From Thermomicrobiales bacterium (lineage in GTDB: Bacteria; Chloroflexota; Chloroflexia; Thermomicrobiales; CFX8): 64,000 nt of DNA. A program made the translations under genes and the position numbers. Below are positions 1 through 64,000 of this stretch, in pieces (the first letter of the stretch is position 1; the number at the start of each line of letters is the position of its first letter). The stretch is from contig JAMLIA010000003.1 of the NCBI GenBank assembly GCA_023954495.1, forward strand, positions 1 through 64,000, written 5' to 3'. The notes beneath the pieces were generated by a model that was not told where the DNA came from, made no database searches, and saw nothing but the letters and a program-made list of their open reading frames with translations.

Positions 1-1
1 G

Positions 2-949
2 ATCGCCAAGGCGTACGTCTCCGCGCTGCGCGACCTGCTCCGCGCCCTCGACGTCTCCGACGTCAAGATGGAGCAGGGCTCGATGCGCTGCGACGTCAAT
101 CTCTCGCTGATGCCCAAGGGCAGCAACACGTTCGGCACGCGCAGCGAGACCAAGAATGTCAACTCGCTGCGGTCGGTCGAGCGTGCGGTGCGCTACGAGA
201 TCCAGCGTCATGCGGCCGTCCTGCAGTCCGGCGGTGCGGTCACCCAGGAGACGCGCCACTGGCACGAGGACACTGGCATCACCACTGCCGGGCGGGAGAA
301 GTCGGACGCGGAGGACTACCGCTATTTCCCCGAGCCGGACTTGCCGCCGCTGGAGATTAGCCGCGAGCAGGTCGCCGACATTGCGGACTCGATGCCGGAG
401 TTGCCCCGCGTCCGCCGCGCGCGCTTCGAGTCTGCGTTCGGGCTGTCTGCACAGGACAGCGCCGTGATTACCGACGAGTCCATCGTTGCCGACTATTACG
501 AGCGAGCAGTAACTGCAGCCGGTGGGCACCATCGTGACGTGGCAAATTGGCTGACTGGCGATGTGTTTGCCCTGGCTCGATCGCGCGGCGGGTTTAGCGA
601 AGTGAAGCTCTCGCCGGAGCATCTTGCTGATATTGTCGTGATGGTGCGATCGGGCGAGATCAATGCCCAGGCAGGCAAGGACGTTCTCGGCCTCGCTGAC
701 GAGTCCGGCACATCGCCGCGCGCTATTGTCGAAGAGCGCGGTCTGCGGCAGGAATCCGATGTCGACCTGGTTGCCAGTGCCGTCGCCGAAGCGCTTGCTG
801 TGAATCCAAGCGCCGTCGCCGACTTCCGCGCCGGCAAGCAGGCGGCGATCGGATTCCTTATCGGCCAGGTGATGCGAACGATGAAGGGACGCGGCAACCC
901 CGCCGTAGTCCGGCAGGAATTGACCAGGCAACTGGGCGAGTCTGCATAA
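2..949 (+). CDS. gatB: Asp-tRNA(Asn)/Glu-tRNA(Gln) amidotransferase subunit B (GatB), 5' truncated
   Basis: The 3' 315 codons of GatB, the tRNA-binding subunit of GatCAB. The complex amidates Glu-tRNA(Gln) and Asp-tRNA(Asn) in the cytoplasm. The frame is open to the window edge, and the first methionine at 68 is internal. Visible family motifs are EQGSMRCDVNLS, the FGTRSETKNVNS stretch and SDAEDYRYFPEPDLPPL, all from the kinase-like cradle domain. The C-terminal 150 residues form the helical and YqeY-like tail (INAQAGKDVL). The start and the usual gatA/gatC partners lie off the window. A strong hairpin follows the stop. Confidence 0.97.
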   Translation: MAKAYVSALRDLLRALDVSDVKMEQGSMRCDVNLSLMPKGSNTFGTRSETKNVNSLRSVERAVRYEIQRHAAVLQSGGAVTQETRHWHEDTGITTAGREKSDAEDYRYFPEPDLPPLEISREQVADIADSMPELPRVRRARFESAFGLSAQDSAVITDESIVADYYERAVTAAGGHHRDVANWLTGDVFALARSRGGFSEVKLSPEHLADIVVMVRSGEINAQAGKDVLGLADESGTSPRAIVEERGLRQESDVDLVASAVAEALAVNPSAVADFRAGKQAAIGFLIGQVMRTMKGRGNPAVVRQELTRQLGESA

Positions 950-956
950 ACACATA

Positions 957-982
957 CGGGGCCACGCAAATATGTGGCCCCG
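957..982. terminator. Bidirectional hairpin terminator between gatB and trkA
   Basis: A 9-bp stem CGGGGCCAC (957-965) pairs with GTGGCCCCG (974-982) around an 8-nt loop, followed on the plus strand by a short TCATCTTT tract. It lies between the convergent gatB and trkA stops and can serve both strands. Confidence 0.8.
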
Positions 983-1020
983 TCATCTTTCCTGTGTTGC
1001 CGTGTTGGGTTGCGGCAGAC

Positions 1021-1680
1021 TTAGCCTGTGACAATCAGGTCGCGCAACTCCGCTTCGGATTCACGCCGGGTGATCGCAAAGAGATCGTCGCCGGGCCGCA
1101 CTGTCGTTGTGCCAGTCGGAATGACGACCTTGCCGTCGCGCAGGACGGCGATGATCGACGTCTCCGGCGGCAAGTCGATGTCAGCCAACGTCCGATTGAC
1201 GATAGGCGATGCCGACGAGACGCTGACTTCGACGAGCGCAATGTGGGCATGGCGCAGCGCCAGCAGATGGACGAAGTGCAGCTCAGGGATCTGTTGCTCA
1301 ATCAGCGACAGAATCACGTTGGTTGTGCTGATGGTGACGTCGATGCCGAGCAGGCGGAAGAGCTCTTCGTTCTTCGGGTTGTTGACTCGAGCGATCGTGC
1401 GCCCGACGTTGAAGCGGTGCTTCGCCATCTGGCAGATGATCAAATTGTCTTCGTCGTCGCCCGTGACGGCGATGATGACATCTGCGCGCCCGACACCCGC
1501 AGCCGAGAGCGTGGCGGCCTCGGCCCCGTCGCCATTCATTACAACCGCGCCAAAGCGCTCGGTATACGTATCGACCTTGGCCGCGTCCTTCTCGATCAGC
1601 AGGACTTCGTAGCCCTCATGAACGAGTGTCTTGGTGAGGTAGTAACCGACCTTGCCGCCCCCGACAACAATTAGGTACAC
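1021..1680 (-). CDS. trkA: TrkA-type potassium uptake regulator (RCK_N + RCK_C)
   Basis: A 219-residue cytoplasmic gating subunit for a Trk/Ktr potassium channel. It has an N-terminal Rossmann RCK_N domain (about 1-120) with the nucleotide-binding motif GGGKVGYYL and acidic residues after beta 2 (EKDAAKV). A C-terminal RCK_C domain (about 135-219) follows. The start is GTG at 1680, preceded by AAGGAG. It is the last gene of a leftward block beginning at mnmG. The following half-size paralogue makes a TrkA pair of the CeoB/CeoC kind known from actinobacteria. The membrane subunit TrkH is not in the window. Confidence 0.9.
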   Translation of the reverse strand: MYLIVVGGGKVGYYLTKTLVHEGYEVLLIEKDAAKVDTYTERFGAVVMNGDGAEAATLSAAGVGRADVIIAVTGDDEDNLIICQMAKHRFNVGRTIARVNNPKNEELFRLLGIDVTISTTNVILSLIEQQIPELHFVHLLALRHAHIALVEVSVSSASPIVNRTLADIDLPPETSIIAVLRDGKVVIPTGTTTVRPGDDLFAITRRESEAELRDLIVTG

Positions 1681-1711
1681 GAGATTCTCCTTCGTCAGCG
1701 CGTCGGGATCG

Positions 1712-2113
1712 TCAGCTCGTCGACAGCGAGTCGAGCATCAACGAGGCGATTGTAGTCGTCGGGCACACAGTGTAGATTCCCATGCGTCGATACGACTCGG
1801 CGCGAACGGGATCATAGACCCGAGCCGCGACCTGCCTGGTGTTGAATCGCTTTTGAGCGAGCTGGGCGGCCATCAGATTCGTGTTGTCGCCGTTGGTCAC
1901 CGCGAAGAACGCATCGGCATCCTCGATGCCCGCGAACTTCAGGACGTCCTCATCGATGCCGGTGCCGATGACGGCCTTGCCGCCAAATTCGGGCGGCAGA
2001 CGGCGCAACGCTGCGCTGCGGATGTCGACGACGGACACATGGTGCCCGGCCTGATCGAGCGACATTGCGATTCGTGCGCCGACTCGCCCGCAACCAATGA
2101 TGACGACATTCAT
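1712..2113 (-). CDS. TrkA-N (RCK_N-only) potassium transport protein
   Basis: A 133-residue protein with only the NAD-binding RCK_N domain: Rossmann motif GCGRVGARIA at 8-17, then VVDIRS, and GTGIDEDVL further in. It has no RCK_C ligand domain, so it is about half the size of its neighbour. In CeoB/CeoC-type pairs both halves form the channel's cytoplasmic gating ring; that role here is inferred from size, domain and adjacency. The start is ATG at 2113. It lies 31 bp upstream of the trkA start and downstream of usp. Confidence 0.85.
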   Translation of the reverse strand: MNVVIIGCGRVGARIAMSLDQAGHHVSVVDIRSAALRRLPPEFGGKAVIGTGIDEDVLKFAGIEDADAFFAVTNGDNTNLMAAQLAQKRFNTRQVAARVYDPVRAESYRRMGIYTVCPTTTIASLMLDSLSTS

Positions 2114-2156
2114 CAGCTATCCCGTCTTTCCTTAAGCTGCTCGTGCGCTGCGGACG

Positions 2157-2597
2157 TTAGATTTCGGCAGCCTCGCGCGTCAGTATCACTTCGCAAGGAG
2201 CAGTGCGAAGGACATAGTTCACGGTCTCTCCGAGCGTCGGCTGCCCGAGATTCTCATTGAGCTTGCACGCCATGAGGATGACATCGCAGTCCCGCTCAAT
2301 GGCTTCGTCGACGATCGCAGCACCGGCAGTGCGCGCTTGCAACAGCTCGGGCATGACTTTGTGGAGTTTCAGCTCGGCCCCGCCGCGCGCGTAGGTTTCA
2401 GCAACCGCGAGGCACTCTTCGCCAACTCCAACTTCCTCCGGCATGTCGGCATCGAGCGGCAGCGATTGCTTCACCTCAACGACGTAGACCAGGATAACTT
2501 CGAGATTCTTCTTTGATGCCAGCGCACAGGCCAGATCGAGTGCTCGCCGATCGCCGGAACCACCGGTGATCGGAACGAGAATGCGACGGTATTGCAC
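2157..2597 (-). CDS. Universal stress protein (UspA family)
   Basis: A 146-residue single Usp domain starting at GTG 2597, with GGGGGA just upstream. The frame extends further upstream (to 2759) into the neighbouring phosphoesterase gene, but that extension has no Usp character. N-terminal RRILVPITGG and ACALASKKNLEVILVYVVEV are typical of the fold. The C-terminal half (CDVILMACKLNENLG...LGETVNYVLRTAPCEVILTR) resembles the nucleotide-binding end, but the canonical G-x2-G-x9-G(S/T) motif is only partly kept, so ATP binding is uncertain. Its place beside the trkA pair suggests a link to potassium transport or osmotic stress. Confidence 0.85.
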   Translation of the reverse strand: MQYRRILVPITGGSGDRRALDLACALASKKNLEVILVYVVEVKQSLPLDADMPEEVGVGEECLAVAETYARGGAELKLHKVMPELLQARTAGAAIVDEAIERDCDVILMACKLNENLGQPTLGETVNYVLRTAPCEVILTREAAEI

Positions 2598-2652
2598 CCG
2601 GATTCCCCCCGAAAGACGAACGAACGTCGAGCGCACGCTCGACGGGCATGTA

Positions 2653-3384
2653 TCATACGCCCGCTGCCAAACGGGTGATGAGCTGCATTGGCAGCCCCGC
2701 GTCGCGCATCGCGGTTTGTGTTCTGGCGATGTCATACGGCACTCTGCGAAAAGTGACAACCCCTAAATCTGGATCGAACAGCGCAAACGCGGCGTCGGGG
2801 TTGCCATCGCGCGGTTGACCGACAGAGCCGGGATTGATGATGAAGCGTCCCTGATCCAGCTGAATCGACTCGCCATCGCTACCCAGACGAGGGTCAATGC
2901 CCGCGTCCGCCATATCGTTGGTGATCCACAACTGCACATGCGTGTGGCCGAGGAAGCACGCCGCTTCGTCGAACACTTCAAAGTTCGCCGCTGAGACTTC
3001 GGCCGAGTAGAGATATTCCCAGATCGGTTGCCGGGGACTGCCATGAACGCAGAGGCAGCCATCGACGGTGGCGCGCAACGGAAGGAACGCAACCTGGTTA
3101 CGTTGCTCGTCTGTTAGTTGGCTGGTGGTCCACATCGTGGCGGCGCGAGCGATCGGGTTGAACTCGTCGAGGCTGAGCAGGCCCACTGAAGCCGCATCGT
3201 GGTTGCCGAGCAGCATGACATCCGGTTCGAGATCGACCATCGCATCGAGACATTCACCTGGGTACGGTCCGTAACCGACTGTGTCGCCCAGATTCCAAAT
3301 GGTGTCGACAGGACCTGCGGCTTCCAGGACAGCTTCCAGCGCAGCCAGATTCGCGTGAATATCGGAAACGATCAGAATTGACAT
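2653..3384 (-). CDS. Calcineurin-like metallophosphoesterase (YfcE/MJ0936-like)
   Basis: A 243-residue binuclear-metal phosphoesterase. Metal-ligand motifs in order are SDIH near the N terminus, GD at about 33, GNHD at about 60, CVHGSP at about 115 and GHTH at about 145. A late NPGSVGQPRDG is typical of this YfcE-like subfamily, which hydrolyses phosphodiester bonds. The physiological substrate cannot be read from sequence. The ATG at 3384 lies 17 nt after the mnmG stop, so the two are probably co-transcribed. Confidence 0.9.
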   Translation of the reverse strand: MSILIVSDIHANLAALEAVLEAAGPVDTIWNLGDTVGYGPYPGECLDAMVDLEPDVMLLGNHDAASVGLLSLDEFNPIARAATMWTTSQLTDEQRNQVAFLPLRATVDGCLCVHGSPRQPIWEYLYSAEVSAANFEVFDEAACFLGHTHVQLWITNDMADAGIDPRLGSDGESIQLDQGRFIINPGSVGQPRDGNPDAAFALFDPDLGVVTFRRVPYDIARTQTAMRDAGLPMQLITRLAAGV

Positions 3385-3400
3385 AACTCCCCGTCGCGTA

Positions 3401-5416
3401 CTAGTTGGCGGTGCCAGCCACTGGTGCTGGTGCTAGCTCGTGTGGGGTTCCCTGTCGGACATAGACGAGAAGCACGGCGACGTCGGCTGGCGTCACGCCG
3501 GCGATACGGCTAGCTTGCCCGATGGTTGATGGCCGGACGTGTGCCAACTTTTCGCGTGCCTCGTTGCGCAGACCGCGAACGCTCAGGTAGTCGATCCTTG
3601 CGGGAATGCGGGTGTGCTCCATACGGCTGAGTCGTTCGACCTGCTCCCGTTCTTTTTCGACATAGGCGTCGTAGCGCAAGTCAACCTCGATCCGCCGTAG
3701 CATTGCGTCATCGACGTGCAACCCATCGTAAGCGGCCGGGCGAAGCAGATGCAGCGCGGCGAACAGGTCAGTGATGCGAGAGTCGGGGCGACGCGCATAG
3801 TCGGCGGCGGTCATGCTGCGGCTCGAAGGCGGAAGTCCCACCGATGCAAGCAGGTGTGTGATGCGCTCGTTTTGCGTCAGAAACGTCTCAGTCATCAGTG
3901 CGATAACGCGGTCGCGAGCTTCGCGCTCTTCTGCCACCTCGCGGTATCGCGCGTCTGAAATGAGGCCGGTATCGTGCGCGAACTGGCTGAGGCGATCATC
4001 GGCAGTGTCGGCGCGCAGCAGGATGCGATGCTCGGCGCGAGATGTCAGCATGCGATATGGCTCAACGAAATCCTGCGTCGACAGGTCGTCGGCCATCACT
4101 CCGAGATAGGCCTGGTCACGACGCAACGTGACTGGCTCGAGTCCACCAACGAACCGCGCCGCGTTCAGCCCGGCAATCAGTCCCTGCCCTGCTGCCTCTT
4201 CGTAGCCCGAAGTGCCGTTGACCTGGCCAGCGAGAAAGAGGCCGTCGATGCGCTTTGAGGCGAACCAGGGCGTCAACTCGGTTGGCTCGATGGCATCGTA
4301 CTCAACGGCGTAGCCGTAGCGTGTGATGCGGGCGTCGCGCAGTGCCGGGATCGTGCGCAGGAATTCGAGCTGCACATCGTGCGGCAGGCTCGTGTTGGCA
4401 CCCTGGACGTAGACCTCAGTCGTACGCCAGCCTTCAGGTTCGAGAAACAGGCTGTGACTGTGCTTGTCGCGAAACCGCATGACCTTGTCTTCGATGGACG
4501 GGCAGTAGCGCGGACCAACGCCCTGGATCGTGCCATCGAACATCGGTGAACGGTGGGCGTTCGCAGCGATCAGGTCGTGCCCGGTCTCGTTTGTTTGCAC
4601 CAGATAGCATGACAACTGCGTTCGCCAACCGTCGGACTGCCCAGGGTAGAGCGACAGCGGCGGGAGCTCCAGTCGCTCAATGCGTCCATTGCGACCGGCA
4701 CGTGAGAACCAGAGCGGGGTCTCGGAGCCCGGCTGCTCTTCGGTCAGCGAAAAGTCGATAGTTCGCGCATCAATGCGTGGCGGAGTGCCTGTCTTCAGGC
4801 GGCGTAACTGGATGCCGACGTCGCCAATCGAAACCGCCAGGTCCTGCGTTGCATGCTCGCCAGCCCGCCCACCGTTCGAGCGCCAGCTTCCGGAAATCAT
4901 GCTGCCACGCAAGAAGGTGCCGGCTGTGATGACCGCCGCCCTGCAGTGATAGACATTGCCGAAGTCAGTCTCGACTGCGCAGACAGCTGGCTGACCATTG
5001 CTGGTGCGCGCCTGAATTGTGCGTGCCGCTTCCTGTCGGAGCTCAATACCCGGCTGGACTTCCAACGCTTCCTTCATCGCCATCGAATAGAGCGTCTTGT
5101 CGGCCTGAGCGCGCAGTGCCTGAACAGCAGGGCCCTTCGAGGCGTTCAACGTGCGGATCTGAAGCGCAGTGCGATCGATGGCCTCGGCCATCGCGCCACC
5201 GAGCGCATCAATCTCAGCGACGATGTGTCCCTTGGCCGGTCCGCCGATTGATGGATTGCAGGGCATAAACCCGATGCGATCCAGATTTGGCGTGAGGACA
5301 AGGACTGATGCGCCGACGCGCGCGGCGGCCAGCGCAGCCTCACAGCCAGCATGGCCTGCGCCAATAACGACGACATCGTAAGATGAATGGTGGGATCCAT
5401 GGTCTGTCAGCAGCAT
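3401..5416 (-). CDS. mnmG: tRNA uridine-5-carboxymethylaminomethyl modification enzyme MnmG (GidA)
   Basis: A 671-residue FAD enzyme that, with MnmE, modifies U34 of tRNAs reading split-box codons. The FAD-binding motif VVIGAGHAGCEAA is at 16-28. PCNPSIGGPAKGHI, the insertion domain and the conserved C-terminal helical domain (LPARIDYLSVRGLRNEAREKL, ASRIAGVTPADVAVLL) are all present. The frame is open to 5491, but ATG 5416 is the only start near the Rossmann fold. It has no Shine-Dalgarno sequence, and a good promoter ends about 5 nt upstream, implying a nearly leaderless mRNA. It heads the leftward block. Confidence 0.95.
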   Translation of the reverse strand: MLLTDHGSHHSSYDVVVIGAGHAGCEAALAAARVGASVLVLTPNLDRIGFMPCNPSIGGPAKGHIVAEIDALGGAMAEAIDRTALQIRTLNASKGPAVQALRAQADKTLYSMAMKEALEVQPGIELRQEAARTIQARTSNGQPAVCAVETDFGNVYHCRAAVITAGTFLRGSMISGSWRSNGGRAGEHATQDLAVSIGDVGIQLRRLKTGTPPRIDARTIDFSLTEEQPGSETPLWFSRAGRNGRIERLELPPLSLYPGQSDGWRTQLSCYLVQTNETGHDLIAANAHRSPMFDGTIQGVGPRYCPSIEDKVMRFRDKHSHSLFLEPEGWRTTEVYVQGANTSLPHDVQLEFLRTIPALRDARITRYGYAVEYDAIEPTELTPWFASKRIDGLFLAGQVNGTSGYEEAAGQGLIAGLNAARFVGGLEPVTLRRDQAYLGVMADDLSTQDFVEPYRMLTSRAEHRILLRADTADDRLSQFAHDTGLISDARYREVAEEREARDRVIALMTETFLTQNERITHLLASVGLPPSSRSMTAADYARRPDSRITDLFAALHLLRPAAYDGLHVDDAMLRRIEVDLRYDAYVEKEREQVERLSRMEHTRIPARIDYLSVRGLRNEAREKLAHVRPSTIGQASRIAGVTPADVAVLLVYVRQGTPHELAPAPVAGTAN

Positions 5417-5427
5417 AACGGTCGTGA

Positions 5428-5456
5428 AGTATAGTGTCGTTTCCAGCGGCCCGCAA
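5428..5456 (-). promoter_or_regulatory. Sigma-A type promoter of mnmG
   Basis: Read leftward: -35 TTGCGG (5451-5456), 17-bp spacer, -10 TATACT (5428-5433). The predicted start at about 5421 leaves only about 5 nt before the mnmG ATG at 5416. Confidence 0.65.
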
Positions 5457-5523
5457 CGTGCGTGAGCGGGAACGCTGGTTCGTTGACACATGCGAACCGA
5501 TCTAACAACAGGAGATCTTCACT

Positions 5524-5733
5524 GTGAGCCTGATGCGCGGAATCATTGAAAACGCAATCAAGAATATGACTCCGGAAGAGCGCGACAAGGCACTTCAATC
5601 TGTCATGGAACAGGTTGTGTCGATGATGTCGGCCGAGGAGCGCAGGACATCGCTGGTGTACATCGTGTCGTATCTGGCAGGGGATTTGTCGAGCGAAGAC
5701 CGTGCCGCGGTGATTCGTAGCGTGGTGCAGTGA
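5524..5733 (+). CDS. Small helical protein of unknown function
   Basis: A 69-residue protein starting at GTG 5524, preceded by GGAG. It is rich in Met, Glu and Arg (MTPEERDKALQSVMEQ, MSAEERRTSLVYIVSYL) and looks entirely alpha-helical and amphipathic, without a signal peptide or cysteines. No family is recognised. It is divergent from mnmG, and its stop lies 18 bp before the next gene's ATG, so the pair may be co-transcribed. Confidence 0.6.
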   Translation: MSLMRGIIENAIKNMTPEERDKALQSVMEQVVSMMSAEERRTSLVYIVSYLAGDLSSEDRAAVIRSVVQ

Positions 5734-5751
5734 CGATGAGGAGGAATCAGC

Positions 5752-6467
5752 ATGGAGCGATCAAACCTGGGTACTGCTGAAGTTGTCGGCATTGCGACTG
5801 CGGCTGCGCAGCAATTGGCGGAACTGTCATTGCGCTGAGTCGCGGCGGTGCCGAATCGGATCCCGTGCCGGCGGAGATCGCCGACCGGCAGGCGCTGGCG
5901 GATTCCGTTTCGGCGGGCGTTGAGCGCAGTCGCGACACGGCTATGAGCGCGATCGATTCTGCGGTTCAAAGCTATCCGGATCTGCGCGATAACGTCATGA
6001 GCATGATCCGCCGGTTGAGCGATACGGCGAAGCCGACGGCAGATCGGGCCGCGTCCTCGCTGCCATCTTCCGACGAGTTGCGTGCTGCCGGCACGACGGT
6101 CATCGAAAAGTTTCAGGAGACCGTCGTCCCTGCCGCCGCTGACGCAATCCATCAGATCCGCGATCGAGTCGAAGAAAACCGCGATCGCTCGCCGCAGGCG
6201 CCAGCGCTGCTCGCGGCAACTGGCGCGACGGCGCAACGCGCTGTTGATCGGTCCTCACAGACGATGCACCGTGCTGTCGAAAGCTCAAGGAATGCCGCGC
6301 AAGAGACGCTGGCCGCTGCCGCCTGGATGACAATCGCCGGCACGCTGCTGTACTTCGTCCTGCTGAGCGACGAGCAGCGTGAAAAGGTCAAGTCGTTCGT
6401 TGTCGGAGCGTTCGAGCAGGTTCAGTTGTTGATCCAGGATTTCCGCGGCTACGAGGACGAATTCTAG
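5752..6467 (+). CDS. Membrane-associated helical protein, apparent frameshift near the N terminus
   Basis: The ATG at 5752 has a strong GAGGAGG and opens MERSNLGTAEVVGIATAAA, then hits a stop at 5836-5838. The next frame reads AIGGTVIALSRGGAESD and continues open to 6467. Joining them at about 5800-5815 (one extra G or C) gives one protein of about 238 residues. It would have an N-terminal hydrophobic segment VVGIATAAAAAIGGTVIAL, a long Ala/Arg/Glu-rich helical region and a second membrane segment near the C terminus (MTIAGTLLYFVLL). Without the shift, the only in-frame start is GTG 5865, which has no good ribosome site. Function unknown; it loosely resembles YtxH-like helical membrane proteins. 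Confidence 0.6.
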
Positions 6468-6481
6468 CTTCCCAAACGCCG

Positions 6482-6524
6482 CAAGCAGAACACCGCAGCC
6501 GATTCGGCTGCGGTGTTCTGCTTG
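6482..6524. terminator. Long bidirectional hairpin terminator
   Basis: A perfect 19-bp stem (6482-6500 with 6506-6524) with a tiny GATTC loop, placed between the convergent helical-protein gene and secA. Confidence 0.85.
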
Positions 6525-6543
6525 TTGCATAGATGTTGCTGCG

Positions 6544-9108
6544 TTAGCCGACGCGTTGAGCGGCCGGAGCGCCGTGGCAGTTCTTGAACTTTTTGCCACT
6601 GCCGCAATAGCACGGCTCGTTGCGTCCAATTTTGGTGCGCTTCCTGGCAGCCTGAGGCTTGCCATCCGACTCCTGATTCGTGACCATCGTGCGTGGTTGA
6701 GCGAGAACTGGTGCGCGCTGGATGTTGGCGTAGAAGATCTTGTGCGCGGTGTCGTAATCGATGTTTGCCAGGAGCTGCTCGAACATGTCGAAGCCCTCCT
6801 TCTTGTAGGCAACGAGCGGATCCTTCTGCGCATAGGCCTGGAGACCGATGCCCTGGCGCATGTCATCCATGATCGTCAGGTGCTCACGCCAGAGCTTGTC
6901 GATGACGGAAAGCATGACGGCGCGCTCAAGGTAACGCATCATCTCTTCGCCGGTGTCGCGCTCCTTGGCTTCGTAATGGGCGAGCGCATCGTCAATCAGG
7001 CGTTGTTCGATGTCCTCAATAGGCAGCCCATCGATGTCCTGCATGCGCAATGAGGTCATCGGAACGATCGAGCGGTAGCCGCGGATGATCGCCTCGTCGT
7101 CGATCTCGTCGCCTTCCGCATGGGCAGCGACGACGATCGCAACCTGATTCTCGATGATCTCCAACATCCGCTCGTGGAGACTCTCGCCCTCCAGGATGCG
7201 GCGACGATTGGCGTAGATCACCTCGCGGTGCTTGTTCATGACGTCGTCGTACTCGACAACGTGCTTGCGGAGGTCGAAGTTATGGCCCTCAACCTTCGTC
7301 TGGGCGTTCTCGATCGACTTCGAGATCATGTTGTGCTCGATTGGCTGATCGTCTTCGAGACCGAGCCGATCCATCAACCCGGCGACGCGGCCCGATCCGA
7401 ACCGTCGCATCAATTCGTCTTCGAGCGACAGGAAGAAGCGGCTCGACCCAGGGTCGCCCTGGCGGCCAGCGCGTCCACGCAACTGGTTGTCGATGCGGCG
7501 CGATTCGTGGCGCTCGGTGCCGATGATATGCAGACCGCCTTTGTCGGTCACACCGTCGCCGAGCTTGATGTCGGTGCCACGACCCGCCATGTTTGTCGCA
7601 ATCGTGACCCGCCCCGGCTCGCCGGCGAATTGCACGATCTCGGCTTCGCGTTCGTGCTGCTTGGCGTTCAGGACGGAGTGCGGAACTTCCTGGCGCAGCA
7701 GGCCGGCGAGGAATTCCGACTTCTCGATGGACGTCGTGCCGACCAGGGTCGGCTGGCCCTTCTCGGCCGCCGCCTTGATCTCGCGGACGATGGCCCGGTA
7801 CTTCTCCTCGGCCGTGCGGTAGACCTCGTCATCCTCGTCGAGACGCTGGATCGGCAGGTTGGTGGGCACCTCCACGACTTCCAGGCCGTAGATGTTGCCG
7901 AATTCCTCGGCCTCGGTGGAGGCCGTTCCGGTCATGCCGGCGAGCTTGTCGTACATACGGAAGTAGTTCTGGAACGTAATGGTGGCTTCGGTCACGTTTT
8001 CGCGCTGGACACGAACGCCTTCCTTGGCCTCAATCGCCTGATGAAGTCCCTCGGAATAACGGCGACCTGCCATCTTGCGCCCGGTGAACTCGTCAACAAT
8101 GACGACCTCGCCGTCCTCGATCATGTAGTCCTTGTCGCGATGGAAGAGCGCCTGGGCCTTGAGGGCCTGCTCGAGGTAGTGCGTGAGATCCTGATAACGA
8201 TCGTCATAGATACTTGCGCCGTCAGGGATCTCGAGAATCTGCTCGACCCGGTCGATGCCATCTTCGGTGAGTGTCACCGATCTGCGCTTCAGGTCGATCT
8301 CGTAATGACGCTCTTGCCGCAGCTGGCGGACGATCTGAGCGAACTGGTAGTAGCGGTCAACCGCTTCGTCGCCAGGGCCCGAGATGATGAGCGGTGTGCG
8401 CGCCTCGTCGATCAGGATGTTGTCGACTTCGTCGACGATCGCGTAATGCAGGTCACGCTGAACGCAATAGCGAATATCGGGTGCCATGTTGTCGCGGAGG
8501 TAGTCGAAGCCGAACTCGTTGTTCGTCCCGTAGGTGATGTCGCAGTTGTATGCCTCAGCGCGCTCAACAGGGCGCAGCCGCTCCAGGCGCGGATCCTCGT
8601 TCGGGTATTCAGGATCGTAGACGAAGGCTTCGTCGTGCTGGATGCAGCCAACGGTCAGACCCAGCGCGTGGTAGATCTGGCCCATCCACTGCGTGTCACG
8701 CTTGGCCAGGTAGTCGTTCGGCGTTACCAGGTGGCAGCCCTTGCCCTCGAGTGCGTTCAATGCAAGTGCGAGCGCGGATGTCTGGGTCTTGCCTTCGCCG
8801 GTGCGCATCTCGGCGATCTTGCCCTGATGCAGGACGACGCCGCCCATGATCTGAACATCGAAGTGACGCTGTCCAAGTGTTCGACGGGTTGCCTCGCGAG
8901 TTGCTGCGAACGACTCCGGCAGGATGTCGTCGAGCTCATCTCCGGCGGCGAGCTGTGATCTGAAGTGGTCCGAGATTCCGGCCAGCTCCTCATCAGAAAG
9001 GGCACGGTACTCGTCTTCAAGCGCGTTGACTTCATCGGCGATCGATCGTAGCGTGTTCAACGCTTTGTCGTTTGAGGAGCCGAGGACTCTTTTTAGCAGG
9101 GATCTCAT
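6544..9108 (-). CDS. secA: Preprotein translocase ATPase SecA
   Basis: An 854-residue motor ATPase of Sec protein export. The start is ATG 9108, with GGAGAA nine nt upstream; the frame runs open to 9177 but those codons are not SecA-like. Conserved blocks are Walker A region EMRTGEGKTQ, DEVDNILIDEARTPLIISG, TGTASTEAEEFGNIYGL, NMAGRGTDIKLG and the RGRAGRQGDPG motif. A zinc-binding SEC-C tail NEPCYCGSGKKFKNCHG ends the protein, so the SecB/lipid-binding C terminus is intact. It is transcribed alone from a divergent region shared with the M14 peptidase. Confidence 0.97.
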   Translation of the reverse strand: MRSLLKRVLGSSNDKALNTLRSIADEVNALEDEYRALSDEELAGISDHFRSQLAAGDELDDILPESFAATREATRRTLGQRHFDVQIMGGVVLHQGKIAEMRTGEGKTQTSALALALNALEGKGCHLVTPNDYLAKRDTQWMGQIYHALGLTVGCIQHDEAFVYDPEYPNEDPRLERLRPVERAEAYNCDITYGTNNEFGFDYLRDNMAPDIRYCVQRDLHYAIVDEVDNILIDEARTPLIISGPGDEAVDRYYQFAQIVRQLRQERHYEIDLKRRSVTLTEDGIDRVEQILEIPDGASIYDDRYQDLTHYLEQALKAQALFHRDKDYMIEDGEVVIVDEFTGRKMAGRRYSEGLHQAIEAKEGVRVQRENVTEATITFQNYFRMYDKLAGMTGTASTEAEEFGNIYGLEVVEVPTNLPIQRLDEDDEVYRTAEEKYRAIVREIKAAAEKGQPTLVGTTSIEKSEFLAGLLRQEVPHSVLNAKQHEREAEIVQFAGEPGRVTIATNMAGRGTDIKLGDGVTDKGGLHIIGTERHESRRIDNQLRGRAGRQGDPGSSRFFLSLEDELMRRFGSGRVAGLMDRLGLEDDQPIEHNMISKSIENAQTKVEGHNFDLRKHVVEYDDVMNKHREVIYANRRRILEGESLHERMLEIIENQVAIVVAAHAEGDEIDDEAIIRGYRSIVPMTSLRMQDIDGLPIEDIEQRLIDDALAHYEAKERDTGEEMMRYLERAVMLSVIDKLWREHLTIMDDMRQGIGLQAYAQKDPLVAYKKEGFDMFEQLLANIDYDTAHKIFYANIQRAPVLAQPRTMVTNQESDGKPQAARKRTKIGRNEPCYCGSGKKFKNCHGAPAAQRVG

Positions 9109-9232
9109 GTGGTGATTCTCCGACGTCAATAGCAGTTGCGGGAGGTACGTCCGACATTTCGGTCGGTCGGTCGGCAATTCATGTGGTCGACTGAAGCTCG
9201 GACCTCTTGCCGCACAACCTCGTCATTTTACT

Positions 9233-9259
9233 ATAACCACCATGCCGAACTGTGGTTAT
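9233..9259. promoter_or_regulatory. Inverted repeat ATAACCAC-N11-GTGGTTAT in the secA/M14 divergent region
   Basis: An 8-bp inverted repeat with arms at 9233-9240 and 9252-9259. The left arm overlaps a TATAAC that could be a -10 element for the peptidase gene starting at 9286. It could be an operator or a leader hairpin; no matching regulator is recognised. Confidence 0.4.
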
Positions 9260-9285
9260 TAGCAAGGGCCAACAGGGGGATGAAC

Positions 9286-10977
9286 ATGCGCGAAGAGGAT
9301 TTGCAGCGACCCGAGCTCACCAGCTATCTCAAGTACGAGGAGATGGTTGCGCTCCTGAAGAACTGGGCTGACGCATACCCCCGCTGGATTTCGCTTACGG
9401 TCATTGGACATTCGGCGGAGGGGCGCGAACTGTTCGTGGCGACGGTCTCGGACCATGAGTCGGGAAAGCACGGTGGCGTCGACAAGCGCCCGGCGATCTG
9501 GGTCGATGCCAACCACCACGCCGGCGAAGTCATCGGCGGGGCCGTGGCGCTGGGGACCATCTGGTCACTTATCCAGCGGTCCGAAGCCGGCGAGAATATG
9601 CTGGAGGACACCACCTGGTACGTTCAACCGCGCATCGCGCCGGATGGCGTCGAGGTGTATCTGACCACACCGCACAAATTGCGATCTGCACCGATCGACT
9701 ATCCAACTGCTGGTCCGCAATCCGGACTTCATCCGGCGGATATCGACGGCGACGGCGTGATCACGCAGATGCGCGTGCCCGACAGCGATGGCGAGTGGCG
9801 TGTTTCCGAGCTGGATCGACGATTGATGGTCCGTCGGATGGATGAAGACGATCCTGACGCTGTGTACTATCGGCTGTTTCCCGAGTCTGAACTGGTTGGC
9901 GAGGCGTCATCACCATTGACTGTGGCACCGGCTCGTTGGGGGCTGGACTTCAATCGGTCATATCCGCATAACTGGCAGCCAGACTACAAGCAGCAGGGTG
10001 CCGGGCCATACCCGCTCTATCCGCCGGAGACGCGCGCGAACGTTGACTGGATCGTGAGCCATCCGAATATTTGCCTCGTCGTCTCGTATCACACATTTGG
10101 CGGCTTCTCGTTTCGGCTGCCGTCCAGTCAGCCGGCAGCAGCGTATCGACATAACGATCTCGGCGGTGATTACGCGGTCCTCTGCCAGCGCTTCACCGAC
10201 ATGACTGGCGGGCCGACGATCCAGTCGTACGATGAGGAGCACCAGATTGCTCGCTTCGGCTCATTGATGGACTGGGCCTATAACCAGCACGGCTTGTATG
10301 GGTGGGTTCCTGAATTGTGGGACAACTGGCTGGCGGCTGGTGTTGATCGACGCGATGACCCAGACACTTTCCATGGAGAGCGTGACGAAGAGGAGCAAGC
10401 GGCGTTATTGGCCTGGAACGATGCGGCTCTTGGCGGCGAGGGTTTCGTCGATTGGCATGAATTCGATCACCCAGAGTTGGGGCCGGTGGAGATTGGCGGC
10501 TGGACCTACAAGTACACGCATCAAAATCCTCCCGGCTCATTCGTTCCACCCATCGCCGCATCCCACATTCGCTGGACCGATCATCTGGCGTCGTCACTCC
10601 CGCGCATCGATTTCAGTGAAGTGACGACCGAAGAGATTGGCGAGAATCTCTGGCGGGTGACGGCAGAAGTAACGAACCAGTCTTTTCTACCGACCAACAT
10701 CTCGCAGCAGGCCATTGACGTCCGGCGCGCAGATCCGGTGAAGATCGAACTGCGGCTGGCAACCGGTGAAGTGCTGGATGGTGGACGGCGCAGTGTTGGC
10801 CACCTTGCCGGGCGCGGAGCAGCGTCGAATCGTCCGTGGGAGGATCCGAAGCCGTCACGAAACGTGGCCAGAGTCTCGTGGATAGTGAAGGGCAGCCCGT
10901 CAGGAACCGTTGTGGCGTGGTCGAACAAGACCGGAACGATCGAGAGTAGCCTCGGTGCAACAGAGCAAGCTGTTTGA
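9286..10977 (+). CDS. M14-family zinc carboxypeptidase
   Basis: A 563-residue metallopeptidase. The N-terminal 400 residues hold the M14 fold: zinc ligands in NHHAGEVIGG (HxxE) and the third His in VSYHTFGGFS, with substrate-binding DFNRSYPHNW (the N-R pair). No signal peptide is evident, so it may be cytoplasmic. ATG 9286 is chosen because AGGGGG lies about 6 nt upstream; ATG 9280 is too close. The C-terminal 130 residues (from about 430) look like a beta-rich accessory domain. Substrate unknown. The next gene overlaps its end by 23 bp, so they are translationally coupled. Confidence 0.9.
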   Translation: MREEDLQRPELTSYLKYEEMVALLKNWADAYPRWISLTVIGHSAEGRELFVATVSDHESGKHGGVDKRPAIWVDANHHAGEVIGGAVALGTIWSLIQRSEAGENMLEDTTWYVQPRIAPDGVEVYLTTPHKLRSAPIDYPTAGPQSGLHPADIDGDGVITQMRVPDSDGEWRVSELDRRLMVRRMDEDDPDAVYYRLFPESELVGEASSPLTVAPARWGLDFNRSYPHNWQPDYKQQGAGPYPLYPPETRANVDWIVSHPNICLVVSYHTFGGFSFRLPSSQPAAAYRHNDLGGDYAVLCQRFTDMTGGPTIQSYDEEHQIARFGSLMDWAYNQHGLYGWVPELWDNWLAAGVDRRDDPDTFHGERDEEEQAALLAWNDAALGGEGFVDWHEFDHPELGPVEIGGWTYKYTHQNPPGSFVPPIAASHIRWTDHLASSLPRIDFSEVTTEEIGENLWRVTAEVTNQSFLPTNISQQAIDVRRADPVKIELRLATGEVLDGGRRSVGHLAGRGAASNRPWEDPKPSRNVARVSWIVKGSPSGTVVAWSNKTGTIESSLGATEQAV

Positions 10978-11359
10978 CGGCGGCGAAGAGCCGGAAAAGG
11001 TAAAGCGACTGGAAGACGATCCGAGCTTTCCGAGCAGGGTCTATCGACTGGCGCTCCAGATTCCGAGCGGGAAAGTGACGACCTACGGCACGATCGCGGC
11101 GGTCCTGGGCGACCGCCGTGGTGCCCGCATGGTTGGCTGGGCGATGTCGAGCTGTCCGCCCGAAGTGTCGGAGATCGCGCATCGCGTGGTCAATCGCTAC
11201 GGTGAGCTCAGCGGCGGCTGGGCATGGGGGCATCCGGATGTCATGCGGCAGCTGCTCATTGATGAGGGCGTCACGTTTGTCGGTGAGTACCAGGTCGACC
11301 TGGACAAGCACCTGTGGATACCACCGATGGAGGACTCCGACGAGCCGCCGGATGTCTGA
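10955..11359 (+). CDS. Alkyltransferase-like protein (MGMT fold, no active-site cysteine)
   Basis: A 134-residue protein with the DNA-binding domain of O6-alkylguanine-DNA alkyltransferase: RVYRLALQIPSGKVTTYG, the arginine-finger/helix-turn-helix region GDRRGARMVGWAM, and HRVVNRYGELSGG. Where MGMT has PCHR and classic ATL proteins have PWHR, this one has IAHR (Ala75). It cannot accept alkyl groups. ATL proteins bind alkylated bases and hand them to nucleotide excision repair; that role is inferred here. GTG 10955 with GAGAG upstream is the likely start. Confidence 0.85.
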   Translation: MQQSKLFDGGEEPEKVKRLEDDPSFPSRVYRLALQIPSGKVTTYGTIAAVLGDRRGARMVGWAMSSCPPEVSEIAHRVVNRYGELSGGWAWGHPDVMRQLLIDEGVTFVGEYQVDLDKHLWIPPMEDSDEPPDV

Positions 11360-11366
11360 GTTGCCC

Positions 11367-11375
11367 TGTTATACT
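11367..11375 (+). promoter_or_regulatory. Extended -10 promoter
   Basis: TGTTATACT: a TG dinucleotide one base before TATACT, with no clear -35. It lies 26 bp before the next start codon (11401) and closely matches the ftsH promoter core. Confidence 0.55.
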
Positions 11376-11400
11376 CGCGCAGACGGAGAGGAGAGCCTCG

Positions 11401-11742
11401 ATGAATGCTCGAGACGGACTTGAACGCATCCGCGAGCGCCTCGTCGAGAGTGCGGCTCATCCTGACACAGTGGCGCTACTCGACGAAATGATCAAGCGCG
11501 CCTCAGTTCCAGGTGCCGAGCGCGCGCAAGCCTCACAGGCGCAACTCGTACGGATGCTGACGCGTACCCCGGCGGCAACCAACAACTTCGAAGTCTATAA
11601 CGACCTTGTGCGGCTCGAAGCAGAGGTTGAAGAAACCGCTGCGCGCCGTGCTGCTGAAGTTGCGGCCGAGGCCGACCGGCCAGTGCCGAAGAGCAAGAAG
11701 TACTACAAGCAGCTGAAGGACCGTGAGAAGCGCGGAGCCTGA
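11401..11742 (+). CDS. Conserved-looking hypothetical protein, highly helical
   Basis: A 113-residue protein with ATG at 11401 and GGAGAG upstream; the frame is open to 11314 but the promoter lies inside that extension. It is charged and probably all-helical, with a Glu/Ala-rich middle (LEAEVEETAARRAAEVAAEA) suggesting coiled coil. The very basic C terminus is KSKKYYKQLKDREKRGA. No signal peptide or cysteines. No family recognised. It sits 35 bp upstream of the M20 peptidase, possibly in one transcript. Confidence 0.7.
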   Translation: MNARDGLERIRERLVESAAHPDTVALLDEMIKRASVPGAERAQASQAQLVRMLTRTPAATNNFEVYNDLVRLEAEVEETAARRAAEVAAEADRPVPKSKKYYKQLKDREKRGA

Positions 11743-11777
11743 GCGACTTCCGGCTGGGTGGGGAAGGATGATGCACG

Positions 11778-12920
11778 GTGGCTATTCCCGGAGACCGCGT
11801 TGCGGCTGCGGCGGAAGAACGCGTCGATCAAACGCTCGCGCTCCTGAAGACGCTCGTCGAGCTCGAGTCGCCTTCGAGTGAGAAGGCTGCGGTCGACAAG
11901 CTCATTGACTGGCTGCAGGCAGAGATCGAACGACGCGGCGGTTCCATTGAACGTTTGCCACAAAGCGACTGGGGTGACTTGATCGTCGCCCGGTTCGACG
12001 GAAGCCGCGACGGCCAACTGCAAGTCATGACGCACATCGACACGGTCTGGCCGATCGGCACGATCGATCGACTGCCCTGGCGGCAGGACGGCGACAAGAT
12101 CCACGGACCGGGCATTTACGACATGAAGGCATCCGCCGCAATGATGCTGACGGCGCTGGACATCCTTCACGATCTGAATGCCACACATCGCACAATCGTC
12201 TGGACAATCAACACCGAAGAAGAGGTCGGCTCGCCAGTGTCGCGACCGGTGCTCGAATCGGTTGCGAGCGAATCGACGTGCGTGCTGTGCCTGGAGCCGC
12301 CGGTGCCGCCCGACGGTGCGCTCAAGACCGAGCGCAAGGGCGTCGGGATGTTCACGATGGAGATTGAGGGTCGCGCGGCACACGCGGGAGCCGACCATCA
12401 GTCGGGCGTTAGCGCCGTCGAGGAGCTCGCGCGGCAGATCCAGCGATTGCACGCGCTGACGGACTATGGCAAAGGGACGACCGTCAACGTCGGCGTGGCA
12501 GAGGGCGGAACGAAGCGCAACGTCGTTGCTGCCTATGCGCGCGCAGAGATCGATCTAAGGGTCACGTCGTTGGCCGAGGCAGATCGAGTAGTGCCGCAAG
12601 TTCTTGATTCGACATCACTCGTCGGCGGAACGACGGTGCGCATCAATGGCGATATGAACCGCCCGCCGATGGAGCGGACCGACGCGATTATTGCAGCGTT
12701 CGAGCGCGCTCGTGAGATTGGCCAATCGATCGGGCAGGAGCTCAAGGAAGCGTCGACCGGCGGTGGTTCGGATGGAAACTTCACCGCTGCGATCGGCGCG
12801 ACGACGCTGGACGGGCTTGGATGCCCGGGTGATGGTGGTCATGCCGACACGGAGCATATCCTTCGATCGGCGATCGGACCGCGCACCGCATTGATCACCG
12901 CGTTACTGGCCGGCCTGTAG
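11778..12920 (+). CDS. M20-family metallopeptidase (glutamate carboxypeptidase-like)
   Basis: A 380-residue two-zinc peptidase of the ArgE/DapE/CPG2 family. Metal and catalytic motifs in order: THIDTVWP (His and Asp), GPGIYDMKAS (bridging Asp), NTEEEVGS (catalytic Glu and Glu ligand), CLEP, and the late His in GHADTEH. A dimerisation (lid) domain lies around 180-290. The family removes C-terminal residues or deacylates N-acyl amino acids; the substrate here is not determinable. Start GTG 11778. No signal peptide. The aminotransferase follows 43 bp downstream. Confidence 0.9.
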   Translation: MAIPGDRVAAAAEERVDQTLALLKTLVELESPSSEKAAVDKLIDWLQAEIERRGGSIERLPQSDWGDLIVARFDGSRDGQLQVMTHIDTVWPIGTIDRLPWRQDGDKIHGPGIYDMKASAAMMLTALDILHDLNATHRTIVWTINTEEEVGSPVSRPVLESVASESTCVLCLEPPVPPDGALKTERKGVGMFTMEIEGRAAHAGADHQSGVSAVEELARQIQRLHALTDYGKGTTVNVGVAEGGTKRNVVAAYARAEIDLRVTSLAEADRVVPQVLDSTSLVGGTTVRINGDMNRPPMERTDAIIAAFERAREIGQSIGQELKEASTGGGSDGNFTAAIGATTLDGLGCPGDGGHADTEHILRSAIGPRTALITALLAGL

Positions 12921-12963
12921 CGGCCAGGGCAACGAGCGTTGTTCTATTTGAGGGGAGCTGGGG

Positions 12964-14235
12964 ATGACGATTACGCCAGACCACTATGCGGAGCAATTGC
13001 CGCGAACATTGGGCCGGTACTCGCCGGTGATTGTCGACCACGCTGAAGGGTCGTATGTCTGGGGACACGACGGACGGAAGTACCTGGACTTCACTTCGGG
13101 TATCGCCGTCACCAACACTGGCCACAGCCACCCGGCGGTGGTGAAGGCTATTCAGGAGCAAGCCGCCAAGATCATTCACGCGCAGGCCAATATCCTGATT
13201 CACAAGCCGATGATTGACCTGATGGAAGAGATCCGGGCGACGATGCCGTCGCAGCTCGACGGTGTGTTCTTCTCCAACAGCGGCGCTGAGGCAATCGAGG
13301 CTGCCGTCAAGCTGGCGAAGATCGCAACTGGCAGACCAGCAATCGTCGCATTCAAGGGCGCGTTCCACGGTCGCACGCATCTGGCCATGGCGCTGACGAC
13401 ATCACGCGTGAAGATGCGCGGCCATTATGAGCCGCTTGTGCCGTCGATCTATCACACGCCGTTCCCGTACCCGTTCCGGAATCCCTACAGTGGTGATCCG
13501 ACAGATGCCTGCATCTACGAACTTGAGCGCTTGTTCGAGACGACGGTGATGCCCGATGATGTCGCGGCCATCATCGTTGAGCCGATCCAGGGTGAGGGCG
13601 GCTACATTGTCCCGCCGGACAACTTTCTGGGTCGTGTCCGCGAGATCTGCGACAAGCACGGCATTTTGCTGATCGCTGACGAGATTCAGACGGGTGTTGG
13701 ACGCACCGGCAAGTGGTGGGGCTTCGAGCATTCGAACATCGTGCCGGACATCGTAGCTGTGGCGAAGGGTATTGCCAGCGGCCTGCCGCTAAGCGCCATC
13801 GTCGCATCGCGTGAGACGCTGAACGCCTGGGCGCCGGGATCGCACGGCGGCACATTCGGCGGCAACGTGGTTGCATGTGCAGCTGGCGTCGCGACGTTCC
13901 GTGCCATCCGTGAGGAAGGCATGATCGAGAACACTGTCGCGATGGGCAAGCGTCTCGTTGATGGACTCGATCGGATCGCCGAGCGAAACCCGCTGATCGG
14001 CGATGTACGTGGCAAGGGACTGATGGTCGCAGCCGAGTTCGTCACGTCATCAGGCAAGCCGAACCCGGACGCCGTGAACAAGGTCATTGCCAACGGCATC
14101 GAGAACGGCGTGCTGCTGTTGACTGCCGGTGGATGGGATCAGGCAATCCGCATCATCCCGCCGCTGAATGTTAGCGCCGACGAGATTGACGAGTTCCTGA
14201 CGGTCTTCGAATCCGCCGCCGGGTCAGCGCGCTAG
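12964..14235 (+). CDS. Class III aminotransferase, 4-aminobutyrate aminotransferase-like
   Basis: A 423-residue PLP enzyme of fold type I. Motifs: DGRKYLDFTSGIAVTNTGH, FFSNSGAEAIEAAVKLAK, AFHGRTHLAMALT, EPIQGEGGYIVPP, ADEIQTGVGRTGKWWGFEH, and the Schiff-base lysine in VAVAKGIASGLPLSAIV. Best fit is GABA or another omega-amino acid aminotransferase (GabT/PuuE type), but acetylornithine or beta-alanine transaminase cannot be excluded. ATG 12964 is preceded by GAGGGGAG. It follows the M20 peptidase, hinting at amino-acid catabolism. A terminator follows. Confidence 0.9.
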   Translation: MTITPDHYAEQLPRTLGRYSPVIVDHAEGSYVWGHDGRKYLDFTSGIAVTNTGHSHPAVVKAIQEQAAKIIHAQANILIHKPMIDLMEEIRATMPSQLDGVFFSNSGAEAIEAAVKLAKIATGRPAIVAFKGAFHGRTHLAMALTTSRVKMRGHYEPLVPSIYHTPFPYPFRNPYSGDPTDACIYELERLFETTVMPDDVAAIIVEPIQGEGGYIVPPDNFLGRVREICDKHGILLIADEIQTGVGRTGKWWGFEHSNIVPDIVAVAKGIASGLPLSAIVASRETLNAWAPGSHGGTFGGNVVACAAGVATFRAIREEGMIENTVAMGKRLVDGLDRIAERNPLIGDVRGKGLMVAAEFVTSSGKPNPDAVNKVIANGIENGVLLLTAGGWDQAIRIIPPLNVSADEIDEFLTVFESAAGSAR

Positions 14236-14254
14236 CAGCCAGACACTTCAAAAG

Positions 14255-14279
14255 GGGGCCGGCACTTATTGCCGGTCCC
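14255..14279 (+). terminator. Hairpin terminator after the aminotransferase
   Basis: Stem GGGGCCGGC (14255-14263) with GCCGGTCCC (14271-14279), one G-T pair, loop ACTTATT, then TTGTTGTTG. It also separates the convergent glycosyltransferase. Confidence 0.8.
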
Positions 14280-14301
14280 TTGTTGTTGCTCATCGTCTGC
14301 A

Positions 14302-15639
14302 TCAGGATGCGTCTGAGAACTCGCCGGGGCAGCAGATGTTCTCGCGTTCACCATCGGCCAAAAGCTCATACAGGCGGAGCATCGCCGGCCCGACGGAAAA
14401 CCATGAGAACCGAATCGCTGCCTGCCGCGCACCGACCTGCAGCGAGGATCGCAGCCCTGGATCGCGAACGACCCGCGACAATGCGGATGCAAAGGCGCGC
14501 GGATTCTGTGGAGGAACGAGCAGGCCGCTCCGTCCGTCCTCGACCGTGAAATTCAATCCACCGGCTCGCGACGCGACGACCGGCAGACCGCACCCCATTG
14601 CTTCAACGGCCACCAGCCCGAACGATTCGTAGCGCGATGGGACCGCGCAGACGGTCGCGGCTGCGTAATAATCCGGCAGCAGATCCTGCGGCTGAGAGCC
14701 GTGGAAGAGGACATCATCGGCAATGCCGAGCTCGTTCGCGCGCTGCATTAGCTGTTGAAGTTGCGGGTCCGGTTGCCCATCCTCATAGGTTCCGCCGATG
14801 AACACCAGCTTCGGCGGCAGATCTGGCCACGGCTCATTTCGCAGGAGCGCGAACGAGTCGAGCAGCGTGTCGATGCCTTTCATCGGATCGATTCGCCCAA
14901 TGAAGAGTACCAGCGGATTATCCGGCAGACCGAGCCGACGGCGCGCACTCATCGGATCTACCGGGTGAAAGCGCTTGAGGTCGACTCCGGGCGGGATGAT
15001 GCAGATCTTCTCGTTGCTGCCGCCCATGCGCCAGACCATTTCGGCGCGCTCGTCCGGATTCGGCGCGATGATGTGATCGAGCACATCAAGCAATTGCCGC
15101 TCCACCTGAACGCGGACGGCAGACTCGCTGACGCCGTTGGAATAGACGGCGTTCTTCAACAGCGCGAGCGTATGGAACGTGTGGACAGTCGGAGCCATCC
15201 AGTAGCGCTGAAGAAGATGTGATGCCCAGCCCGACAGCCAGTAGTGACTGTGGACGACGTCATACCGCACTCCTTCACGCAGTGAAAAGAGGGCGCATTG
15301 ATTCGCAAAGTCCGGCAGGTAGCAAAAGACTTCGTCCTTTGGCAGGTCCGCAGCTGGACCAGCGTCGATAGTTACGAGTCGGACGCGATCTGCGATGTCA
15401 ACGGCTTCTGGTGTGTGAGGGTCCGAACGGCGAGTGAATATGTCGACGTCGACGCCCTGCCGACCGAGCTCTGTCGCCAGCTCCCGGACGTGGACATTCA
15501 TGCCGCCGGCGTCCTTGCCGCCCAGCGTTGCGACTGGCGAGGTGTGGACGCTCAGCATCGCGACCCGGTTAACAGTCGACGTATGAGTCGCGACGCCAGG
15601 ATTTTCGACGGTTGTCGGCAGGTCGGTCAGCCAGCTCAT
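14302..15639 (-). CDS. GT4 glycosyltransferase, MshA/sucrose-phosphate synthase-like
   Basis: A 445-residue GT-B enzyme. The N-terminal domain shows the acceptor-loop motif GGKDAGGMNVHVRELATELGRQG, typical of D-inositol-3-phosphate glycosyltransferase (MshA) and SPS relatives. The C-terminal domain has GRIDPMKGIDTLLDSF and the E-x7-E motif within SRYESFGLVAVEAMGCGLPVVAS, which binds the donor sugar nucleotide. Mycothiol synthesis would need MshB-D, which are not here, so a polysaccharide or glycoside product is equally likely. Start ATG 15639, with GGCGGAA upstream. It is monocistronic between two terminators. Confidence 0.88.
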   Translation of the reverse strand: MSWLTDLPTTVENPGVATHTSTVNRVAMLSVHTSPVATLGGKDAGGMNVHVRELATELGRQGVDVDIFTRRSDPHTPEAVDIADRVRLVTIDAGPAADLPKDEVFCYLPDFANQCALFSLREGVRYDVVHSHYWLSGWASHLLQRYWMAPTVHTFHTLALLKNAVYSNGVSESAVRVQVERQLLDVLDHIIAPNPDERAEMVWRMGGSNEKICIIPPGVDLKRFHPVDPMSARRRLGLPDNPLVLFIGRIDPMKGIDTLLDSFALLRNEPWPDLPPKLVFIGGTYEDGQPDPQLQQLMQRANELGIADDVLFHGSQPQDLLPDYYAAATVCAVPSRYESFGLVAVEAMGCGLPVVASRAGGLNFTVEDGRSGLLVPPQNPRAFASALSRVVRDPGLRSSLQVGARQAAIRFSWFSVGPAMLRLYELLADGERENICCPGEFSDAS

Positions 15640-15663
15640 CGTAATTCCGCCGAATCCGGACGC

Positions 15664-15692
15664 AAAAAAAGGACAGCCCTGATAGGCTGTCC
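15664..15692 (-). terminator. Rho-independent terminator of the tRNA-Arg/hpf unit
   Basis: Read leftward: GGACAGCC, 6-nt loop, GGCTGTCC, then seven T. This is a textbook intrinsic terminator, 240 nt past the hpf stop and 25 nt before the next gene. Confidence 0.92.
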
Positions 15693-15932
15693 CGTGTGTA
15701 CAGAGATGCGGGGCAGTCGCTCAATATCGCTGGACGACGCAAAGCGCTGCATCCAGGTGCGGAACCAGTGTGGCCGCAGAACCGATGGACATGAGCCTGG
15801 TGGTATGTGCGCGAACCAGTCCAGCATCATTCCGGCTGATGTCCTAACACCTGCTCAACACCGGATCACGCCGCTCGGCGACCCGATACGACCTACAACA
15901 ACCGGCTGCGATCGATATTCCCGGATCGCAAA
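15693..15932 (-). other. Untranslated 3' region of hpf, no gene seen
   Basis: 240 nt between the hpf stop and its terminator. A 64-codon frame from 15830 runs through the terminator hairpin and has no family features, so it is not called. The stretch could be a long 3' UTR or hold an unrecognised small RNA. Confidence 0.4.
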
Positions 15933-16520
15933 TCACGCGAGCTCTGGTTCCAGGACGCCGAAGCCGCCGTCTTGCCGACGGTACAGCACGCTCATACGAC
16001 TGCTGTCCGGATTGTAGAAGACGAAGAAGTCGTGGCCCAGCAGTTCCATCTGCTCGATGGCCTCGGCGGTATCCATTGGCATCACATCGAATCGCTTGGT
16101 GCGGACAACCATTTCGGCGTCGGAATCTTGCTCGTCCACCCCAGGGTCAACACCTACTGTCGCGTCGGTCTGAATCTGGTCCGCTGCCAGCTGACCAAGG
16201 CCAACGGCAGAGCGCCGGTCACGCTTCGTGCGCCGATCGTGGAAGCGGCGGATCTGGCGGGCCATCTTGTCCGTCACCAGATCGACTGCGGCCGTGATGT
16301 CGCTGTTGCGCTCCTCGGCGCGCAGCACGGCCTGCTTCGTCGCGATGGTGAACTGGGCGATGTACTTCTGCGTCGGATTGTGGTGCGCCTCGCGTCGGAT
16401 CTCAAACTTGGCGTCAACGATGCGCTCGTTGACCTTGTCGAGCTTGGCAACACGCTTCTCTATGTACTCGCGTGTGTCGTCGTTCAGCTTGAGGTTATGC
16501 GTCTTGATTTGAATTTCCAC
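15933..16520 (-). CDS. hpf: Long-form ribosome hibernation promoting factor (HPF/YfiA)
   Basis: A 195-residue long HPF. The N-terminal domain (1-100, VEIQIKTHNLKLNDDTREYIEKR) binds the 30S decoding region. After a linker, the C-terminal domain (about 135-195, VVRTKRFDVMPMDTAEAIEQMELLGHDFFVFYN) mediates 100S dimerisation of ribosomes in stationary phase. GTG 16520 is the start, because GGAGGAG lies 5 nt upstream. The frame continues upstream into the tRNA-Arg gene, and that part is not coding. Transcription probably begins before the tRNA. Confidence 0.93.
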   Translation of the reverse strand: MEIQIKTHNLKLNDDTREYIEKRVAKLDKVNERIVDAKFEIRREAHHNPTQKYIAQFTIATKQAVLRAEERNSDITAAVDLVTDKMARQIRRFHDRRTKRDRRSAVGLGQLAADQIQTDATVGVDPGVDEQDSDAEMVVRTKRFDVMPMDTAEAIEQMELLGHDFFVFYNPDSSRMSVLYRRQDGGFGVLEPELA

Positions 16521-16568
16521 GACATCTCCTCCTTTTCGCAGTCGCGAACGGCTTCGCGGCGGAAGCGG

Positions 16569-16641
16569 CGCCCGCGGAGGGATTCGAACCCCCGACACAG
16601 GGCTTAGGACGCCCCTGCTCTATCCCCTGAGCTACGCGGGC
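16569..16641 (-). tRNA. tRNA-Arg (anticodon CCT)
   Basis: Cloverleaf read leftward: acceptor GCCCGCG/CGCGGGC, D-stem GCTC/GAGC, anticodon stem GGGGC/GCCCT with loop GTCCTAA (CCT reads AGG), and T-loop TTCGAAT. CCA is not encoded. Base 32 is a G, which is uncommon. It lies 48 bp upstream of hpf on the same strand. Confidence 0.93.
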
Positions 16642-16776
16642 CGGATTCTGCTATTCCGAAAGACATCGTGGCGCGCGTTGAGTTGCGTGGTGCCATGTGT
16701 TTCGTGCAGCGCGTTTGCACGAGCATTCCGGATATGAATCTTACCGCGTTTCCTCGCGTCACGGCCGCGACCAGAT

Positions 16777-16785
16777 TGATATAGT
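16777..16785 (+). promoter_or_regulatory. Extended -10 promoter of tRNA-Pro
   Basis: TGATATAGT (TG, one base, TATAGT), about 30 bp upstream of the tRNA. No clear -35. Confidence 0.5.
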
Positions 16786-16815
16786 GAGGTGGCATTGATA
16801 GAATTCGGCGGTCAG

Positions 16816-16893
<78 letters not shown>

Positions 16894-16909
16894 TTCACTA
16901 GCGTGAGAG

Positions 16910-16935
16910 ACGAGGAGCGGATATCCGCTCCTCGT
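16910..16935. terminator. Palindromic terminator after tRNA-Pro
   Basis: A perfect 26-nt palindrome centred on ATAT with 13-bp arms, the left arm beginning ACGAGGAGCGG, followed by T-rich TTGTGCG. Confidence 0.75.
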
Positions 16936-16976
16936 TGTGCGTCCATCTCCCGGACATATCTGCATCGGAGGTTGTG

Positions 16977-18355
16977 GTGAGCGATCGTCAGTCCTGGCCC
17001 GAAACTTGCCTTCGGTGCATACGCTGCTGGCAGATGCGCGAATTCGCAAATCGGCAGCAGGTCTCACTGATGAGGTTCTGACGAACATCCTCCGTAGAAG
17101 CCTGGAAGTTGAGCGTGCTGCCATCCTGGGTGGTGCCCAGCCGAACGATGATCTTGTGCAGTCAATGGTGGCTGAAGTTGAGCTGATCAGTGGCGCGCGG
17201 ACATCTCACGTCATCAACGGCAGCGGCGTCGTCATCCAGACAAACCTCGGTCGAGCGCCCGTGTCGTTGGCAACCGCGCGTGCGATGGCAGGCGTCGCCT
17301 CGGCCTATGTCGCGCTCGAAACGGATCTGGCGACGGGAAAGCGCGGCGGGCGGGGGCGCGAGGTCGAGGCGCTCATGCGTGCGCTCACTGGTGCGGAGCG
17401 GACCCTGGTCGTCAATAACAACGCAGCAGCAGTCATGCTGGTGCTGGCGACGCTCGCCGTAGACAAGCAGGTAATCGTCTCGCGCGGCGAGGCGGTCGAG
17501 ATCGGCGGCGGATTCCGTATTCCTGACGTGCTGCGTCAGAGCGGCGCTCATCTCGTCGAGGTCGGGACGACGAATCGTACTTACGCGCGGGACTACGCAG
17601 CAGTGATCAATGACGAAACGGCGGCGATCCTGCGCGTGCATGCCAGCAATTTCGCGGTGCTGGGTTTCACCGCGCGTCCTGAATTGAGCGAGCTCGCCGA
17701 TCTGAGCCGCGCGCACGGCGTCGCGTTGATTGAAGATGTTGGGAGTGGCTGCCTCCTCGCCACGGAGGCCTACGGACTCGATCACGAGCCGACGCTCGGC
17801 GAGAGTATCAGTGCCGGCGTGGATCTCGTCTGCGCGTCAGGAGACAAGCTGCTCGGCGGACCGCAGGCCGGCCTGATTATGGGATCGACCGAGATGGTCG
17901 GTCGCGTTGCGCGCCATCCGATGGCGCGTGCCCTCCGAGCTGACAAGTCCTGCCTGACCGGCATCGCCGAGACATTGCGGCACTACGCTCGCGGCGAGGC
18001 CGAGCAGGAGATCCCCGTTTGGTGGTCGATGTCGCGAACGGCGGACTGGCTCGAAGAGCGTGCAGGTGGCTGGGCAGCGGCACTCGGAAACGGCGCAAAG
18101 GTCGTTCCGACTCAGTCAGTTGTGGGCGGTGGTTCACTGCCGGGCAAGACGCAGCCGTCATTTGGCATAGCGCTGCATTCTGCGCATCACACATCAGATC
18201 AACTGGCAATGCTCTTGCGAACCGGCAGCCAGCCTGTCGTTCCCCGCATCATCGATGACACGGTCGTCGTTGATGCGCGAACAGTGCTGGCCACGGAAGA
18301 CTCCGCACTGCTCGCTGCGATTCAGGCCGTCCTTGCAAACGCCGGTAGCGCCTAG
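16977..18355 (+). CDS. selA: L-seryl-tRNA(Sec) selenium transferase (SelA), possible N-terminal frameshift
   Basis: SelA is a PLP enzyme converting Ser-tRNA(Sec) to Sec-tRNA(Sec). Family blocks: NLPSVHTLLAD, HVINGSGVVIQTNLGRAPVS, GKRGGRGREVEALM, VNNNAAAVML, VGTTNRTYARDY, EDVGSGCLL, and the PLP lysine in CASGDKLLGGPQAG. The natural start, GTG 16977 five nt after GGAGG, gives VSDRQSW in a different frame; one extra C in CCC near 16998 would join it to RNLPSVHTLL. Otherwise GTG 16937 is the only upstream in-frame start. No selB, selC or selD is visible. It overlaps the convergent dnaG by 4 bp. Confidence 0.9.
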
Positions 18356-20244
18356 CGCGCGCCGACCGGCTCGCTGCGCAGATCCTTAAAATACGGGCTC
18401 TGGCTCGGTGCGAAGGATGTGCGCTGTGTCGCAAGCTCGCTCATGCGCTGGGTATATTCAGCCACAAGCACCGCATCTCCAGCCTTCTTTGCCTGCTCAA
18501 GCTCGGCGCGCACCTGCCGTAATCTTTCGTCGTGCCGCATCCGGGCCAGGCGACGGATTGCGTTCGGAATCTCCAGCGAAGGCGGTCGCGGCGGACCGCC
18601 CGGCGCGGATTCCAGGCTGTCGTGGAGCTCGACGGCATATTCCATCAACTCAATGGGAAGCGCGCCGAGCATTGCGTCGTAGCTCGCTCCCGACTCAAGG
18701 AGCTGGTCGAGGATGGTGCGGTGGCGTCCGTCCAGCACGTCCTCGCGCCGCAGAGACGGCAGTTCCGTCGCGCCAGCTTGCGGGAAGTTCAGGATCAGGC
18801 TGACGAGATAGCGCTCCGGATCGCTGGCGTTTGGACGATCGCTCACGCCTCGTTCCGGCGTTGGGCGAGTGGCGGTAGTGCGCGATGGCTGCGAGCGTGA
18901 GCGACGGAGCATGGCCCGGCGCACCTCTTCGTCGGGATATTCCAAAAGACGGGCGGTCATGCCGACGTAGTGGGTGAGGACGTCCGGATCGCCGATTTCA
19001 TCGAGGATCGGGATAGCGACCTCTCGGAGCGCTTTCGCACGCTCCATCGGCGACCGATCGATGTCGGCAAGCGCGTGAGTCAGGTAGTACTCAACCAGCG
19101 GTGCTGCATTTCGCAACACATCCGGCCATTGGTCGGCGTGGCTGCGAATGAACTCGTCAGGGTCTTTGCCCTCCGGCAGCACGACGATTCGGATCTCAGC
19201 GCCGATCGTTCGTTCGAATCGCACCATCTGGTTCGGGCGCACGTCCGCGCGCTCGTCGTCTGCAAACGACTCGCGCATTGCGTCGATACCGCGAAGCGTC
19301 GCCATCTGTCCGGCGGTGTCCGCGTCGAGTGAGAGGTAGACGCGATCGAGATAGCGCCGAATAGATGCAACCTGATTTGGTGTGACGGCGGTGCCCATCG
19401 AGGCGACGACATTATCGTAGCCGAACTGATGGGCAGCAATGGCATCCATATAGCCCTCGACGATAACCATGCTTCGCTCGCGGCGGATCGAGTCGTAGGC
19501 CTTATCGAGCGCGTAGAGAACCGAGCGCTTGTCGAAGATCGGCGATTGCGGTGAGTTCAGATACTTCGGCTTCTCGTCACCGAGTGCACGCGCGCCGAAC
19601 CCGATCGTCTGTCCGTCGCGATTGCGAATCGGGAACATCACGCGGTTGCGAAACCGGTCGTAGGTGCGCCCCGATGTCTCATGCTGAGACAACAATCCCG
19701 CTGTCAACAACTCTTCCTCACTCGCCGAGCGGGCCAGGAAGTGTGACTTCAGCGCGTCGAATGAATTGGGCGCGAAGCCGAGACCGAACTTGTCGGCGGT
19801 CGCACGGTCAAGCCCGCGCCGTTCGAGGAGCGCACGCGCCTCCTGCGCCGCCGGGGAGGTCCACAAGAGGTTGGCGAAGTACGCCGCTGCCCGTTCATTC
19901 AGCTCGATGAGGCGATCTCGTTCGCGATCCCGTGCCGGATCGGCCTGTGTCTGTCGGCGACTCTCAAGCTCAACGCCAGCGCGGTCTGCGAGTTGTCGAA
20001 GGGCGTCGCGAAAGTCGAGATTTTCCGTATCCATGACATAGGTGAAGATGTCGCCGCTCTTCCCGCAGCCAAAGCAGTGGTACGACTGCGACTCCGGGTA
20101 GACGACGAATGACGGTGACTTCTCGTCGTGGAACGGGCAGAGTCCCTTGAAGCTCCGGCCAGCCTGACGCAACTGCACCGAGGAGCCGATCAGGTCGACG
20201 ATGTCTACGCGTTCTTTGATTGTTTCGATTGATCCACCGGCCAT
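18352..20244 (-). CDS. dnaG: DNA primase DnaG
   Basis: A 630-residue replication primase. An N-terminal zinc ribbon (C36, H39, C57, C60 in LCPFH and CFGC) is followed by the RNA polymerase/TOPRIM core with SMVIVEGYMDAIAAHQFG (catalytic Glu), LDADTAGQ (DxD) and VLPEGKDPDEFIR. A helical helicase-binding domain occupies the last 130 residues. ATG 20244 lies 2 nt after the dgt stop, so dgt and dnaG are one transcription unit. Confidence 0.96.
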   Translation of the reverse strand: MAGGSIETIKERVDIVDLIGSSVQLRQAGRSFKGLCPFHDEKSPSFVVYPESQSYHCFGCGKSGDIFTYVMDTENLDFRDALRQLADRAGVELESRRQTQADPARDRERDRLIELNERAAAYFANLLWTSPAAQEARALLERRGLDRATADKFGLGFAPNSFDALKSHFLARSASEEELLTAGLLSQHETSGRTYDRFRNRVMFPIRNRDGQTIGFGARALGDEKPKYLNSPQSPIFDKRSVLYALDKAYDSIRRERSMVIVEGYMDAIAAHQFGYDNVVASMGTAVTPNQVASIRRYLDRVYLSLDADTAGQMATLRGIDAMRESFADDERADVRPNQMVRFERTIGAEIRIVVLPEGKDPDEFIRSHADQWPDVLRNAAPLVEYYLTHALADIDRSPMERAKALREVAIPILDEIGDPDVLTHYVGMTARLLEYPDEEVRRAMLRRSRSQPSRTTATRPTPERGVSDRPNASDPERYLVSLILNFPQAGATELPSLRREDVLDGRHRTILDQLLESGASYDAMLGALPIELMEYAVELHDSLESAPGGPPRPPSLEIPNAIRRLARMRHDERLRQVRAELEQAKKAGDAVLVAEYTQRMSELATQRTSFAPSQSPYFKDLRSEPVGAR

Positions 20245-20246
20245 AA

Positions 20247-21293
20247 TCAGTGCTCCTCAGGGGATGGGAGAAATAGCGTGGTATAGGTGTTCACGGCGTA
20301 GCGGTCGGTCATGCCGGAGATGATGTCAGCAACCCGTCGCTCGACGCTTTCGCCAACCAGCGATGGTGCAAAGACTTCCGGCGCTTCGTCAGCGTTCGCG
20401 ACATAATACTCGAACAGCGCTTCGATCATCTGCTCGGCCTGCTTCGTGGCTGCTCGTCTGTTCACCGGGTGGTAGACGCGTTCAAACAGGAACGTGCGCA
20501 TTTCGTCTGCCGCAGCCAGGATACCGTCGCTCATCTGAATCACCTGTCTGCCGTCGGCAGGTGAGGCGAGGAACGGGCGCGAGTTGACGATGACATCATG
20601 GACCAGCGTATCAATGCGTTGACTATGCGATGTGCCCAGTGTTTGTCCAACGAACTCCGGCAAGTCGTGTGCGTCGATCAATCCGGCGCGAACGGCGTCA
20701 TCGAAATCATGGTTGATGTAGGCGATGCCGTCCGAGATCTTCACGATCTGCGCTTCAGCTGTGGCAGGCGTCCCGGCCATCTCGCCGGCAATGCCCGCTT
20801 CCGGCTTTGAATGGCGCAGGATACCGTCGCGGGTGTCGTTGGTGAGGTTCAGCCCAGCTCCGTCTTTCTCCAGGCGATCGACGACGCGAAGGCTCTGCTC
20901 ATTGTGCCGGAAGCCGGGGAACATCCGCGCCAACGCGCGCTCGCCGGTATGCCCGAACGGCGTATGTCCCAAATCGTGCCCGAGCCCGATCGCCTCGGTG
21001 AGGTCCTCGTTCAGGTCGAGCGCGCGGGCGATAGTCCGGGCGATCTGCGTCACTTCCAGCGTATGCGTCATCCGCGTCCGGACATGGTCGCCGCTCGGTG
21101 AGAGAAACACCTGTGTCTTGTGCTTCAGGCGGCGGAATGCTTTCGAATGCAGGATTCGATCGCGATCGCGCTGATACGCCGTCCGTACGTCCGACTCATC
21201 CTCGGCTTGCGGACGTGTTGCGAGATCGGCCCGCGCCGCTGCTGGCGCGAGCCATTCGCGTTGTCTGGCTTCAAGAGTCTGGCGTACGTTCAC
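20247..21293 (-). CDS. dgt: dNTP triphosphohydrolase (dGTPase family, Dgt)
   Basis: A 348-residue HD-domain enzyme that removes triphosphate from dNTPs. Metal ligands: THTLEV (His), GHDLGHTPFGHTGE (His-Asp and the following His residues), and a later Asp in VKISDGIAYINHD. AFRRLKHKTQVF is typical of the bacterial dGTPase-like group. Two in-frame GTGs exist; 21293 is preferred because the other (21326) touches a palindromic site shared with the dnaE upstream region. It precedes dnaG and follows ppdK by 66 bp. Confidence 0.9.
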   Translation of the reverse strand: MNVRQTLEARQREWLAPAAARADLATRPQAEDESDVRTAYQRDRDRILHSKAFRRLKHKTQVFLSPSGDHVRTRMTHTLEVTQIARTIARALDLNEDLTEAIGLGHDLGHTPFGHTGERALARMFPGFRHNEQSLRVVDRLEKDGAGLNLTNDTRDGILRHSKPEAGIAGEMAGTPATAEAQIVKISDGIAYINHDFDDAVRAGLIDAHDLPEFVGQTLGTSHSQRIDTLVHDVIVNSRPFLASPADGRQVIQMSDGILAAADEMRTFLFERVYHPVNRRAATKQAEQMIEALFEYYVANADEAPEVFAPSLVGESVERRVADIISGMTDRYAVNTYTTLFLPSPEEH

Positions 21294-21325
21294 TGTGAAT
21301 CCGATCCGCCGATACGATTTGATCA

Positions 21326-21341
21326 CAGTGTACGTACAGTC
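21326..21341. promoter_or_regulatory. Candidate operator CAGTGTACGTACAGTC upstream of dgt-dnaG
   Basis: A 16-bp sequence with palindromic core TGTACGTACA, 33 bp upstream of the chosen dgt start. The identical 16-mer occurs at 62075-62090, upstream of dnaE. A CTGGACGTCCAG palindrome lies next to it (21345-21356). Confidence 0.45.
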
Positions 21342-21359
21342 AGGCTGGACGTCCAGTGA

Positions 21360-23987
<2,628 letters not shown>

Positions 23988-23999
23988 CGGCTACCTCCC

Positions 24000-26201
24000 T
24001 TATTCCTGGTCGACCGTGAGATTGGCGAGACTCCCCATCAACCGCTTTTCCCCATGTCGCTTGAACTGGACCGTGATTTCCTGATCGTCGTTGCGATCCG
24101 CGACCTGCACCACGACACGTCCCCGAACTTCTGCGTGGAATACGCGCTGCCCCGCCGATACCCGGGTATAGACCGGCGCTGCGGCGGGCTGAGCAACGAG
24201 CAACTTTCGCGTCGCGGGTCGCGTCGGTTCGTGCGATCGACTGCCTGCCGCCAGTGTACTCGCTGGAATTGCAGTCAGAAATGACGATGGCTCAGATGGC
24301 TCTGTACCGCCGAACCGGGAACGGCGAAACGCGTGCGTCAGATATAAGCGCTCTTTCGCCCGTGTGATTCCGACGTAGAGCAGTCTGCGCTCTTCTTCGA
24401 GCATGGCCGGGTTCTCGGTGATCGAGCGTTGGTGCGGGATCAAACCTTCTTCAACGCCGGTGAGGAAGACGACCGGAAACTCCAGTCCCTTCACTGCATG
24501 GAGCGTGATGAGTGTGACTTTCTCGTGCGCATCCTCGATCGTATCGGCATCACTCACTAGTGCGACTTCGGACAGGAACGTTGTCAATCGTGTCTCAGGT
24601 GGCTCATCATCGAACCGCTCAATGTTCGAGCGCAATTGCTGGAGGTTCTCCCAGCGCGACATCGCTTCTTCGTCGCCGGACTCGAAATAGCCGAGATAGC
24701 CGGTATCTTCCAGTGCCCGGTCGAATAGCTCGCTGAGGAGCGCGGTCGGTTCGAGATCGCGCAGGACGTCGAGGCGCTCACGCATTGCCGTCAGGAGTTT
24801 TGTCGCGCGCGACGAGAGCGGCGGTCCGTCGGCACTGCCGATGGCATCAAGCGCTGCGCCCGTGCCGGCAGCTCGCGCCTGGCTCCACTGCTCGATATCG
24901 GACAGCGTCTTCGCGCCGATGCCGGCTCCGACAGGGAACTCGGCGACCACGCGCTGAAATGCGGCGTAATCATCCGGGTTTGAAATCAGGCGCAGGAGTG
25001 CGAGTGCGTCTTTGATCTCCTTGCGCTCGTAGAAGCGCGTGCCACCAATGAGCTGATAGGGGATCGTGGCGCGGATCATCGCCTCTTCGATCGGTCGGCT
25101 CTGCCAGTTGGTTCGGTACAGCACGGCGATGTCGCTGCCGCGGTACTTGCCTTCGGTGGTCAGCCGCTGGATCTCTTCGACGACGAACCGCGCTTCTTGC
25201 TGTTCGTCGAAACACTCTCTGAGTGTAATCTTCTCGCCCGCTTTGTTTGAAGTCCGCAGCTTCCGGTCGATCCGCTGGACGTTCTCACGAATCACTGCGT
25301 CAGCAGCGGTGAGGATGTCCGGTGTCGAACGATAGTTCTCTTCAAGATGGATCTCGATAGCGTCGGGAAAATCTTCTTTGAACGTCAGGATGTTGCGGAT
25401 ATCCGCAGCACGCCAACCGTAAATCGACTGATCCGGGTCGCCGACGACGCAGAGATTGCGATGCTCGGCGGCCAGCTCCTTCACCAGCAAATACTGGATG
25501 CGGTTAGTGTCCTGATATTCGTCGACCAGGACATAGTGGTAGCGCTGGCGGAGCGCGCTGAGCGCTTCCGGCGATTCGTGCAGGAGTCGTAGCGTCATCG
25601 ACAACAAATCATCGAAGTCGAGCGCTTTGCGGCGCAGCAATGTCTGCTGATAAATCGGGTAGATCCGGGCCACTACCTCTTCAAAATAGCTCTCAACCGA
25701 GTCGGTGAACTCTGTTGGGCCGACGTTGTGGCTCTTTGAACGCGAGATCGTGCTGAGTACGGCCCGAGGCGCGAAATGCTTTGGGCTGATATCCAGTTGA
25801 TCCATCGCTGACTTGACCGCGTTCATCTGGTCGCCATCATCGTAGATGACGAACCGCGGATCGATTCCGATGTGTTGACCGTATTGTCTGAGCACGCGAG
25901 CGCAGAACCCGTGGAACGTGCCGAGCATGACCCAGCGCGCCCGATCTCCAACCAGCGCTTCGACACGCTCGCGCATCTCTCGTGCGGCCTTGTTGGTGAA
26001 TGTGACGGCCAGGATATTCCACGGTGCGACGCCGAGGTCCTGGATGAGGTGGGCGATGCGGACAGTGAGGACGCGAGTCTTGCCACTGCCGGGACCTGCA
26101 ACGATGAGAACGGGGCCGTCTGTCGTCATCACGGAAGCGCGTTGTTCGGGGTTCAGGCCATCCAGCAACGTGGATCCCTGTGACTCGTGGATACTCTGCA
26201 T
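24000..26201 (-). CDS. pcrA: UvrD/PcrA-family SF1A DNA helicase
   Basis: A 733-residue 3'-5' helicase of repair and replication restart. Motifs: Q motif LNPEQRASV, Walker A AGPGSGKT (35-42), Ia TFTNKAAREMRERV, motif II VDEYQDTN, III VVGDPDQSIYGWRAAD, IV FLEENYRST-like (HLEENYRSTPDIL), V TLHAVKGLEFPVVFLTGVEEGLIPHQRS, VI EERRLLYVGITRAKERLYLT. The last 60 residues (AGQRVFHAEVRGRVVVQVADRND) form the PcrA C-terminal Tudor-like RNA polymerase-binding module. ATG 26201. Confidence 0.95.
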   Translation of the reverse strand: MQSIHESQGSTLLDGLNPEQRASVMTTDGPVLIVAGPGSGKTRVLTVRIAHLIQDLGVAPWNILAVTFTNKAAREMRERVEALVGDRARWVMLGTFHGFCARVLRQYGQHIGIDPRFVIYDDGDQMNAVKSAMDQLDISPKHFAPRAVLSTISRSKSHNVGPTEFTDSVESYFEEVVARIYPIYQQTLLRRKALDFDDLLSMTLRLLHESPEALSALRQRYHYVLVDEYQDTNRIQYLLVKELAAEHRNLCVVGDPDQSIYGWRAADIRNILTFKEDFPDAIEIHLEENYRSTPDILTAADAVIRENVQRIDRKLRTSNKAGEKITLRECFDEQQEARFVVEEIQRLTTEGKYRGSDIAVLYRTNWQSRPIEEAMIRATIPYQLIGGTRFYERKEIKDALALLRLISNPDDYAAFQRVVAEFPVGAGIGAKTLSDIEQWSQARAAGTGAALDAIGSADGPPLSSRATKLLTAMRERLDVLRDLEPTALLSELFDRALEDTGYLGYFESGDEEAMSRWENLQQLRSNIERFDDEPPETRLTTFLSEVALVSDADTIEDAHEKVTLITLHAVKGLEFPVVFLTGVEEGLIPHQRSITENPAMLEEERRLLYVGITRAKERLYLTHAFRRSRFGGTEPSEPSSFLTAIPASTLAAGSRSHEPTRPATRKLLVAQPAAAPVYTRVSAGQRVFHAEVRGRVVVQVADRNDDQEITVQFKRHGEKRLMGSLANLTVDQE

Positions 26202-26300
26202 GACTCCTCGATCGATCGGTATGACAGCCCTCAGTGCTGGGCCGTGATTGTACCTGAGGCGCTGGGTGACTCCGCGGCGTTGCCCTCGGCGTTGCTCGCT

Positions 26301-26309
26301 TGTTATGCT
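26301..26309 (+). promoter_or_regulatory. Extended -10 promoter of tRNA-Met
   Basis: TGTTATGCT, 17 bp before the tRNA 5' end. A TTGCTC (26292-26297) is too close to act as -35. Confidence 0.5.
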
Positions 26310-26325
26310 TATTGCCGCTTCGCGA

Positions 26326-26400
26326 GCCGGTGTAGCTCAGAGGCAGAGCAGGGGACTCATAAGCCCTTGGCCGCAGGTTCGATTCCCGCCACCGGCACCA
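26326..26400 (+). tRNA. tRNA with CAT anticodon (elongator Met, less likely Ile2)
   Basis: Acceptor GCCGGTG/CACCGGC with encoded CCA, D-stem GCTC/GAGC, loop CTCATAA with anticodon CAT. It lacks the three G-C pairs next to the anticodon that mark initiator tRNA. Two pairs are not Watson-Crick: A31-G39 in the anticodon stem and A51-C63 in the T-stem. Ile2 (lysidine-modified CAT) is possible and would suit the tilS gene next door, but identity cannot be settled from sequence alone. Confidence 0.85.
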
Positions 26401-26411
26401 TCATGCAGAGG

Positions 26412-26447
26412 ACGATCGCGCTCACGAGCGCGATCGTTTGCGTTTTT
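26412..26447 (+). terminator. Hairpin terminator after tRNA-CAT
   Basis: ACGATCGCGCT (26412-26422) pairs with AGCGCGATCGT (26427-26437), followed by TTGCGTTTTT. Confidence 0.8.
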
Positions 26448-26473
26448 ACGTCCAGCTGCAGAGTGAGGCGAAA

Positions 26474-27535
26474 GTGTCAGGCGTGCCCGACTGGACCGAT
26501 GCCAAGCTGGCGCACGTTCGCGCCGTCGGCAGCAGGTGTCTGACTTGGGATGTCCCGGTTGCGATTGCCTGCTCTGGTGGCGTGGACTCGACTGCGCTGC
26601 TTCTGCTGGCGAGCTCAATGCGGGACCAGCTGGCACCGTTTTTCGTCGTTCATGTCGATCATCGCACCCGCGTAGAGTCGGCCGAGGAGGGGCGGCACGT
26701 TGCGGCACTGTGTGCGTTGCTGGATGTTCCGTTCGTCGCGGCGGATGTTGACGCTGATTGGCGCATCGGCGAGCACGTCGCAGAACATCGCCTTCGCGCT
26801 GCCCGCTATGAAGCGCTCGCGCGTGTCGTCCGCGCGCACAATCTCCGCGCCGTTGTCACCGCCCACACGCAGGACGATCAGGTTGAGACGATCCTGATGC
26901 GCCTGCTCTCCGGCACTGGTTCTGGTGGGGCAGCCGGGATGCTGCCGACCAGCACGATCGCAACGGCGAGTGGCGACCTGCAGATTCTTCGTCCGCTGCT
27001 TGATGTTTCCAGAAGCGACCTGATGCGAGTGGTTGAAGACGCTGGTGTCGAACCCATACTCGATCCAAGCAACGCCGATACGCGCTACGCACGCAATGCC
27101 CTGAGGCATGAGATCATTCCGCAGTTGCGACGGCTATACCCTGGGTTTCCAGCGACGTTACTGCGCTCCATGATGCTTGTTCGCGATGACGCGATGGTTG
27201 TAAATGACTTGGCAAACGGTGTGTTTGCGGAAATCGTTGAAGCGACGAGCCGTGGGGCCCTGGTCGATCGCAACGCATTGCGTCGTGCGTCGCGACCGGT
27301 GGCATCGCGCATCGTGCGGCGTGTGGCGCGACAGGTGTCTACCGCCGCTTCCGACGCCGACTGGCGCGAACTGTCGTCGGAACGCATCGACGCAGTTCTC
27401 CGTGCAGTGCAGGGGCGAGCCGGAGCGAAAATCGAATTGCCGCATGGCGTGGATGTGATCATTGAGCGAGACCGGGTTGTGTTCGCGCAGCGAGGAGGAA
27501 GGGACGACGATGACGGACGACCAACGCCTGGATAG
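26474..27535 (+). CDS. tilS: tRNA(Ile)-lysidine synthetase TilS
   Basis: A 353-residue PP-loop ATPase that puts lysidine on C34 of tRNA-Ile2 (CAT) so that it reads AUA. The PP-loop SGGVDS is at 34-39. VVTAHTQDDQVETILMRLLSGTG and the ILRPLLDVSRSDL and DPSNADTRYARNALRHEIIP blocks are characteristic of TilS. The C-terminal substrate-binding domain is shorter than in E. coli TilS. GTG 26474, with GAGG upstream, is preferred; GTG 26483 is possible. It overlaps hpt by 26 bp, the usual tilS-hpt-ftsH order. Confidence 0.93.
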   Translation: MSGVPDWTDAKLAHVRAVGSRCLTWDVPVAIACSGGVDSTALLLLASSMRDQLAPFFVVHVDHRTRVESAEEGRHVAALCALLDVPFVAADVDADWRIGEHVAEHRLRAARYEALARVVRAHNLRAVVTAHTQDDQVETILMRLLSGTGSGGAAGMLPTSTIATASGDLQILRPLLDVSRSDLMRVVEDAGVEPILDPSNADTRYARNALRHEIIPQLRRLYPGFPATLLRSMMLVRDDAMVVNDLANGVFAEIVEATSRGALVDRNALRRASRPVASRIVRRVARQVSTAASDADWRELSSERIDAVLRAVQGRAGAKIELPHGVDVIIERDRVVFAQRGGRDDDDGRPTPG

Positions 27536-28055
27536 CGGGATAGCCCGAGTGCTAGTGTCCGAGGAGCAGATTCAGCAGCGTATCGCTCAGCTCGGAGCAG
27601 AACTCGGCGAAATTTACCGCGATAGTTGCCCCATCCTCGTTGGGATTCTGACCGGCGCGTTCGTCTTCATGGCCGACCTGTCGCGGGCGATGCCGGTCCA
27701 GCTTGATGTCCAGTTCATGGCCGTGTCGAGCTATGGCGCATCAACGCAGTCGAGTGGCGTGGTGAAGATTCTGAAGGACCTTGATACCTCGATCGAGGGG
27801 CGAGACATTCTCATTGTTGAGGACATCATCGATAGCGGTCTGACGCTCGCGTATCTGCTCGACGTGCTCAGTCGTCGCGGACCGAAGAGTATCCGCGTTG
27901 TCACGCTGCTGATGAAAGAACGTGACCACCACCGGGACGTTCAGGTGGACCATTGCGGCTTCCTGATTCCGGACGAGTTCGTTGTCGGTTATGGGCTTGA
28001 TGTTGCAGGGCGATATCGCAACTTGTCGTACGTCGGCGTCTACGACGGATCGTAG
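27510..28055 (+). CDS. hpt: Hypoxanthine phosphoribosyltransferase
   Basis: A 181-residue purine salvage enzyme converting hypoxanthine/guanine and PRPP to IMP/GMP. The PRPP-binding motif is ILIVEDIIDSGLTL. The flexible-loop SSYGASTQSSG, the ILTGAFVFMADL block and the purine-binding C-terminal VVGYGLDVAGRYRNLSYVGV are present. ATG 27510 with GGAAGGGA upstream. Middle gene of the tilS-hpt-ftsH cluster, although ftsH also has its own promoter. Confidence 0.95.
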   Translation: MTDDQRLDSGIARVLVSEEQIQQRIAQLGAELGEIYRDSCPILVGILTGAFVFMADLSRAMPVQLDVQFMAVSSYGASTQSSGVVKILKDLDTSIEGRDILIVEDIIDSGLTLAYLLDVLSRRGPKSIRVVTLLMKERDHHRDVQVDHCGFLIPDEFVVGYGLDVAGRYRNLSYVGVYDGS

Positions 28056-28086
28056 CGGAGGGCCGGGAAGGCGCTCGTTATTGTCC

Positions 28087-28095
28087 TGTTATAAT
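28087..28095 (+). promoter_or_regulatory. Extended -10 promoter of ftsH
   Basis: TGTTATAAT with no good -35. The preceding bases TTGTCC match the corresponding part of the 11367 promoter (TTGCCC). The leader to ATG 28179 is about 77 nt. Confidence 0.6.
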
Positions 28096-28178
28096 CTGGG
28101 CACGTTGTTCCGCTCACTCAACTGGTTGTGCTCCTCCTGTTCGTGTAACCAGAGCGGAGCACCTGCAGAGGATACCCG

Positions 28179-30113
28179 ATGACCGACAATCGATGGCTTC
28201 GCAACGGCTTTGTCTGGATCATCCTGATTATCGCGGTTATCGCCCTCTGGTTCATGGTGACCAGCGGTGGCGAGCGCACGCGAACACGCGATCTCAGTAG
28301 CATCGCGCAGGACATTCAGGCCGGCCAGGTCGCACGGCTCGAACAGACCGAAAACTCGAGCAAGGTCACTGTCTATTACAAGGGTTCCGACGAAGTAGAG
28401 ACGTTCCGGCTGCCGCAGAACGTCAATATCTACGATGCGTTGATGCTCTATGGCGTCGAACCAACGGACGTCGACATTACGATCAAGGCCGCGAGTCAGT
28501 GGGGCAATTGGCTCGGTATCATGACCTTTATATTGCCGACGATGATCCTGATCGGCATCGTGATCTTCATGATGCGTCAGGCGCAGGGCAGTAACAGCCA
28601 GGCGATGTCGTTCGGTAAGAGTCGCGCACGGATGTTTACCGGCAATAAGCCGACGGTGACATTTGCGGACGTCGCCGGTGTCAACGAAGCCAAAGAAGAG
28701 CTCGTTGAGGTCGTTGAGTTCCTGAAGTATCCAGAGAAGTTCTCTGCCCTCGGCGCGCGGATTCCTCGCGGTGTGCTGCTGGTCGGCCCTCCAGGCACCG
28801 GCAAGACTTTGCTCTCGCGTGCCGTCGCTGGAGAGGCTGGCGTGCCTTTCTTCAGTATCTCCGGCTCTGAGTTCGTCGAGATGTTCGTAGGCGTTGGTGC
28901 GTCGCGAGTTCGTGATCTGTTTGATCAGGCCAAGCGCAATGCGCCCTGCATCGTGTTCGTTGACGAGATCGACGCCGTCGGTCGCCAGCGTGGCGCTGGA
29001 CTTGGTGGCAGTCACGACGAGCGCGAGCAGACGCTGAATCAGATTCTCGTCGAGATGGACGGATTTGACAGCAGCACGAACGTGATCGTCATTGCTGCGA
29101 CGAACCGGCCGGACGTCCTCGACCCGGCGTTGCTTCGCCCCGGTCGATTCGACCGTCAGGTCATTCTCGATCGGCCTGACATCGCTGGTCGACTCGCCGT
29201 TCTCGAAGTTCATTCGCGGGGCAAGCCGCTTGAGGATGATATACAGCTCGAAGACCTCGCTCGGCAGACTCCGGGGTTCTCGGGAGCCGACCTTGAGAAC
29301 CTGGTGAACGAGTCCGCCATCCTTGCTGCACGGCGCAACAAGAAGACGATCGGCCGCAAGGAGCTCGCCGAAGCAATCGATCGGGTTGTCGCCGGGCCGC
29401 AGCGCAAGAGTCGCGTCATCAGCGAGCGTGAGAAGCTGATGACCGCATACCACGAGGCGGGCCATGCGCTCGTCGCGCGCATGGTGCCGAACGCCGATCC
29501 GGTGCGCAAAGTGTCGATCGTCGCACGCGGCATGATGGGTGGCTACACCAGCGTCGTGCCGGACGAGGATCGGTTCTTCTGGACCAAGAGTCAATTCGAG
29601 GACATGCTGGCCTACATCATGGGCGGTCGTGTCGCTGAGGAGATCGTCTTCAACGAGATCTCTACCGGCGCTTCGAATGACATTGAGCGAGCGTCTGGTC
29701 TGGCCCGCCGAATGGTGACCGAGTATGGCATGAGCTCCACGCTCGGACCGTTGGCCTTCGGTAAGAAGGACGAGCTTGTCTTCCTCGGACGTGAGATTAA
29801 TGAGCAGCGCAACTACAGTGACGAGGTCGCGTTCCAGATTGACCAGGAGATTCGTCAACTGATTGATGACGCCTACAAGCTGGCGCGCCAAGTCCTGACC
29901 GAGCACGCCGACAAGCTTGAGGCGATTGCCATGCTCCTGATTGAGAACGAGACCGTCGAGTCCGAAGAGCTGGAGGCGCTCTTCGACTCGCCGCGACCAC
30001 AGCCAACACTGCACGGTCCGTCGCATCCGCAGTTGCCTACTGGTAATGCTGAGCGCGAACGGCGTGAACCGGAAGTGGCTCCGCGCCTCCGACCACAGCC
30101 CGCATCCGGGTAG
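28179..30113 (+). CDS. ftsH: ATP-dependent zinc metalloprotease FtsH
   Basis: A 644-residue membrane-anchored AAA+ protease that degrades unstable membrane and regulatory proteins. Two membrane segments, at about 9-28 and 113-131, flank a small external domain. The AAA module has Walker A GPPGTGKT (203-210), Walker [11 protein letters not shown] and [24 protein letters not shown]. The protease zinc site is HEAGH near residue 425, with the third ligand later (ASNDIERAS). The C-terminal 40 residues are Pro/Arg-rich and disordered. ATG 28179 with GAGGA upstream. Confidence 0.97.
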
Positions 30114-30139
30114 CGGTGACCACACAACGTTCGAATATT

Positions 30140-30170
30140 GAAGGCGGCCGCAGGGCCGCCTTCACTCTTT
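30140..30170. terminator. Hairpin terminator between ftsH and the VOC gene
   Basis: GAAGGCGGCC (30140-30149), loop GCAG, GGCCGCCTTC (30154-30163), then ACTCTTT. It lies between convergent genes. Confidence 0.8.
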
Positions 30171-30256
30171 GCTGGCATTGATGTTGGCGTTGCGTTTCAG
30201 CCAGAGCGATCTGAAACCACGAGCGCGTGGCGATGAGCACATGCGCTCGGTCTTCG

Positions 30257-30693
30257 TCAGTTGAGCTCTTCAACAATCCCGACGATGACTCCTGCTGGAC
30301 CGCGAAGATAGCAGTATCGATAGATGTACTCGTACTGCGCGATCTCTCCAACGAGGGTGGCACCGTGGCGAGCAGACGCTCGTATGTGTCGTCGAGAGAG
30401 TCAACCACGAATGTCAGTCGGGGAATGCCCGGTGCATTCACTGGTGCGGTGGGAGGCGGCGAGGTGGAAACCGGTGAATGGAACGTTGACAGCTCAATGC
30501 GGCCATGGCCGTCTGGCGTCCGCAGGAAGGCAATGTCGCTCCGAACCCCGTCTAGCCCGACGAGCTGATCGACCCATTCACCTTCGACGGTTGTCTCGCC
30601 TTCGAGTTCCAGACCCAGTTCGACGAAGAACGCAATTGCCGCCGACAGGTCGTTGACAACATAACCTGCGTGATCAAGCCGCTTGACTGCCAT
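30257..30693 (-). CDS. VOC/glyoxalase-family protein, frameshifted
   Basis: A vicinal-oxygen-chelate fold protein of about 145 residues, resembling glyoxalase I or methylmalonyl-CoA epimerase (MAVKRLDHAGYVVNDLSAAIAFF, FLRTPDGHGRIEL, TFVVDSLDDTYERLL). After YERLLA the frame goes wrong: one extra C near 30361-30368 restores HGATLVGE, then YRYCYLRGPAGVIVGIVEELN and a stop at 30257. Without it the frame runs on as low-quality sequence to 30037, through the terminator hairpin. ATG 30693 with GGGAG upstream. Substrate unknown. Confidence 0.8.
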
Positions 30694-30853
30694 GATGAAC
30701 ATCTCCCGATCTTGAAGCCCGAGTGGACGTGGAGGATCTCCGGTAGATGCGCAGAATGCGCGCAAGCATGGATCAGAACAACCGAGGTGGATATGGTGCG
30801 AGAAAAAATGCAAAGAGCCGCCATAAAGGCGGCTCAAGCGATGGCTTCGTGGG

Positions 30854-30926
<73 letters not shown>

Positions 30927-31018
30927 ACGATTGCGTCGCGAGTCGCCCCGCAACGACTGCGAACTATATCACGAGCCATCGAAACTGACGAAGGTTGTGC
31001 AATGTGATCGCTTCAGAT

Positions 31019-32164
31019 TCACCGCAGGGCGAGCGTCATGTTGGCGATGCCATTACCTGGATAGACCATTCGTTTGACCTCAGTTGGTTGAGCGATTGAA
31101 AACTCTGCCGTTTCCCTCAGGAGCTCTTCGAGACCAACTCGCATCTCCAGTCGCGCGAGCGGTGCCCCGACGCAATCGTGAATGCCTCGTCCGAACACGA
31201 GACTGCTGTCATTGTCCCGAGCGAGGTTGATCGCATCGGCTTTCGCAAACGCGTCTGGATCTCGATCGGCGGCAATCCACATAAGGGTGAGCCGTTCGCC
31301 AGCCGGGATGTGGCAGCCTGCGATTGTCACATCCTGCGTGGTCGTGCGTCGGTTTGCAACGAGCGGCCCATCTACGCGCAGGATCTCATCAATTGTCTGC
31401 GGCAACATGACCGGCTCTTCACGAAGTTTCTGCTGGAGTTGCGTGTCTGTCGCAAGATGCCAAACAAGCAATCCAAGCCCTGCGGCGACTGTGCCGTGCC
31501 CAGCGATCCAGTTCCGCAAAATGCTGACGATGTCGTCGTCGCTGATGACTTGCCCGTTCACCGTTGTCGACATCAGTGTGCTGGTCAGATCGCTTGCAGT
31601 ACGGCCAATGCGGCGGCGGTCTGCCAACTCCTCCTCAACGATTGACGTGAACTCTTGCGCTAGCGCCGCGCTGGCTTCGCGGTCTCGTGATAGCGATGCC
31701 TGCTGATTCCCGTGAGTCCAGCCATGCAGGTGCTCCCAACGATCGGCGCGCCAGCCGAGAAACGCGACGGCGCAGCGCAATGGGAATGGCATCGCAAATG
31801 CGTTGACAAATTCGATTTCGGGCTGATCGATGAGCGCTGCTGTGATCTCTGCTGCGATTGAGCGAAACGTCGGTTCGAAGTTGGCCATTTGGCCAGCCAT
31901 AAAGAACGGCTCAATTGCAGTACGAAACAGCGTATGTTCAGGCGGGTCCATGCCGTTCGGCACTGCCCGGTGGTTCGACGCGCTGCTAAACGTCGCAGGA
32001 TCATCAAGAATATCAACGATGTCGCTATGTCGGAATATTGACCATTCAAGGAAGTCACTCCGTGCGACTGGGCATTGCGAGCGCATGCGATCGTATGCTG
32101 CGCGCTGGTTGCTCAAAACTGACGGGTCCCGTGGATCCCAGTCCGCAGTCTGGTTCTCACCCAT
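31019..32164 (-). CDS. Cytochrome P450
   Basis: A 381-residue soluble bacterial P450. Heme ligand loop FGRGIHDCVGAPLARLE supplies the cysteine thiolate. The I-helix oxygen-activation motif is IAGHGTVA (AGxxT). The K-helix ExxR appears as DEILR, followed by VDGPLVANRRTTTQDV. There is no membrane anchor, so it needs separate ferredoxin and reductase partners; none are adjacent. ATG 32164 with GGAAAGAGA upstream. It stands alone between two tRNA genes, so the substrate cannot be guessed. Confidence 0.93.
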   Translation of the reverse strand: MGENQTADWDPRDPSVLSNQRAAYDRMRSQCPVARSDFLEWSIFRHSDIVDILDDPATFSSASNHRAVPNGMDPPEHTLFRTAIEPFFMAGQMANFEPTFRSIAAEITAALIDQPEIEFVNAFAMPFPLRCAVAFLGWRADRWEHLHGWTHGNQQASLSRDREASAALAQEFTSIVEEELADRRRIGRTASDLTSTLMSTTVNGQVISDDDIVSILRNWIAGHGTVAAGLGLLVWHLATDTQLQQKLREEPVMLPQTIDEILRVDGPLVANRRTTTQDVTIAGCHIPAGERLTLMWIAADRDPDAFAKADAINLARDNDSSLVFGRGIHDCVGAPLARLEMRVGLEELLRETAEFSIAQPTEVKRMVYPGNGIANMTLALR

Positions 32165-32314
32165 ATCTATGTCTCTCTTTCCACGAATTCGGAACCGTGC
32201 CAACAGCGCCGCAAGAGGATTGCCTGCGAGGCGATCGAAACGCGGTCGAATATGGTCTCGTCCTTTGGAGGGCCTGCGTTGATGAAGAGGAGGTGGCTCG
32301 CCTGGAATTCAGAG

Positions 32315-32387
32315 AGCGGGTGATGGGACTCGAACCCACGGCATTCTGCTTGGGAAGCAGACACTCTACCAACTGAGTTACACCCGC
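32315..32387 (-). tRNA. tRNA-Gly (anticodon CCC)
   Basis: Acceptor GCGGGTG/CACCCGC, D-stem ACTC/GAGT, anticodon stem TCTGC/GCAGA with loop TTCCCAA (CCC reads GGG), T-loop TTCGAGT. Discriminator T, CCA not encoded. Confidence 0.94.
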
Positions 32388-32403
32388 GCAGTCGTGGTCG
32401 AGT

Positions 32404-33090
32404 TTACACCTGGTCGGCGATTGGCACAATCTCGGCGTCGCTGCGCAGCCGCCCAAGCTCCATGTGCTCGATGTGAAACGTGGAGTGCTGCGGAACGCCG
32501 AGCAACATGCGAACCGACCGGGCAGCGCGCTCCTGCCGGTAGGCGGTCATCTCACTCGCCCGCAGAGCGGCCCGACTTTCCCAAAGCTCGCCAAAGATCG
32601 CTTTGCCCGTCACGTTGTCGCCCAGTGCAAGCACGCCAATGAAGCCAGGATGTTCACGCTCCAACTCTTCAACAGCAGCATGACCGGCTTCAACGATCGA
32701 ATTCCAGTGCTGCGGATCGACGCGAATCGTCGTGAACCGAGCGTGAGCGGTGTGCGGGACGATGTCGCTTCGGCTCCGCGCCTCATTTACATAAATAGAA
32801 TAGGTTTCGCGCATGAGCGGCGAGTCCCAGTACTGGCTCAATATTTCGACGTCATGGTTCGTTTCGGGATCAATACTGACCAGTGTCTGCTCGGCTTTGG
32901 CCCACAACGTAATCGTCATTAACCGGCAATGATCGCGATTCAGCAGCGTTAGCTCGCCACCATAGTCTTCACGGGAGCGGAGCGTCGTAATCACCTGATT
33001 TGTGAGGACATCGAGCGCGGTCGACAGCGTCTCAGGGCGATAGGTGCAGGAGGTAACGCGCGCGAACTGTGGTACTGCTAGCTGGTGCAT
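32404..33090 (-). CDS. Hypothetical protein, possible tandem antibiotic-monooxygenase-like (ABM) fold
   Basis: A 228-residue soluble protein. Two halves look alike: VTSCTYRPETLSTALDVL...YGGELTLLNRDHCRLMTITLWAKAEQTLVSID, and FTTIRVDPQHWNSIVEAG...HPGFIGVLALGDNVTGKAIFGELWESRAALRASE. Each has the strand-helix-strand pattern and the W-containing tail of dimeric alpha/beta-barrel (ABM/EthD-like) domains. If so, it would be an internally duplicated barrel. No catalytic residues are assigned. ATG 33090. Its stop lies 17 bp upstream of tRNA-Gly. Confidence 0.7.
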   Translation of the reverse strand: MHQLAVPQFARVTSCTYRPETLSTALDVLTNQVITTLRSREDYGGELTLLNRDHCRLMTITLWAKAEQTLVSIDPETNHDVEILSQYWDSPLMRETYSIYVNEARSRSDIVPHTAHARFTTIRVDPQHWNSIVEAGHAAVEELEREHPGFIGVLALGDNVTGKAIFGELWESRAALRASEMTAYRQERAARSVRMLLGVPQHSTFHIEHMELGRLRSDAEIVPIADQV

Positions 33091-33242
33091 ATGCCGCGCA
33101 ATCTGGCTCTTTTCGGGCTATTCAACCATTCGTAACGGTATCTGAATCTGACCCCGCGGTCAAATACCTCTTGGTCAAGTTCGATGCAGAGCTCTGCTAC
33201 GATAGCCGACGCTGCCAATAGAACGAGAACAGGGGAGGCAAG

Positions 33243-34496
33243 ATGCAATCCGGAAGCCAAATCGAGAGCACCCTGAGCGGCATCGTCTGCTCAAACTGCG
33301 GACATCGATACGACGCAGATCAGTTGCTGACCGTCTGCGATGAATGTGGAAAAGTCTTGCTGGCCGAGTACGACCTGGATCGCGCGAAGTCGACAATGAC
33401 CCGGGAGGCTCTCGCCAAACGTCCCTGGAATCTGTGGCGTTACGCCGAGATCATGCCGGTCCGCAAGGCCGAGCACCGTCTGACACTTGCCGAGGGAGGG
33501 TCGCCGCTGCTCAAGGTTGATCGCTGGGCCGCCGGAGTCGGACTTTCAAACGTGCTGGTCAAAGACGAAGGACGCAATCCGACTGGATCGTTCAAAGCGC
33601 GTGGACTTGGCGCGGCGGTGTCGCGTGCTCGTGAGCTTGGGGTGAAGGCAATCGCGTTACCGTCGGCCGGCAATGCAGCGGCGGCGGCGAGCGCCTACGC
33701 GGCGCGCGGCGGGATGGAGACCGTCGTCTTCATGCCGAAGGACGCGCCAGAAGTGTTCAAGGCGGAATGCCGCGCATTGGGAGCGCGCGTGTTCCTGGTC
33801 AACGGCCTCATCAATGACGCCGGCAAGGTTGTGCGTGACAACGGCGCGTCGCGGGGTTGGTTCGACGTGTCCACGTTGAAGGAGCCGTATCGCGCTGAGG
33901 GCAAGAAAACGATGGGGCTGGAGCTTGTAGAGCAGCTCGGCTGGACAGTGCCCGACGCAATCATCTATCCGACCGGCGGCGGCACCGGCATTGTCGGAAT
34001 GTGGAAGGCGTTCGATGAGCTGGAGCAGATGGGCCTGATCGGCTCTGCGCGGCCGCGCATGATCGTCGTGCAGTCGGACGGCTGCGCACCGATCGTCAAG
34101 GCATTTGATATGGGCGAGCGCCACGCGCCGCTTTGGGAGGGCGCAGACACGATCGCGCCGGGCATCCGCGTGCCGGTCGCGATTGGCGACTACCTCATCC
34201 TCGACGCCGTGCGCGCGAGCGGCGGCACGGCCATCGCGGTGAGCGACGCCGAACTAAACGCGGCGATGCGATCCGTTGCCGAGAAGGAAGGGCTCTTCGT
34301 GTCGCCGGAGTCCGGTGCGGCATTTGCGGCCGCCGAGAAGCTACGCGCCGAAGGAAAGCTCTCTGAAACCGACAAGGTCGTTGTCTACGCGACCGGCTCC
34401 GGCCTCAAGCACACCGATCTGATCAGCGGAGACTATCCGGTGCTTGAGCCTGATAACGCTGAGATCGGGACCAAGATCGACACGGCTTACGCCTGA
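33243..34496 (+). CDS. thrC: Threonine synthase
   Basis: A 417-residue PLP enzyme making threonine from O-phosphohomoserine. It carries an N-terminal zinc-ribbon extension (C16, C19, C32, C35 in CSNCG and CDECG), as in many class II threonine synthases. The PLP lysine is in NPTGSFKARG (about 118). SAGNAAAAASAYAARGG and the phosphate-binding PTGGGTGIVGMWKA follow, then YATGSGLKHTD. Related cysteate or 2,3-diaminopropionate enzymes are less likely. ATG 33243 with GGGAGG upstream. Its 3' end overlaps mutM by 10 bp, tail to tail. Confidence 0.92.
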   Translation: MQSGSQIESTLSGIVCSNCGHRYDADQLLTVCDECGKVLLAEYDLDRAKSTMTREALAKRPWNLWRYAEIMPVRKAEHRLTLAEGGSPLLKVDRWAAGVGLSNVLVKDEGRNPTGSFKARGLGAAVSRARELGVKAIALPSAGNAAAAASAYAARGGMETVVFMPKDAPEVFKAECRALGARVFLVNGLINDAGKVVRDNGASRGWFDVSTLKEPYRAEGKKTMGLELVEQLGWTVPDAIIYPTGGGTGIVGMWKAFDELEQMGLIGSARPRMIVVQSDGCAPIVKAFDMGERHAPLWEGADTIAPGIRVPVAIGDYLILDAVRASGGTAIAVSDAELNAAMRSVAEKEGLFVSPESGAAFAAAEKLRAEGKLSETDKVVVYATGSGLKHTDLISGDYPVLEPDNAEIGTKIDTAYA

Positions 34497-35341
34497 TCGT
34501 GGTCGCCAAGCGGCTGGCACACAGGACAGAACATCGTCGTGCGTTGGTCGATTGTCAGGCGTACGAGGGGAGCCCCGCAGACGACGCAGGGACTCCCCGG
34601 CTTTCTCCCGTATATCTGCAGGCTTTCCTGATTCGTGCCTTCCTCGCCAAGCCCGGATCGGTAGTCGCGGAGCGTCGTGCCACGCGATTCGACTGCGATT
34701 GACAGAACATCGACGATCGCTGCTTGAAGTCGGCTGATCTCGTCTGCGGCGAGTTCGCTCGCGGGTCGAAGGGGATGCACACCGGCCCGAAACATCGCCT
34801 CATCCACATAGATGTTGCCCAATCCCGCGATTACCGTCTGGTCAAGCAGCAGCGACTTCAATCTGCGTTTGCGCTGGAGGGCAAGCGCCAGGGATTCGAT
34901 GGTGAACGCAGGACTGAGCGGTTCCACCCCGAGGTTCTCGTCGAGTCGTGCGGAAGCTTCACGGTCCAGAAGCGCGATCCGACCGAACTTTCGCGTGTCG
35001 TAGAAATCGAGCTCGGTGGTGCCAGAGAGCGCGAAGACAGCGCGCAGGTAGGGTTCGCGCTCCGGCGCGCGTGCGTCAGTCCGCGTCGCGCGGAACAGGA
35101 GCTCGCCGGTCATCCGCAAATGGACCGTGATCCAGTCGCCCGTGCCAAGCTCAAGGACGATGAACTTTCCGCGCCGTGAGACGGCGGCTATCGAGTTGCC
35201 GATGATTCGCTCTTCGAAAGCCGGTAAGTCATCGTTTGCAACAGTGCGGCGCCAGCGCAGATCGAACGATTCGATAACCTTGTCTGCGAGGTACGGGCGA
35301 AGTGTCCGACAAACCGTCTCAACTTCTGGGAGTTCGGGCAT
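34487..35341 (-). CDS. mutM: Formamidopyrimidine-DNA glycosylase (MutM/Fpg)
   Basis: A 284-residue base-excision glycosylase/AP lyase removing 8-oxoguanine. Catalytic PELPEVE follows Met1 (Pro2 is the nucleophile), with a conserved beta-turn lysine in SRRGKFIVLELG. Helix-two-turn-helix IAGLGNIYVDEAMFRAGVHP is intact. The C-terminal zinc finger is CVVCG...FCPVCQ. Full length. Confidence 0.95.
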   Translation of the reverse strand: MPELPEVETVCRTLRPYLADKVIESFDLRWRRTVANDDLPAFEERIIGNSIAAVSRRGKFIVLELGTGDWITVHLRMTGELLFRATRTDARAPEREPYLRAVFALSGTTELDFYDTRKFGRIALLDREASARLDENLGVEPLSPAFTIESLALALQRKRRLKSLLLDQTVIAGLGNIYVDEAMFRAGVHPLRPASELAADEISRLQAAIVDVLSIAVESRGTTLRDYRSGLGEEGTNQESLQIYGRKPGSPCVVCGAPLVRLTIDQRTTMFCPVCQPLGDHDQA

Positions 35342-35396
35342 CGACGTGGCACCCTCTCAACAGGAATAACCTGGAATAGAGCGGAGGTCGGGCTAA

Positions 35397-35741
35397 ATGG
35401 TCGATTCATCATGCATATTCTGCAGCATCATCAACGGCGACATTCCCAGTGATCGAGTTTACGAAGACGATGAGTTCATCGCATTTCGTGACATTGCCCC
35501 GGCGGCACCCGTTCACGTTCTGATCGTACCGCGCAAGCATGTCGTATCAATCGCCGATCTCGGGGAGGACGATGCGGCGTTCCTCGGGCGTTTGTTTCTC
35601 GTGGCGAACACTGTCGCGCGGAGCGAAGGCGTCGCTGGGGATGGGTACAGAGTCGTTAGCAATGTTGGGGAGAAGGGTGGGCAGTCCGTGTTTCATCTCC
35701 ACGTCCATCTTCTGGGCGGACGGCAGATGACGGGGCTCTAA
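35397..35741 (+). CDS. HIT-family (histidine triad) nucleotide-binding protein, HinT-like
   Basis: A 114-residue HIT protein, the usual HinT length. It starts SSCIFCSIINGDIPSDRVYEDDEFIAFRDIAPAAPVHVL and ends with the catalytic histidine triad HLHVHLLGGRQM. HinT enzymes hydrolyse purine nucleoside phosphoramidates and adenylated lysine intermediates. ATG 35397. It is divergent from mutM. Confidence 0.95.
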   Translation: MVDSSCIFCSIINGDIPSDRVYEDDEFIAFRDIAPAAPVHVLIVPRKHVVSIADLGEDDAAFLGRLFLVANTVARSEGVAGDGYRVVSNVGEKGGQSVFHLHVHLLGGRQMTGL

Positions 35742-35748
35742 ATTTCTG

Positions 35749-35760
35749 GCGTACGTACGC
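35749..35760. repeat. GCGTACGTACGC palindrome
   Basis: A 12-bp perfect palindrome just after the HIT stop. It contains the GTACGTAC core seen at 21330 and 62079, but its flanks differ. Confidence 0.3.
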
Positions 35761-35780
35761 GATGGTGCGTGAATGTCACA

Positions 35781-35810
35781 TTGACCTTCAACAATTTCGG
35801 GCGCTATACT
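35781..35810 (+). promoter_or_regulatory. Sigma-A type promoter of the yqeY gene
   Basis: TTGACC (35781-35786), 18-bp spacer, TATACT (35805-35810); one of the best promoter matches in the window. The leader is about 77 nt. Confidence 0.7.
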
Positions 35811-35893
35811 GCGCACACCGTCTGCCATTTTCGATGCATACTGCATGATCGTCGCGGCAGGGGAGCGGCGTTCCTGTGGAGGGTGAGGCGGCC

Positions 35894-36355
35894 ATGAGTC
35901 TTGCTGAACAACTGGTATCTGATCTTCGTGATGCGATGAAGTCTGGCGATACACAGCGTCGGGAAGTCATTCGATTCCTGCGCGCGTCGATCAAGAATGC
36001 CGAGATTGACAAGCACGCCGAGTTGACCGACGAAGAGATCGAGGCAGTGATTCGTGGCCAGATCAAGCAGCGCCGCGATTCGATCGACATGTTCCGCAAG
36101 GGCGGGCGTGATGATTTGGCCGATGCTGAAGCAGCCCAGGTCGCTGTGTTGCAGACTTACCTGCCGGCTCAGATCAGTGATGACGAAGCCGAGGAGCTTG
36201 TCCGTCGGGTCGTCGAAGAGTCCGGCGCGACCAGCCCGAAAGAGATGGGCAAGCTCATGCCGGCGCTGATGCAGGCCGCCGCGGGTCGTGTTGAGGGCCG
36301 AACCTTGTCGGCGCTGGCTCGTGCCGAGCTCGAACGTCGCTCGACGACCGCGTAG
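35894..36355 (+). CDS. yqeY: GatB/YqeY-domain protein
   Basis: A 153-residue standalone YqeY protein, related to the C-terminal tail of GatB (LAEQLVSDLRDAMKSGDTQRREVIRFLRASIKNAEI; ELVRRVVEESGATSPKEMGKLMPALM). It is probably tRNA-associated, but the biochemical role is unproven in the family. ATG 35894 with GGTGAGG upstream is chosen over GTG 35876. The membrane HD protein follows 39 bp later. Confidence 0.92.
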   Translation: MSLAEQLVSDLRDAMKSGDTQRREVIRFLRASIKNAEIDKHAELTDEEIEAVIRGQIKQRRDSIDMFRKGGRDDLADAEAAQVAVLQTYLPAQISDDEAEELVRRVVEESGATSPKEMGKLMPALMQAAAGRVEGRTLSALARAELERRSTTA

Positions 36356-36394
36356 GGCAATTCCATAGAACATTCGACGGAAGTCGGAGACGCC

Positions 36395-38539
36395 ATGCCC
36401 ATTCGCTGGATTCGTCGTCTCAAAGAAAACCCTCGTTTCGCATGGCGAGATTTGGCACGAATCTCGCTTTTTGCGCTGTCGTTGCTGGTCCTCTCGGTCG
36501 TCAGCGTTGCCGTTGACTGGCAGCAGCGTGAGTCTGCCATTCAGTCCGGCAACATCGCCGACCGCACCATCAAGTCGCCCGAGACGATTACGTTCACCAG
36601 CGATCTCCGAACAGCCGAGCGTCGGCAGGAAGCCTACGACGACTCGCGCAATGTCGTGACCGTGCACGACGAGAACGTTCGCATCGAGCAGTTGAACGCG
36701 CTGCGGCAGTTCACGGACGCTGCAGATGATCTGCGCGTCAAACGCGATATTTCACGCGACGAAGCTGCTGCCGAACTTCAGGCTGCACTCGAAGACCTGA
36801 CGTCGGCAGATGCAATGCGGATCCTGGCGCTCTCGACTGCGAGTTGGGAACGTGTCCGGTCCGAATCTCAGCGTCTTGTTGGAGCGACGCTGGCCGACCC
36901 GATCAAACAGGACGACGTGCGCGGCCGCAAAGACAACCTGCCCGATCGCCTGTCACCGCAACTGTCGTCGGAAGAGCAGTCGCTCGTCCTCGCGATTGCA
37001 CGACCATTCATACGTGCCAACGTGCATATCGACGACGAGAGCACACTGGCGAATCGTCAGGCGGCAGCGGACGCGGTTGAGCCAGTGACGGTGAATGTGC
37101 TCGCCGGCCAGGCGATTGTTCGCGACGGCGATATTGTCACGGCCTACGATGTTGAGAAGCTCGAGCAGCTCGGCCTGATGAATCCGGATGTCGATGTCGC
37201 GACGCGGCTCGGGCGCTCGGGGATCATGGCCATCCTGTCCATCTTTACCGTGGCCTATCTCATTCGCTTCCAGCCGAACCTGTGGCGCGGACGACGGCTC
37301 CTGTTGTTGTCGGTGGTCATGCTGGGGCCGATTGTCGTTGCCCGCCTTGTCCTTCCACATTCCGACATTCAGTACCTGTTCCCTGTAGCGGCCTCGGCGA
37401 TGCTCCTGGCGGTGTTGCTCGATTATCAAATCGCAATGACGATCGGCACATTGCTCTCGCTGTACATCGCCGTGATCTCAAACATGTCGTTTGAGATCGT
37501 TGTGATGTACACGCTGGCGTCTATGGCAGGAGCGATCGTTGCCTGGAACGCTGAGCGCACGATTCGATTTGTGTGGGCCGGAGCTGCCGTCGCGCTGACC
37601 ATGTTCGTGACGGCGCTGTCGTTCAACGCGATTTCAACATCACTGAGTTGGGGTCTGGTCGGTGAGCGGTTGATCGAGACGGCGCTCGCAGGTGCGCTGG
37701 CGGCGTCGTTGACGTTCCTGTCGTTCAGTCTCATTGGTTCAGCCCTCGGCATTACGACGCACTTGCAACTGATGGAGCTGGCGCATCCGAATCAGCCGCT
37801 GTTGTACCGTCTTGCTCGCGAAGCGCCCGGCACCTACCATCACTCGATTGTCGTGAGCAATCTGGCCGAGAGCGCGGTCGAAGCTGTTGGCGGCGATCCG
37901 TTGTTCGCGAGGGTGGCGGTCTTGTACCACGATGTCGGCAAGCTGGTTCGCCCGACATTCTTTATCGAGAATCAGGGCCACATCGACAATCCCCACGACT
38001 TGCTTGACCCTCGCACAAGCGCACGCATAATCCTGGATCACGTGAGCGACGGCGTACGACTGGCCAAAAAGGCGCGCATCCCATCGGCCATCGTTTCAAT
38101 CATCGAGCAACATCACGGCACTTCGCTCGTTCGCTACTTTTATCAGCGGGCCGTCGATTCGGGTGCAGATGTCACCGAAGACGAATTCCGCTACCCCGGC
38201 CCGAAGCCACAGACCAAGGAAGCCGGTGTCATCATGCTCGCCGACTCGGTCGAGGCCAGTGTTCGGTCAGCTGCCGGCAGCGGACGTCTGGTGCGACCAA
38301 AGGACAAGGCGGTCGAGGGTAAGGACACGCTCGAAAGCATCGTGACCAAGATCATCAGGGATCGTGTTGAAGATGGTCAGCTGGACGAGTGCGATCTGAC
38401 ACTGAAGGAGATTGATCAGATTCGACGCACATTCATCCAGATGCTCGAAGGCGTCTATCATCCGCGAGTCGAGTATCCAGCTGCTGCCGCGCCATCCACC
38501 ACGCCGACGACCCCTGCGCCGAGTCCTGCCGGTGGCTGA
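36395..38539 (+). CDS. 7TM-HD phosphohydrolase, PgpH-like c-di-AMP phosphodiesterase
   Basis: A 714-residue membrane protein. An N-terminal TM helix (about 26-46) precedes an external 7TMR-HDED-type domain (about 50-265). A 7-helix membrane region (about 270-460) follows, then a cytoplasmic HD domain (about 475-680) with PGTYHHSIVVSNLAE, VLYHDVGKLVRPTFFIENQ and EQHHGTSLVRYFY metal-ligand blocks. PgpH homologues hydrolyse c-di-AMP to pApA; the role here is inferred from identical architecture. ATG 36395. The Pro/Thr-rich C terminus overlaps ybeY by 8 bp. Confidence 0.9.
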   Translation: MPIRWIRRLKENPRFAWRDLARISLFALSLLVLSVVSVAVDWQQRESAIQSGNIADRTIKSPETITFTSDLRTAERRQEAYDDSRNVVTVHDENVRIEQLNALRQFTDAADDLRVKRDISRDEAAAELQAALEDLTSADAMRILALSTASWERVRSESQRLVGATLADPIKQDDVRGRKDNLPDRLSPQLSSEEQSLVLAIARPFIRANVHIDDESTLANRQAAADAVEPVTVNVLAGQAIVRDGDIVTAYDVEKLEQLGLMNPDVDVATRLGRSGIMAILSIFTVAYLIRFQPNLWRGRRLLLLSVVMLGPIVVARLVLPHSDIQYLFPVAASAMLLAVLLDYQIAMTIGTLLSLYIAVISNMSFEIVVMYTLASMAGAIVAWNAERTIRFVWAGAAVALTMFVTALSFNAISTSLSWGLVGERLIETALAGALAASLTFLSFSLIGSALGITTHLQLMELAHPNQPLLYRLAREAPGTYHHSIVVSNLAESAVEAVGGDPLFARVAVLYHDVGKLVRPTFFIENQGHIDNPHDLLDPRTSARIILDHVSDGVRLAKKARIPSAIVSIIEQHHGTSLVRYFYQRAVDSGADVTEDEFRYPGPKPQTKEAGVIMLADSVEASVRSAAGSGRLVRPKDKAVEGKDTLESIVTKIIRDRVEDGQLDECDLTLKEIDQIRRTFIQMLEGVYHPRVEYPAAAAPSTTPTTPAPSPAGG

Positions 38540-39005
38540 CCCGGGCATCAATCTGGATTTGTTGGTCGACGATGGCGTCACAACGACCCTGGACGAGTGC
38601 ATACTGTCCGACCTCGTAGAGTCCATGAGCGACCTTGAGTCTCGACTCCCGCGCGGTTCGTGGAGTCTCGCATTGCGACTCACGGATGACGAGCGCATTG
38701 CCGCCATTCACGATCAATTCTTCGCCGACCCAACGCCGACAGATGTCATCTCATTTCCATCGGGAGACGACCTGCGCGAACGGGAAGGCCACCTGGGCGA
38801 TATCGTTGTCTCGATGACAACGGCCGCCAGTAACGCGGCCATCTACGGTCACTCGACTGACCGAGAAGTTGCGTTCCTCTTTCTGCATGGTGTCTTGCAC
38901 GTGATTGGCTACGATGACGCCATTCCGGAAGAGCGCGATGACATGCTGCGTCGTCAGACAGCAATCCTCGAAGCGTTTGAGCGACAGCGCAGTTTTTCTC
39001 TATGA
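38532..39005 (+). CDS. ybeY: Endoribonuclease YbeY (16S rRNA maturation)
   Basis: A 157-residue UPF0054 metalloprotein involved in 16S rRNA 3' processing and ribosome quality control. PTPTDVISFPSGD and the metal motif are recognisable, but the usual HGxLHLxGYDH reads HGVLHVIGYDD: the third His ligand is Asp. GTG 38532 overlaps the pgpH-like gene. Its own stop overlaps the next ATG (ATGA at 39002-39005), giving a tightly coupled three-gene operon. Confidence 0.9.
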   Translation: MADPGINLDLLVDDGVTTTLDECILSDLVESMSDLESRLPRGSWSLALRLTDDERIAAIHDQFFADPTPTDVISFPSGDDLREREGHLGDIVVSMTTAASNAAIYGHSTDREVAFLFLHGVLHVIGYDDAIPEERDDMLRRQTAILEAFERQRSFSL

Positions 39006-40073
39006 GGGTGGCGCTCGTCGCAACGGTACTGAACGAGCAGGCCCGCCTTACGACCTGGCTCGCCGGTCTTGAAGAGCCAGCGTCAACCGGACGAAATCAT
39101 CATTGTCGATGGCGGTTCGACCGATGGGACGTGGGAAGCGTTGCAGGAGTGGGCGGCCGCGCGGCAGGTCACGCTGCGCCAACTTCCAGGTGCTGGCATA
39201 TCGGCTGGTCGTAACCTGGCGATATCGCTCGCAACCTGCGAGGCCATAGCCGTCACGGACGCCGGAACGCGGGCCGACCAGGGCTGGCTCGCTCGCCTGA
39301 TTGACGCACTGGAAGACGGCTATGACGTAGCGAGCGGCTTCTTTTATCCGACGCTGGAATCACGTTGGGACCGGGCGCTGGCGGCGACCACGTTGCCAGA
39401 TGTTAACGAGGTCGACGCCGATCGCTTCCAGCCTTCGAGCCGCTCAGTCGCGTTTCGAACCAGTTGGTGGCAGGCAGGCATTCGATACCCTGAGTGGCTT
39501 GACTACTGTGAAGACCTCGTCTGGGACTTCTCGTTGCGACGGGCCGGTGCCCGATTTCAGTTCGTGCCTGACGCGACCGTGGAATTTTCAGGGCGGTCGT
39601 CGTCCAAAGCGTTTGCAGTTCAATACCTGCGCTATGCGCGAGGAGACGGTAAAGCCGGACTTTTTGCCAAACGCCATGCTGCGCGGTACATGACCTATCT
39701 CGGGGCGGGGGCAGTGCTGCTCCGGCGGCGTCCGCTTGAATTGCTTATCGTCGGCATCCTCGCAAGTTTGTACATGCGTGCTCCGGTCAGACGCCTCTTT
39801 GCACGAGATCACAAGCGACACGTTGCAATCAGCGAGACGTTCGCGACGCTGCCGCTAGTGGTTGCTCTGCGTGGCCTCGGTGATCTGGCGAAGATGGCTG
39901 GATACCCTATTGGGCTCCTCTGGCGAGTGCGACGATTCGGCACGCTCGGCTGGAAGACCAGTTGGCAGCGCATCAGCCCGGATGGTGACGTGTGGTCTCC
40001 CGCAGCGTTGACCAGAGAAAGTCTGCCGCCCACATCGTCGCACGGCGACGAACCTCATGTGGCGGCGCAGTGA
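39002..40073 (+). CDS. Family 2 glycosyltransferase, frameshifted near the N terminus
   Basis: The ATG at 39002 opens MRVALVATVLNEQARLTTWLAGLE in one frame. From about 39077 a second frame continues SQRQPDEIIIVDGGSTDGTWEALQEW and stays open to 40073. Skipping one base around 39071-39076 joins them into a normal GT-A glycosyltransferase of about 356 residues: NEQ start, DGGSTDGT UDP-sugar site, and a DxD-like VTDAGTRAD. A C-terminal hydrophobic stretch (LLIVGILASLYM) suggests membrane association. Alone, the second frame has an ATG at 39069 but lacks the first strand of the fold. The 3' end overlaps cinA by 101 bp, tail to tail. Confidence 0.82.
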
Positions 40074-41193
40074 TTTCGTGTCGGCGGTGTGCGACGCCTG
40101 CGGGATGAACGAGCGCAATACCGATCTGTCCGTGCGCTCGATCGTCGGTGTCACCCGGCTCCAGATACACGGCAACCGACACGCCATATTCAACGGAGTC
40201 CTCTGTCGCGGCCAGCGTGGCGCAACGGATTGCCGTTTCTTCGGCGTCCGGATTGTCAGCAGGGTAGGCGACCACAGCGAAGCTGGTCGTTCGCGCACCG
40301 GAGACAGCTTCGTCTGCCACGATTGATTCGTCGATCAGGTTCGTTAGCCTGCCGGCGTTTCCGGCCTCCCAGATCGCGACCTTTGCTCCCGACATCTGGA
40401 TCGGTCGCAGTAGCGCGTCCGCCAATTCATCAGTGAGCTCGCCGTACACGTGCTCGGCCAACTCATCACGGATGGCGTCAATGGTGCCGGCAACTGCCTG
40501 TTCGGCCTCAGCTCGTTCTGCTGCCATCGCGGTAATGCGAATGTGAACGCCATCGTCCTTCGCATAGGTCGCCACGGTTGGGTAGCCGCGGCGAACAAGA
40601 TCGATGATGCGCTGCTCGACCGCCGACTCCCCAATGCCGATCGTCTTCAGTGTCCGGGCGACGATCGCCGATTGTTCCAGTCGGTCGATGATGCGGGGCA
40701 AGGCCTGCTCGCGCCACATGCGGTACATCTCGCGCGGCACTCCCGGCATCGAGACGATGATCTGATCGTGACGACGCACGTACCAGCCGGGCGCGGTACC
40801 CATCGGGTTCAGAAGCAACTCTGCCGACGGGATACGCCAGGCCTGCTTGATGTTTTGCTCGGGCATTGGCACGCTGCGCATTGAGAAAAATTCGCGGACG
40901 CGTGCGGCAGCTTCCGGGTCGACTTCGACCTGTTCGCCTTGAACCGCCGACACCGCTTCGCGAGTCAGGTCATCATCGGTCGGGCCGATGCCGCCAGTTG
41001 TGATGACGAGGTCCGCGTCGGACAACGCTCGATTCAGGGTCACAATGAGTCGATCGAGCGAGTCGCCAACCTGTGACACACCGACGAGCTCGATGCCTAG
41101 TGCACTGAGCTCCTGGGCGAGGAATGTTGCGTTGGTGTCGGTGAGGAAGCCCTGGATGAGCTCTGAGCCAATCGACAGCACAACCGCACGCAT
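39973..41193 (-). CDS. cinA: CinA-like protein with degenerate C-terminal amidase domain
   Basis: A 406-residue protein. Residues 1-170 form the MoaB/MogA-like (COG1058) domain, with VVLSIGSELIQGFLTDTNATFLAQEL, TTGGIGPTDDDLTREAV and SMPGVPREMYRMW. Residues about 255-400 correspond to the CinA C-terminal domain (nicotinamide-nucleotide amidase, PncC). The nucleophile motif, usually AESCTGG, reads EAGNAGR, so amidase activity is probably lost. The N-terminal domain may still be an ADP-ribose pyrophosphatase. ATG 41193 with GGGGTGG upstream. Confidence 0.9.
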   Translation of the reverse strand: MRAVVLSIGSELIQGFLTDTNATFLAQELSALGIELVGVSQVGDSLDRLIVTLNRALSDADLVITTGGIGPTDDDLTREAVSAVQGEQVEVDPEAAARVREFFSMRSVPMPEQNIKQAWRIPSAELLLNPMGTAPGWYVRRHDQIIVSMPGVPREMYRMWREQALPRIIDRLEQSAIVARTLKTIGIGESAVEQRIIDLVRRGYPTVATYAKDDGVHIRITAMAAERAEAEQAVAGTIDAIRDELAEHVYGELTDELADALLRPIQMSGAKVAIWEAGNAGRLTNLIDESIVADEAVSGARTTSFAVVAYPADNPDAEETAIRCATLAATEDSVEYGVSVAVYLEPGDTDDRAHGQIGIALVHPAGVAHRRHEITAPPHEVRRRATMWAADFLWSTLRETTRHHPG

Positions 41194-41281
41194 AGTCCAC
41201 CCCCGCATCAGACGAATTGCACGCGGGCATTATCGCATGATGTAAGCGATGAACCGGGAATGCATGCGGCTATGTGAGAAG

Positions 41282-41354
41282 TACCCTCGGAGGGACTCGA
41301 ACCCCCAACCCCTGGTTCCGAAGACCAGTGCTCTATCCGTTGAGCTACGAGGGC
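41282..41354 (-). tRNA. tRNA-Arg (anticodon TCG)
   Basis: Acceptor GCCCTCG/CGAGGGT (G1-T72 wobble), D-stem GCTC/GAGC, anticodon stem CTGGT/ACCAG and loop CTTCGGA (TCG reads CGA), T-loop TTCGAGT. CCA not encoded. Confidence 0.94.
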
Positions 41355-41494
41355 GTGAACCCGACCATGATTGTACATGCTCGACCTCGGCGGAGTGCAG
41401 TGGATTCGAAGACGCGGACCCTATGCGATACTGCTCTGCCACTCTATGTGCGACACGAGCGGGCAACGTGGCCCGCTTCAACGAAAGAGCAACG

Positions 41495-42574
41495 ATGACC
41501 GCCCTGACTGCCGTTAGAGCGTTTGGCGTGCCGCTTGGTCATGAGTCAGACACGACCGGACTTGCCCGGCTGGTGGCTGAAGGAGAGCTCGATCCGCGAA
41601 CAGTCGTTGGCGTGACCGGTAAGGTCGAAGGGAACTGGCCGGGCGAAGAGACGCGCAAGGCAGCTGATACGGCTGTGCGTTCTTTCCTTGTCGATGCAGG
41701 GGCTGACGCCGATCAAGTTGCGCGCATTCCGATGATTTACTCCAGCGGAGGCGTTGGCATCATGACGCCGCACATCGTCGTCTACAGCCGCGTGCCGTGG
41801 GACGAACCAATAAGCGGCGAGCCGCGACTCGCCGTCGGTATCGGTTTCACCCCTCCGGTCGAGGCGAGCTGGATCGGGCAAACTCGCCTGAGTGAGGAGT
41901 GTGCTGCCGCAGTCGGGCAGGCGATGGCAGATGCTGACGTCTCGCGCGACGAAGTGGCGTTCGTCCTGGCCAAGAGTCCGATTCCGTCAGCTGAGCAACT
42001 CGACGCTGCAGGCATCACCGGCGAGCGCCGTGCGATGCTGTTACCGCATATCAGCGGCGGAACGGCGCTCGGCATCGGTGTCGCTCTCGGCGACCTGACG
42101 CTGCCGGACGCAGGGCAGATTGGTCGTGACATGTCGATCTGGACGGGTAGAGGATCCTGCTCGATTGGTCACGAGCAACCCACGACGCAGGTACTGTTGC
42201 TGGCGAACTCCCCACGGGCCGGCGGGACGCTGCGAGTCGGGACGAGCGTTATGGAGGACATGCTCGATGTCGTCGCTCTTGACAGGGCGTTAATCGATGC
42301 TGGGTTGCAGCTCGGTCCCGATGGTGTCACGCCAGCAATCAGGGAGCGAGTTGTCGCGGTCTATCTCAAGATTAGTCAGCCGAACGGCACGTTGCGCGGG
42401 CTGCGCCAGACTCAAGACGAGCGCAACACGCGCTATGGTAGCGAACTGAAGGCGGCAGTCGGCGGTGCGTTTGCGGGACGCCTCGGACATACCGCCATCT
42501 ACATTTCGTCCGCTGCGGTACATCAGGGACCACCGGAAGGCGGTACCGTTGCGGTCGTTGTTGACCACGGCTGA
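41495..42574 (+). CDS. Ring-opening amidohydrolase (cyanuric acid amidohydrolase/barbiturase family)
   Basis: A 359-residue member of the small AtzD/barbiturase family, which hydrolyses cyclic imides such as cyanuric acid or barbiturate. The fold is a threefold repeat with three Ser-Lys pairs. All three lysines (K43, K160, K292) and the serine motifs YSSGG (83-84), GRGSCSI (221-223) and SSAAVHQGPPEGG (338-339) are in place. Length and spacing match AtzD closely. No biuret or ureidomalonate genes are adjacent, so the substrate is open. ATG 41495 is chosen because the upstream frame runs through the tRNA-Arg gene. Confidence 0.88.
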   Translation: MTALTAVRAFGVPLGHESDTTGLARLVAEGELDPRTVVGVTGKVEGNWPGEETRKAADTAVRSFLVDAGADADQVARIPMIYSSGGVGIMTPHIVVYSRVPWDEPISGEPRLAVGIGFTPPVEASWIGQTRLSEECAAAVGQAMADADVSRDEVAFVLAKSPIPSAEQLDAAGITGERRAMLLPHISGGTALGIGVALGDLTLPDAGQIGRDMSIWTGRGSCSIGHEQPTTQVLLLANSPRAGGTLRVGTSVMEDMLDVVALDRALIDAGLQLGPDGVTPAIRERVVAVYLKISQPNGTLRGLRQTQDERNTRYGSELKAAVGGAFAGRLGHTAIYISSAAVHQGPPEGGTVAVVVDHG

Positions 42575-42596
42575 CATAAACACAATCTGAAGGTGC

Positions 42597-42629
42597 AAAA
42601 GCGCCGATCAAGTCAGACCTGATCGGCGC
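42597..42629 (-). terminator. Terminator of the tRNA-Leu/rnpB/tRNA-His operon
   Basis: Read leftward: GCGCCGATCA (42629-42620), 9-nt loop, TGATCGGCGC (42610-42601), then TTTTGC. Confidence 0.88.
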
Positions 42630-42637
42630 AAAGTGGG

Positions 42638-42711
42638 GGTGCCCCACGGGGCTCGAACCCGTAACCACTGGTTCCACAGACCAGTGCTCTGCCTATTGAG
42701 CTAGAGGCACC
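42638..42711 (-). tRNA. tRNA-His (anticodon GTG)
   Basis: Acceptor GTGCCTC/GGGGCAC with an encoded extra G at position -1 facing C73, the tRNA-His identity element. Anticodon stem CTGGT/ACCAG, loop CTGTGGA, T-loop TTCGAGC. It starts 18 nt after rnpB. Confidence 0.95.
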
Positions 42712-42729
42712 ATAGCGATGGAGACTGAG

Positions 42730-43064
42730 GATACCGGACCGTAAGCCGAGTTCTGTTTCTGACGGTCATCTATCTCAGCCGATATGGCTGGGCGCGTTTT
42801 GCGCCTGCTCTCGTCCTCGGGCCTTGGCGAGCAACCTGCAGTCGGCCCAATCGGAGATTGCTGCGGGGAGGATTGCCCTTTTCACTCGTGCGCGGCAAAC
42901 GCGCACGCATTGGTCACTGTTGCTCTCACGTCAGACGGATCCAACGTGCCGATCTGGACTGTCAACGCACACCGACATGCGTTTCCCCGGCTTTCACCGG
43001 GCACCCTCGCTCTGTGCAGCTCGGACTTTCCTCTGGCAATGCCAGCGACCGTCCGTCCGGTATC
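42730..43064 (-). ncRNA. rnpB: RNase P RNA, class A-like
   Basis: About 335 nt, read leftward. The 5' end GATACCGGAC pairs perfectly with the 3' end GTCCGGTATC (helix P1). The universal core AGAGGAAAGTCCGAGCT is near the 5' end and ACAGAACTCGGCTTAC near the 3' end. A GCCCGGTGAAAGCCGGGG hairpin and the AAACGCATGTCGG segment are also present. RNase P removes tRNA 5' leaders. It lies between tRNA-Leu and tRNA-His, which it would itself process. The start and end are set by P1. Confidence 0.95.
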
Positions 43065-43080
43065 GTTCAGTTAGTAAGGC

Positions 43081-43102
43081 GCGATCCGTTTGCACGGATC
43101 GC
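43081..43102 (-). other. Spacer hairpin between tRNA-Leu and rnpB
   Basis: GCGATCCG (43081-43088) with CGGATCGC (43095-43102), 6-nt loop, no T-tract. It may mark an RNA-processing site rather than termination. Confidence 0.45.
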
Positions 43103-43108
43103 GGTCGG

Positions 43109-43195
43109 TGGTGCCGAAGGGGAGATTTGAACTCCCACGCCCTTACGGGCACTACGCCCTGAACGTAGCGCGTCTGCCGGTTCCGCCACTTCGGC
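43109..43195 (-). tRNA. tRNA-Leu (anticodon CAG)
   Basis: Class II tRNA with a long variable arm. Acceptor GCCGAAG/CTTCGGC, encoded CCA, anticodon stem CTACG/CGTAG with loop TTCAGGG (CAG reads CTG), variable arm TGCCCGTAAGGGCG, T-loop TTCAAAT. Confidence 0.95.
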
Positions 43196-43219
43196 AAGGC
43201 CATTGCGTAACCGGTCGAG

Positions 43220-43249
43220 AGTATATCATCTGACTTGAAAGTGAATCAA
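43220..43249 (-). promoter_or_regulatory. Promoter of the tRNA-Leu/rnpB/tRNA-His operon
   Basis: Read leftward: TTGATT (43249-43244), 18-bp spacer, TATACT (43225-43220), about 25 bp before the tRNA. Confidence 0.65.
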
Positions 43250-43298
43250 CGAAATTCGGACTGCTCAATGCAGTCGCCGCCGAGTTTGAGGTTCTGAG

Positions 43299-43589
43299 TT
43301 GAGACGTCGTATTGCTTCCGTTCGAGCTGGTCGCCAAATTGAAGTTGTCCTGTATGGCAAGCCGGATTGTGAGCTCTGTCGGAAGGCAGAACGCGCCGTA
43401 AGTTCGGTGTTTGGAAGTCGGAACTTGGAAGTCGTGAACATCCTTGGCGACCGCGCTCTGGAAGATATGTACGTGTTTCGGATTCCTGTGCTGGTTGTCG
43501 ACGGTGTTGAGGCTGCCGAGGGCCTCATCGACGTAGAGGACGCGTGCCGTGCACGCTCACACGCGATTCGACAGCGGATGACGCAATGA
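43299..43589 (+). CDS. Glutaredoxin-like thioredoxin-fold protein
   Basis: A 96-residue protein with a dithiol motif CELC (C24, C27) in YGKPDCELCRKAE, and RIPVLVVDGVEAAEGLID supplying the cis-Pro of the thioredoxin fold. It resembles the short DUF836/glutaredoxin-like family, probably a thiol reductant or redox carrier. The only usable start is TTG 43299 with a weak GAGG upstream, so the exact N terminus is uncertain. Its stop overlaps the next ATG. Confidence 0.8.
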   Translation: MRRRIASVRAGRQIEVVLYGKPDCELCRKAERAVSSVFGSRNLEVVNILGDRALEDMYVFRIPVLVVDGVEAAEGLIDVEDACRARSHAIRQRMTQ

Positions 43590-44194
43590 CGAAGAGATCG
43601 AGCAGTCGCCAGACGCAAAGTGTTGGTTTCATTGTGATTGCGATCCTGATTGTCGCGGTGCTGGTGCTCGGTGCGCTCGCGGCGATTTTGCCGATTGGCG
43701 GCTCGAATGGTGAGCAGAGCGTCGACGAGCCGTCAATTCAGGTGACACCCGGCGCAGAAGTCGAGAAGCTGCAGACACAGGTCGCTGAGAATCCGGATGA
43801 TGTCGATACAGTCGTCATTCTTGCGGACGTGCTGGCAAACAGCGGTCGGGTCGAAGAGTCGTATGCCTGGTTCGAGCGGGCTGTCAATTCCCGGCCCGAT
43901 GATGCGGATCTGCGCCTGGCGTTTGGCCGCGCATTACTCCGCGGCGAACGTTGGTTTGACGCCGAGATACAGCTCAACCGCGCGAACGACCTGGACGATT
44001 CAAACGCCACGACCGCGTTCTACCTCGGCCAGCTTGCCGAGCAGCGACCGGGCGGCGACTTGGGCGCGGCGCGAACCTGGTATCAGGAGGCCATCGATCG
44101 AGACGCGCAGTCGTTCGTGGCTCAGCAGGCGAAGTCGCGTCTCGACGCGCTGGACGGATCGCCCGCATCGCCGACTGCTTCACCGGGCGCTTAG
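43586..44194 (+). CDS. Membrane-anchored TPR protein
   Basis: A 202-residue protein with one N-terminal TM helix (about 13-35, VGFIVIAILIVAVLVLGALAA) and basic residues before it, so the C-terminal part is outside. Residues about 55-185 hold about three TPR units (VDTVVILADVLANSGRVEESYAWFERAV; ADLRLAFGRALLRGERWFDAEIQLNRA; STAFYLGQ-like). It resembles CcmI/CycH-type scaffolds, but no cytochrome c genes are here. ATG 43586 overlaps the preceding stop; the glycosyltransferase starts 3 nt after its own stop. Confidence 0.85.
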   Translation: MTKRSSSRQTQSVGFIVIAILIVAVLVLGALAAILPIGGSNGEQSVDEPSIQVTPGAEVEKLQTQVAENPDDVDTVVILADVLANSGRVEESYAWFERAVNSRPDDADLRLAFGRALLRGERWFDAEIQLNRANDLDDSNATTAFYLGQLAEQRPGGDLGAARTWYQEAIDRDAQSFVAQQAKSRLDALDGSPASPTASPGA

Positions 44195-44196
44195 CC

Positions 44197-45507
44197 ATGC
44201 GATTCCTGCACGTCAATCACCGTTACGCGCCGTTCAGCGGCGGCTCAGAGATCGTCGTCCAGCGCATCTCGGAGTGGTTAGTCCAACTCGGGCACGACGT
44301 TACGGTGGTCACGTCTGACACGTTTGACCTGGAATACTTCTGGGAGCCACAACGAAAATCGATCGATGCTCCGCAGCGCGAGCAGATCAATGGTGTCGAG
44401 GTGGTTCGTGTGCCCGTGAGGCACCTGCCTGCCAGCTCGATTCTGTTTCGTGGATCACGGCGCATGATGGGCGAGGTTTCGCGGCTGCCGATTCCGGCTA
44501 CACCGTTCAGGCTGGCATCGCGGGTACAACCGTGGATGCCTGATCTGCGGCGAACGTTGATGGAGATCGGCCCGGTGGACGCCGTGCTGGCGACGAACCT
44601 GGGGCTCGAAAGCCTCGCGATTGCGGCGTTTCAGGCTGCGGATCGCTGTGGAGCTGCGCGTATCGTAATACCGTTCGTGCATCTCGGTGGGGATAACGAT
44701 CCAGTTGCCCGCCGCTATGTCACGATGCCGCATCAGGTCGCGGTGCTGCGAGCTGCCCACGCCGTGCTCACGATGACTGAGCAGGAGCGCGATTTCATTG
44801 CCTCGCTCGATGTCGCTGAGTCGCGGATTGTCGTGACTGGTGCTGGAGCAGATGCTGACAAAGTGACAGGCGGGGACGGCGGGCGGATTCGAACAAGCCT
44901 CGATCTGGATGGGTTCGTCGTCGGCTCGCTCGGGCCGCCGTCGCCGGAGAAGGGCACCCCTGATCTGGTGAGGGCGGTCGCTGCGCTTCGACGGGAGGGA
45001 CGCAACGTACATCTGGTTCTCGCCGGTCCGCCGCTATCACACTTCTCTTCCTGGTTTGACTCGCTGTCGCCCGAAGACCGCGACGGAATTCATCTGCTCG
45101 GCTACATCGATGCTGACGCTCGCCGAGATTTGCTGGCGGGAATTGACGCGTTTGCGTTGCCGTCGCGCACCGAGTCCTTTGGTATCGTCTACCTAGAAGC
45201 GTGGTTGAACCAGAAGCCGGTCATTGCCGCGCGCGCGGGCGCAGTACCAGAGCTTGTTCGCGACAACGAGACCGGCATGCTTGTTCCATTTGGCGACCCT
45301 GAAAGCATTGCTGTAGCAATTCGCCGATTGATGGATGACGACGGCGTTGCTGCGCGCCTGGCAACAAACGGCTATCACTTAGCGCGGTCGACGTACGCAT
45401 GGCCGGATGTGCTGGCGCGAGTCCAGCAGGGCTACGAGATCGCACTTGGGCGACGCATCGCAGTGACGGAGGGTTCGATTGACGACGCTTCGACAGCCAC
45501 TGGTTGA
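44197..45507 (+). CDS. GT4-family glycosyltransferase
   Basis: A 436-residue GT-B enzyme. The N-terminal acceptor domain begins MRFLHVNHRYAPFSGGSEIVVQRISEWLVQLGHDV. The C-terminal donor domain has LGPPSPEKGTPDLVRAV, HLLGYIDADARRDLLAGIDAFALPSRTESFGIVYLEAWLNQKPVIAARAGAVPELV with the E-x7-E pair. Probably makes a surface polysaccharide; donor unknown. ATG 44197. It overlaps the next gene by 29 bp. Confidence 0.9.
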   Translation: MRFLHVNHRYAPFSGGSEIVVQRISEWLVQLGHDVTVVTSDTFDLEYFWEPQRKSIDAPQREQINGVEVVRVPVRHLPASSILFRGSRRMMGEVSRLPIPATPFRLASRVQPWMPDLRRTLMEIGPVDAVLATNLGLESLAIAAFQAADRCGAARIVIPFVHLGGDNDPVARRYVTMPHQVAVLRAAHAVLTMTEQERDFIASLDVAESRIVVTGAGADADKVTGGDGGRIRTSLDLDGFVVGSLGPPSPEKGTPDLVRAVAALRREGRNVHLVLAGPPLSHFSSWFDSLSPEDRDGIHLLGYIDADARRDLLAGIDAFALPSRTESFGIVYLEAWLNQKPVIAARAGAVPELVRDNETGMLVPFGDPESIAVAIRRLMDDDGVAARLATNGYHLARSTYAWPDVLARVQQGYEIALGRRIAVTEGSIDDASTATG

Positions 45508-45856
45508 CCAGGTACAGGCGATTCGCCGCGCGGTGGCAGCGCGGCATGGCGTTGAGCCGGGCACTACTCCAGACGTGTCGGCCTCGTCAGCGATCGAGCG
45601 TGCTCAGCGGTTCGCGACCGTTAGCGCGCACTGGGGACTGTCGTCGGGGCTGCCAGTTGTGGGACCTTTGATTGTGCTTGCGCAGCGTGCGCTTCGGATC
45701 GGACTGCGCTGGTACATCAACCCGATTGTCGAACAGCAGAACGCGTTCAACGATGCTGCCGTTGCTGCTCTGTACGAGCTTGAGCTGGAAAACCAGCGCT
45801 TGCGTCGGATGATGCTGGAGTCGGCCGACTCCGGCAACGAGCACACGATCGAATGA
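45479..45856 (+). CDS. Small helical protein of glycosyltransferase clusters
   Basis: A 125-residue protein starting at TTG 45479, five nt after GGAGGG. A hydrophobic central helix (GLSSGLPVVGPLIVLAQRALRIGLRWYINPIVEQQNAFNDAAVAALYELELENQRLRRM) is followed by a coiled-coil-like end. The pattern WYxNPIVEQQNxFN is also found, from memory, at the N terminus of polysaccharide-linked methyltransferases, so it may be a membrane-contact or partner module. It is translationally coupled to both glycosyltransferase neighbours (ATGA overlap at 45853). Confidence 0.75.
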   Translation: MTTLRQPLVDQVQAIRRAVAARHGVEPGTTPDVSASSAIERAQRFATVSAHWGLSSGLPVVGPLIVLAQRALRIGLRWYINPIVEQQNAFNDAAVAALYELELENQRLRRMMLESADSGNEHTIE

Positions 45857-46878
45857 ACATCCTGATCCTGCACACGCAAGTGCCATTCGTGCGTGGCGGC
45901 GCGGAGGTTCTTGTCGAGGGGTTGCAGCAGGCGCTGCGCGAGCATGGCCATGTCGCCGACATCGTCAGCTTGCCGCTCAACTGGAATCCACCGCAAGGGC
46001 TGCTGACGAGCGCTCTCGCCTGGCGGATGCTCGATCTGCGGTCGTTCAATGGTCGCGACGTCGATCTGGTGATCTGCACCAAGTATCCGACCTGGGCAGT
46101 CGATCACCCCAACAAGGCGCTCTGGCTTATTCATCAGCATCGACAAGCGTACGATCTGTTCGGTACGCCGCTCAGTGAGTTCGGCGCCGATCCAGCATCA
46201 CGTGACATCCGCGAGCGAGTTGTTGAGATCGACCGGATTGGTATTCAATCATGCAAGGCGCGCTTTGCGATCAGCCGGAATGTGGCGGAGCGCCTGAAGC
46301 GTTATTGCGGGATGGATGCTGAAGCGGTCTATCCACCAGTTCCTCGCAGCGGTCTGAGTGCCGAGCGCTACGATCCATTCATCCTCAGCGTCGCTCGACT
46401 CGATGCGGCCAAACGCGTCGATCTCGCGATCAGAGCGATGAACAGCAACTCGCATGACATGCAGCTGGTGATCGTTGGCGATGGTCCTGATGCTGAGCGT
46501 TTGCAGTCTCTCGCCAGACGCATCGGCGTCGACGAACGCGTGCAGTTTGCGGGTCGTGTATCGGATGAGCGGCTGCTTGATCTGTACAACACCTGCCGTG
46601 GAGTCTTCTACGCGCCGATCGATGAGGATTACGGCTACACGACGGTTGAGTCTCTGGCTGCTGGAAAGCCAGTCATAACAACATCGGACGCAGGCGGCGT
46701 GCTTGAGTTCGTCGAGGACGGCGTCACCGGGCTAGTAACGCTGCCGGACGCTGAACAGATCGCCACATCAATCACCGCGTTGAGCGGCGAGATGCTCGCC
46801 CGCCAGCTCGGGAGCCGAGGTCCGGAGCGTGTGGCGGACTTGTCGTGGGACCGCGTCGTGGAGGCACTTACATCGTGA
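45853..46878 (+). CDS. GT4-family glycosyltransferase
   Basis: A 341-residue GT-B glycosyltransferase. N-terminal MNILILHTQVPFVRGGAEVLVEGLQQALREHGH. Donor domain: SVARLDAAKRVDLAIRAM, IVGDGPDAERLQSLARRIGVDERVQFAGRVSDERLLDLYNTCRGVFYAPIDEDYGYTTVESLAAGKPVITTSDAGG, with the E-x7-E pair modified around DEDYGYTTVE. ATG 45853 overlaps the previous stop, and GTG of the next gene overlaps its TGA (46875-46878). Confidence 0.9.
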   Translation: MNILILHTQVPFVRGGAEVLVEGLQQALREHGHVADIVSLPLNWNPPQGLLTSALAWRMLDLRSFNGRDVDLVICTKYPTWAVDHPNKALWLIHQHRQAYDLFGTPLSEFGADPASRDIRERVVEIDRIGIQSCKARFAISRNVAERLKRYCGMDAEAVYPPVPRSGLSAERYDPFILSVARLDAAKRVDLAIRAMNSNSHDMQLVIVGDGPDAERLQSLARRIGVDERVQFAGRVSDERLLDLYNTCRGVFYAPIDEDYGYTTVESLAAGKPVITTSDAGGVLEFVEDGVTGLVTLPDAEQIATSITALSGEMLARQLGSRGPERVADLSWDRVVEALTS

Positions 46879-48455
46879 CCAAGCAAGGTTCGCCGTGTAT
46901 CCACATGGTGACTCCGCTTCCACCGCTTCCGACCGGCATCGCTCAGTACAGTCACGATCTGCTCAGTGGTATCGACGGTCGCTGGAAAATTCTTGTAACT
47001 GGAGAGTCCGGTTCGTCGCCGTCGCCGTCATGGAAGACCATTGACGTTGCCAATGCTCGGTCGTCGCGGAGGACAGCGAACACTCCCTCGATCTATCAGA
47101 TCGGGAATAGCGGCTTCCACAAGATCGCGATGCAACAGGCGCTAACCAAACCGGGGATCGCGGTGCTGCACGACACCGTGCTGCACCACGGTCGCTTGTC
47201 GATGATGCTCGGCAAGCGCGGCGGAAAGCGCTATCGGACGCTGCTACACGACTTGTACGGCGCTGACGGCGATCGTGTTGCGCACGACGTGGCGCTCGGT
47301 CGTCAGATTGACCTGAGCGCCTATCCGCTGATCGAAGACATCTCTGCCGCGTCCCGGCTGATCGTTGTGCATTCGGAGATTGCGCGGGAACGGGTGTTGG
47401 CGGTTGCGCCGGAGGCGACGGTCCGAATAGTTCCAATGGGCATCCCGCTTCCTGCGCTCGTGGATCAGCGGGCCGCACGGGACGCTCTCGGCATACCGCA
47501 GTCTGCGTTCGTCATCGCATCAATCACGCATGTTAATCCGAACAAACGATTGCCGGTTGTGCTGCGTGCTGTGCGAATGCTGCGCGAGCGGATTCCTGAG
47601 TTTCGGCTGATCGTGGCTGGAACGCAGGCGCCGGGAATTGATCTGTTGCGGCAGGCTCGCGCGTTCGGCGTGGAAGATCGTGTGACGGTACTGGGCTATG
47701 TGACGGATGATGGGGCCCGGTTGCTGGCTCGGACAGCGGATGCCTGCGTCAACCTGCGCTATCCCAGCGCAGGAGAGACATCGGCGAGCCTGCTCCGCCT
47801 GCTTGGCGCTGGTCGGCCGGTGCTGATCACGAACGATCGATCCAACGCCGAATACCCGCGCGACGCGGTCCTGCCGGTTGACGTTGGACCGTGGGAGGCT
47901 GAGCTGGTTGCCGAGTATCTGGAGTTGCTCCATCGCGACTCCGATCTGCGGCTGGCCGTTGGTGAAGCAGCTCGAGCGTTCGTCACGCGCGCGCATGGCG
48001 TGGAGCACATGGCTGCTGGCTATCGCGATGTGGTTGCGGAAGCCTACGGAATTGATCTGCCGTCGGTCGATGACATTCGGTGCGCTGAATCGCAGCCAGT
48101 TGTGCAGCGAAAGATGTCGGTTGACCTGGCAGCGACAACTGAGCCATCGGTGATAGACAATGCAGTGGGTGCCGCATTGTCCGGACTGGGCCTCGGACAC
48201 CACGATGATACGATCGCGTCAGTGAGCCGCTCGGTTCTGGAATTGGGTCTGCATCGCTTGCGACACAGACGAGAGGACGAACACCTCGTGACCGACGAAA
48301 CACCGATCCGCAAGGAGTTGCTCGATATCGTGGCCTGCCCGGCCTGTAAGACGAAGGTCCGGCTGGAAGGCGAAGAATTGATCTGCGACTCATGCGGTCG
48401 TCGATATCCCATCGAAGATGGCATTCCAATCATGCTGGTTGACGCCGCGAAATAG
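46875..48455 (+). CDS. GT4-family glycosyltransferase fused to a Trm112-like zinc ribbon
   Basis: A 526-residue protein. Residues 1-395 are a GT-B glycosyltransferase (PLPPLPTGIAQYSHDL; SITHVNPNKRLPVVLRAVRML; VLGYVTDDGARLLARTADACVNLRYPSAGETSASLLRLLGAGRPVLIT). After a linker, residues about 478-526 are a YcaR/Trm112-like domain (KELLDIVACPACKTKVRL, LICDSCGRRYPIEDGIPIML) with four cysteines for zinc. These domains are normally separate genes. An in-frame GTG at 48288 overlaps a TGA in another frame, so a separate Trm112 gene after an unseen indel is an alternative reading. Confidence 0.85.
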   Translation: MTKQGSPCIHMVTPLPPLPTGIAQYSHDLLSGIDGRWKILVTGESGSSPSPSWKTIDVANARSSRRTANTPSIYQIGNSGFHKIAMQQALTKPGIAVLHDTVLHHGRLSMMLGKRGGKRYRTLLHDLYGADGDRVAHDVALGRQIDLSAYPLIEDISAASRLIVVHSEIARERVLAVAPEATVRIVPMGIPLPALVDQRAARDALGIPQSAFVIASITHVNPNKRLPVVLRAVRMLRERIPEFRLIVAGTQAPGIDLLRQARAFGVEDRVTVLGYVTDDGARLLARTADACVNLRYPSAGETSASLLRLLGAGRPVLITNDRSNAEYPRDAVLPVDVGPWEAELVAEYLELLHRDSDLRLAVGEAARAFVTRAHGVEHMAAGYRDVVAEAYGIDLPSVDDIRCAESQPVVQRKMSVDLAATTEPSVIDNAVGAALSGLGLGHHDDTIASVSRSVLELGLHRLRHRREDEHLVTDETPIRKELLDIVACPACKTKVRLEGEELICDSCGRRYPIEDGIPIMLVDAAK

Positions 48456-48467
48456 AACGTATGTTCG
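48454..48467. promoter_or_regulatory. LexA (SOS) box upstream of ruvB
   Basis: AGAACGTATGTTCG matches the Gram-positive consensus core GAACRNRYGTTC exactly (GAAC-GTAT-GTTC, 48455-48466). It covers the -35 position of the ruvB promoter, so bound repressor would block RNA polymerase. Confidence 0.7.
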
Positions 48468-48472
48468 CGCTT

Positions 48473-48481
48473 TGCTATACT
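48473..48481 (+). promoter_or_regulatory. Extended -10 promoter of ruvB
   Basis: TGCTATACT, 41 bp before the ruvB ATG, just downstream of the LexA-like box. Confidence 0.6.
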
Positions 48482-48522
48482 ACAAGCCGAGGCATCGTAC
48501 CTAGCGAATCGAGCTATGGCGC

Positions 48523-49647
48523 ATGACCAGCCGCGTCATTTCCGGCCAGCATCGAGACGAAGACGCCGTTATCGAGACCAGCCTTCGGCCGCGTCGACTG
48601 ACCGAATACATCGGACAGGACCGGGTCAAAGACACGCTGTCGATCTTCATTGAAGCAGCGCTCGCTCGCGGCGAGCCGCTGGATCATGTGCTCCTTTACG
48701 GCCCTCCGGGCCTCGGCAAGACAACATTGTCGAACATCATTGCTGCCGAGATGGGTGTTGGGATCAAGATCACCTCTGGTCCGGCCATCGAGCGCGCCGG
48801 CGACCTCGTGTCGATCCTGACCAACATCAAGGCTGGTGATGTCCTGTTTATCGATGAGATCCACCGGCTGAATCGAGCAGTTGAAGAAGTCCTTTACCCG
48901 GCGATGGAAGACTTCGCGGTCGATATCATGATCGGCAAGGGGCCGGGTGCGCGGTCAATGCGGTTGAACCTGCCTCGCTTCACGCTCATTGGTGCGACTA
49001 CACGCCTGGCGCTGCTTACGAGTCCGCTTCGTGACCGATTTGGCGGCGTGTTCCGGCTCGATTTCTACGACGACGAGGCGATGGCGCAGATCGTAGAGCG
49101 ATCGGCACGCTTGCTCAACGTTGAGATCGAGGGCAACGGGTCCAGCGAGATTGCCAAGCGCTCGCGCGGTACGCCGCGCGTTGCGAATCGACTGCTGAAG
49201 CGCGTGCGTGATTACGCGCAGGTGCGAGCGTCAGGTGTCATCACTGAAGATGTTGCCAGTGATGCAATGTCGCTGCTGGATGTTGATGTTCTCGGTCTCG
49301 ATGATGTCGATCGTCGCATCCTGCTCGCGATTATCGAGAAGTTTGAGGGCGGGCCGGTCGGTGTCGATACGCTCGCAGCAGCGACCAGCGAAGAGACCGA
49401 CACGATTATGGATGTCTACGAGCCGTATCTCATTCAGTTAGGTTTCCTGCAGCGCACACCGCGCGGTCGGGTTGCGACTCGACGGGCATACTTGCATCTG
49501 GGCTTGCCGGCTCCGACGCTCTCTGACGCAGCCCGGCAAGCACTGTTGTTGAAGCAGATGACGAGGAACGGTGACCGACTCGCCAATTCCTATCGACTGG
49601 TTCGACTACGATTTGCCCGAAGAACTGATCGCCCAACATCCCGTTGA
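48523..49647 (+). CDS. ruvB: Holliday junction branch-migration ATPase RuvB
   Basis: A 374-residue AAA+ motor that, with RuvA, drives branch migration of Holliday junctions. Walker A GPPGLGKT (60-67), Walker B FIDEIHRL, sensor IGATTR, arginine finger [14 protein letters not shown], and the winged-helix DNA-binding end ([44 protein letters not shown]). The last 32 residues overlap queA by 77 bp in another frame and are not family-like. A one-base indel near 49540 would end the protein at EADDEER* on the queA GTGA. ruvA and ruvC are not adjacent. Confidence 0.95.
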
Positions 49648-50617
49648 ACCGCGTGACGCTGCCCGGATGCTCGTTGTCGATCGCGCGAGACAGCAAATAT
49701 CAGATCGTGTCTTTCATGACTTGCCGGAATACCTCCAACCAGGTGATTTGATCGTCGTGAACGACACACGCGTGCTGCGTGCTCGGTTGTTTGCTCAGCG
49801 CGAGACCGGTGGGCGAGTTGAGTTTCTGCTGCTCCAGCGTTCGGCAGATGGGAACTGGACATCGCTCGCGCGTCCTGCCCGTCGCCTGCGTGACGGCGAA
49901 CGATTGCGTCTTGTTGGGCCTGATGGGCAATCGGGCGCTGACATCATCGAGGTCGTTGGCCGAAGCGAGGACGCGGTTGTCGTGCGCTTCGACGACGAGC
50001 GGGCGATCGATCGTGCCGGTCGGGTGCCACTTCCGCCGTATATCCACGAAGACCTCGGCGACCCGGAGCGCTACCAGACCGTCTACGCGCGCGAAACCGG
50101 CTCGGCGGCTGCGCCGACTGCCGGCATGCATTTCACCCCAGAGCTCATGCGACAGTGCGAAGCCGCTGGTATTCGCATGACGAGTGTGACATTGCACGTG
50201 GGCCTCGGTACGTTTCAGCCGATCAAGACGCAGGATGTTCGTGATCATCCAATGCATGCAGAGGTGTATGCAGTCGAGCCAGAAGCGATTCGCGCGATTC
50301 GAGAGGCACGTGCCAATGGCGGGAGGATCCTGGCTGTTGGCACGACATCGGTTCGCACGCTTGAATCAATTGCTGATCGAGTGCTCACGTCGGAGGACGA
50401 GGGACCCGTTTCCGGTTCGACGCGTCTGTACATCACGCCGGGCTACGAGTTCCAGCTTGTCGACCGCATGATTACAAACTTCCATCTACCGAGAACGACA
50501 CTGCTGCTGCTCGTCGCATCGATCATGGGTGAGGACCTGATGCGGCGCGCATATGCGCATGCGGTCCGCGAGCGTTATCGCTTCTACTCTTTCGGCGATG
50601 CGATGCTGATCGTGTAG
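49571..50617 (+). CDS. queA: S-adenosylmethionine:tRNA ribosyltransferase-isomerase QueA
   Basis: A 348-residue enzyme adding the epoxycyclopentane-diol precursor during queuosine synthesis at tRNA position 34. Typical blocks: [24 protein letters not shown] at the N terminus, [48 protein letters not shown], and [20 protein letters not shown] near the C terminus. GTG 49571. ruvB-queA adjacency is very common in bacteria and supports the call. Confidence 0.96.
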
Positions 50618-50680
50618 TATCACGGGTGGTTCGCGAAACAGGGATCCGTTCCAGGGAATCTGATAAAGGAGCGCAACGCA

Positions 50681-51277
50681 TTGGCTGAAATGGAGATCAC
50701 ACGCGAGAACGCGTGGGCGCTGCTCAATGAGTACGTCAAGAATGAGCCGCTCCTGCGCCACTGTCTCGGCGTTGAGGCGTGCATGCGCGAGTACGCGCGC
50801 GTCTTCGGAGAAGACGAAGAGTATTGGGGATTTGTCGGGCTGATTCATGATTTCGACTTCGAGATCCACCCGACGCTCGATCAGCACCCACAGGACGGCG
50901 CACCGATCCTGCGCGAGCGCGGAGTTCCCGAGGCTGTGGTTCAGTCCGTTCTGTCACACGCCGATCATCTCGATGTGCCGCGGGCGACGAACCTGGAGAA
51001 GACGCTGGCTGCCGTCGATGAGATGAGCGGTTTTGTCACCGCCGTTGCTCTTGTGCGGCCCAACAAGTCGATCGATGAAGTGACGCCCAAGTCAGTCAAG
51101 AAGAAGATGAAGGACAAGGCGTTCGCCAGAGCCGTGCATCGCGAATCGCTGACAGCGACCGCCGAGGATCTCGGCATTGACTTCGACACTCATATCCTGC
51201 ATGTCATCGACGGCCTCTCGACGATCGCGCCGCAATTGGGATTGCAGCGGACCGCGACCGCGGACATCGGTGAGTAG
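50681..51277 (+). CDS. HD-domain hydrolase
   Basis: A 198-residue compact HD-superfamily protein. Metal-site residues: LLRHCLGVEACMREYA, VGLIHDFDFEIHP (His-Asp), SHADHLDVPR. The family cleaves phosphoester bonds in nucleotides or similar; the substrate is unknown. The C-terminal third has a basic helix (KSVKKKMKDKAFARAVHRE). TTG 50681, nine nt after AAAGGAG, fits better than ATG 50690. The cyclophilin gene follows immediately. Confidence 0.88.
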   Translation: MAEMEITRENAWALLNEYVKNEPLLRHCLGVEACMREYARVFGEDEEYWGFVGLIHDFDFEIHPTLDQHPQDGAPILRERGVPEAVVQSVLSHADHLDVPRATNLEKTLAAVDEMSGFVTAVALVRPNKSIDEVTPKSVKKKMKDKAFARAVHRESLTATAEDLGIDFDTHILHVIDGLSTIAPQLGLQRTATADIGE

Positions 51278-51278
51278 C

Positions 51279-51965
51279 GTGCGCGCTCTTCGGCTCGCAA
51301 TAGCCCTCGTCGCGTGCATCGTGTTGGCAGCGTGTGGCACAACCAGTGTTGTTGAACCTGATGTTCAATCTACTTCAACGCCGGAGCAGGTTGGGTCATC
51401 AAACGACAGTTATTCGTATTCGACTGAAACCCCAGGAGGTACTGTGGCGAAGCAGTGGAGTTCACCACCCGCGATGCAGTTGGAGTCCGGCAAGGACTAC
51501 CAGGCGATTCTGCACACGAACAAGGGCGACATGACGATCGACCTGTTGGAGAGCGAAGCTCCGAATACGGTGAACAACTTCGTGTTCCTGGCCGAGCAGG
51601 GCTACTACTCCGATGTTCCATTCCATCGTGTCATCAAGTCGTTCATGGTCCAGACGGGTGATCCGACCGGCACCGGCGCTGGTGGACCGGGATACAAGTT
51701 CGCCGATGAGCCGGTGACGCGCGATTACGTTCGCGGAACGGTCGCGATGGCCAACGCTGGGCCGAACACCAACGGCTCGCAGTTCTTCATCATGCATCAG
51801 GACAACCCGCTGCCGAAGAACTACACCATCTTCGGCGAGCTGATCGACGGCCTCGATACGCTGGACGCGATCGCCAACACGCCAGTCGGACCGAGTGGCC
51901 GAGGTGAGATGTCGGTCCCGCAGGAGCCGCTGATTTTGACGAGCGTCGAGATCGTTACCAAGTAA
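51279..51965 (+). CDS. Secreted cyclophilin-type peptidyl-prolyl isomerase, lipoprotein
   Basis: A 228-residue protein with a lipoprotein signal (LRLAIALVACIVLAAC, lipobox LAAC with Cys about 19). A Ser/Thr-rich linker and a cyclophilin domain (about 65-225) follow: PNTVNNFVFLAEQGYYSDVPFHRVI (catalytic Arg), GSQFFIMHQD, FGELIDGLDTLD. It should act outside the membrane, assisting folding of exported proteins. GTG 51279, with GGTGAG upstream, is the likely start; GTG 51270 is possible. A strong terminator follows. Confidence 0.92.
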   Translation: MRALRLAIALVACIVLAACGTTSVVEPDVQSTSTPEQVGSSNDSYSYSTETPGGTVAKQWSSPPAMQLESGKDYQAILHTNKGDMTIDLLESEAPNTVNNFVFLAEQGYYSDVPFHRVIKSFMVQTGDPTGTGAGGPGYKFADEPVTRDYVRGTVAMANAGPNTNGSQFFIMHQDNPLPKNYTIFGELIDGLDTLDAIANTPVGPSGRGEMSVPQEPLILTSVEIVTK

Positions 51966-51989
51966 TCTCGCAAATCGTGGTACATAGGT

Positions 51990-52011
51990 GGGGCGACCTT
52001 CAGGTCGCCCC
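51990..52011 (+). terminator. Terminator after the cyclophilin gene
   Basis: GGGGCGACC, loop TTCA, GGTCGCCCC, then ATTTGTTTGTTG. Confidence 0.9.
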
Positions 52012-52061
52012 ATTTGTTTGTTGCGAAGCGCACTGTGGCGCAACGGAGTGAATTGACAACC

Positions 52062-52736
52062 ATGAAGCTGTGGCTCGTTCGGCATGGTGAAACCGCTTCA
52101 AATGCGGGTGGAGTGTTTCAGGGGCATATCGATATTGCATTGAACGAGGTCGGTGAGGCACAGGCAAAGAGCGTTGGCCGTCATCTGGCTGATGTCGATT
52201 TCGACGCGATCTTCGCGAGCGATCTCCAGCGTGCCGCGCGTACAGCGCTACTCATCGCCGGCGAGCGGCCGGTCACGCTCGATGCCGATCTGCGCGAGAT
52301 GAACTACGGGATATTGCAGGGCGTTGCCTATGCAGACGCAGCCGACGTTCTCCGTCCTCACGGTCTCGATGCGGCCTGGATCAATGGGGATGTCCAACGC
52401 GGACGCCACGTCTTACCAGAGGGTGAAAGCCTGCGGCAATTCCGCTACCGAGCGGCCCGTTTCGTCGATCGGATCGATCGCGACTACAGCGAGGTGGCAG
52501 ATGCCAACATCCTCATCGTTGGCCACGGCGGTCTCCTGGCGATACTGACCACCGTGTTGCTCGGACTCCCCGCGAAGACGAGAAACAATTTCCGATTCGC
52601 CAACTGCGGTGTCACCGTTCTGACGCGAACGCGGGCAGTGACAACGCTTGATCGACATAACATCATTCTCTGGAATGACGGTCAGCCGTTTACCGACCGC
52701 GGGCTACCCGGTCAACTGAGTCAACGAGGCGAGTGA
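52062..52736 (+). CDS. Histidine phosphatase (phosphoglycerate mutase-like)
   Basis: A 224-residue branch-1 histidine phosphatase. The catalytic His is in LVRHGETASNAGGVFQGHIDIALNEVGEAQA. The second Arg/Glu and His sites are FASDLQRAARTA, LREMNYGILQG and IVGHGGLLAILTT. The FQGHID...LN pattern suits CobC, GpmB-like or broad-specificity phosphatases; true cofactor-dependent mutase activity is not indicated. ATG 52062. The 3' end overlaps the convergent aminotransferase by 47 bp. Confidence 0.9.
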   Translation: MKLWLVRHGETASNAGGVFQGHIDIALNEVGEAQAKSVGRHLADVDFDAIFASDLQRAARTALLIAGERPVTLDADLREMNYGILQGVAYADAADVLRPHGLDAAWINGDVQRGRHVLPEGESLRQFRYRAARFVDRIDRDYSEVADANILIVGHGGLLAILTTVLLGLPAKTRNNFRFANCGVTVLTRTRAVTTLDRHNIILWNDGQPFTDRGLPGQLSQRGE

Positions 52737-53901
52737 TGTCCTCGGTGTCGGTGAAGTAGGTACACGAAACGCGCACAGCGCTGGGGCGCTCGACGCGGCG
52801 CTGGGCGATGCGATCGTTATCCCAGAGCACGCGACTGACTTCTTCGCCGGCCAGGTCGGCGACAGTGAATGTCACGATCCCCGAAGAATCCTGCCAATCC
52901 TGCGGCGTTATCACCTGAACGCCCGGTATTTCCGCGAGTGCATCCTTCATCTGCGCTGAGATGGCGGCGACGTGGGAGAAGATCGCTTGCCAGCCGAGGT
53001 CAGCCTGGTACTCGATGGCGTCCGCCAAGGCTTCGTAGATGTGCCAGGCGCGCGTGCCGAACTCAAATCGCGACGCGTCGCCGGCAAATGCAAGTCGGGG
53101 TGGAGGATCAACCTGGTAGTGGTCGCGAGACCATGCAGGAGCGACAGCGCCATCACCGAAGTAGGCGGGCGGTACGAGATCGAGCGATCGGGGGCTGAAC
53201 CAGGCGAACCCGGTGCCCTTTGGACCGGCGAGCCACTTGTGGCCGTTGCCAATCACGAAGTCGGCGTTCAGCGTTGGAATGTCAACCGTGAATTGTCCGA
53301 CTGACTGCGAGGCGTCGATCAGGATCGTGACATCCGGTCCGACGATCTCGCGGATGCGCTCGACCGGCACTCGGATGCCGGTCTCGCAGGAGACCTGGCT
53401 CATGGCAACTACGCGTGTGTTAGCGGTAAGTCCGCTGCGGATATTGGCGATGAGTTCGTCCGGGTCAGGGCTCAATGGCACGAAACGCAGCTTGCCGCCG
53501 GCGCGCTCACAGGCGGCAAGCCAGGGGAATATCATGGCCGGGTGCTCTTCTGTCGAAGTCAGCACCTCCTCGCCGGACTGCAATGGGAAGCGTGCTGCGA
53601 TCCAGTTGATGCCGTCTGTGGCGTTCCGATTCAACGCGAGATCAGACGGCGCAACATTCAGCAGGTTCGCCAGCGTGCGACGCGCACGCTCGTAGCCTTC
53701 GACAGCGCGTGCTTGACCGGTGTGGCCGAAACGCTCGTACGCGGCGACGTACTCCAGGTGCCTGGCGAGGACAGGTTCGGCCATCACGCCGACAGTTCCG
53801 GTGTTGAGATAGGTCCACTCGCTCAGGATCTGCAGCGCCTGACGAACCTTGCTCAGGTCGTAGTCGGGAATCGGAGTTGCCACGTCCATCTGATCCGCCA
53901 C
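52690..53901 (-). CDS. Class V aminotransferase (cysteine desulfurase/isopenicillin-N epimerase-like)
   Basis: A 403-residue fold-type I PLP enzyme. YLNTGTVGVMAEPVL at the N terminus, NATDGINWIAARFPLQSGEEVLTSTEEHPAM, MSQVSCETGIRVPVERI, LIDASQSVGQFTVDIPTLNADFVIGNGHKWLAGPKGTGFAWF with the PLP lysine in GHKWL. A mobile catalytic cysteine loop is not obvious, so a SufS/NifS role is less likely than an EgtE- or epimerase-like lyase. ATG 53901. Confidence 0.88.
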   Translation of the reverse strand: MADQMDVATPIPDYDLSKVRQALQILSEWTYLNTGTVGVMAEPVLARHLEYVAAYERFGHTGQARAVEGYERARRTLANLLNVAPSDLALNRNATDGINWIAARFPLQSGEEVLTSTEEHPAMIFPWLAACERAGGKLRFVPLSPDPDELIANIRSGLTANTRVVAMSQVSCETGIRVPVERIREIVGPDVTILIDASQSVGQFTVDIPTLNADFVIGNGHKWLAGPKGTGFAWFSPRSLDLVPPAYFGDGAVAPAWSRDHYQVDPPPRLAFAGDASRFEFGTRAWHIYEALADAIEYQADLGWQAIFSHVAAISAQMKDALAEIPGVQVITPQDWQDSSGIVTFTVADLAGEEVSRVLWDNDRIAQRRVERPSAVRVSCTYFTDTEDITRLVDSVDRVARGR

Positions 53902-53973
53902 CTGACACTCACATCGAATGCATAGCGGACGGATCGTAGCAGAAGTGAGATCGCAATTCGATGGAATGGATAG

Positions 53974-54006
53974 ACGAAGGACCCGGCACTTCGCCAGGTC
54001 CTTCGT
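53974..54006. terminator. Hairpin after the Rad52-like/small-protein operon
   Basis: ACGAAGGACC (53974-53983) with GGTCCTTCGT (53997-54006). Weak T-tract. It ends the leftward two-gene unit. Confidence 0.65.
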
Positions 54007-54029
54007 GCAGGTGCTTTCGCAAAGATGAA

Positions 54030-54242
54030 TCAGGCGACGAGGGCGTCGTACAGCCGCTCGTAGTCACTCAGGAGCTTCAGCCAGTGTCGCTCCCAATGCG
54101 ACACATCCTTACCGCTCACCAGAGCTTCATCGATCATGCGATAGCCCTCTTCGAGGCGGGTCTCGATCATCTGGAGCTCTTCGCGGAGTGATGCGATGTG
54201 ATCAGTAACATCGATCGTCAGAGATGGCATTGCCGACATCAT
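54030..54242 (-). CDS. Small helical protein co-transcribed with the Rad52-like gene
   Basis: A 70-residue acidic, probably helical-hairpin protein (VTDHIASLREELQMIETRLEEGYRMIDEAL...HWERHWLKLLSDYERLYDALVA). Tandem ATGs at 54242/54239 follow GGAGAAAGGAT. No family recognised. It lies 29 nt after the Rad52-like stop under the same promoter and SOS-type box, so it may act with that protein. Confidence 0.75.
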   Translation of the reverse strand: MMSAMPSLTIDVTDHIASLREELQMIETRLEEGYRMIDEALVSGKDVSHWERHWLKLLSDYERLYDALVA

Positions 54243-54271
54243 CAGATCCTTTCTCCACCGGTCGCTGACGA

Positions 54272-54871
54272 TCAGGACGCCAGGCTTGCGGCGCCGCGTT
54301 CAGCCTGAATCTGCTCGATGAGCTGCGACATGTCGCGTCGACTCAACTCGCTGAGGCTGCTGCCGAACGTCTGCTGAGCTCGTTCTTCGATTCCATCGCT
54401 CGTTAGCCCGACTTCTCGAGCAATCGAACGCAGATACTTCATCTGACGATCAGTCGCATCCTGACGCGTATTCTGCGCGGGTCGCGGGCCGTCGCGCCGC
54501 GCCTGGAGTGCGACAGGTGCGTCAACAATGCGCTGCTGCTCAGCACCAAACTCGAAATCCCAGCAGAACTGTGTGCCGAACCCGAGTGCCGCCAATGCTC
54601 GACCGAGCGCCTTCGTCTCGGCCTTCTCCAAGTAATCGCCGAAGTCGTCAATGCCTTCGCTGCCCCAGCCTGTTGCTGACGCTCCGCTGGGGAGGGTGAC
54701 TCGAGCGCGGAAGACTGCCATGCTGTTGTGATGTTCGACGAGCTCGGTTTCGACTTGTGCCTCTGGATACTGCGAGCGCATCCAGACGAGACGCCACTTC
54801 ACTTCCAGATAATCTCGGCCACTCACCTTCGTGAGATAGCGGGTTGGATCGAATGCGGACTGCTCGCTCAC
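54272..54871 (-). CDS. Rad52/DdrA-like single-strand annealing protein (candidate)
   Basis: A 199-residue protein. The N-terminal 110 residues, with YLEVKWRLVWMRSQYPEAQVETELV, VFRARVTLPSGASATGWGSEG and EKAETKALGRALAALGFGTQF, match the pattern of the Rad52 superfamily (beta-sheet then the conserved KAxTxAxxRALxxLG helix). A linker precedes a C-terminal helical module (ATDRQMKYLRSIAREVGL...ELSRRDMSQLIEQIQAE), often attached to such proteins. Family members anneal complementary ssDNA or protect ends (DdrA). It has a near-consensus promoter and a LexA-type box, and diverges from dnaN-recF. No phage genes are nearby. Confidence 0.75.
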   Translation of the reverse strand: MSEQSAFDPTRYLTKVSGRDYLEVKWRLVWMRSQYPEAQVETELVEHHNSMAVFRARVTLPSGASATGWGSEGIDDFGDYLEKAETKALGRALAALGFGTQFCWDFEFGAEQQRIVDAPVALQARRDGPRPAQNTRQDATDRQMKYLRSIAREVGLTSDGIEERAQQTFGSSLSELSRRDMSQLIEQIQAERGAASLAS

Positions 54872-54909
54872 CGTCTGTTCTCCGTTTCCGTCTTCGTACT
54901 GCCGTCCGC

Positions 54910-54925
54910 TAGAACGGATGTTCTA
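54910..54925. promoter_or_regulatory. LexA (SOS) box over the Rad52-like gene start site
   Basis: TAGAACGGATGTTCTA, a 6-bp inverted repeat with 4-bp spacer. The core GAAC-GGAT-GTTC matches GAACRNRYGTTC exactly. It spans the expected transcription start, 6 bp downstream of the -10. Confidence 0.75.
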
Positions 54926-54930
54926 CATGC

Positions 54931-54959
54931 ATTCTAATCATATCGTGCCCACTTGTCAA
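54931..54959 (-). promoter_or_regulatory. Strong promoter of the Rad52-like operon
   Basis: Read leftward: TTGACA (54959-54954), 17-bp spacer, TAGAAT (54936-54931). The best -35 in the window, consistent with a tightly repressed gene. Confidence 0.75.
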
Positions 54960-55016
54960 CACCTGCTAATGCCGCTGCCGGGTTGGTCATTCACCGATCG
55001 GGAGTACGGCTGGCTG

Positions 55017-55025
55017 TGCTATAAT
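55017..55025 (+). promoter_or_regulatory. Extended -10 promoter of dnaN
   Basis: TGCTATAAT, about 41 bp before the dnaN GTG. Confidence 0.65.
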
Positions 55026-55066
55026 GCGGCCCAATTCAAGTGTACGGACACCAAGGAGCGTGACTG

Positions 55067-56209
55067 GTGCGGGTAACGTGCTCACAGGGAAGTCTCCATC
55101 GTGCGTTGTCGGTCGCCGGACGCGCCGTCGCCGCTAAGAGCACGCTGCCGGCGCTCGGGAACTACTTGCTTGAAGCTGCTGACGGGGCGCTGACGATTTC
55201 GGCAACCAACCTGGAGTTGGCGATCACCTGCCGGGTCGAGGCCGATGTTCTTGAGCCGGGGCGAATCACGGTTCAGGCCCGGGTGCTGAGCGAGTTCGTC
55301 GCCAGCCTTGACGATGAGCCTGTTGAGCTGAGTCAGGAACAGGGACCGTTGACAGTGACCGTGCGACAGCGAGCCACGCAAGCGCACGTCCGCGGCACCG
55401 ATCCTGAAGACTTCCCGGTGATTGCGCGAAACGTCGATGGTGGGGCGACTCTTGTTGTCGAGCCCGCGATCCTCCGCGACGCGATCTCTCGCGTCGTCTT
55501 TGCCGCTGCGAGCGACGACAGTCGTCCCGTGCTTGCTGGCGTGCAACTAACTGCTCGCGACAGCAAGCTCTCACTTGCGGCCGCTGATGGGTTCCGCATG
55601 TCCGTCCAGAAGCTGAACCTCGATCGCCCGGCCGATCAGGATCTGTCAATCATTGTTCCAGCGCGGTCGTTTCAGGAAGTCTCACGTGTTCTCGCCGATG
55701 GCGATGATGTCGTTGTCCTCACCGTCACGCCGAACCAGAGCCAGCTGCTTGTCTCGCTGGAGGATGTCTGGATCTCGACGCGCTTGATTGATGGTACGTT
55801 CCCGGATCTCTCGCAGATTATTCCGAAGGACTGGAACACGCGCACGACCGTCCAACGCGATGACCTGCTGGATGCGACCAGGCGGGCAACGATCTTCGCC
55901 CGCAGCAACAACGATGTCGTGAAGCTGGAAATCGAACCAGCAAACGAATCGCTCGATGTCGGGCGCGTCACTGTGACCGGGACAGCTGCCGATACCGGCG
56001 ATAACCGCGATGACATCGACGCTCAGGTTGAGGGCGAGGAAGTTCAGATCGCGTTCAATGGTCGGTACCTGAATGACGTGCTTTCTGTCCTGCGTGACGC
56101 GCGTGTGGCGTTTGAGCTGCAGGGACCGAACAGTGCCGGTGTGATCAAGGCTGCAGATTCTGAAGAATTCGTTCATGTCATCATGCCGATGGTCATTGGT
56201 GCCAGCTAG
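55067..56209 (+). CDS. dnaN: DNA polymerase III sliding clamp (beta subunit) DnaN
   Basis: A 380-residue clamp of three similar domains (about 1-125, 130-255, 256-380). Typical blocks: RALSVAGRAVAAKSTLPALGNYLLEAADGALTISATNLELAI, TLVVEPAILRDAISRVVFAAASDDSRPVLAGVQL, FPDLSQIIPKDWNTRTTVQRDDLLDATRRATIFAR, and the C-terminal HVIMPMVI that precedes the hydrophobic pocket. GTG 55067 with AAGGAG. dnaA is not upstream; the Rad52-like gene is. recF follows 12 bp later. Confidence 0.97.
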   Translation: MRVTCSQGSLHRALSVAGRAVAAKSTLPALGNYLLEAADGALTISATNLELAITCRVEADVLEPGRITVQARVLSEFVASLDDEPVELSQEQGPLTVTVRQRATQAHVRGTDPEDFPVIARNVDGGATLVVEPAILRDAISRVVFAAASDDSRPVLAGVQLTARDSKLSLAAADGFRMSVQKLNLDRPADQDLSIIVPARSFQEVSRVLADGDDVVVLTVTPNQSQLLVSLEDVWISTRLIDGTFPDLSQIIPKDWNTRTTVQRDDLLDATRRATIFARSNNDVVKLEIEPANESLDVGRVTVTGTAADTGDNRDDIDAQVEGEEVQIAFNGRYLNDVLSVLRDARVAFELQGPNSAGVIKAADSEEFVHVIMPMVIGAS

Positions 56210-56221
56210 CGACAGCAGCAG

Positions 56222-57430
56222 GTGACGAGTCCCGAACCAGTCATCCTCCGCAAGCTTGAGCTGGAACAATTTCGGGTCTACGAGTCGCTGAGTCTTGATG
56301 TACCGTCCGCCGGTCTTCGCATCATTGGTGCGAACGGTACCGGTAAGTCCTCACTCCTTGAAGCAATCGAGCTGGTGTCCACGACACGTCCGCGCCGCGG
56401 CGCGCTGGATAGTGACCTGATCGCGCACACCAGCGGCATAGATCTGGGTGTGCCCCCGTACGCTCGGGTTGACGCAACCGTGTGGCGGAGCGACACGGTT
56501 GTTGAAATCGGCGTGTTCATTCAGCGCTACGAACATCGGTCGGGAACGAAGAAGGTCCTGAAAGTTGCTGATCGGTCGCGGCGCGCTGGCGACGTCGTCG
56601 GGCTAGTCCCAACGGTCACGTTTTCGCCGGATGATCTGGATCTGGTTCTGGGCTCGCCGTCGGTGAGGCGACGCTTCCTTGACATCATGCTTTCGCAGAC
56701 TGACCGGCGCTACCTGGCGCACCTCTCGCGCTACGCCCGGATTTTGACGCAGCGAAACAGTCTCCTGAAGGACGTTGCCGCGTCAGGTGGGGATTCCTCG
56801 GATCAGTTTTCCTATTGGGACGAACAGATTATCGGCTTGGGGTCATACATTCTGGCGGCTCGGGTTCGGGCGCTAAGGATGATTGGCACGATGGCAACTG
56901 AGTCATTCGGCAATCTTACGCCCTTATCAGGTCAATTCAGCCTTTCCTACGCCTCGACGCTTGATGCAGTAGACGGATGGTGGGACTCAATAGCCGATGA
57001 TTCGAGCGACGTGATTGATGCTGCGCAACGGGTTGGCGTGCAATATGAGCGCCAATTGACGAAGGGGCGCGCCGCCGATATCGCGCGAGGATCGACGCTC
57101 ATCGGGCCACACCGGGACGATGTCCTGTTGCAGCTGAACGACCGAATACTGTCTCGATTTGGTTCACGTGGGCAGCAACGGCTGGCCGTGATGGCGCTGA
57201 AGATTGCCGAGCTCGCCCACGCGGAGTTTGCCACCGGATTCCGCCCGATTCTTCTTCTTGACGACATCCTCTCTGAACTCGACCCGCATCATCGCGACAC
57301 GCTCCTCGGGATCGTTGTGCGCGGTGGTCAGACGTTCATCACGGCGACGGAAGACTCGCTCGTGGATCGCGAAGAACTTCGTGACCTGGCCGCCGTTCGG
57401 CTCACTGGAGTCGGCCGTTTAGAGCGCTAG
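56222..57430 (+). CDS. recF: DNA replication and repair protein RecF
   Basis: A 402-residue SMC-like ATPase that loads RecA at gapped DNA. Walker A GANGTGKSS (about 39-47), LELEQFRVYESLSLDVPSAGLRII at the N terminus, signature-type GSRGQQRLAVMALKIAELAHAEFATG, Walker B PILLLDDILSELDPHHRDTLL. GTG 56222. It directly follows dnaN. Confidence 0.95.
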   Translation: MTSPEPVILRKLELEQFRVYESLSLDVPSAGLRIIGANGTGKSSLLEAIELVSTTRPRRGALDSDLIAHTSGIDLGVPPYARVDATVWRSDTVVEIGVFIQRYEHRSGTKKVLKVADRSRRAGDVVGLVPTVTFSPDDLDLVLGSPSVRRRFLDIMLSQTDRRYLAHLSRYARILTQRNSLLKDVAASGGDSSDQFSYWDEQIIGLGSYILAARVRALRMIGTMATESFGNLTPLSGQFSLSYASTLDAVDGWWDSIADDSSDVIDAAQRVGVQYERQLTKGRAADIARGSTLIGPHRDDVLLQLNDRILSRFGSRGQQRLAVMALKIAELAHAEFATGFRPILLLDDILSELDPHHRDTLLGIVVRGGQTFITATEDSLVDREELRDLAAVRLTGVGRLER

Positions 57431-57445
57431 CGGTGTCGATTTCGG

Positions 57446-57474
57446 TTGCGATTACGGGCATTCGTTCGTATACT
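57446..57474 (+). promoter_or_regulatory. Promoter of tRNA-Gln
   Basis: TTGCGA (57446-57451), 17-bp spacer, TATACT (57469-57474), 20 bp before the tRNA. Confidence 0.65.
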
Positions 57475-57494
57475 TCGTGACTGTTGCCTACCGA

Positions 57495-57568
57495 TGGGGA
57501 GTCGTCTAACGGTAGGACGTGTGACTCTGGATCACAAAGTTGGGGTTCGAATCCCTGCTCCCCAGCCA
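57495..57568 (+). tRNA. tRNA-Gln (anticodon CTG)
   Basis: Acceptor TGGGGAG/CTCCCCA, encoded CCA, anticodon stem TGTGA/TCACA and loop CTCTGGA (CTG reads CAG), T-loop TTCGAAT. Since gatB is present, it may be charged through GatCAB. Confidence 0.95.
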
Positions 57569-57579
57569 CAACGAGCAAA

Positions 57580-57613
57580 CGAGAAAGCCCGCCAATATAG
57601 GCGGGCTTTCTCG
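57580..57613. terminator. Bidirectional terminator after tRNA-Gln
   Basis: A 14-bp stem (57580-57593 with 57600-57613), loop AATATA. It serves tRNA-Gln and the convergent folate operon. Confidence 0.88.
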
Positions 57614-57634
57614 TTGGAATCGACCAACCGAACG

Positions 57635-57955
57635 TCAGTCGACGTTCCACTCCTGGTGAATGAGTTTCCTTCGGCGTGCGCGCATTCGAACCATTCCGGG
57701 GCGAATGCGGCCGAAGAAGCCGTAATAGAACAGCCCCCCAAAACCCCACGGTGCCGATAGCGCCGTCACCATCCAGAACGCGTCCGTTGTGGGGAACGCG
57801 ATCAGGATGATGATCGAAGTGACGATCTTGAATGCGAGAAGCGTCCAAACCGACGCCCAAACGATCGTTTTGATGTCGGCTGGATCTTCCCGGTACACGC
57901 CAGGCGCGTGCTTCTGGGACGTGTCTGCGTGGTGGTGTCTGGTATGGGGAGACAT
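57635..57955 (-). CDS. Small two-helix membrane protein of unknown function
   Basis: A 106-residue protein with a His-rich N terminus (MSPHTRHHHADTSQKHAPG), two TM helices (about 31-53, VWASVWTLLAFKIVTSIIILIAF, and about 57-80, AFWMVTALSAPWGFGGLFYYGFFG) and a basic tail (RMRARRRKLIHQEW). No family recognised. It is the last gene after fhs, 26 bp downstream. Confidence 0.75.
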   Translation of the reverse strand: MSPHTRHHHADTSQKHAPGVYREDPADIKTIVWASVWTLLAFKIVTSIIILIAFPTTDAFWMVTALSAPWGFGGLFYYGFFGRIRPGMVRMRARRRKLIHQEWNVD

Positions 57956-57981
57956 ATCCCGTTTCCTAATCTCGCTTGTGC

Positions 57982-59679
57982 CTAACTCAACCCTACGATC
58001 TCACCATCATCGTCAATGTCAATCCGCAACCCGGCCGGAGACTTCCCGAGCCCCGGCATTGTCCGCATCTCGCCAGCAATCGGATAGATGAAACCGGCGC
58101 CAGCCGAGGCACGCACTTCGCGGATCAACAGGTCGAAGCCTTCGGGACGTCCGACGAGCTGTGGATCACCGCTGAGCGACAGGTGCGTCTTGGCCATACA
58201 AATCGGCAAGTTGTCGTAGCCCATCTTCGTGTAGGCGCGGATCGCGCGCTCCGCACCCGGCGTGTAGCTGACTGAACCCGCCCCGTACATCTCCTTCGCG
58301 ATCGTCTCGATCTTGGACTTGATCGGTGTGTCGAGCTCGTAGAGATGCTTGAAGTTGCTGCCGTGTTCAGCTGCCCGTAACGTCGCGCGAGCGAGATCCG
58401 TGCCACCAGCTCCGCCTTCAGCAAACACCTTGCTGACCGCTACGTCAAATGCACCAGCTTCCATCGACACCTTCCGGACCAGCTCCATCTCAGCTTCAGT
58501 GTCATCAGGGAAGTGGTTGATGGCCACGACAACCGGGATGCCGTAGCTGCGGACATTCTCGATCTGCTTGACGAGATTGCCGATACCAGCGCGGAGTGCG
58601 TCCAGGTTTTCGCTGCTGAGTCCGGGATCGAGCGGGCGACCGGCAATGATCTTGAACCGACCGCTATGCGCCTTCAATGCGCGGATCGTTGCGACCAGTA
58701 CTGCCGCGTCCGGTTTGAGGCCGCTGACACGGCACTTGATATTGAAGTTCTTCTCGGCACCCAGGTCAGCACCGAAGCCGGCTTCGGTAATCAGTATGTC
58801 GGCGAGACGGAGGCCGATCTGATCGGATACGACCGACGAATTGCCATGAGCGATGTTGCCGAACGGCCCAGCGTGGACCAGCGCCGGTGTGTTCTCCAGC
58901 GTCTGGAGCAGATTCGGCTTGATCGCGTCCTTCATCAGTACGGTCATCGCGCCGGCGATGCCGAGCTGCTCGACAGTGACCGGCTGCTTATCCTTCGTCT
59001 GGCCGATGATGATGCGCTTGAAGCGGTCGCGGAGATCGTCGATGCTCGTTGCGAGCGCGAAGATCGCCATGATCTCCGAAGCAGCTGTAATGTCGAAGCC
59101 GGTCTCACGGGGGCTGCCATTACCATCACCAAGTCCGGTCACGATTTCGCGCAGTGAACGATCGTTGACATCGAGCACACGCCGCCACGTGATTGTCGAT
59201 GGATCGATGTTGAGCGGATTGCCCTGGAATAACGAGTTCTCAACGAACGCCGAGCAGAGATTGTGAGCGGCTGTTACGGCATGGAAATCGCCAGTGAGAT
59301 GGAGGTTCAGATCCTCCATTGGAATGACCTGTGCATGCCCGCCACCGGCAGCACCCTTGATTCCAAAGACCGGGCCCAGTGACGCCTGCCGGATTGCAAT
59401 GATGGCGTTGGCCCCAACGTGCGCCATTGCCTGACCGAGGCCGACCGTCGTCGTCGTCTTGCCTTCGCCGAGCGGCGTCGGTGTGATGGCTGTGCAGACG
59501 ACGTACTTGCCGAGCGGACGTTCAGTCGGACGCTGGAGCGCTTTGAGATCGATCTTGGCCTTGTAACGCCCGTACAGCTCAAGATCGTCTTCATGGATGT
59601 TCAGCTTGGACGCGATCTCGGTGATTGGCTTGAGCGTCGCTTGGTGCGCGATCTCAATGTCAGTCAGCATCGTGTTCAT
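57982..59679 (-). CDS. fhs: Formate-tetrahydrofolate ligase
   Basis: A 565-residue enzyme forming 10-formyl-THF from formate, THF and ATP. ATP site TPTPLGEGKTTTTVGLGQ (about 65-82); ASLGPVFGIKGAAGGGHAQVIPMEDLNLHLTGDFHA; TGFDITAASEIMAIFALA; GPFGNIAHGNSSVVSDQIGL; and ICMAKTHLSLSGDPQLVG near the end. Full length. ATG 59679 overlaps the folD stop (ATGA). Together with FolD and FchA it moves formate carbon to methylene-THF. Confidence 0.97.
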   Translation of the reverse strand: MNTMLTDIEIAHQATLKPITEIASKLNIHEDDLELYGRYKAKIDLKALQRPTERPLGKYVVCTAITPTPLGEGKTTTTVGLGQAMAHVGANAIIAIRQASLGPVFGIKGAAGGGHAQVIPMEDLNLHLTGDFHAVTAAHNLCSAFVENSLFQGNPLNIDPSTITWRRVLDVNDRSLREIVTGLGDGNGSPRETGFDITAASEIMAIFALATSIDDLRDRFKRIIIGQTKDKQPVTVEQLGIAGAMTVLMKDAIKPNLLQTLENTPALVHAGPFGNIAHGNSSVVSDQIGLRLADILITEAGFGADLGAEKNFNIKCRVSGLKPDAAVLVATIRALKAHSGRFKIIAGRPLDPGLSSENLDALRAGIGNLVKQIENVRSYGIPVVVAINHFPDDTEAEMELVRKVSMEAGAFDVAVSKVFAEGGAGGTDLARATLRAAEHGSNFKHLYELDTPIKSKIETIAKEMYGAGSVSYTPGAERAIRAYTKMGYDNLPICMAKTHLSLSGDPQLVGRPEGFDLLIREVRASAGAGFIYPIAGEMRTMPGLGKSPAGLRIDIDDDGEIVGLS

Positions 59680-60584
59680 TCACCTTCCGCTACTACATGG
59701 TCAGCCTCGGCCGCATCAGTCTTGGCAGCGCGCTGGTACTGCAGGGTAGCCGCCTTAATCGTATTGCGAAGGAGAACCGAGGTCGTGACCCGTCCCGTAC
59801 CCCCTGGAACCGGTGTTAAGGCACCGGCAACCTCTGTGACGCCCGTCGCGTCGGCATCGCCAACCATCTTGCCATCCACGAAATTTACGCCGAAGTCGAC
59901 GACGGTGGCCCCCGGACGGATCATATCCGCTCGCAGCGTTCCCGGGCGGCCCACTGCGCAAATGATGATGTCCGCTTCGCGCGTGTAGCGCTCCGGGTTC
60001 GGTGTGCGTGAATGGCAAATGGTTACGGTTGCGTTCTCGGCCAGCAGCATCGACGCCATTGGACGCCCAACGACCGGACTACGACCGAGCACGACCGCCG
60101 TGCGGCCAATGAGTGGGATCTGGTAGTGCTTGAGGAGTGCCATTCCACCAGCCGGAGTTGATGGCGCGAGGACATTGCGATCGTCGTGAAACAACCGTCC
60201 AGCATTGAACGTTGTCACTCCATCGATGTCCTTCAATGGGTCAAGCAGGTCAGCAACCTCGATGCGTGACAAGTGTGGAGGTAACGGCTGGAGAACGAGG
60301 ATGCCATGTACATCGTCGCGATGATTGAGCTCAAGCACTTGGCGATTCAGCTGGTTCTGGCTCACTGAACTGGCAAGCTCGACGACGTGCGCAGGGATAC
60401 CAACACCAGCCGCCGCCTTGACGATTGCATTCAGGTAGGCACGGGCACTCGGATCGCCGCCGACGAGGAGAATCGCCAAGCCAGGTGTGACCTGATAGCT
60501 GTTCTCAAACCTCCTCAATTCGTCAATTGCACGATCTCGTAGCGCACGTGACACCGGCCGACCGTCAAGCAACAGTGCAGTCAT
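59676..60584 (-). CDS. folD: Methylenetetrahydrofolate dehydrogenase FolD, cyclohydrolase residues lost
   Basis: A 302-residue FolD fold. The NADP(H) half has GRSPVVGRPMASMLLAENATVTICHS and ADIIICAVGRPG, intact. The active site normally reads YxxxKxKA with catalytic Lys54; here it is Y50-LNA-I54-V-K56. Gln98 of the VQxPLP motif is Leu (VLQPLP). Asp121 remains (KDIDG). Loss of K54 and Q98 should abolish methenyl-THF cyclohydrolase while sparing the dehydrogenase. The gene overlaps fchA and fhs by 4 bp on either side, so expression is coupled. Confidence 0.93.
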   Translation of the reverse strand: MTALLLDGRPVSRALRDRAIDELRRFENSYQVTPGLAILLVGGDPSARAYLNAIVKAAAGVGIPAHVVELASSVSQNQLNRQVLELNHRDDVHGILVLQPLPPHLSRIEVADLLDPLKDIDGVTTFNAGRLFHDDRNVLAPSTPAGGMALLKHYQIPLIGRTAVVLGRSPVVGRPMASMLLAENATVTICHSRTPNPERYTREADIIICAVGRPGTLRADMIRPGATVVDFGVNFVDGKMVGDADATGVTEVAGALTPVPGGTGRVTTSVLLRNTIKAATLQYQRAAKTDAAEADHVVAEGE

Positions 60585-61255
60585 CGCGATCCCCCGTCCA
60601 GCTCTCGCCCGAGCACTGCCTCTCGCGTTGCTCTCTCGACATCGCTGACGAGTGCTGAAACCCGCTGGCGAGCCGAGTCCCAGCGGGCGCGAAGTTCGTC
60701 TGCAACGGCGACTGAATCTGAATCATCTCGCAGGAGCTCGATGTTCACCTCAGCAGTGAGAAGCGCTGCGCGAGCAGCGCCTTCGGCGATTGTTGCGGCG
60801 GCACCCAGGTCGCTGATCGTGAAGCGGGTAGCTATCGGCAGATGCGGGATGACGTGCTCGATCAGCGCGATTGCTCCTTCGGCGATTGCGATCGGCGTCA
60901 GGGCGGCTCGCCGCAGGGCAGCGAAATAGGGAACGCGGTCGGCGGTTTGCCTGGACTCGCGCTGCGCGTCGAGCAGCGCCTGAAGCGACGCAATGTCGTT
61001 GTCAGCGTCTGCGTAGAAACGCTCGGTGAGTGATTCCAGTGCATCAATCGCAGCGGTGATTTCGTCCCGGCGATCGGCGTTTGACTTGCGGCGGTAGCTC
61101 AGCCGAAAGACGAGCAGAGCACTCGCCGCCGCGCCGGCGCACGCCAGCGCGGCGACGCTTCCGCCTCCGCAAAACACGTCCGGATCGGCAATACGCCGGT
61201 TGAATTCGAGTGCTGGGAGCGAGCTGACTGGCTCCCAGCGGTCGGTACTGGCCAT
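60581..61255 (-). CDS. fchA: Cyclodeaminase/methenyl-THF cyclohydrolase-type protein (FchA)
   Basis: A 224-residue all-helical FTCD_C/FchA-family protein. It opens SLPALEFNRRIADPDVFCGGGSVAALACAGAAASAL, with the folate-site GGGSVAAL motif, and keeps YYADADNDIA-like RFYADADNDIASLQ (Asp pair). FchA in acetogens is the methenyl-THF cyclohydrolase; formiminotransferase-cyclodeaminase is the other relative, but no formiminotransferase is fused. ATG 61255 (AAGGG upstream) is preferred to ATG 61261. First gene of the fchA-folD-fhs operon. Confidence 0.88.
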   Translation of the reverse strand: MASTDRWEPVSSLPALEFNRRIADPDVFCGGGSVAALACAGAAASALLVFRLSYRRKSNADRRDEITAAIDALESLTERFYADADNDIASLQALLDAQRESRQTADRVPYFAALRRAALTPIAIAEGAIALIEHVIPHLPIATRFTISDLGAAATIAEGAARAALLTAEVNIELLRDDSDSVAVADELRARWDSARQRVSALVSDVERATREAVLGRELDGGSR

Positions 61256-61438
61256 ATCCATCCCTTCAACAACAGCCAACCGTCGCCAACAGGCGACAGC
61301 ACTGCTATGGCAGGGATGGTAACGCAGAACGCACTTGCGTACGTTTCCCGGCTCATCCACAACGAGACACTCATCAGCGTCGTGATGGTGGCGCAATACT
61401 GCATCAATGTCGATAGATGTGGATTCTCTGGTATCCTC

Positions 61439-61467
61439 TTGACCACGTGTCAATTGCATGTTAGTCT
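61439..61467 (+). promoter_or_regulatory. Promoter of the XRE regulator gene
   Basis: TTGACC (61439-61444), 17-bp spacer, TAGTCT (61462-61467). It lies in the 305-bp gap between divergent fchA and the regulator; the rest of that gap shows nothing clear beyond the palindrome at 61477. Confidence 0.6.
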
Positions 61468-61476
61468 TGGCACTAC

Positions 61477-61497
61477 GAACGAACGGTGTGTTCGTTC
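61477..61497. promoter_or_regulatory. Candidate operator of the XRE regulator
   Basis: Perfect inverted repeat GAACGAAC-N5-GTTCGTTC, starting at the predicted transcription start and 64 bp before the regulator ATG. The position suits autorepression. It is not a LexA box, since the spacing is 5 rather than 4. Confidence 0.6.
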
Positions 61498-61560
61498 AGA
61501 GGCAACGGACCTCGGGCGAGGCGAGGCCACCGTGCAAATTGGATGATCGAGGAGCACGCA

Positions 61561-62003
61561 ATGGATGACCTCAACGGAGCACCTGTCCGTCAGTCGAGTG
61601 GGTTCGCGGGTCTTCTGCGCGATATGCGCGATCGCCGACGTCTTTCACAGAGTCGCCTTGCTGAAGCGGCAGGCTTTGATCACTCGTATGTGAGCCGACT
61701 TGAGAGTGGCAATCGGATGCCGACTCGCGATGCTGTGCTGAAGCTCGGCGACGCAATGGCGCTGGAGGAGAGCGAGCGCGACGCGTTGCTGGCCTCTGCC
61801 GGATTTATGCCTGGCCGGATCGAGAGTCTGTTTGCGAACGAGCCGGTGCTCTCTGAGGTTCTGGCCTGCTGCAGGACGGCAGCGTGCCGGATGAGGTTCG
61901 CGACGATGTTCGGCGTATGATTTCTCTACTGGTACGCCAGGCTCAGCGGGCGTCGTACACGACCCCGGCCGTGACGCACGCTGGCGCAGTGGTTGCCGCA
62001 TAG
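61561..62003 (+). CDS. XRE-family transcriptional regulator, frameshifted in the C-terminal half
   Basis: The N-terminal helix-turn-helix (about 16-70, LLRDMRDRRRLSQSRLAEAAGFDHSYVSRLESGNRMPTRDAVLKLGDAM) is intact and binds DNA. At about 61864-61868 one missing C (GCCTG for GCCCTG) derails the frame, which then stops at 61920. With the C restored, the protein reads EVLALLQDGSVPDEVRDDV and then an RRMISLLVRQAQRA helix, ending at 62003 after about 147 residues. The tail is helical and may mediate dimerisation. ATG 61561 with GAGGAG. Confidence 0.8.
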
Positions 62004-62074
62004 CGGGTGCTTCTTCACGCGAGGTAGCGGTGCCGTCCAGTTGTCCCACGACGGCACCTCGCGTATCCTGTCGT

Positions 62075-62090
62075 CAGTGTACGTACAGTC
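62075..62090. promoter_or_regulatory. Candidate operator CAGTGTACGTACAGTC upstream of dnaE
   Basis: Identical 16-mer to 21326-21341, palindromic core TGTACGTACA, 56 bp before the dnaE ATG. Confidence 0.45.
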
Positions 62091-62146
62091 CGGATGAAGG
62101 CCCGCAAGTGACCTGATGTCGCTACACGGGCCCGATGGAGGGTTTC

Positions 62147-64000
62147 ATGTCGTCGTTTACCCATCTGCACTTGCACACTGAGTTCTCGTTGCTCGATGGG
62201 CTGGGCCGCATTAACGACTACATGGCCAAGGCGACCGAGTACGGCATGAGCCACATCGCCCTCACTGATCACGGTGTGATGTATGGCGCGCTCGACTGGT
62301 ATCGGGCCGCAAAGAGCCACGACCTCACGCCGATCATCGGCGTCGAGGCGTACCTCGCGCCGGGCAGCATGTCTGACCGCCAGACGCGGCAGAATTTTCA
62401 TTTATTGCTGCTGGCCGAAAACGAGAAGGGCTATCGGAATCTGCTGAAGCTTTCCAGCAAGGCAAGCATCGATGGCTTTTATTATCGCCCGCGGATCGAC
62501 CTGGATCTCCTCAACGAGCTAAGTGATGGATTGATCTGCACCTCTGCCTGTCTTGGTGGGCCGGTCGCCAACAATTATCTTGAAGCGAAGGACTCCGAAG
62601 CCGAGCGCATGGCAGCGTCGCTGGCCGACATATTTGGCAGCGATCGTTTCTTCCTCGAGGTTCAGGACCATGGCATGCCCGAGCAGCAGCGTGTCAACCG
62701 ACAGCTGATTGACCTGTCAAAGCGCATGGGTTTGCCGCTCGTTGCGTCGAATGACGTGCACTACGTCAATCAGGAAGACGCGGCGATGCAGGACGTGCTG
62801 GTCTGCATTCAGACGAACGCGACCATCGACGACCCGAAGCGTATGAAGATGGAGTCCGATCAGCTCTACTTCAAGTCCCCGCAGGAGATGAAACGCCTGT
62901 TTGGCGATTTGCCGGAAGCGCTGGAGAATACGTGGCGAATCGCTGAGCGCTGTGATTTGCAACTCGATTTCGACCGACTCCTTCTGCCGGACCCCGGCAT
63001 CCCCGAGGGCGTCACTCCGCAGCAGCATCTCTCTGATCTGTGCTGGCGCGGACTTGCTGAGCGCTACCATGACATAACGGACGAAGTTCGTCAGCGGCTT
63101 GAATATGAGTTGTGGGTGATTGAGCAGACTGGCTTCGCCAGCTACATGCTCATCGTCCGCGACTTTGCCCAGTTCGCTCGAGATCGGCAGATCCCGTTTG
63201 GAGTGCGTGGTTCGGCAGCGGCCAGCATCGTTCTGTACACGCTCGGCATCACCGATATCGACCCGATTGTCAACCGGCTGGTGTTCGAGCGCTTCCTGAA
63301 CATCGAGCGGCGCGAGATGCCGGACATCGACATGGATTTTGCCGACAATCGCCGCCAGGAAGTGATCGACTACGTCGCACAAAAGTACGGGCACGACCGC
63401 GTTGCCCAGATCATCACGTTCGGGACGATGGGGGCGAAAGCGTCCATTCGCGACGTCGGGCGCGCGATGGGCTGGTCGCCCATTGACGTCGACCGTGTAG
63501 CCCGGCTCATCCCGACGACGCTCGGCATGACGCTGGAGCGCGCGCTTGTCGAGAGTAGCGAGCTGCGCACGCTTGCTGAAGAAGACGAGCGGGTCCGAAA
63601 GATGATCGAGACCGCTCAGCATCTTGAAGGCATTTCACGACACGCGGGTACCCACGCTGCCGGTGTCGTCATTAGCGCTGAGCCGCTCGTCGAGCACGTG
63701 CCGTTGCAGCGACCGGCTCGGGGCGATGAAAACGCGCTGCCCACAACGCAGTTCACGATGGAGAACGTTGCCGCCATCGGCCTGCTGAAGATGGACTTCC
63801 TTGGTCTCGCCAACCTGACAATCCTCGGCGAGGCGGTGGAAATCATCAAGCAGACGCGTGGCGAGTCGCTTGACCCAAAGGCGTTTCCGGATGGGGACGC
63901 GCCAACTTATGAGCTGCTCGGGGCTGGTGAGACGTTTGGCGTCTTTCAGCTCGAGAGCGCCGGTATGCGCCGGGCTATCAGAGACCTGCGCCCCGAGTCA
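62147..64000 (+). CDS. dnaE: DNA polymerase III alpha subunit DnaE, 3' truncated
   Basis: The first 618 residues of the replicative polymerase; the frame is open to the window edge. ATG 62147 has GGAGG six nt upstream. The N-terminal PHP domain begins SSFTHLHLHTEFSLLDGLGR and has LTDHGVMYGAL, IIGVEAYLAPG and ASNDVHYV metal-site residues intact, so metal-dependent proofreading is possible. The palm follows, with GVRGSAAASIVLYTLGIT and the catalytic PDIDMDFAD, then SRHAGTHAAGVVIS and KMDFLGLANLTIL. Finger, beta-binding and OB domains are off the window. Confidence 0.96.
   Translation, partial: MSSFTHLHLHTEFSLLDGLGRINDYMAKATEYGMSHIALTDHGVMYGALDWYRAAKSHDLTPIIGVEAYLAPGSMSDRQTRQNFHLLLLAENEKGYRNLLKLSSKASIDGFYYRPRIDLDLLNELSDGLICTSACLGGPVANNYLEAKDSEAERMAASLADIFGSDRFFLEVQDHGMPEQQRVNRQLIDLSKRMGLPLVASNDVHYVNQEDAAMQDVLVCIQTNATIDDPKRMKMESDQLYFKSPQEMKRLFGDLPEALENTWRIAERCDLQLDFDRLLLPDPGIPEGVTPQQHLSDLCWRGLAERYHDITDEVRQRLEYELWVIEQTGFASYMLIVRDFAQFARDRQIPFGVRGSAAASIVLYTLGITDIDPIVNRLVFERFLNIERREMPDIDMDFADNRRQEVIDYVAQKYGHDRVAQIITFGTMGAKASIRDVGRAMGWSPIDVDRVARLIPTTLGMTLERALVESSELRTLAEEDERVRKMIETAQHLEGISRHAGTHAAGVVISAEPLVEHVPLQRPARGDENALPTTQFTMENVAAIGLLKMDFLGLANLTILGEAVEIIKQTRGESLDPKAFPDGDAPTYELLGAGETFGVFQLESAGMRRAIRDLRPES

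Follow-up and report, generated by a model that had tools for sequence, protein, structure and literature searches.

To our knowledge, the Rad52-type annealases of bacteria are known mostly from phages, and the chief example from a host is DdrA of Deinococcus. DdrA is controlled by the DdrO/RDRM system rather than by LexA. The small proteins of the LexA-controlled SOS response (DinI, YebG, YneA, SulA class) are likewise relevant to the locus described here. A ββ-α-βββ-α topology has been described as common to Rad52 and Redβ, and the C-terminal domain of Redβ is the binding site for lambda exonuclease and perhaps also for SSB (PMC9512822). DdrA belongs to Pfam family PF04098 (PMC10140301); it is damage-induced and binds the 3′ ends of single-stranded DNA, with no annealing in vitro (PMC515370).

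We analysed a stretch of 64,000 nucleotides from a Thermomicrobiales bacterium (contig JAMLIA010000003.1; hereafter the window), in which two adjacent genes, A and B, can be compared with each of these systems. A has the predicted core of the RAD52 rings and of the phage 80α annealase Sak. Unlike these, it has no match to PF04098, is chromosomal, is apparently controlled by LexA and has a Redβ-type C-terminal domain. This domain resembles the exonuclease-binding domain of lambda Redβ (PDB 6m9k), but the N-terminal domain of A is nearer to RAD52/Sak and no exonuclease gene was recognised beside A in the window. Like DdrA, A is a host-encoded Rad52-fold protein with a putative link to damage, but it lies outside the Pfam family of DdrA. 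PHROGs 27776 and 11717 (Thermus phage P23-45 and others) represent the same protein family as A, but the phage copies have neither the LexA box nor the dnaN locus. B is short and apparently LexA-controlled, as the small SOS proteins are, and compared with these from general knowledge it differs in being a helical hairpin without a significant library match. Annealases and LexA control are each already known; what would be new is their combination in a chromosomal Rad52-fold annealase with a Redβ-type C-terminal domain and a small SOS companion. We found no description of such a combination in the open-access papers searched, where the A family of Chloroflexota was not found described and Sphaerobacter and Rad52 were not found together.

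Organization of the locus

Gene A (199 aa; 54,272–54,871, minus strand) is an open reading frame with a GTG start, whose orthologues, AF2 model and Foldseek matches point to a Rad52-fold protein of the single-strand-annealing type. Gene B (70 aa; 54,030–54,242, minus strand), defined by its reading frame, a 22-member alignment and an AF2 model, encodes an acidic antiparallel helical hairpin. It follows A after 29 nt, so that the pair of reading frames is exactly as the original prediction described it. Both genes are divergent from dnaN (sliding clamp; 55,067–56,209, plus strand) and recF (56,222–57,430, plus strand), and Pfam confirmed this neighbourhood of core replication genes. A class-V aminotransferase gene, also assigned by Pfam, lies downstream of B (52,690–53,901, minus strand) and is kept there in part of the order. 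The usual host order is dnaN, A, in some cases B, and often the aminotransferase. The dnaN–recF setting is conserved in much of the order but is not universal: in Dehalococcoidia-type hosts, in one further family (f4), in one genus (g13) and in two genomes (G003 and G004), A is kept away from dnaN, mostly with a LexA box.

A LexA box at the A–B promoter

A sigma-70-type promoter with 11 of 12 consensus matches (TTGACA-17-TAGAAT; 54,931–54,959, minus strand) precedes A. The palindrome GAACGGATGTTC (GAAC-N4-GTTC; 54,912–54,923) lies 7 nt past the −10 element, i.e. over the predicted transcription start. The same SOS motif was found at other genes of this genome: a second box in the window, GAACGTATGTTC (48,455–48,466), which served as an internal control, lies 57 bp upstream of the ruvB reading frame (48,523); the genome's own lexA has a GAAC-N4-GTTC box 86 bp upstream of the HTH-coding region; and dinB (DNA polymerase IV) has one ∼30 bp upstream. 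Both ruvB and dinB were named by eye from their sequences. The window holds two more exact GAAC-N4-GTTC sites (5,470–5,481 and 25,327–25,338), with no gene matched to either.

Where full-length A was present in a host (56 loci), an exact GAAC-N4-GTTC was found within 120 nt upstream in 40 cases, compared to none of 64 viral loci (Fisher p = 4e-19, a value that is only indicative as the loci are related). The succession of TTGACA, a TATAAT-like element, the box and A recurs in dozens of hosts with unchanged geometry but different spacer bases, i.e. it forms a phylogenetic footprint. Five Thermomicrobium loci that failed the exact test have, in the corresponding place, the variant GCAC-N4-GTTC, which differs from the box by one mismatch. 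LexA was found in 40 of the 41 genomes of the order, and its loss as the cause of the box-less Thermomicrobium loci was ruled out, since LexA is present there together with the variant box. Judged by motif and promoter geometry, A–B is apparently under LexA (SOS) control, as had been claimed, and this control appears to be restricted to the host copies of A.

Conservation of A in the order

A first contig search with the single A protein gave no match; an alignment-based search found 158 relatives, the named ones being from Thermomicrobium, Sphaerobacter, Thermalbibacter and Dehalococcoidia-type Chloroflexota. The search with the A family found no match among plasmid sequences. When a paralogue, A′, is included, 40 of the 41 genomes have a homologue. 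Between two congeners, synonymous change is saturated while the proteins are kept, both for A (dN 0.19, pS 0.75) and for B (dN 0.28, pS 0.69); A is under purifying selection. The A–B pair is not a chance arrangement, given the homologues across the order, the difference in boxes between hosts and viruses and the retention of both proteins despite saturated synonymous change.

B is a predicted helical hairpin that occurs with and without A

The AF2 model of B (pLDDT 87.6) is a two-helix hairpin (H7–42 and H48–69). Residues R29, L30, G33, G44, W54, L57, L58 and Y61 are invariant in the alignment of 22 orthologues, and B is acidic in every one (mean net charge −6.4), which speaks against DNA binding. 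No significant sequence match to B was found in Pfam, NCBIfam, PHROGs or the PDB (where sequence searches with A, too, gave chance matches only), and Foldseek returned only generic coiled coils. The small helical companion is thus described by none of these libraries, as the original prediction suspected. B-like hairpin genes were also seen in other Chloroflexota families (L226, L229, L230 and L225), where they adjoin lysS/greA-type or bacteriochlorophyll genes and no LexA box was recognised at B.

Homologues of B are present in 28 of the 41 genomes. The two genes lie side by side in 21, are present but apart in two (G003 and G004, each gene with its own box) and are represented by the A C-terminal domain plus B in one (G006); A alone is found in 10 genomes, B alone in four (G020, G024, G030 and G038) and neither in three. 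In G003, G004, G020, G024 and G038 the promoter, box and B are found between dnaN and the aminotransferase with A missing. In G030, B is kept at the dnaN locus and the contig ends before the promoter. Wherever the promoter region of a lone B at the dnaN locus is on the contig, the LexA promoter is present. G006 (L042:3462–3857) has a LexA box, then an open reading frame for the C-terminal domain of A only, then B. The Rad52 domain is either missing from that reading frame or replaced. B is therefore not an obligate partner of A: across the 41 genomes the two genes do not show the strict co-occurrence and adjacency of such a pair, and both A and B are also found alone, with a LexA box or box variant of their own.

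These arrangements raise the possibility that B is an independent SOS effector (e.g. a small protein that brakes the damage response or modulates the clamp or replisome) and that A was inserted between B and an older LexA-box promoter. The five loci with promoter, box and B, the remnant in G006 and the B-like hairpins near unrelated genes would all fit such a history, which we regard as a serious contender that nonetheless falls short of being probable. The adjacency of A and B in 21 of the 41 genomes exceeds what chance insertion would be expected to produce, as do two further associations. In a family outside the order (f10, L231) a LexA box is found with a divergent annealase-like gene and B, and in a virus (L169) the genes for A, RepO, primase/helicase and B form one replication cluster, B having been found there by a profile search. 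The sequences point to B as an SOS product that keeps company with annealases but is separable from them.

The divergent annealase-like gene (L231:4387–5016 and L241:3930–4604) encodes FIIERQGKxFVLYAGLLEEAH...MAETRAKARALRDAVNIG and an A-like C-terminal domain; it has no Pfam match.

Predicted fold of A

A was modelled with AF2 from a 27-row alignment (pLDDT 84 overall and >90 in the core). The N-terminal domain (residues 1–100; 54,572–54,871, minus strand) has the order E-E-H-E-E-E-H over residues 14–95 (E14–16, E19–21, H24–34, E39–48, E51–59, E65–73 and H80–95). This structural check thus does give the ββ-α-βββ-α annealase topology, as the motif is defined in PMC9512822. The conserved motifs YLxVKWRxxW and EKAET...GRAL...G lie in this domain. 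A low-confidence linker leads to the three helices of the C-terminal domain (residues 141–198; 54,278–54,451, minus strand; pLDDT ∼95).

Searched against the PDB with Foldseek, A matched human RAD52 best (E 1.7e-4, probability 1.00), followed by phage 80α Sak (0.99–1.00) and yeast Mgm101 (0.99). In a library of viral models the matches were SAK3, Rad52/59/22 and ERF annealases (E 4e-7 to 4e-5). Whole-chain TM scores to RAD52 are low (query 0.21–0.34, target 0.26–0.42) because a disordered linker joins the two domains of A, and the assignment of the predicted fold rests on the N-terminal domain. The C-terminal domain matched chains D, E and F of 6m9k with a probability of 1.00 (target TM 0.76–0.79, rmsd 1.7–1.8 Å), so that the claimed helical module is borne out as a three-helix domain like that of RecT/Redβ, the likeness being structural only.

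Sequence profiles place A less readily. The window protein reached the cut-off of no Pfam or NCBIfam family, and none of 27 orthologues matched PF04098 (Rad52_Rad22) at E ≤ 1. The A family had no match to Pfam RecT, and the RecT-like phrog_2780 was matched by one member at E 0.16. In PHROGs the matches to named annealases are weak, and the families that match A at E 6.5e-21 (27776) and 1e-13 (11717) are both labelled ‘unknown function’. Pfam matches to Imm72, DUF3072 and GemA within the A family were set aside as weak or limited to some members; that to DUF3072, itself of unknown function, reaches 4e-6 in other members and is absent from the window protein. The first 110 residues of A are acidic on average (−4.8), which we counted against an annealase. 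Placement in the Rad52 superfamily therefore stands as regards the fold, with RAD52 and Sak closest, but not as regards the Pfam family that holds DdrA. On the models, A would be an annealase by fold with a Redβ-type docking domain.

As DdrA shows, the Rad52 fold alone does not prove annealing by A. A, which falls in the same fold class, might likewise guard 3′ single-stranded ends until RecA-dependent repair takes place, with the C-terminal domain and B only tuning stability. We consider this rather unlikely, as the closest structural and sequence relatives of A are phage annealases encoded beside replication genes, its C-terminal domain is of the Redβ type and the Pfam family of DdrA is unmatched.

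Probable exchange of A between phages and hosts

The A family has members in 67 IMG/VR viral contigs and also in Thermus phages P23-45/P74-26, where the gene is close to those for DnaB, a Holliday-junction resolvase and primase; the P23-45 protein P23p48 covers phrog_27776 end to end. The neighbours of the viral homologues that were examined include replication initiators, a helicase loader and a primase-helicase. In a tree of the N-terminal domain (110 columns, many forks not resolved) host and viral sequences interleave, and the viral copy L149 groups with the window protein with a support of 98. Phages and hosts have thus probably exchanged the gene, and the label ‘non-phage’ in the original prediction was too strong. 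In three further Thermus phage sequences (P23-45_stolb1–3; PQ158664–PQ158666), an A homologue annotated as ‘ssDNA binding protein’ matches in the N-terminal part only (query 3–109 or 3–143) and has a C-terminal part unlike that of P23-45.

The viral relatives and the interleaved tree would also be expected if A were a phage or prophage annealase captured so recently that it has no settled host function. This is improbable: a full-length orthologue is kept at a conserved locus (dnaN, A–B, aminotransferase) across several families, the LexA promoter is common to the host copies and absent from the viral ones, and the protein is under purifying selection. Comparison of the host loci across the order also found no phage genes around A; the flanks are dnaN–recF and the aminotransferase rather than phage replication or recombination genes. 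Most genomes of the order thus carry A as a host gene, from a family shared with phages and probably exchanged with them, and its ultimate origin may be viral.

A proposed SOS annealing branch beside RecFOR

RecO, the annealing mediator of RecFOR, also anneals single-stranded DNA, and the place of A beside recF could suggest a substitute, but this is very improbable and was rejected: RecO_C (PF02565) is above the cut-off in 40 of the 41 genomes, the source genome included, so A does not replace RecO and instead adds to RecFOR. RecA (PF00154) had no match in the source assembly (96% complete), but the idea that an annealase is there because RecA was lost was set aside: the congener has RecA, as do nearly all relatives, and the missing match is probably an assembly gap.

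We consider it likely that A–B is a chromosomal SOS operon that encodes a putative host annealase and a separable acidic hairpin SOS protein, and that it forms a branch beside RecFOR. DNA damage would activate RecA, LexA would leave the box over the A–B promoter, and A and B would be made; induction by damage would follow from the mechanism of LexA, given the box and promoter found here. As its fold suggests, A would oligomerise on single-stranded DNA and anneal strands, and its Redβ-like C-terminal domain would dock it on a partner, for which SSB or a resecting nuclease is the most likely candidate. As an acidic hairpin, B would be a protein–protein adaptor more readily than a DNA binder. To judge from the distribution of the genes, B would take part in the same single-strand metabolism but be a separable SOS product, not a subunit on which A depends. 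The operon would add a RecA-independent annealing and gap-repair branch alongside RecFOR and not replace it. The original idea of a host annealing/gap-repair module beside RecF and the clamp is upheld in its host locus, LexA control and predicted annealase fold; with RecO present, the module would supplement RecFOR and not take its place.

More speculatively, the locus could belong to an unrecognised LexA-controlled annealing branch in Thermomicrobiales-type Chloroflexota. B would then be the founding member of a new family of small SOS proteins whose role is to tune annealases or to link them to the clamp or replisome, and phages and hosts would have traded the annealase, the hosts adding SOS control. 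If a LexA-controlled annealase is indeed kept beside dnaN–recF across the order, single-strand annealing would belong to the ordinary SOS response of some bacteria, an idea that can be tested in Sphaerobacter and Thermomicrobium, both of which are in culture. Both B and the Redβ-like C-terminal domain, which is seen in phage and host copies alike, offer handles on the docking partners of bacterial annealases, and thermophilic annealases would be useful for recombineering.

The paralogous family A′

The paralogue A′ forms a second family in the order (C94 of the source genome, i.e. L049:1648–2466; also L050–L068), with an A-type N-terminal domain and a long proline-rich linker. Its C-terminal module, WTxFWxWAxxRGY...TPxExR, differs from that of A and is in no library. 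Several A′ genes of family f3 (L057, L128–L131 and L140) have an upstream GAAC-N4-GTTC followed by a −10-like TATACT.
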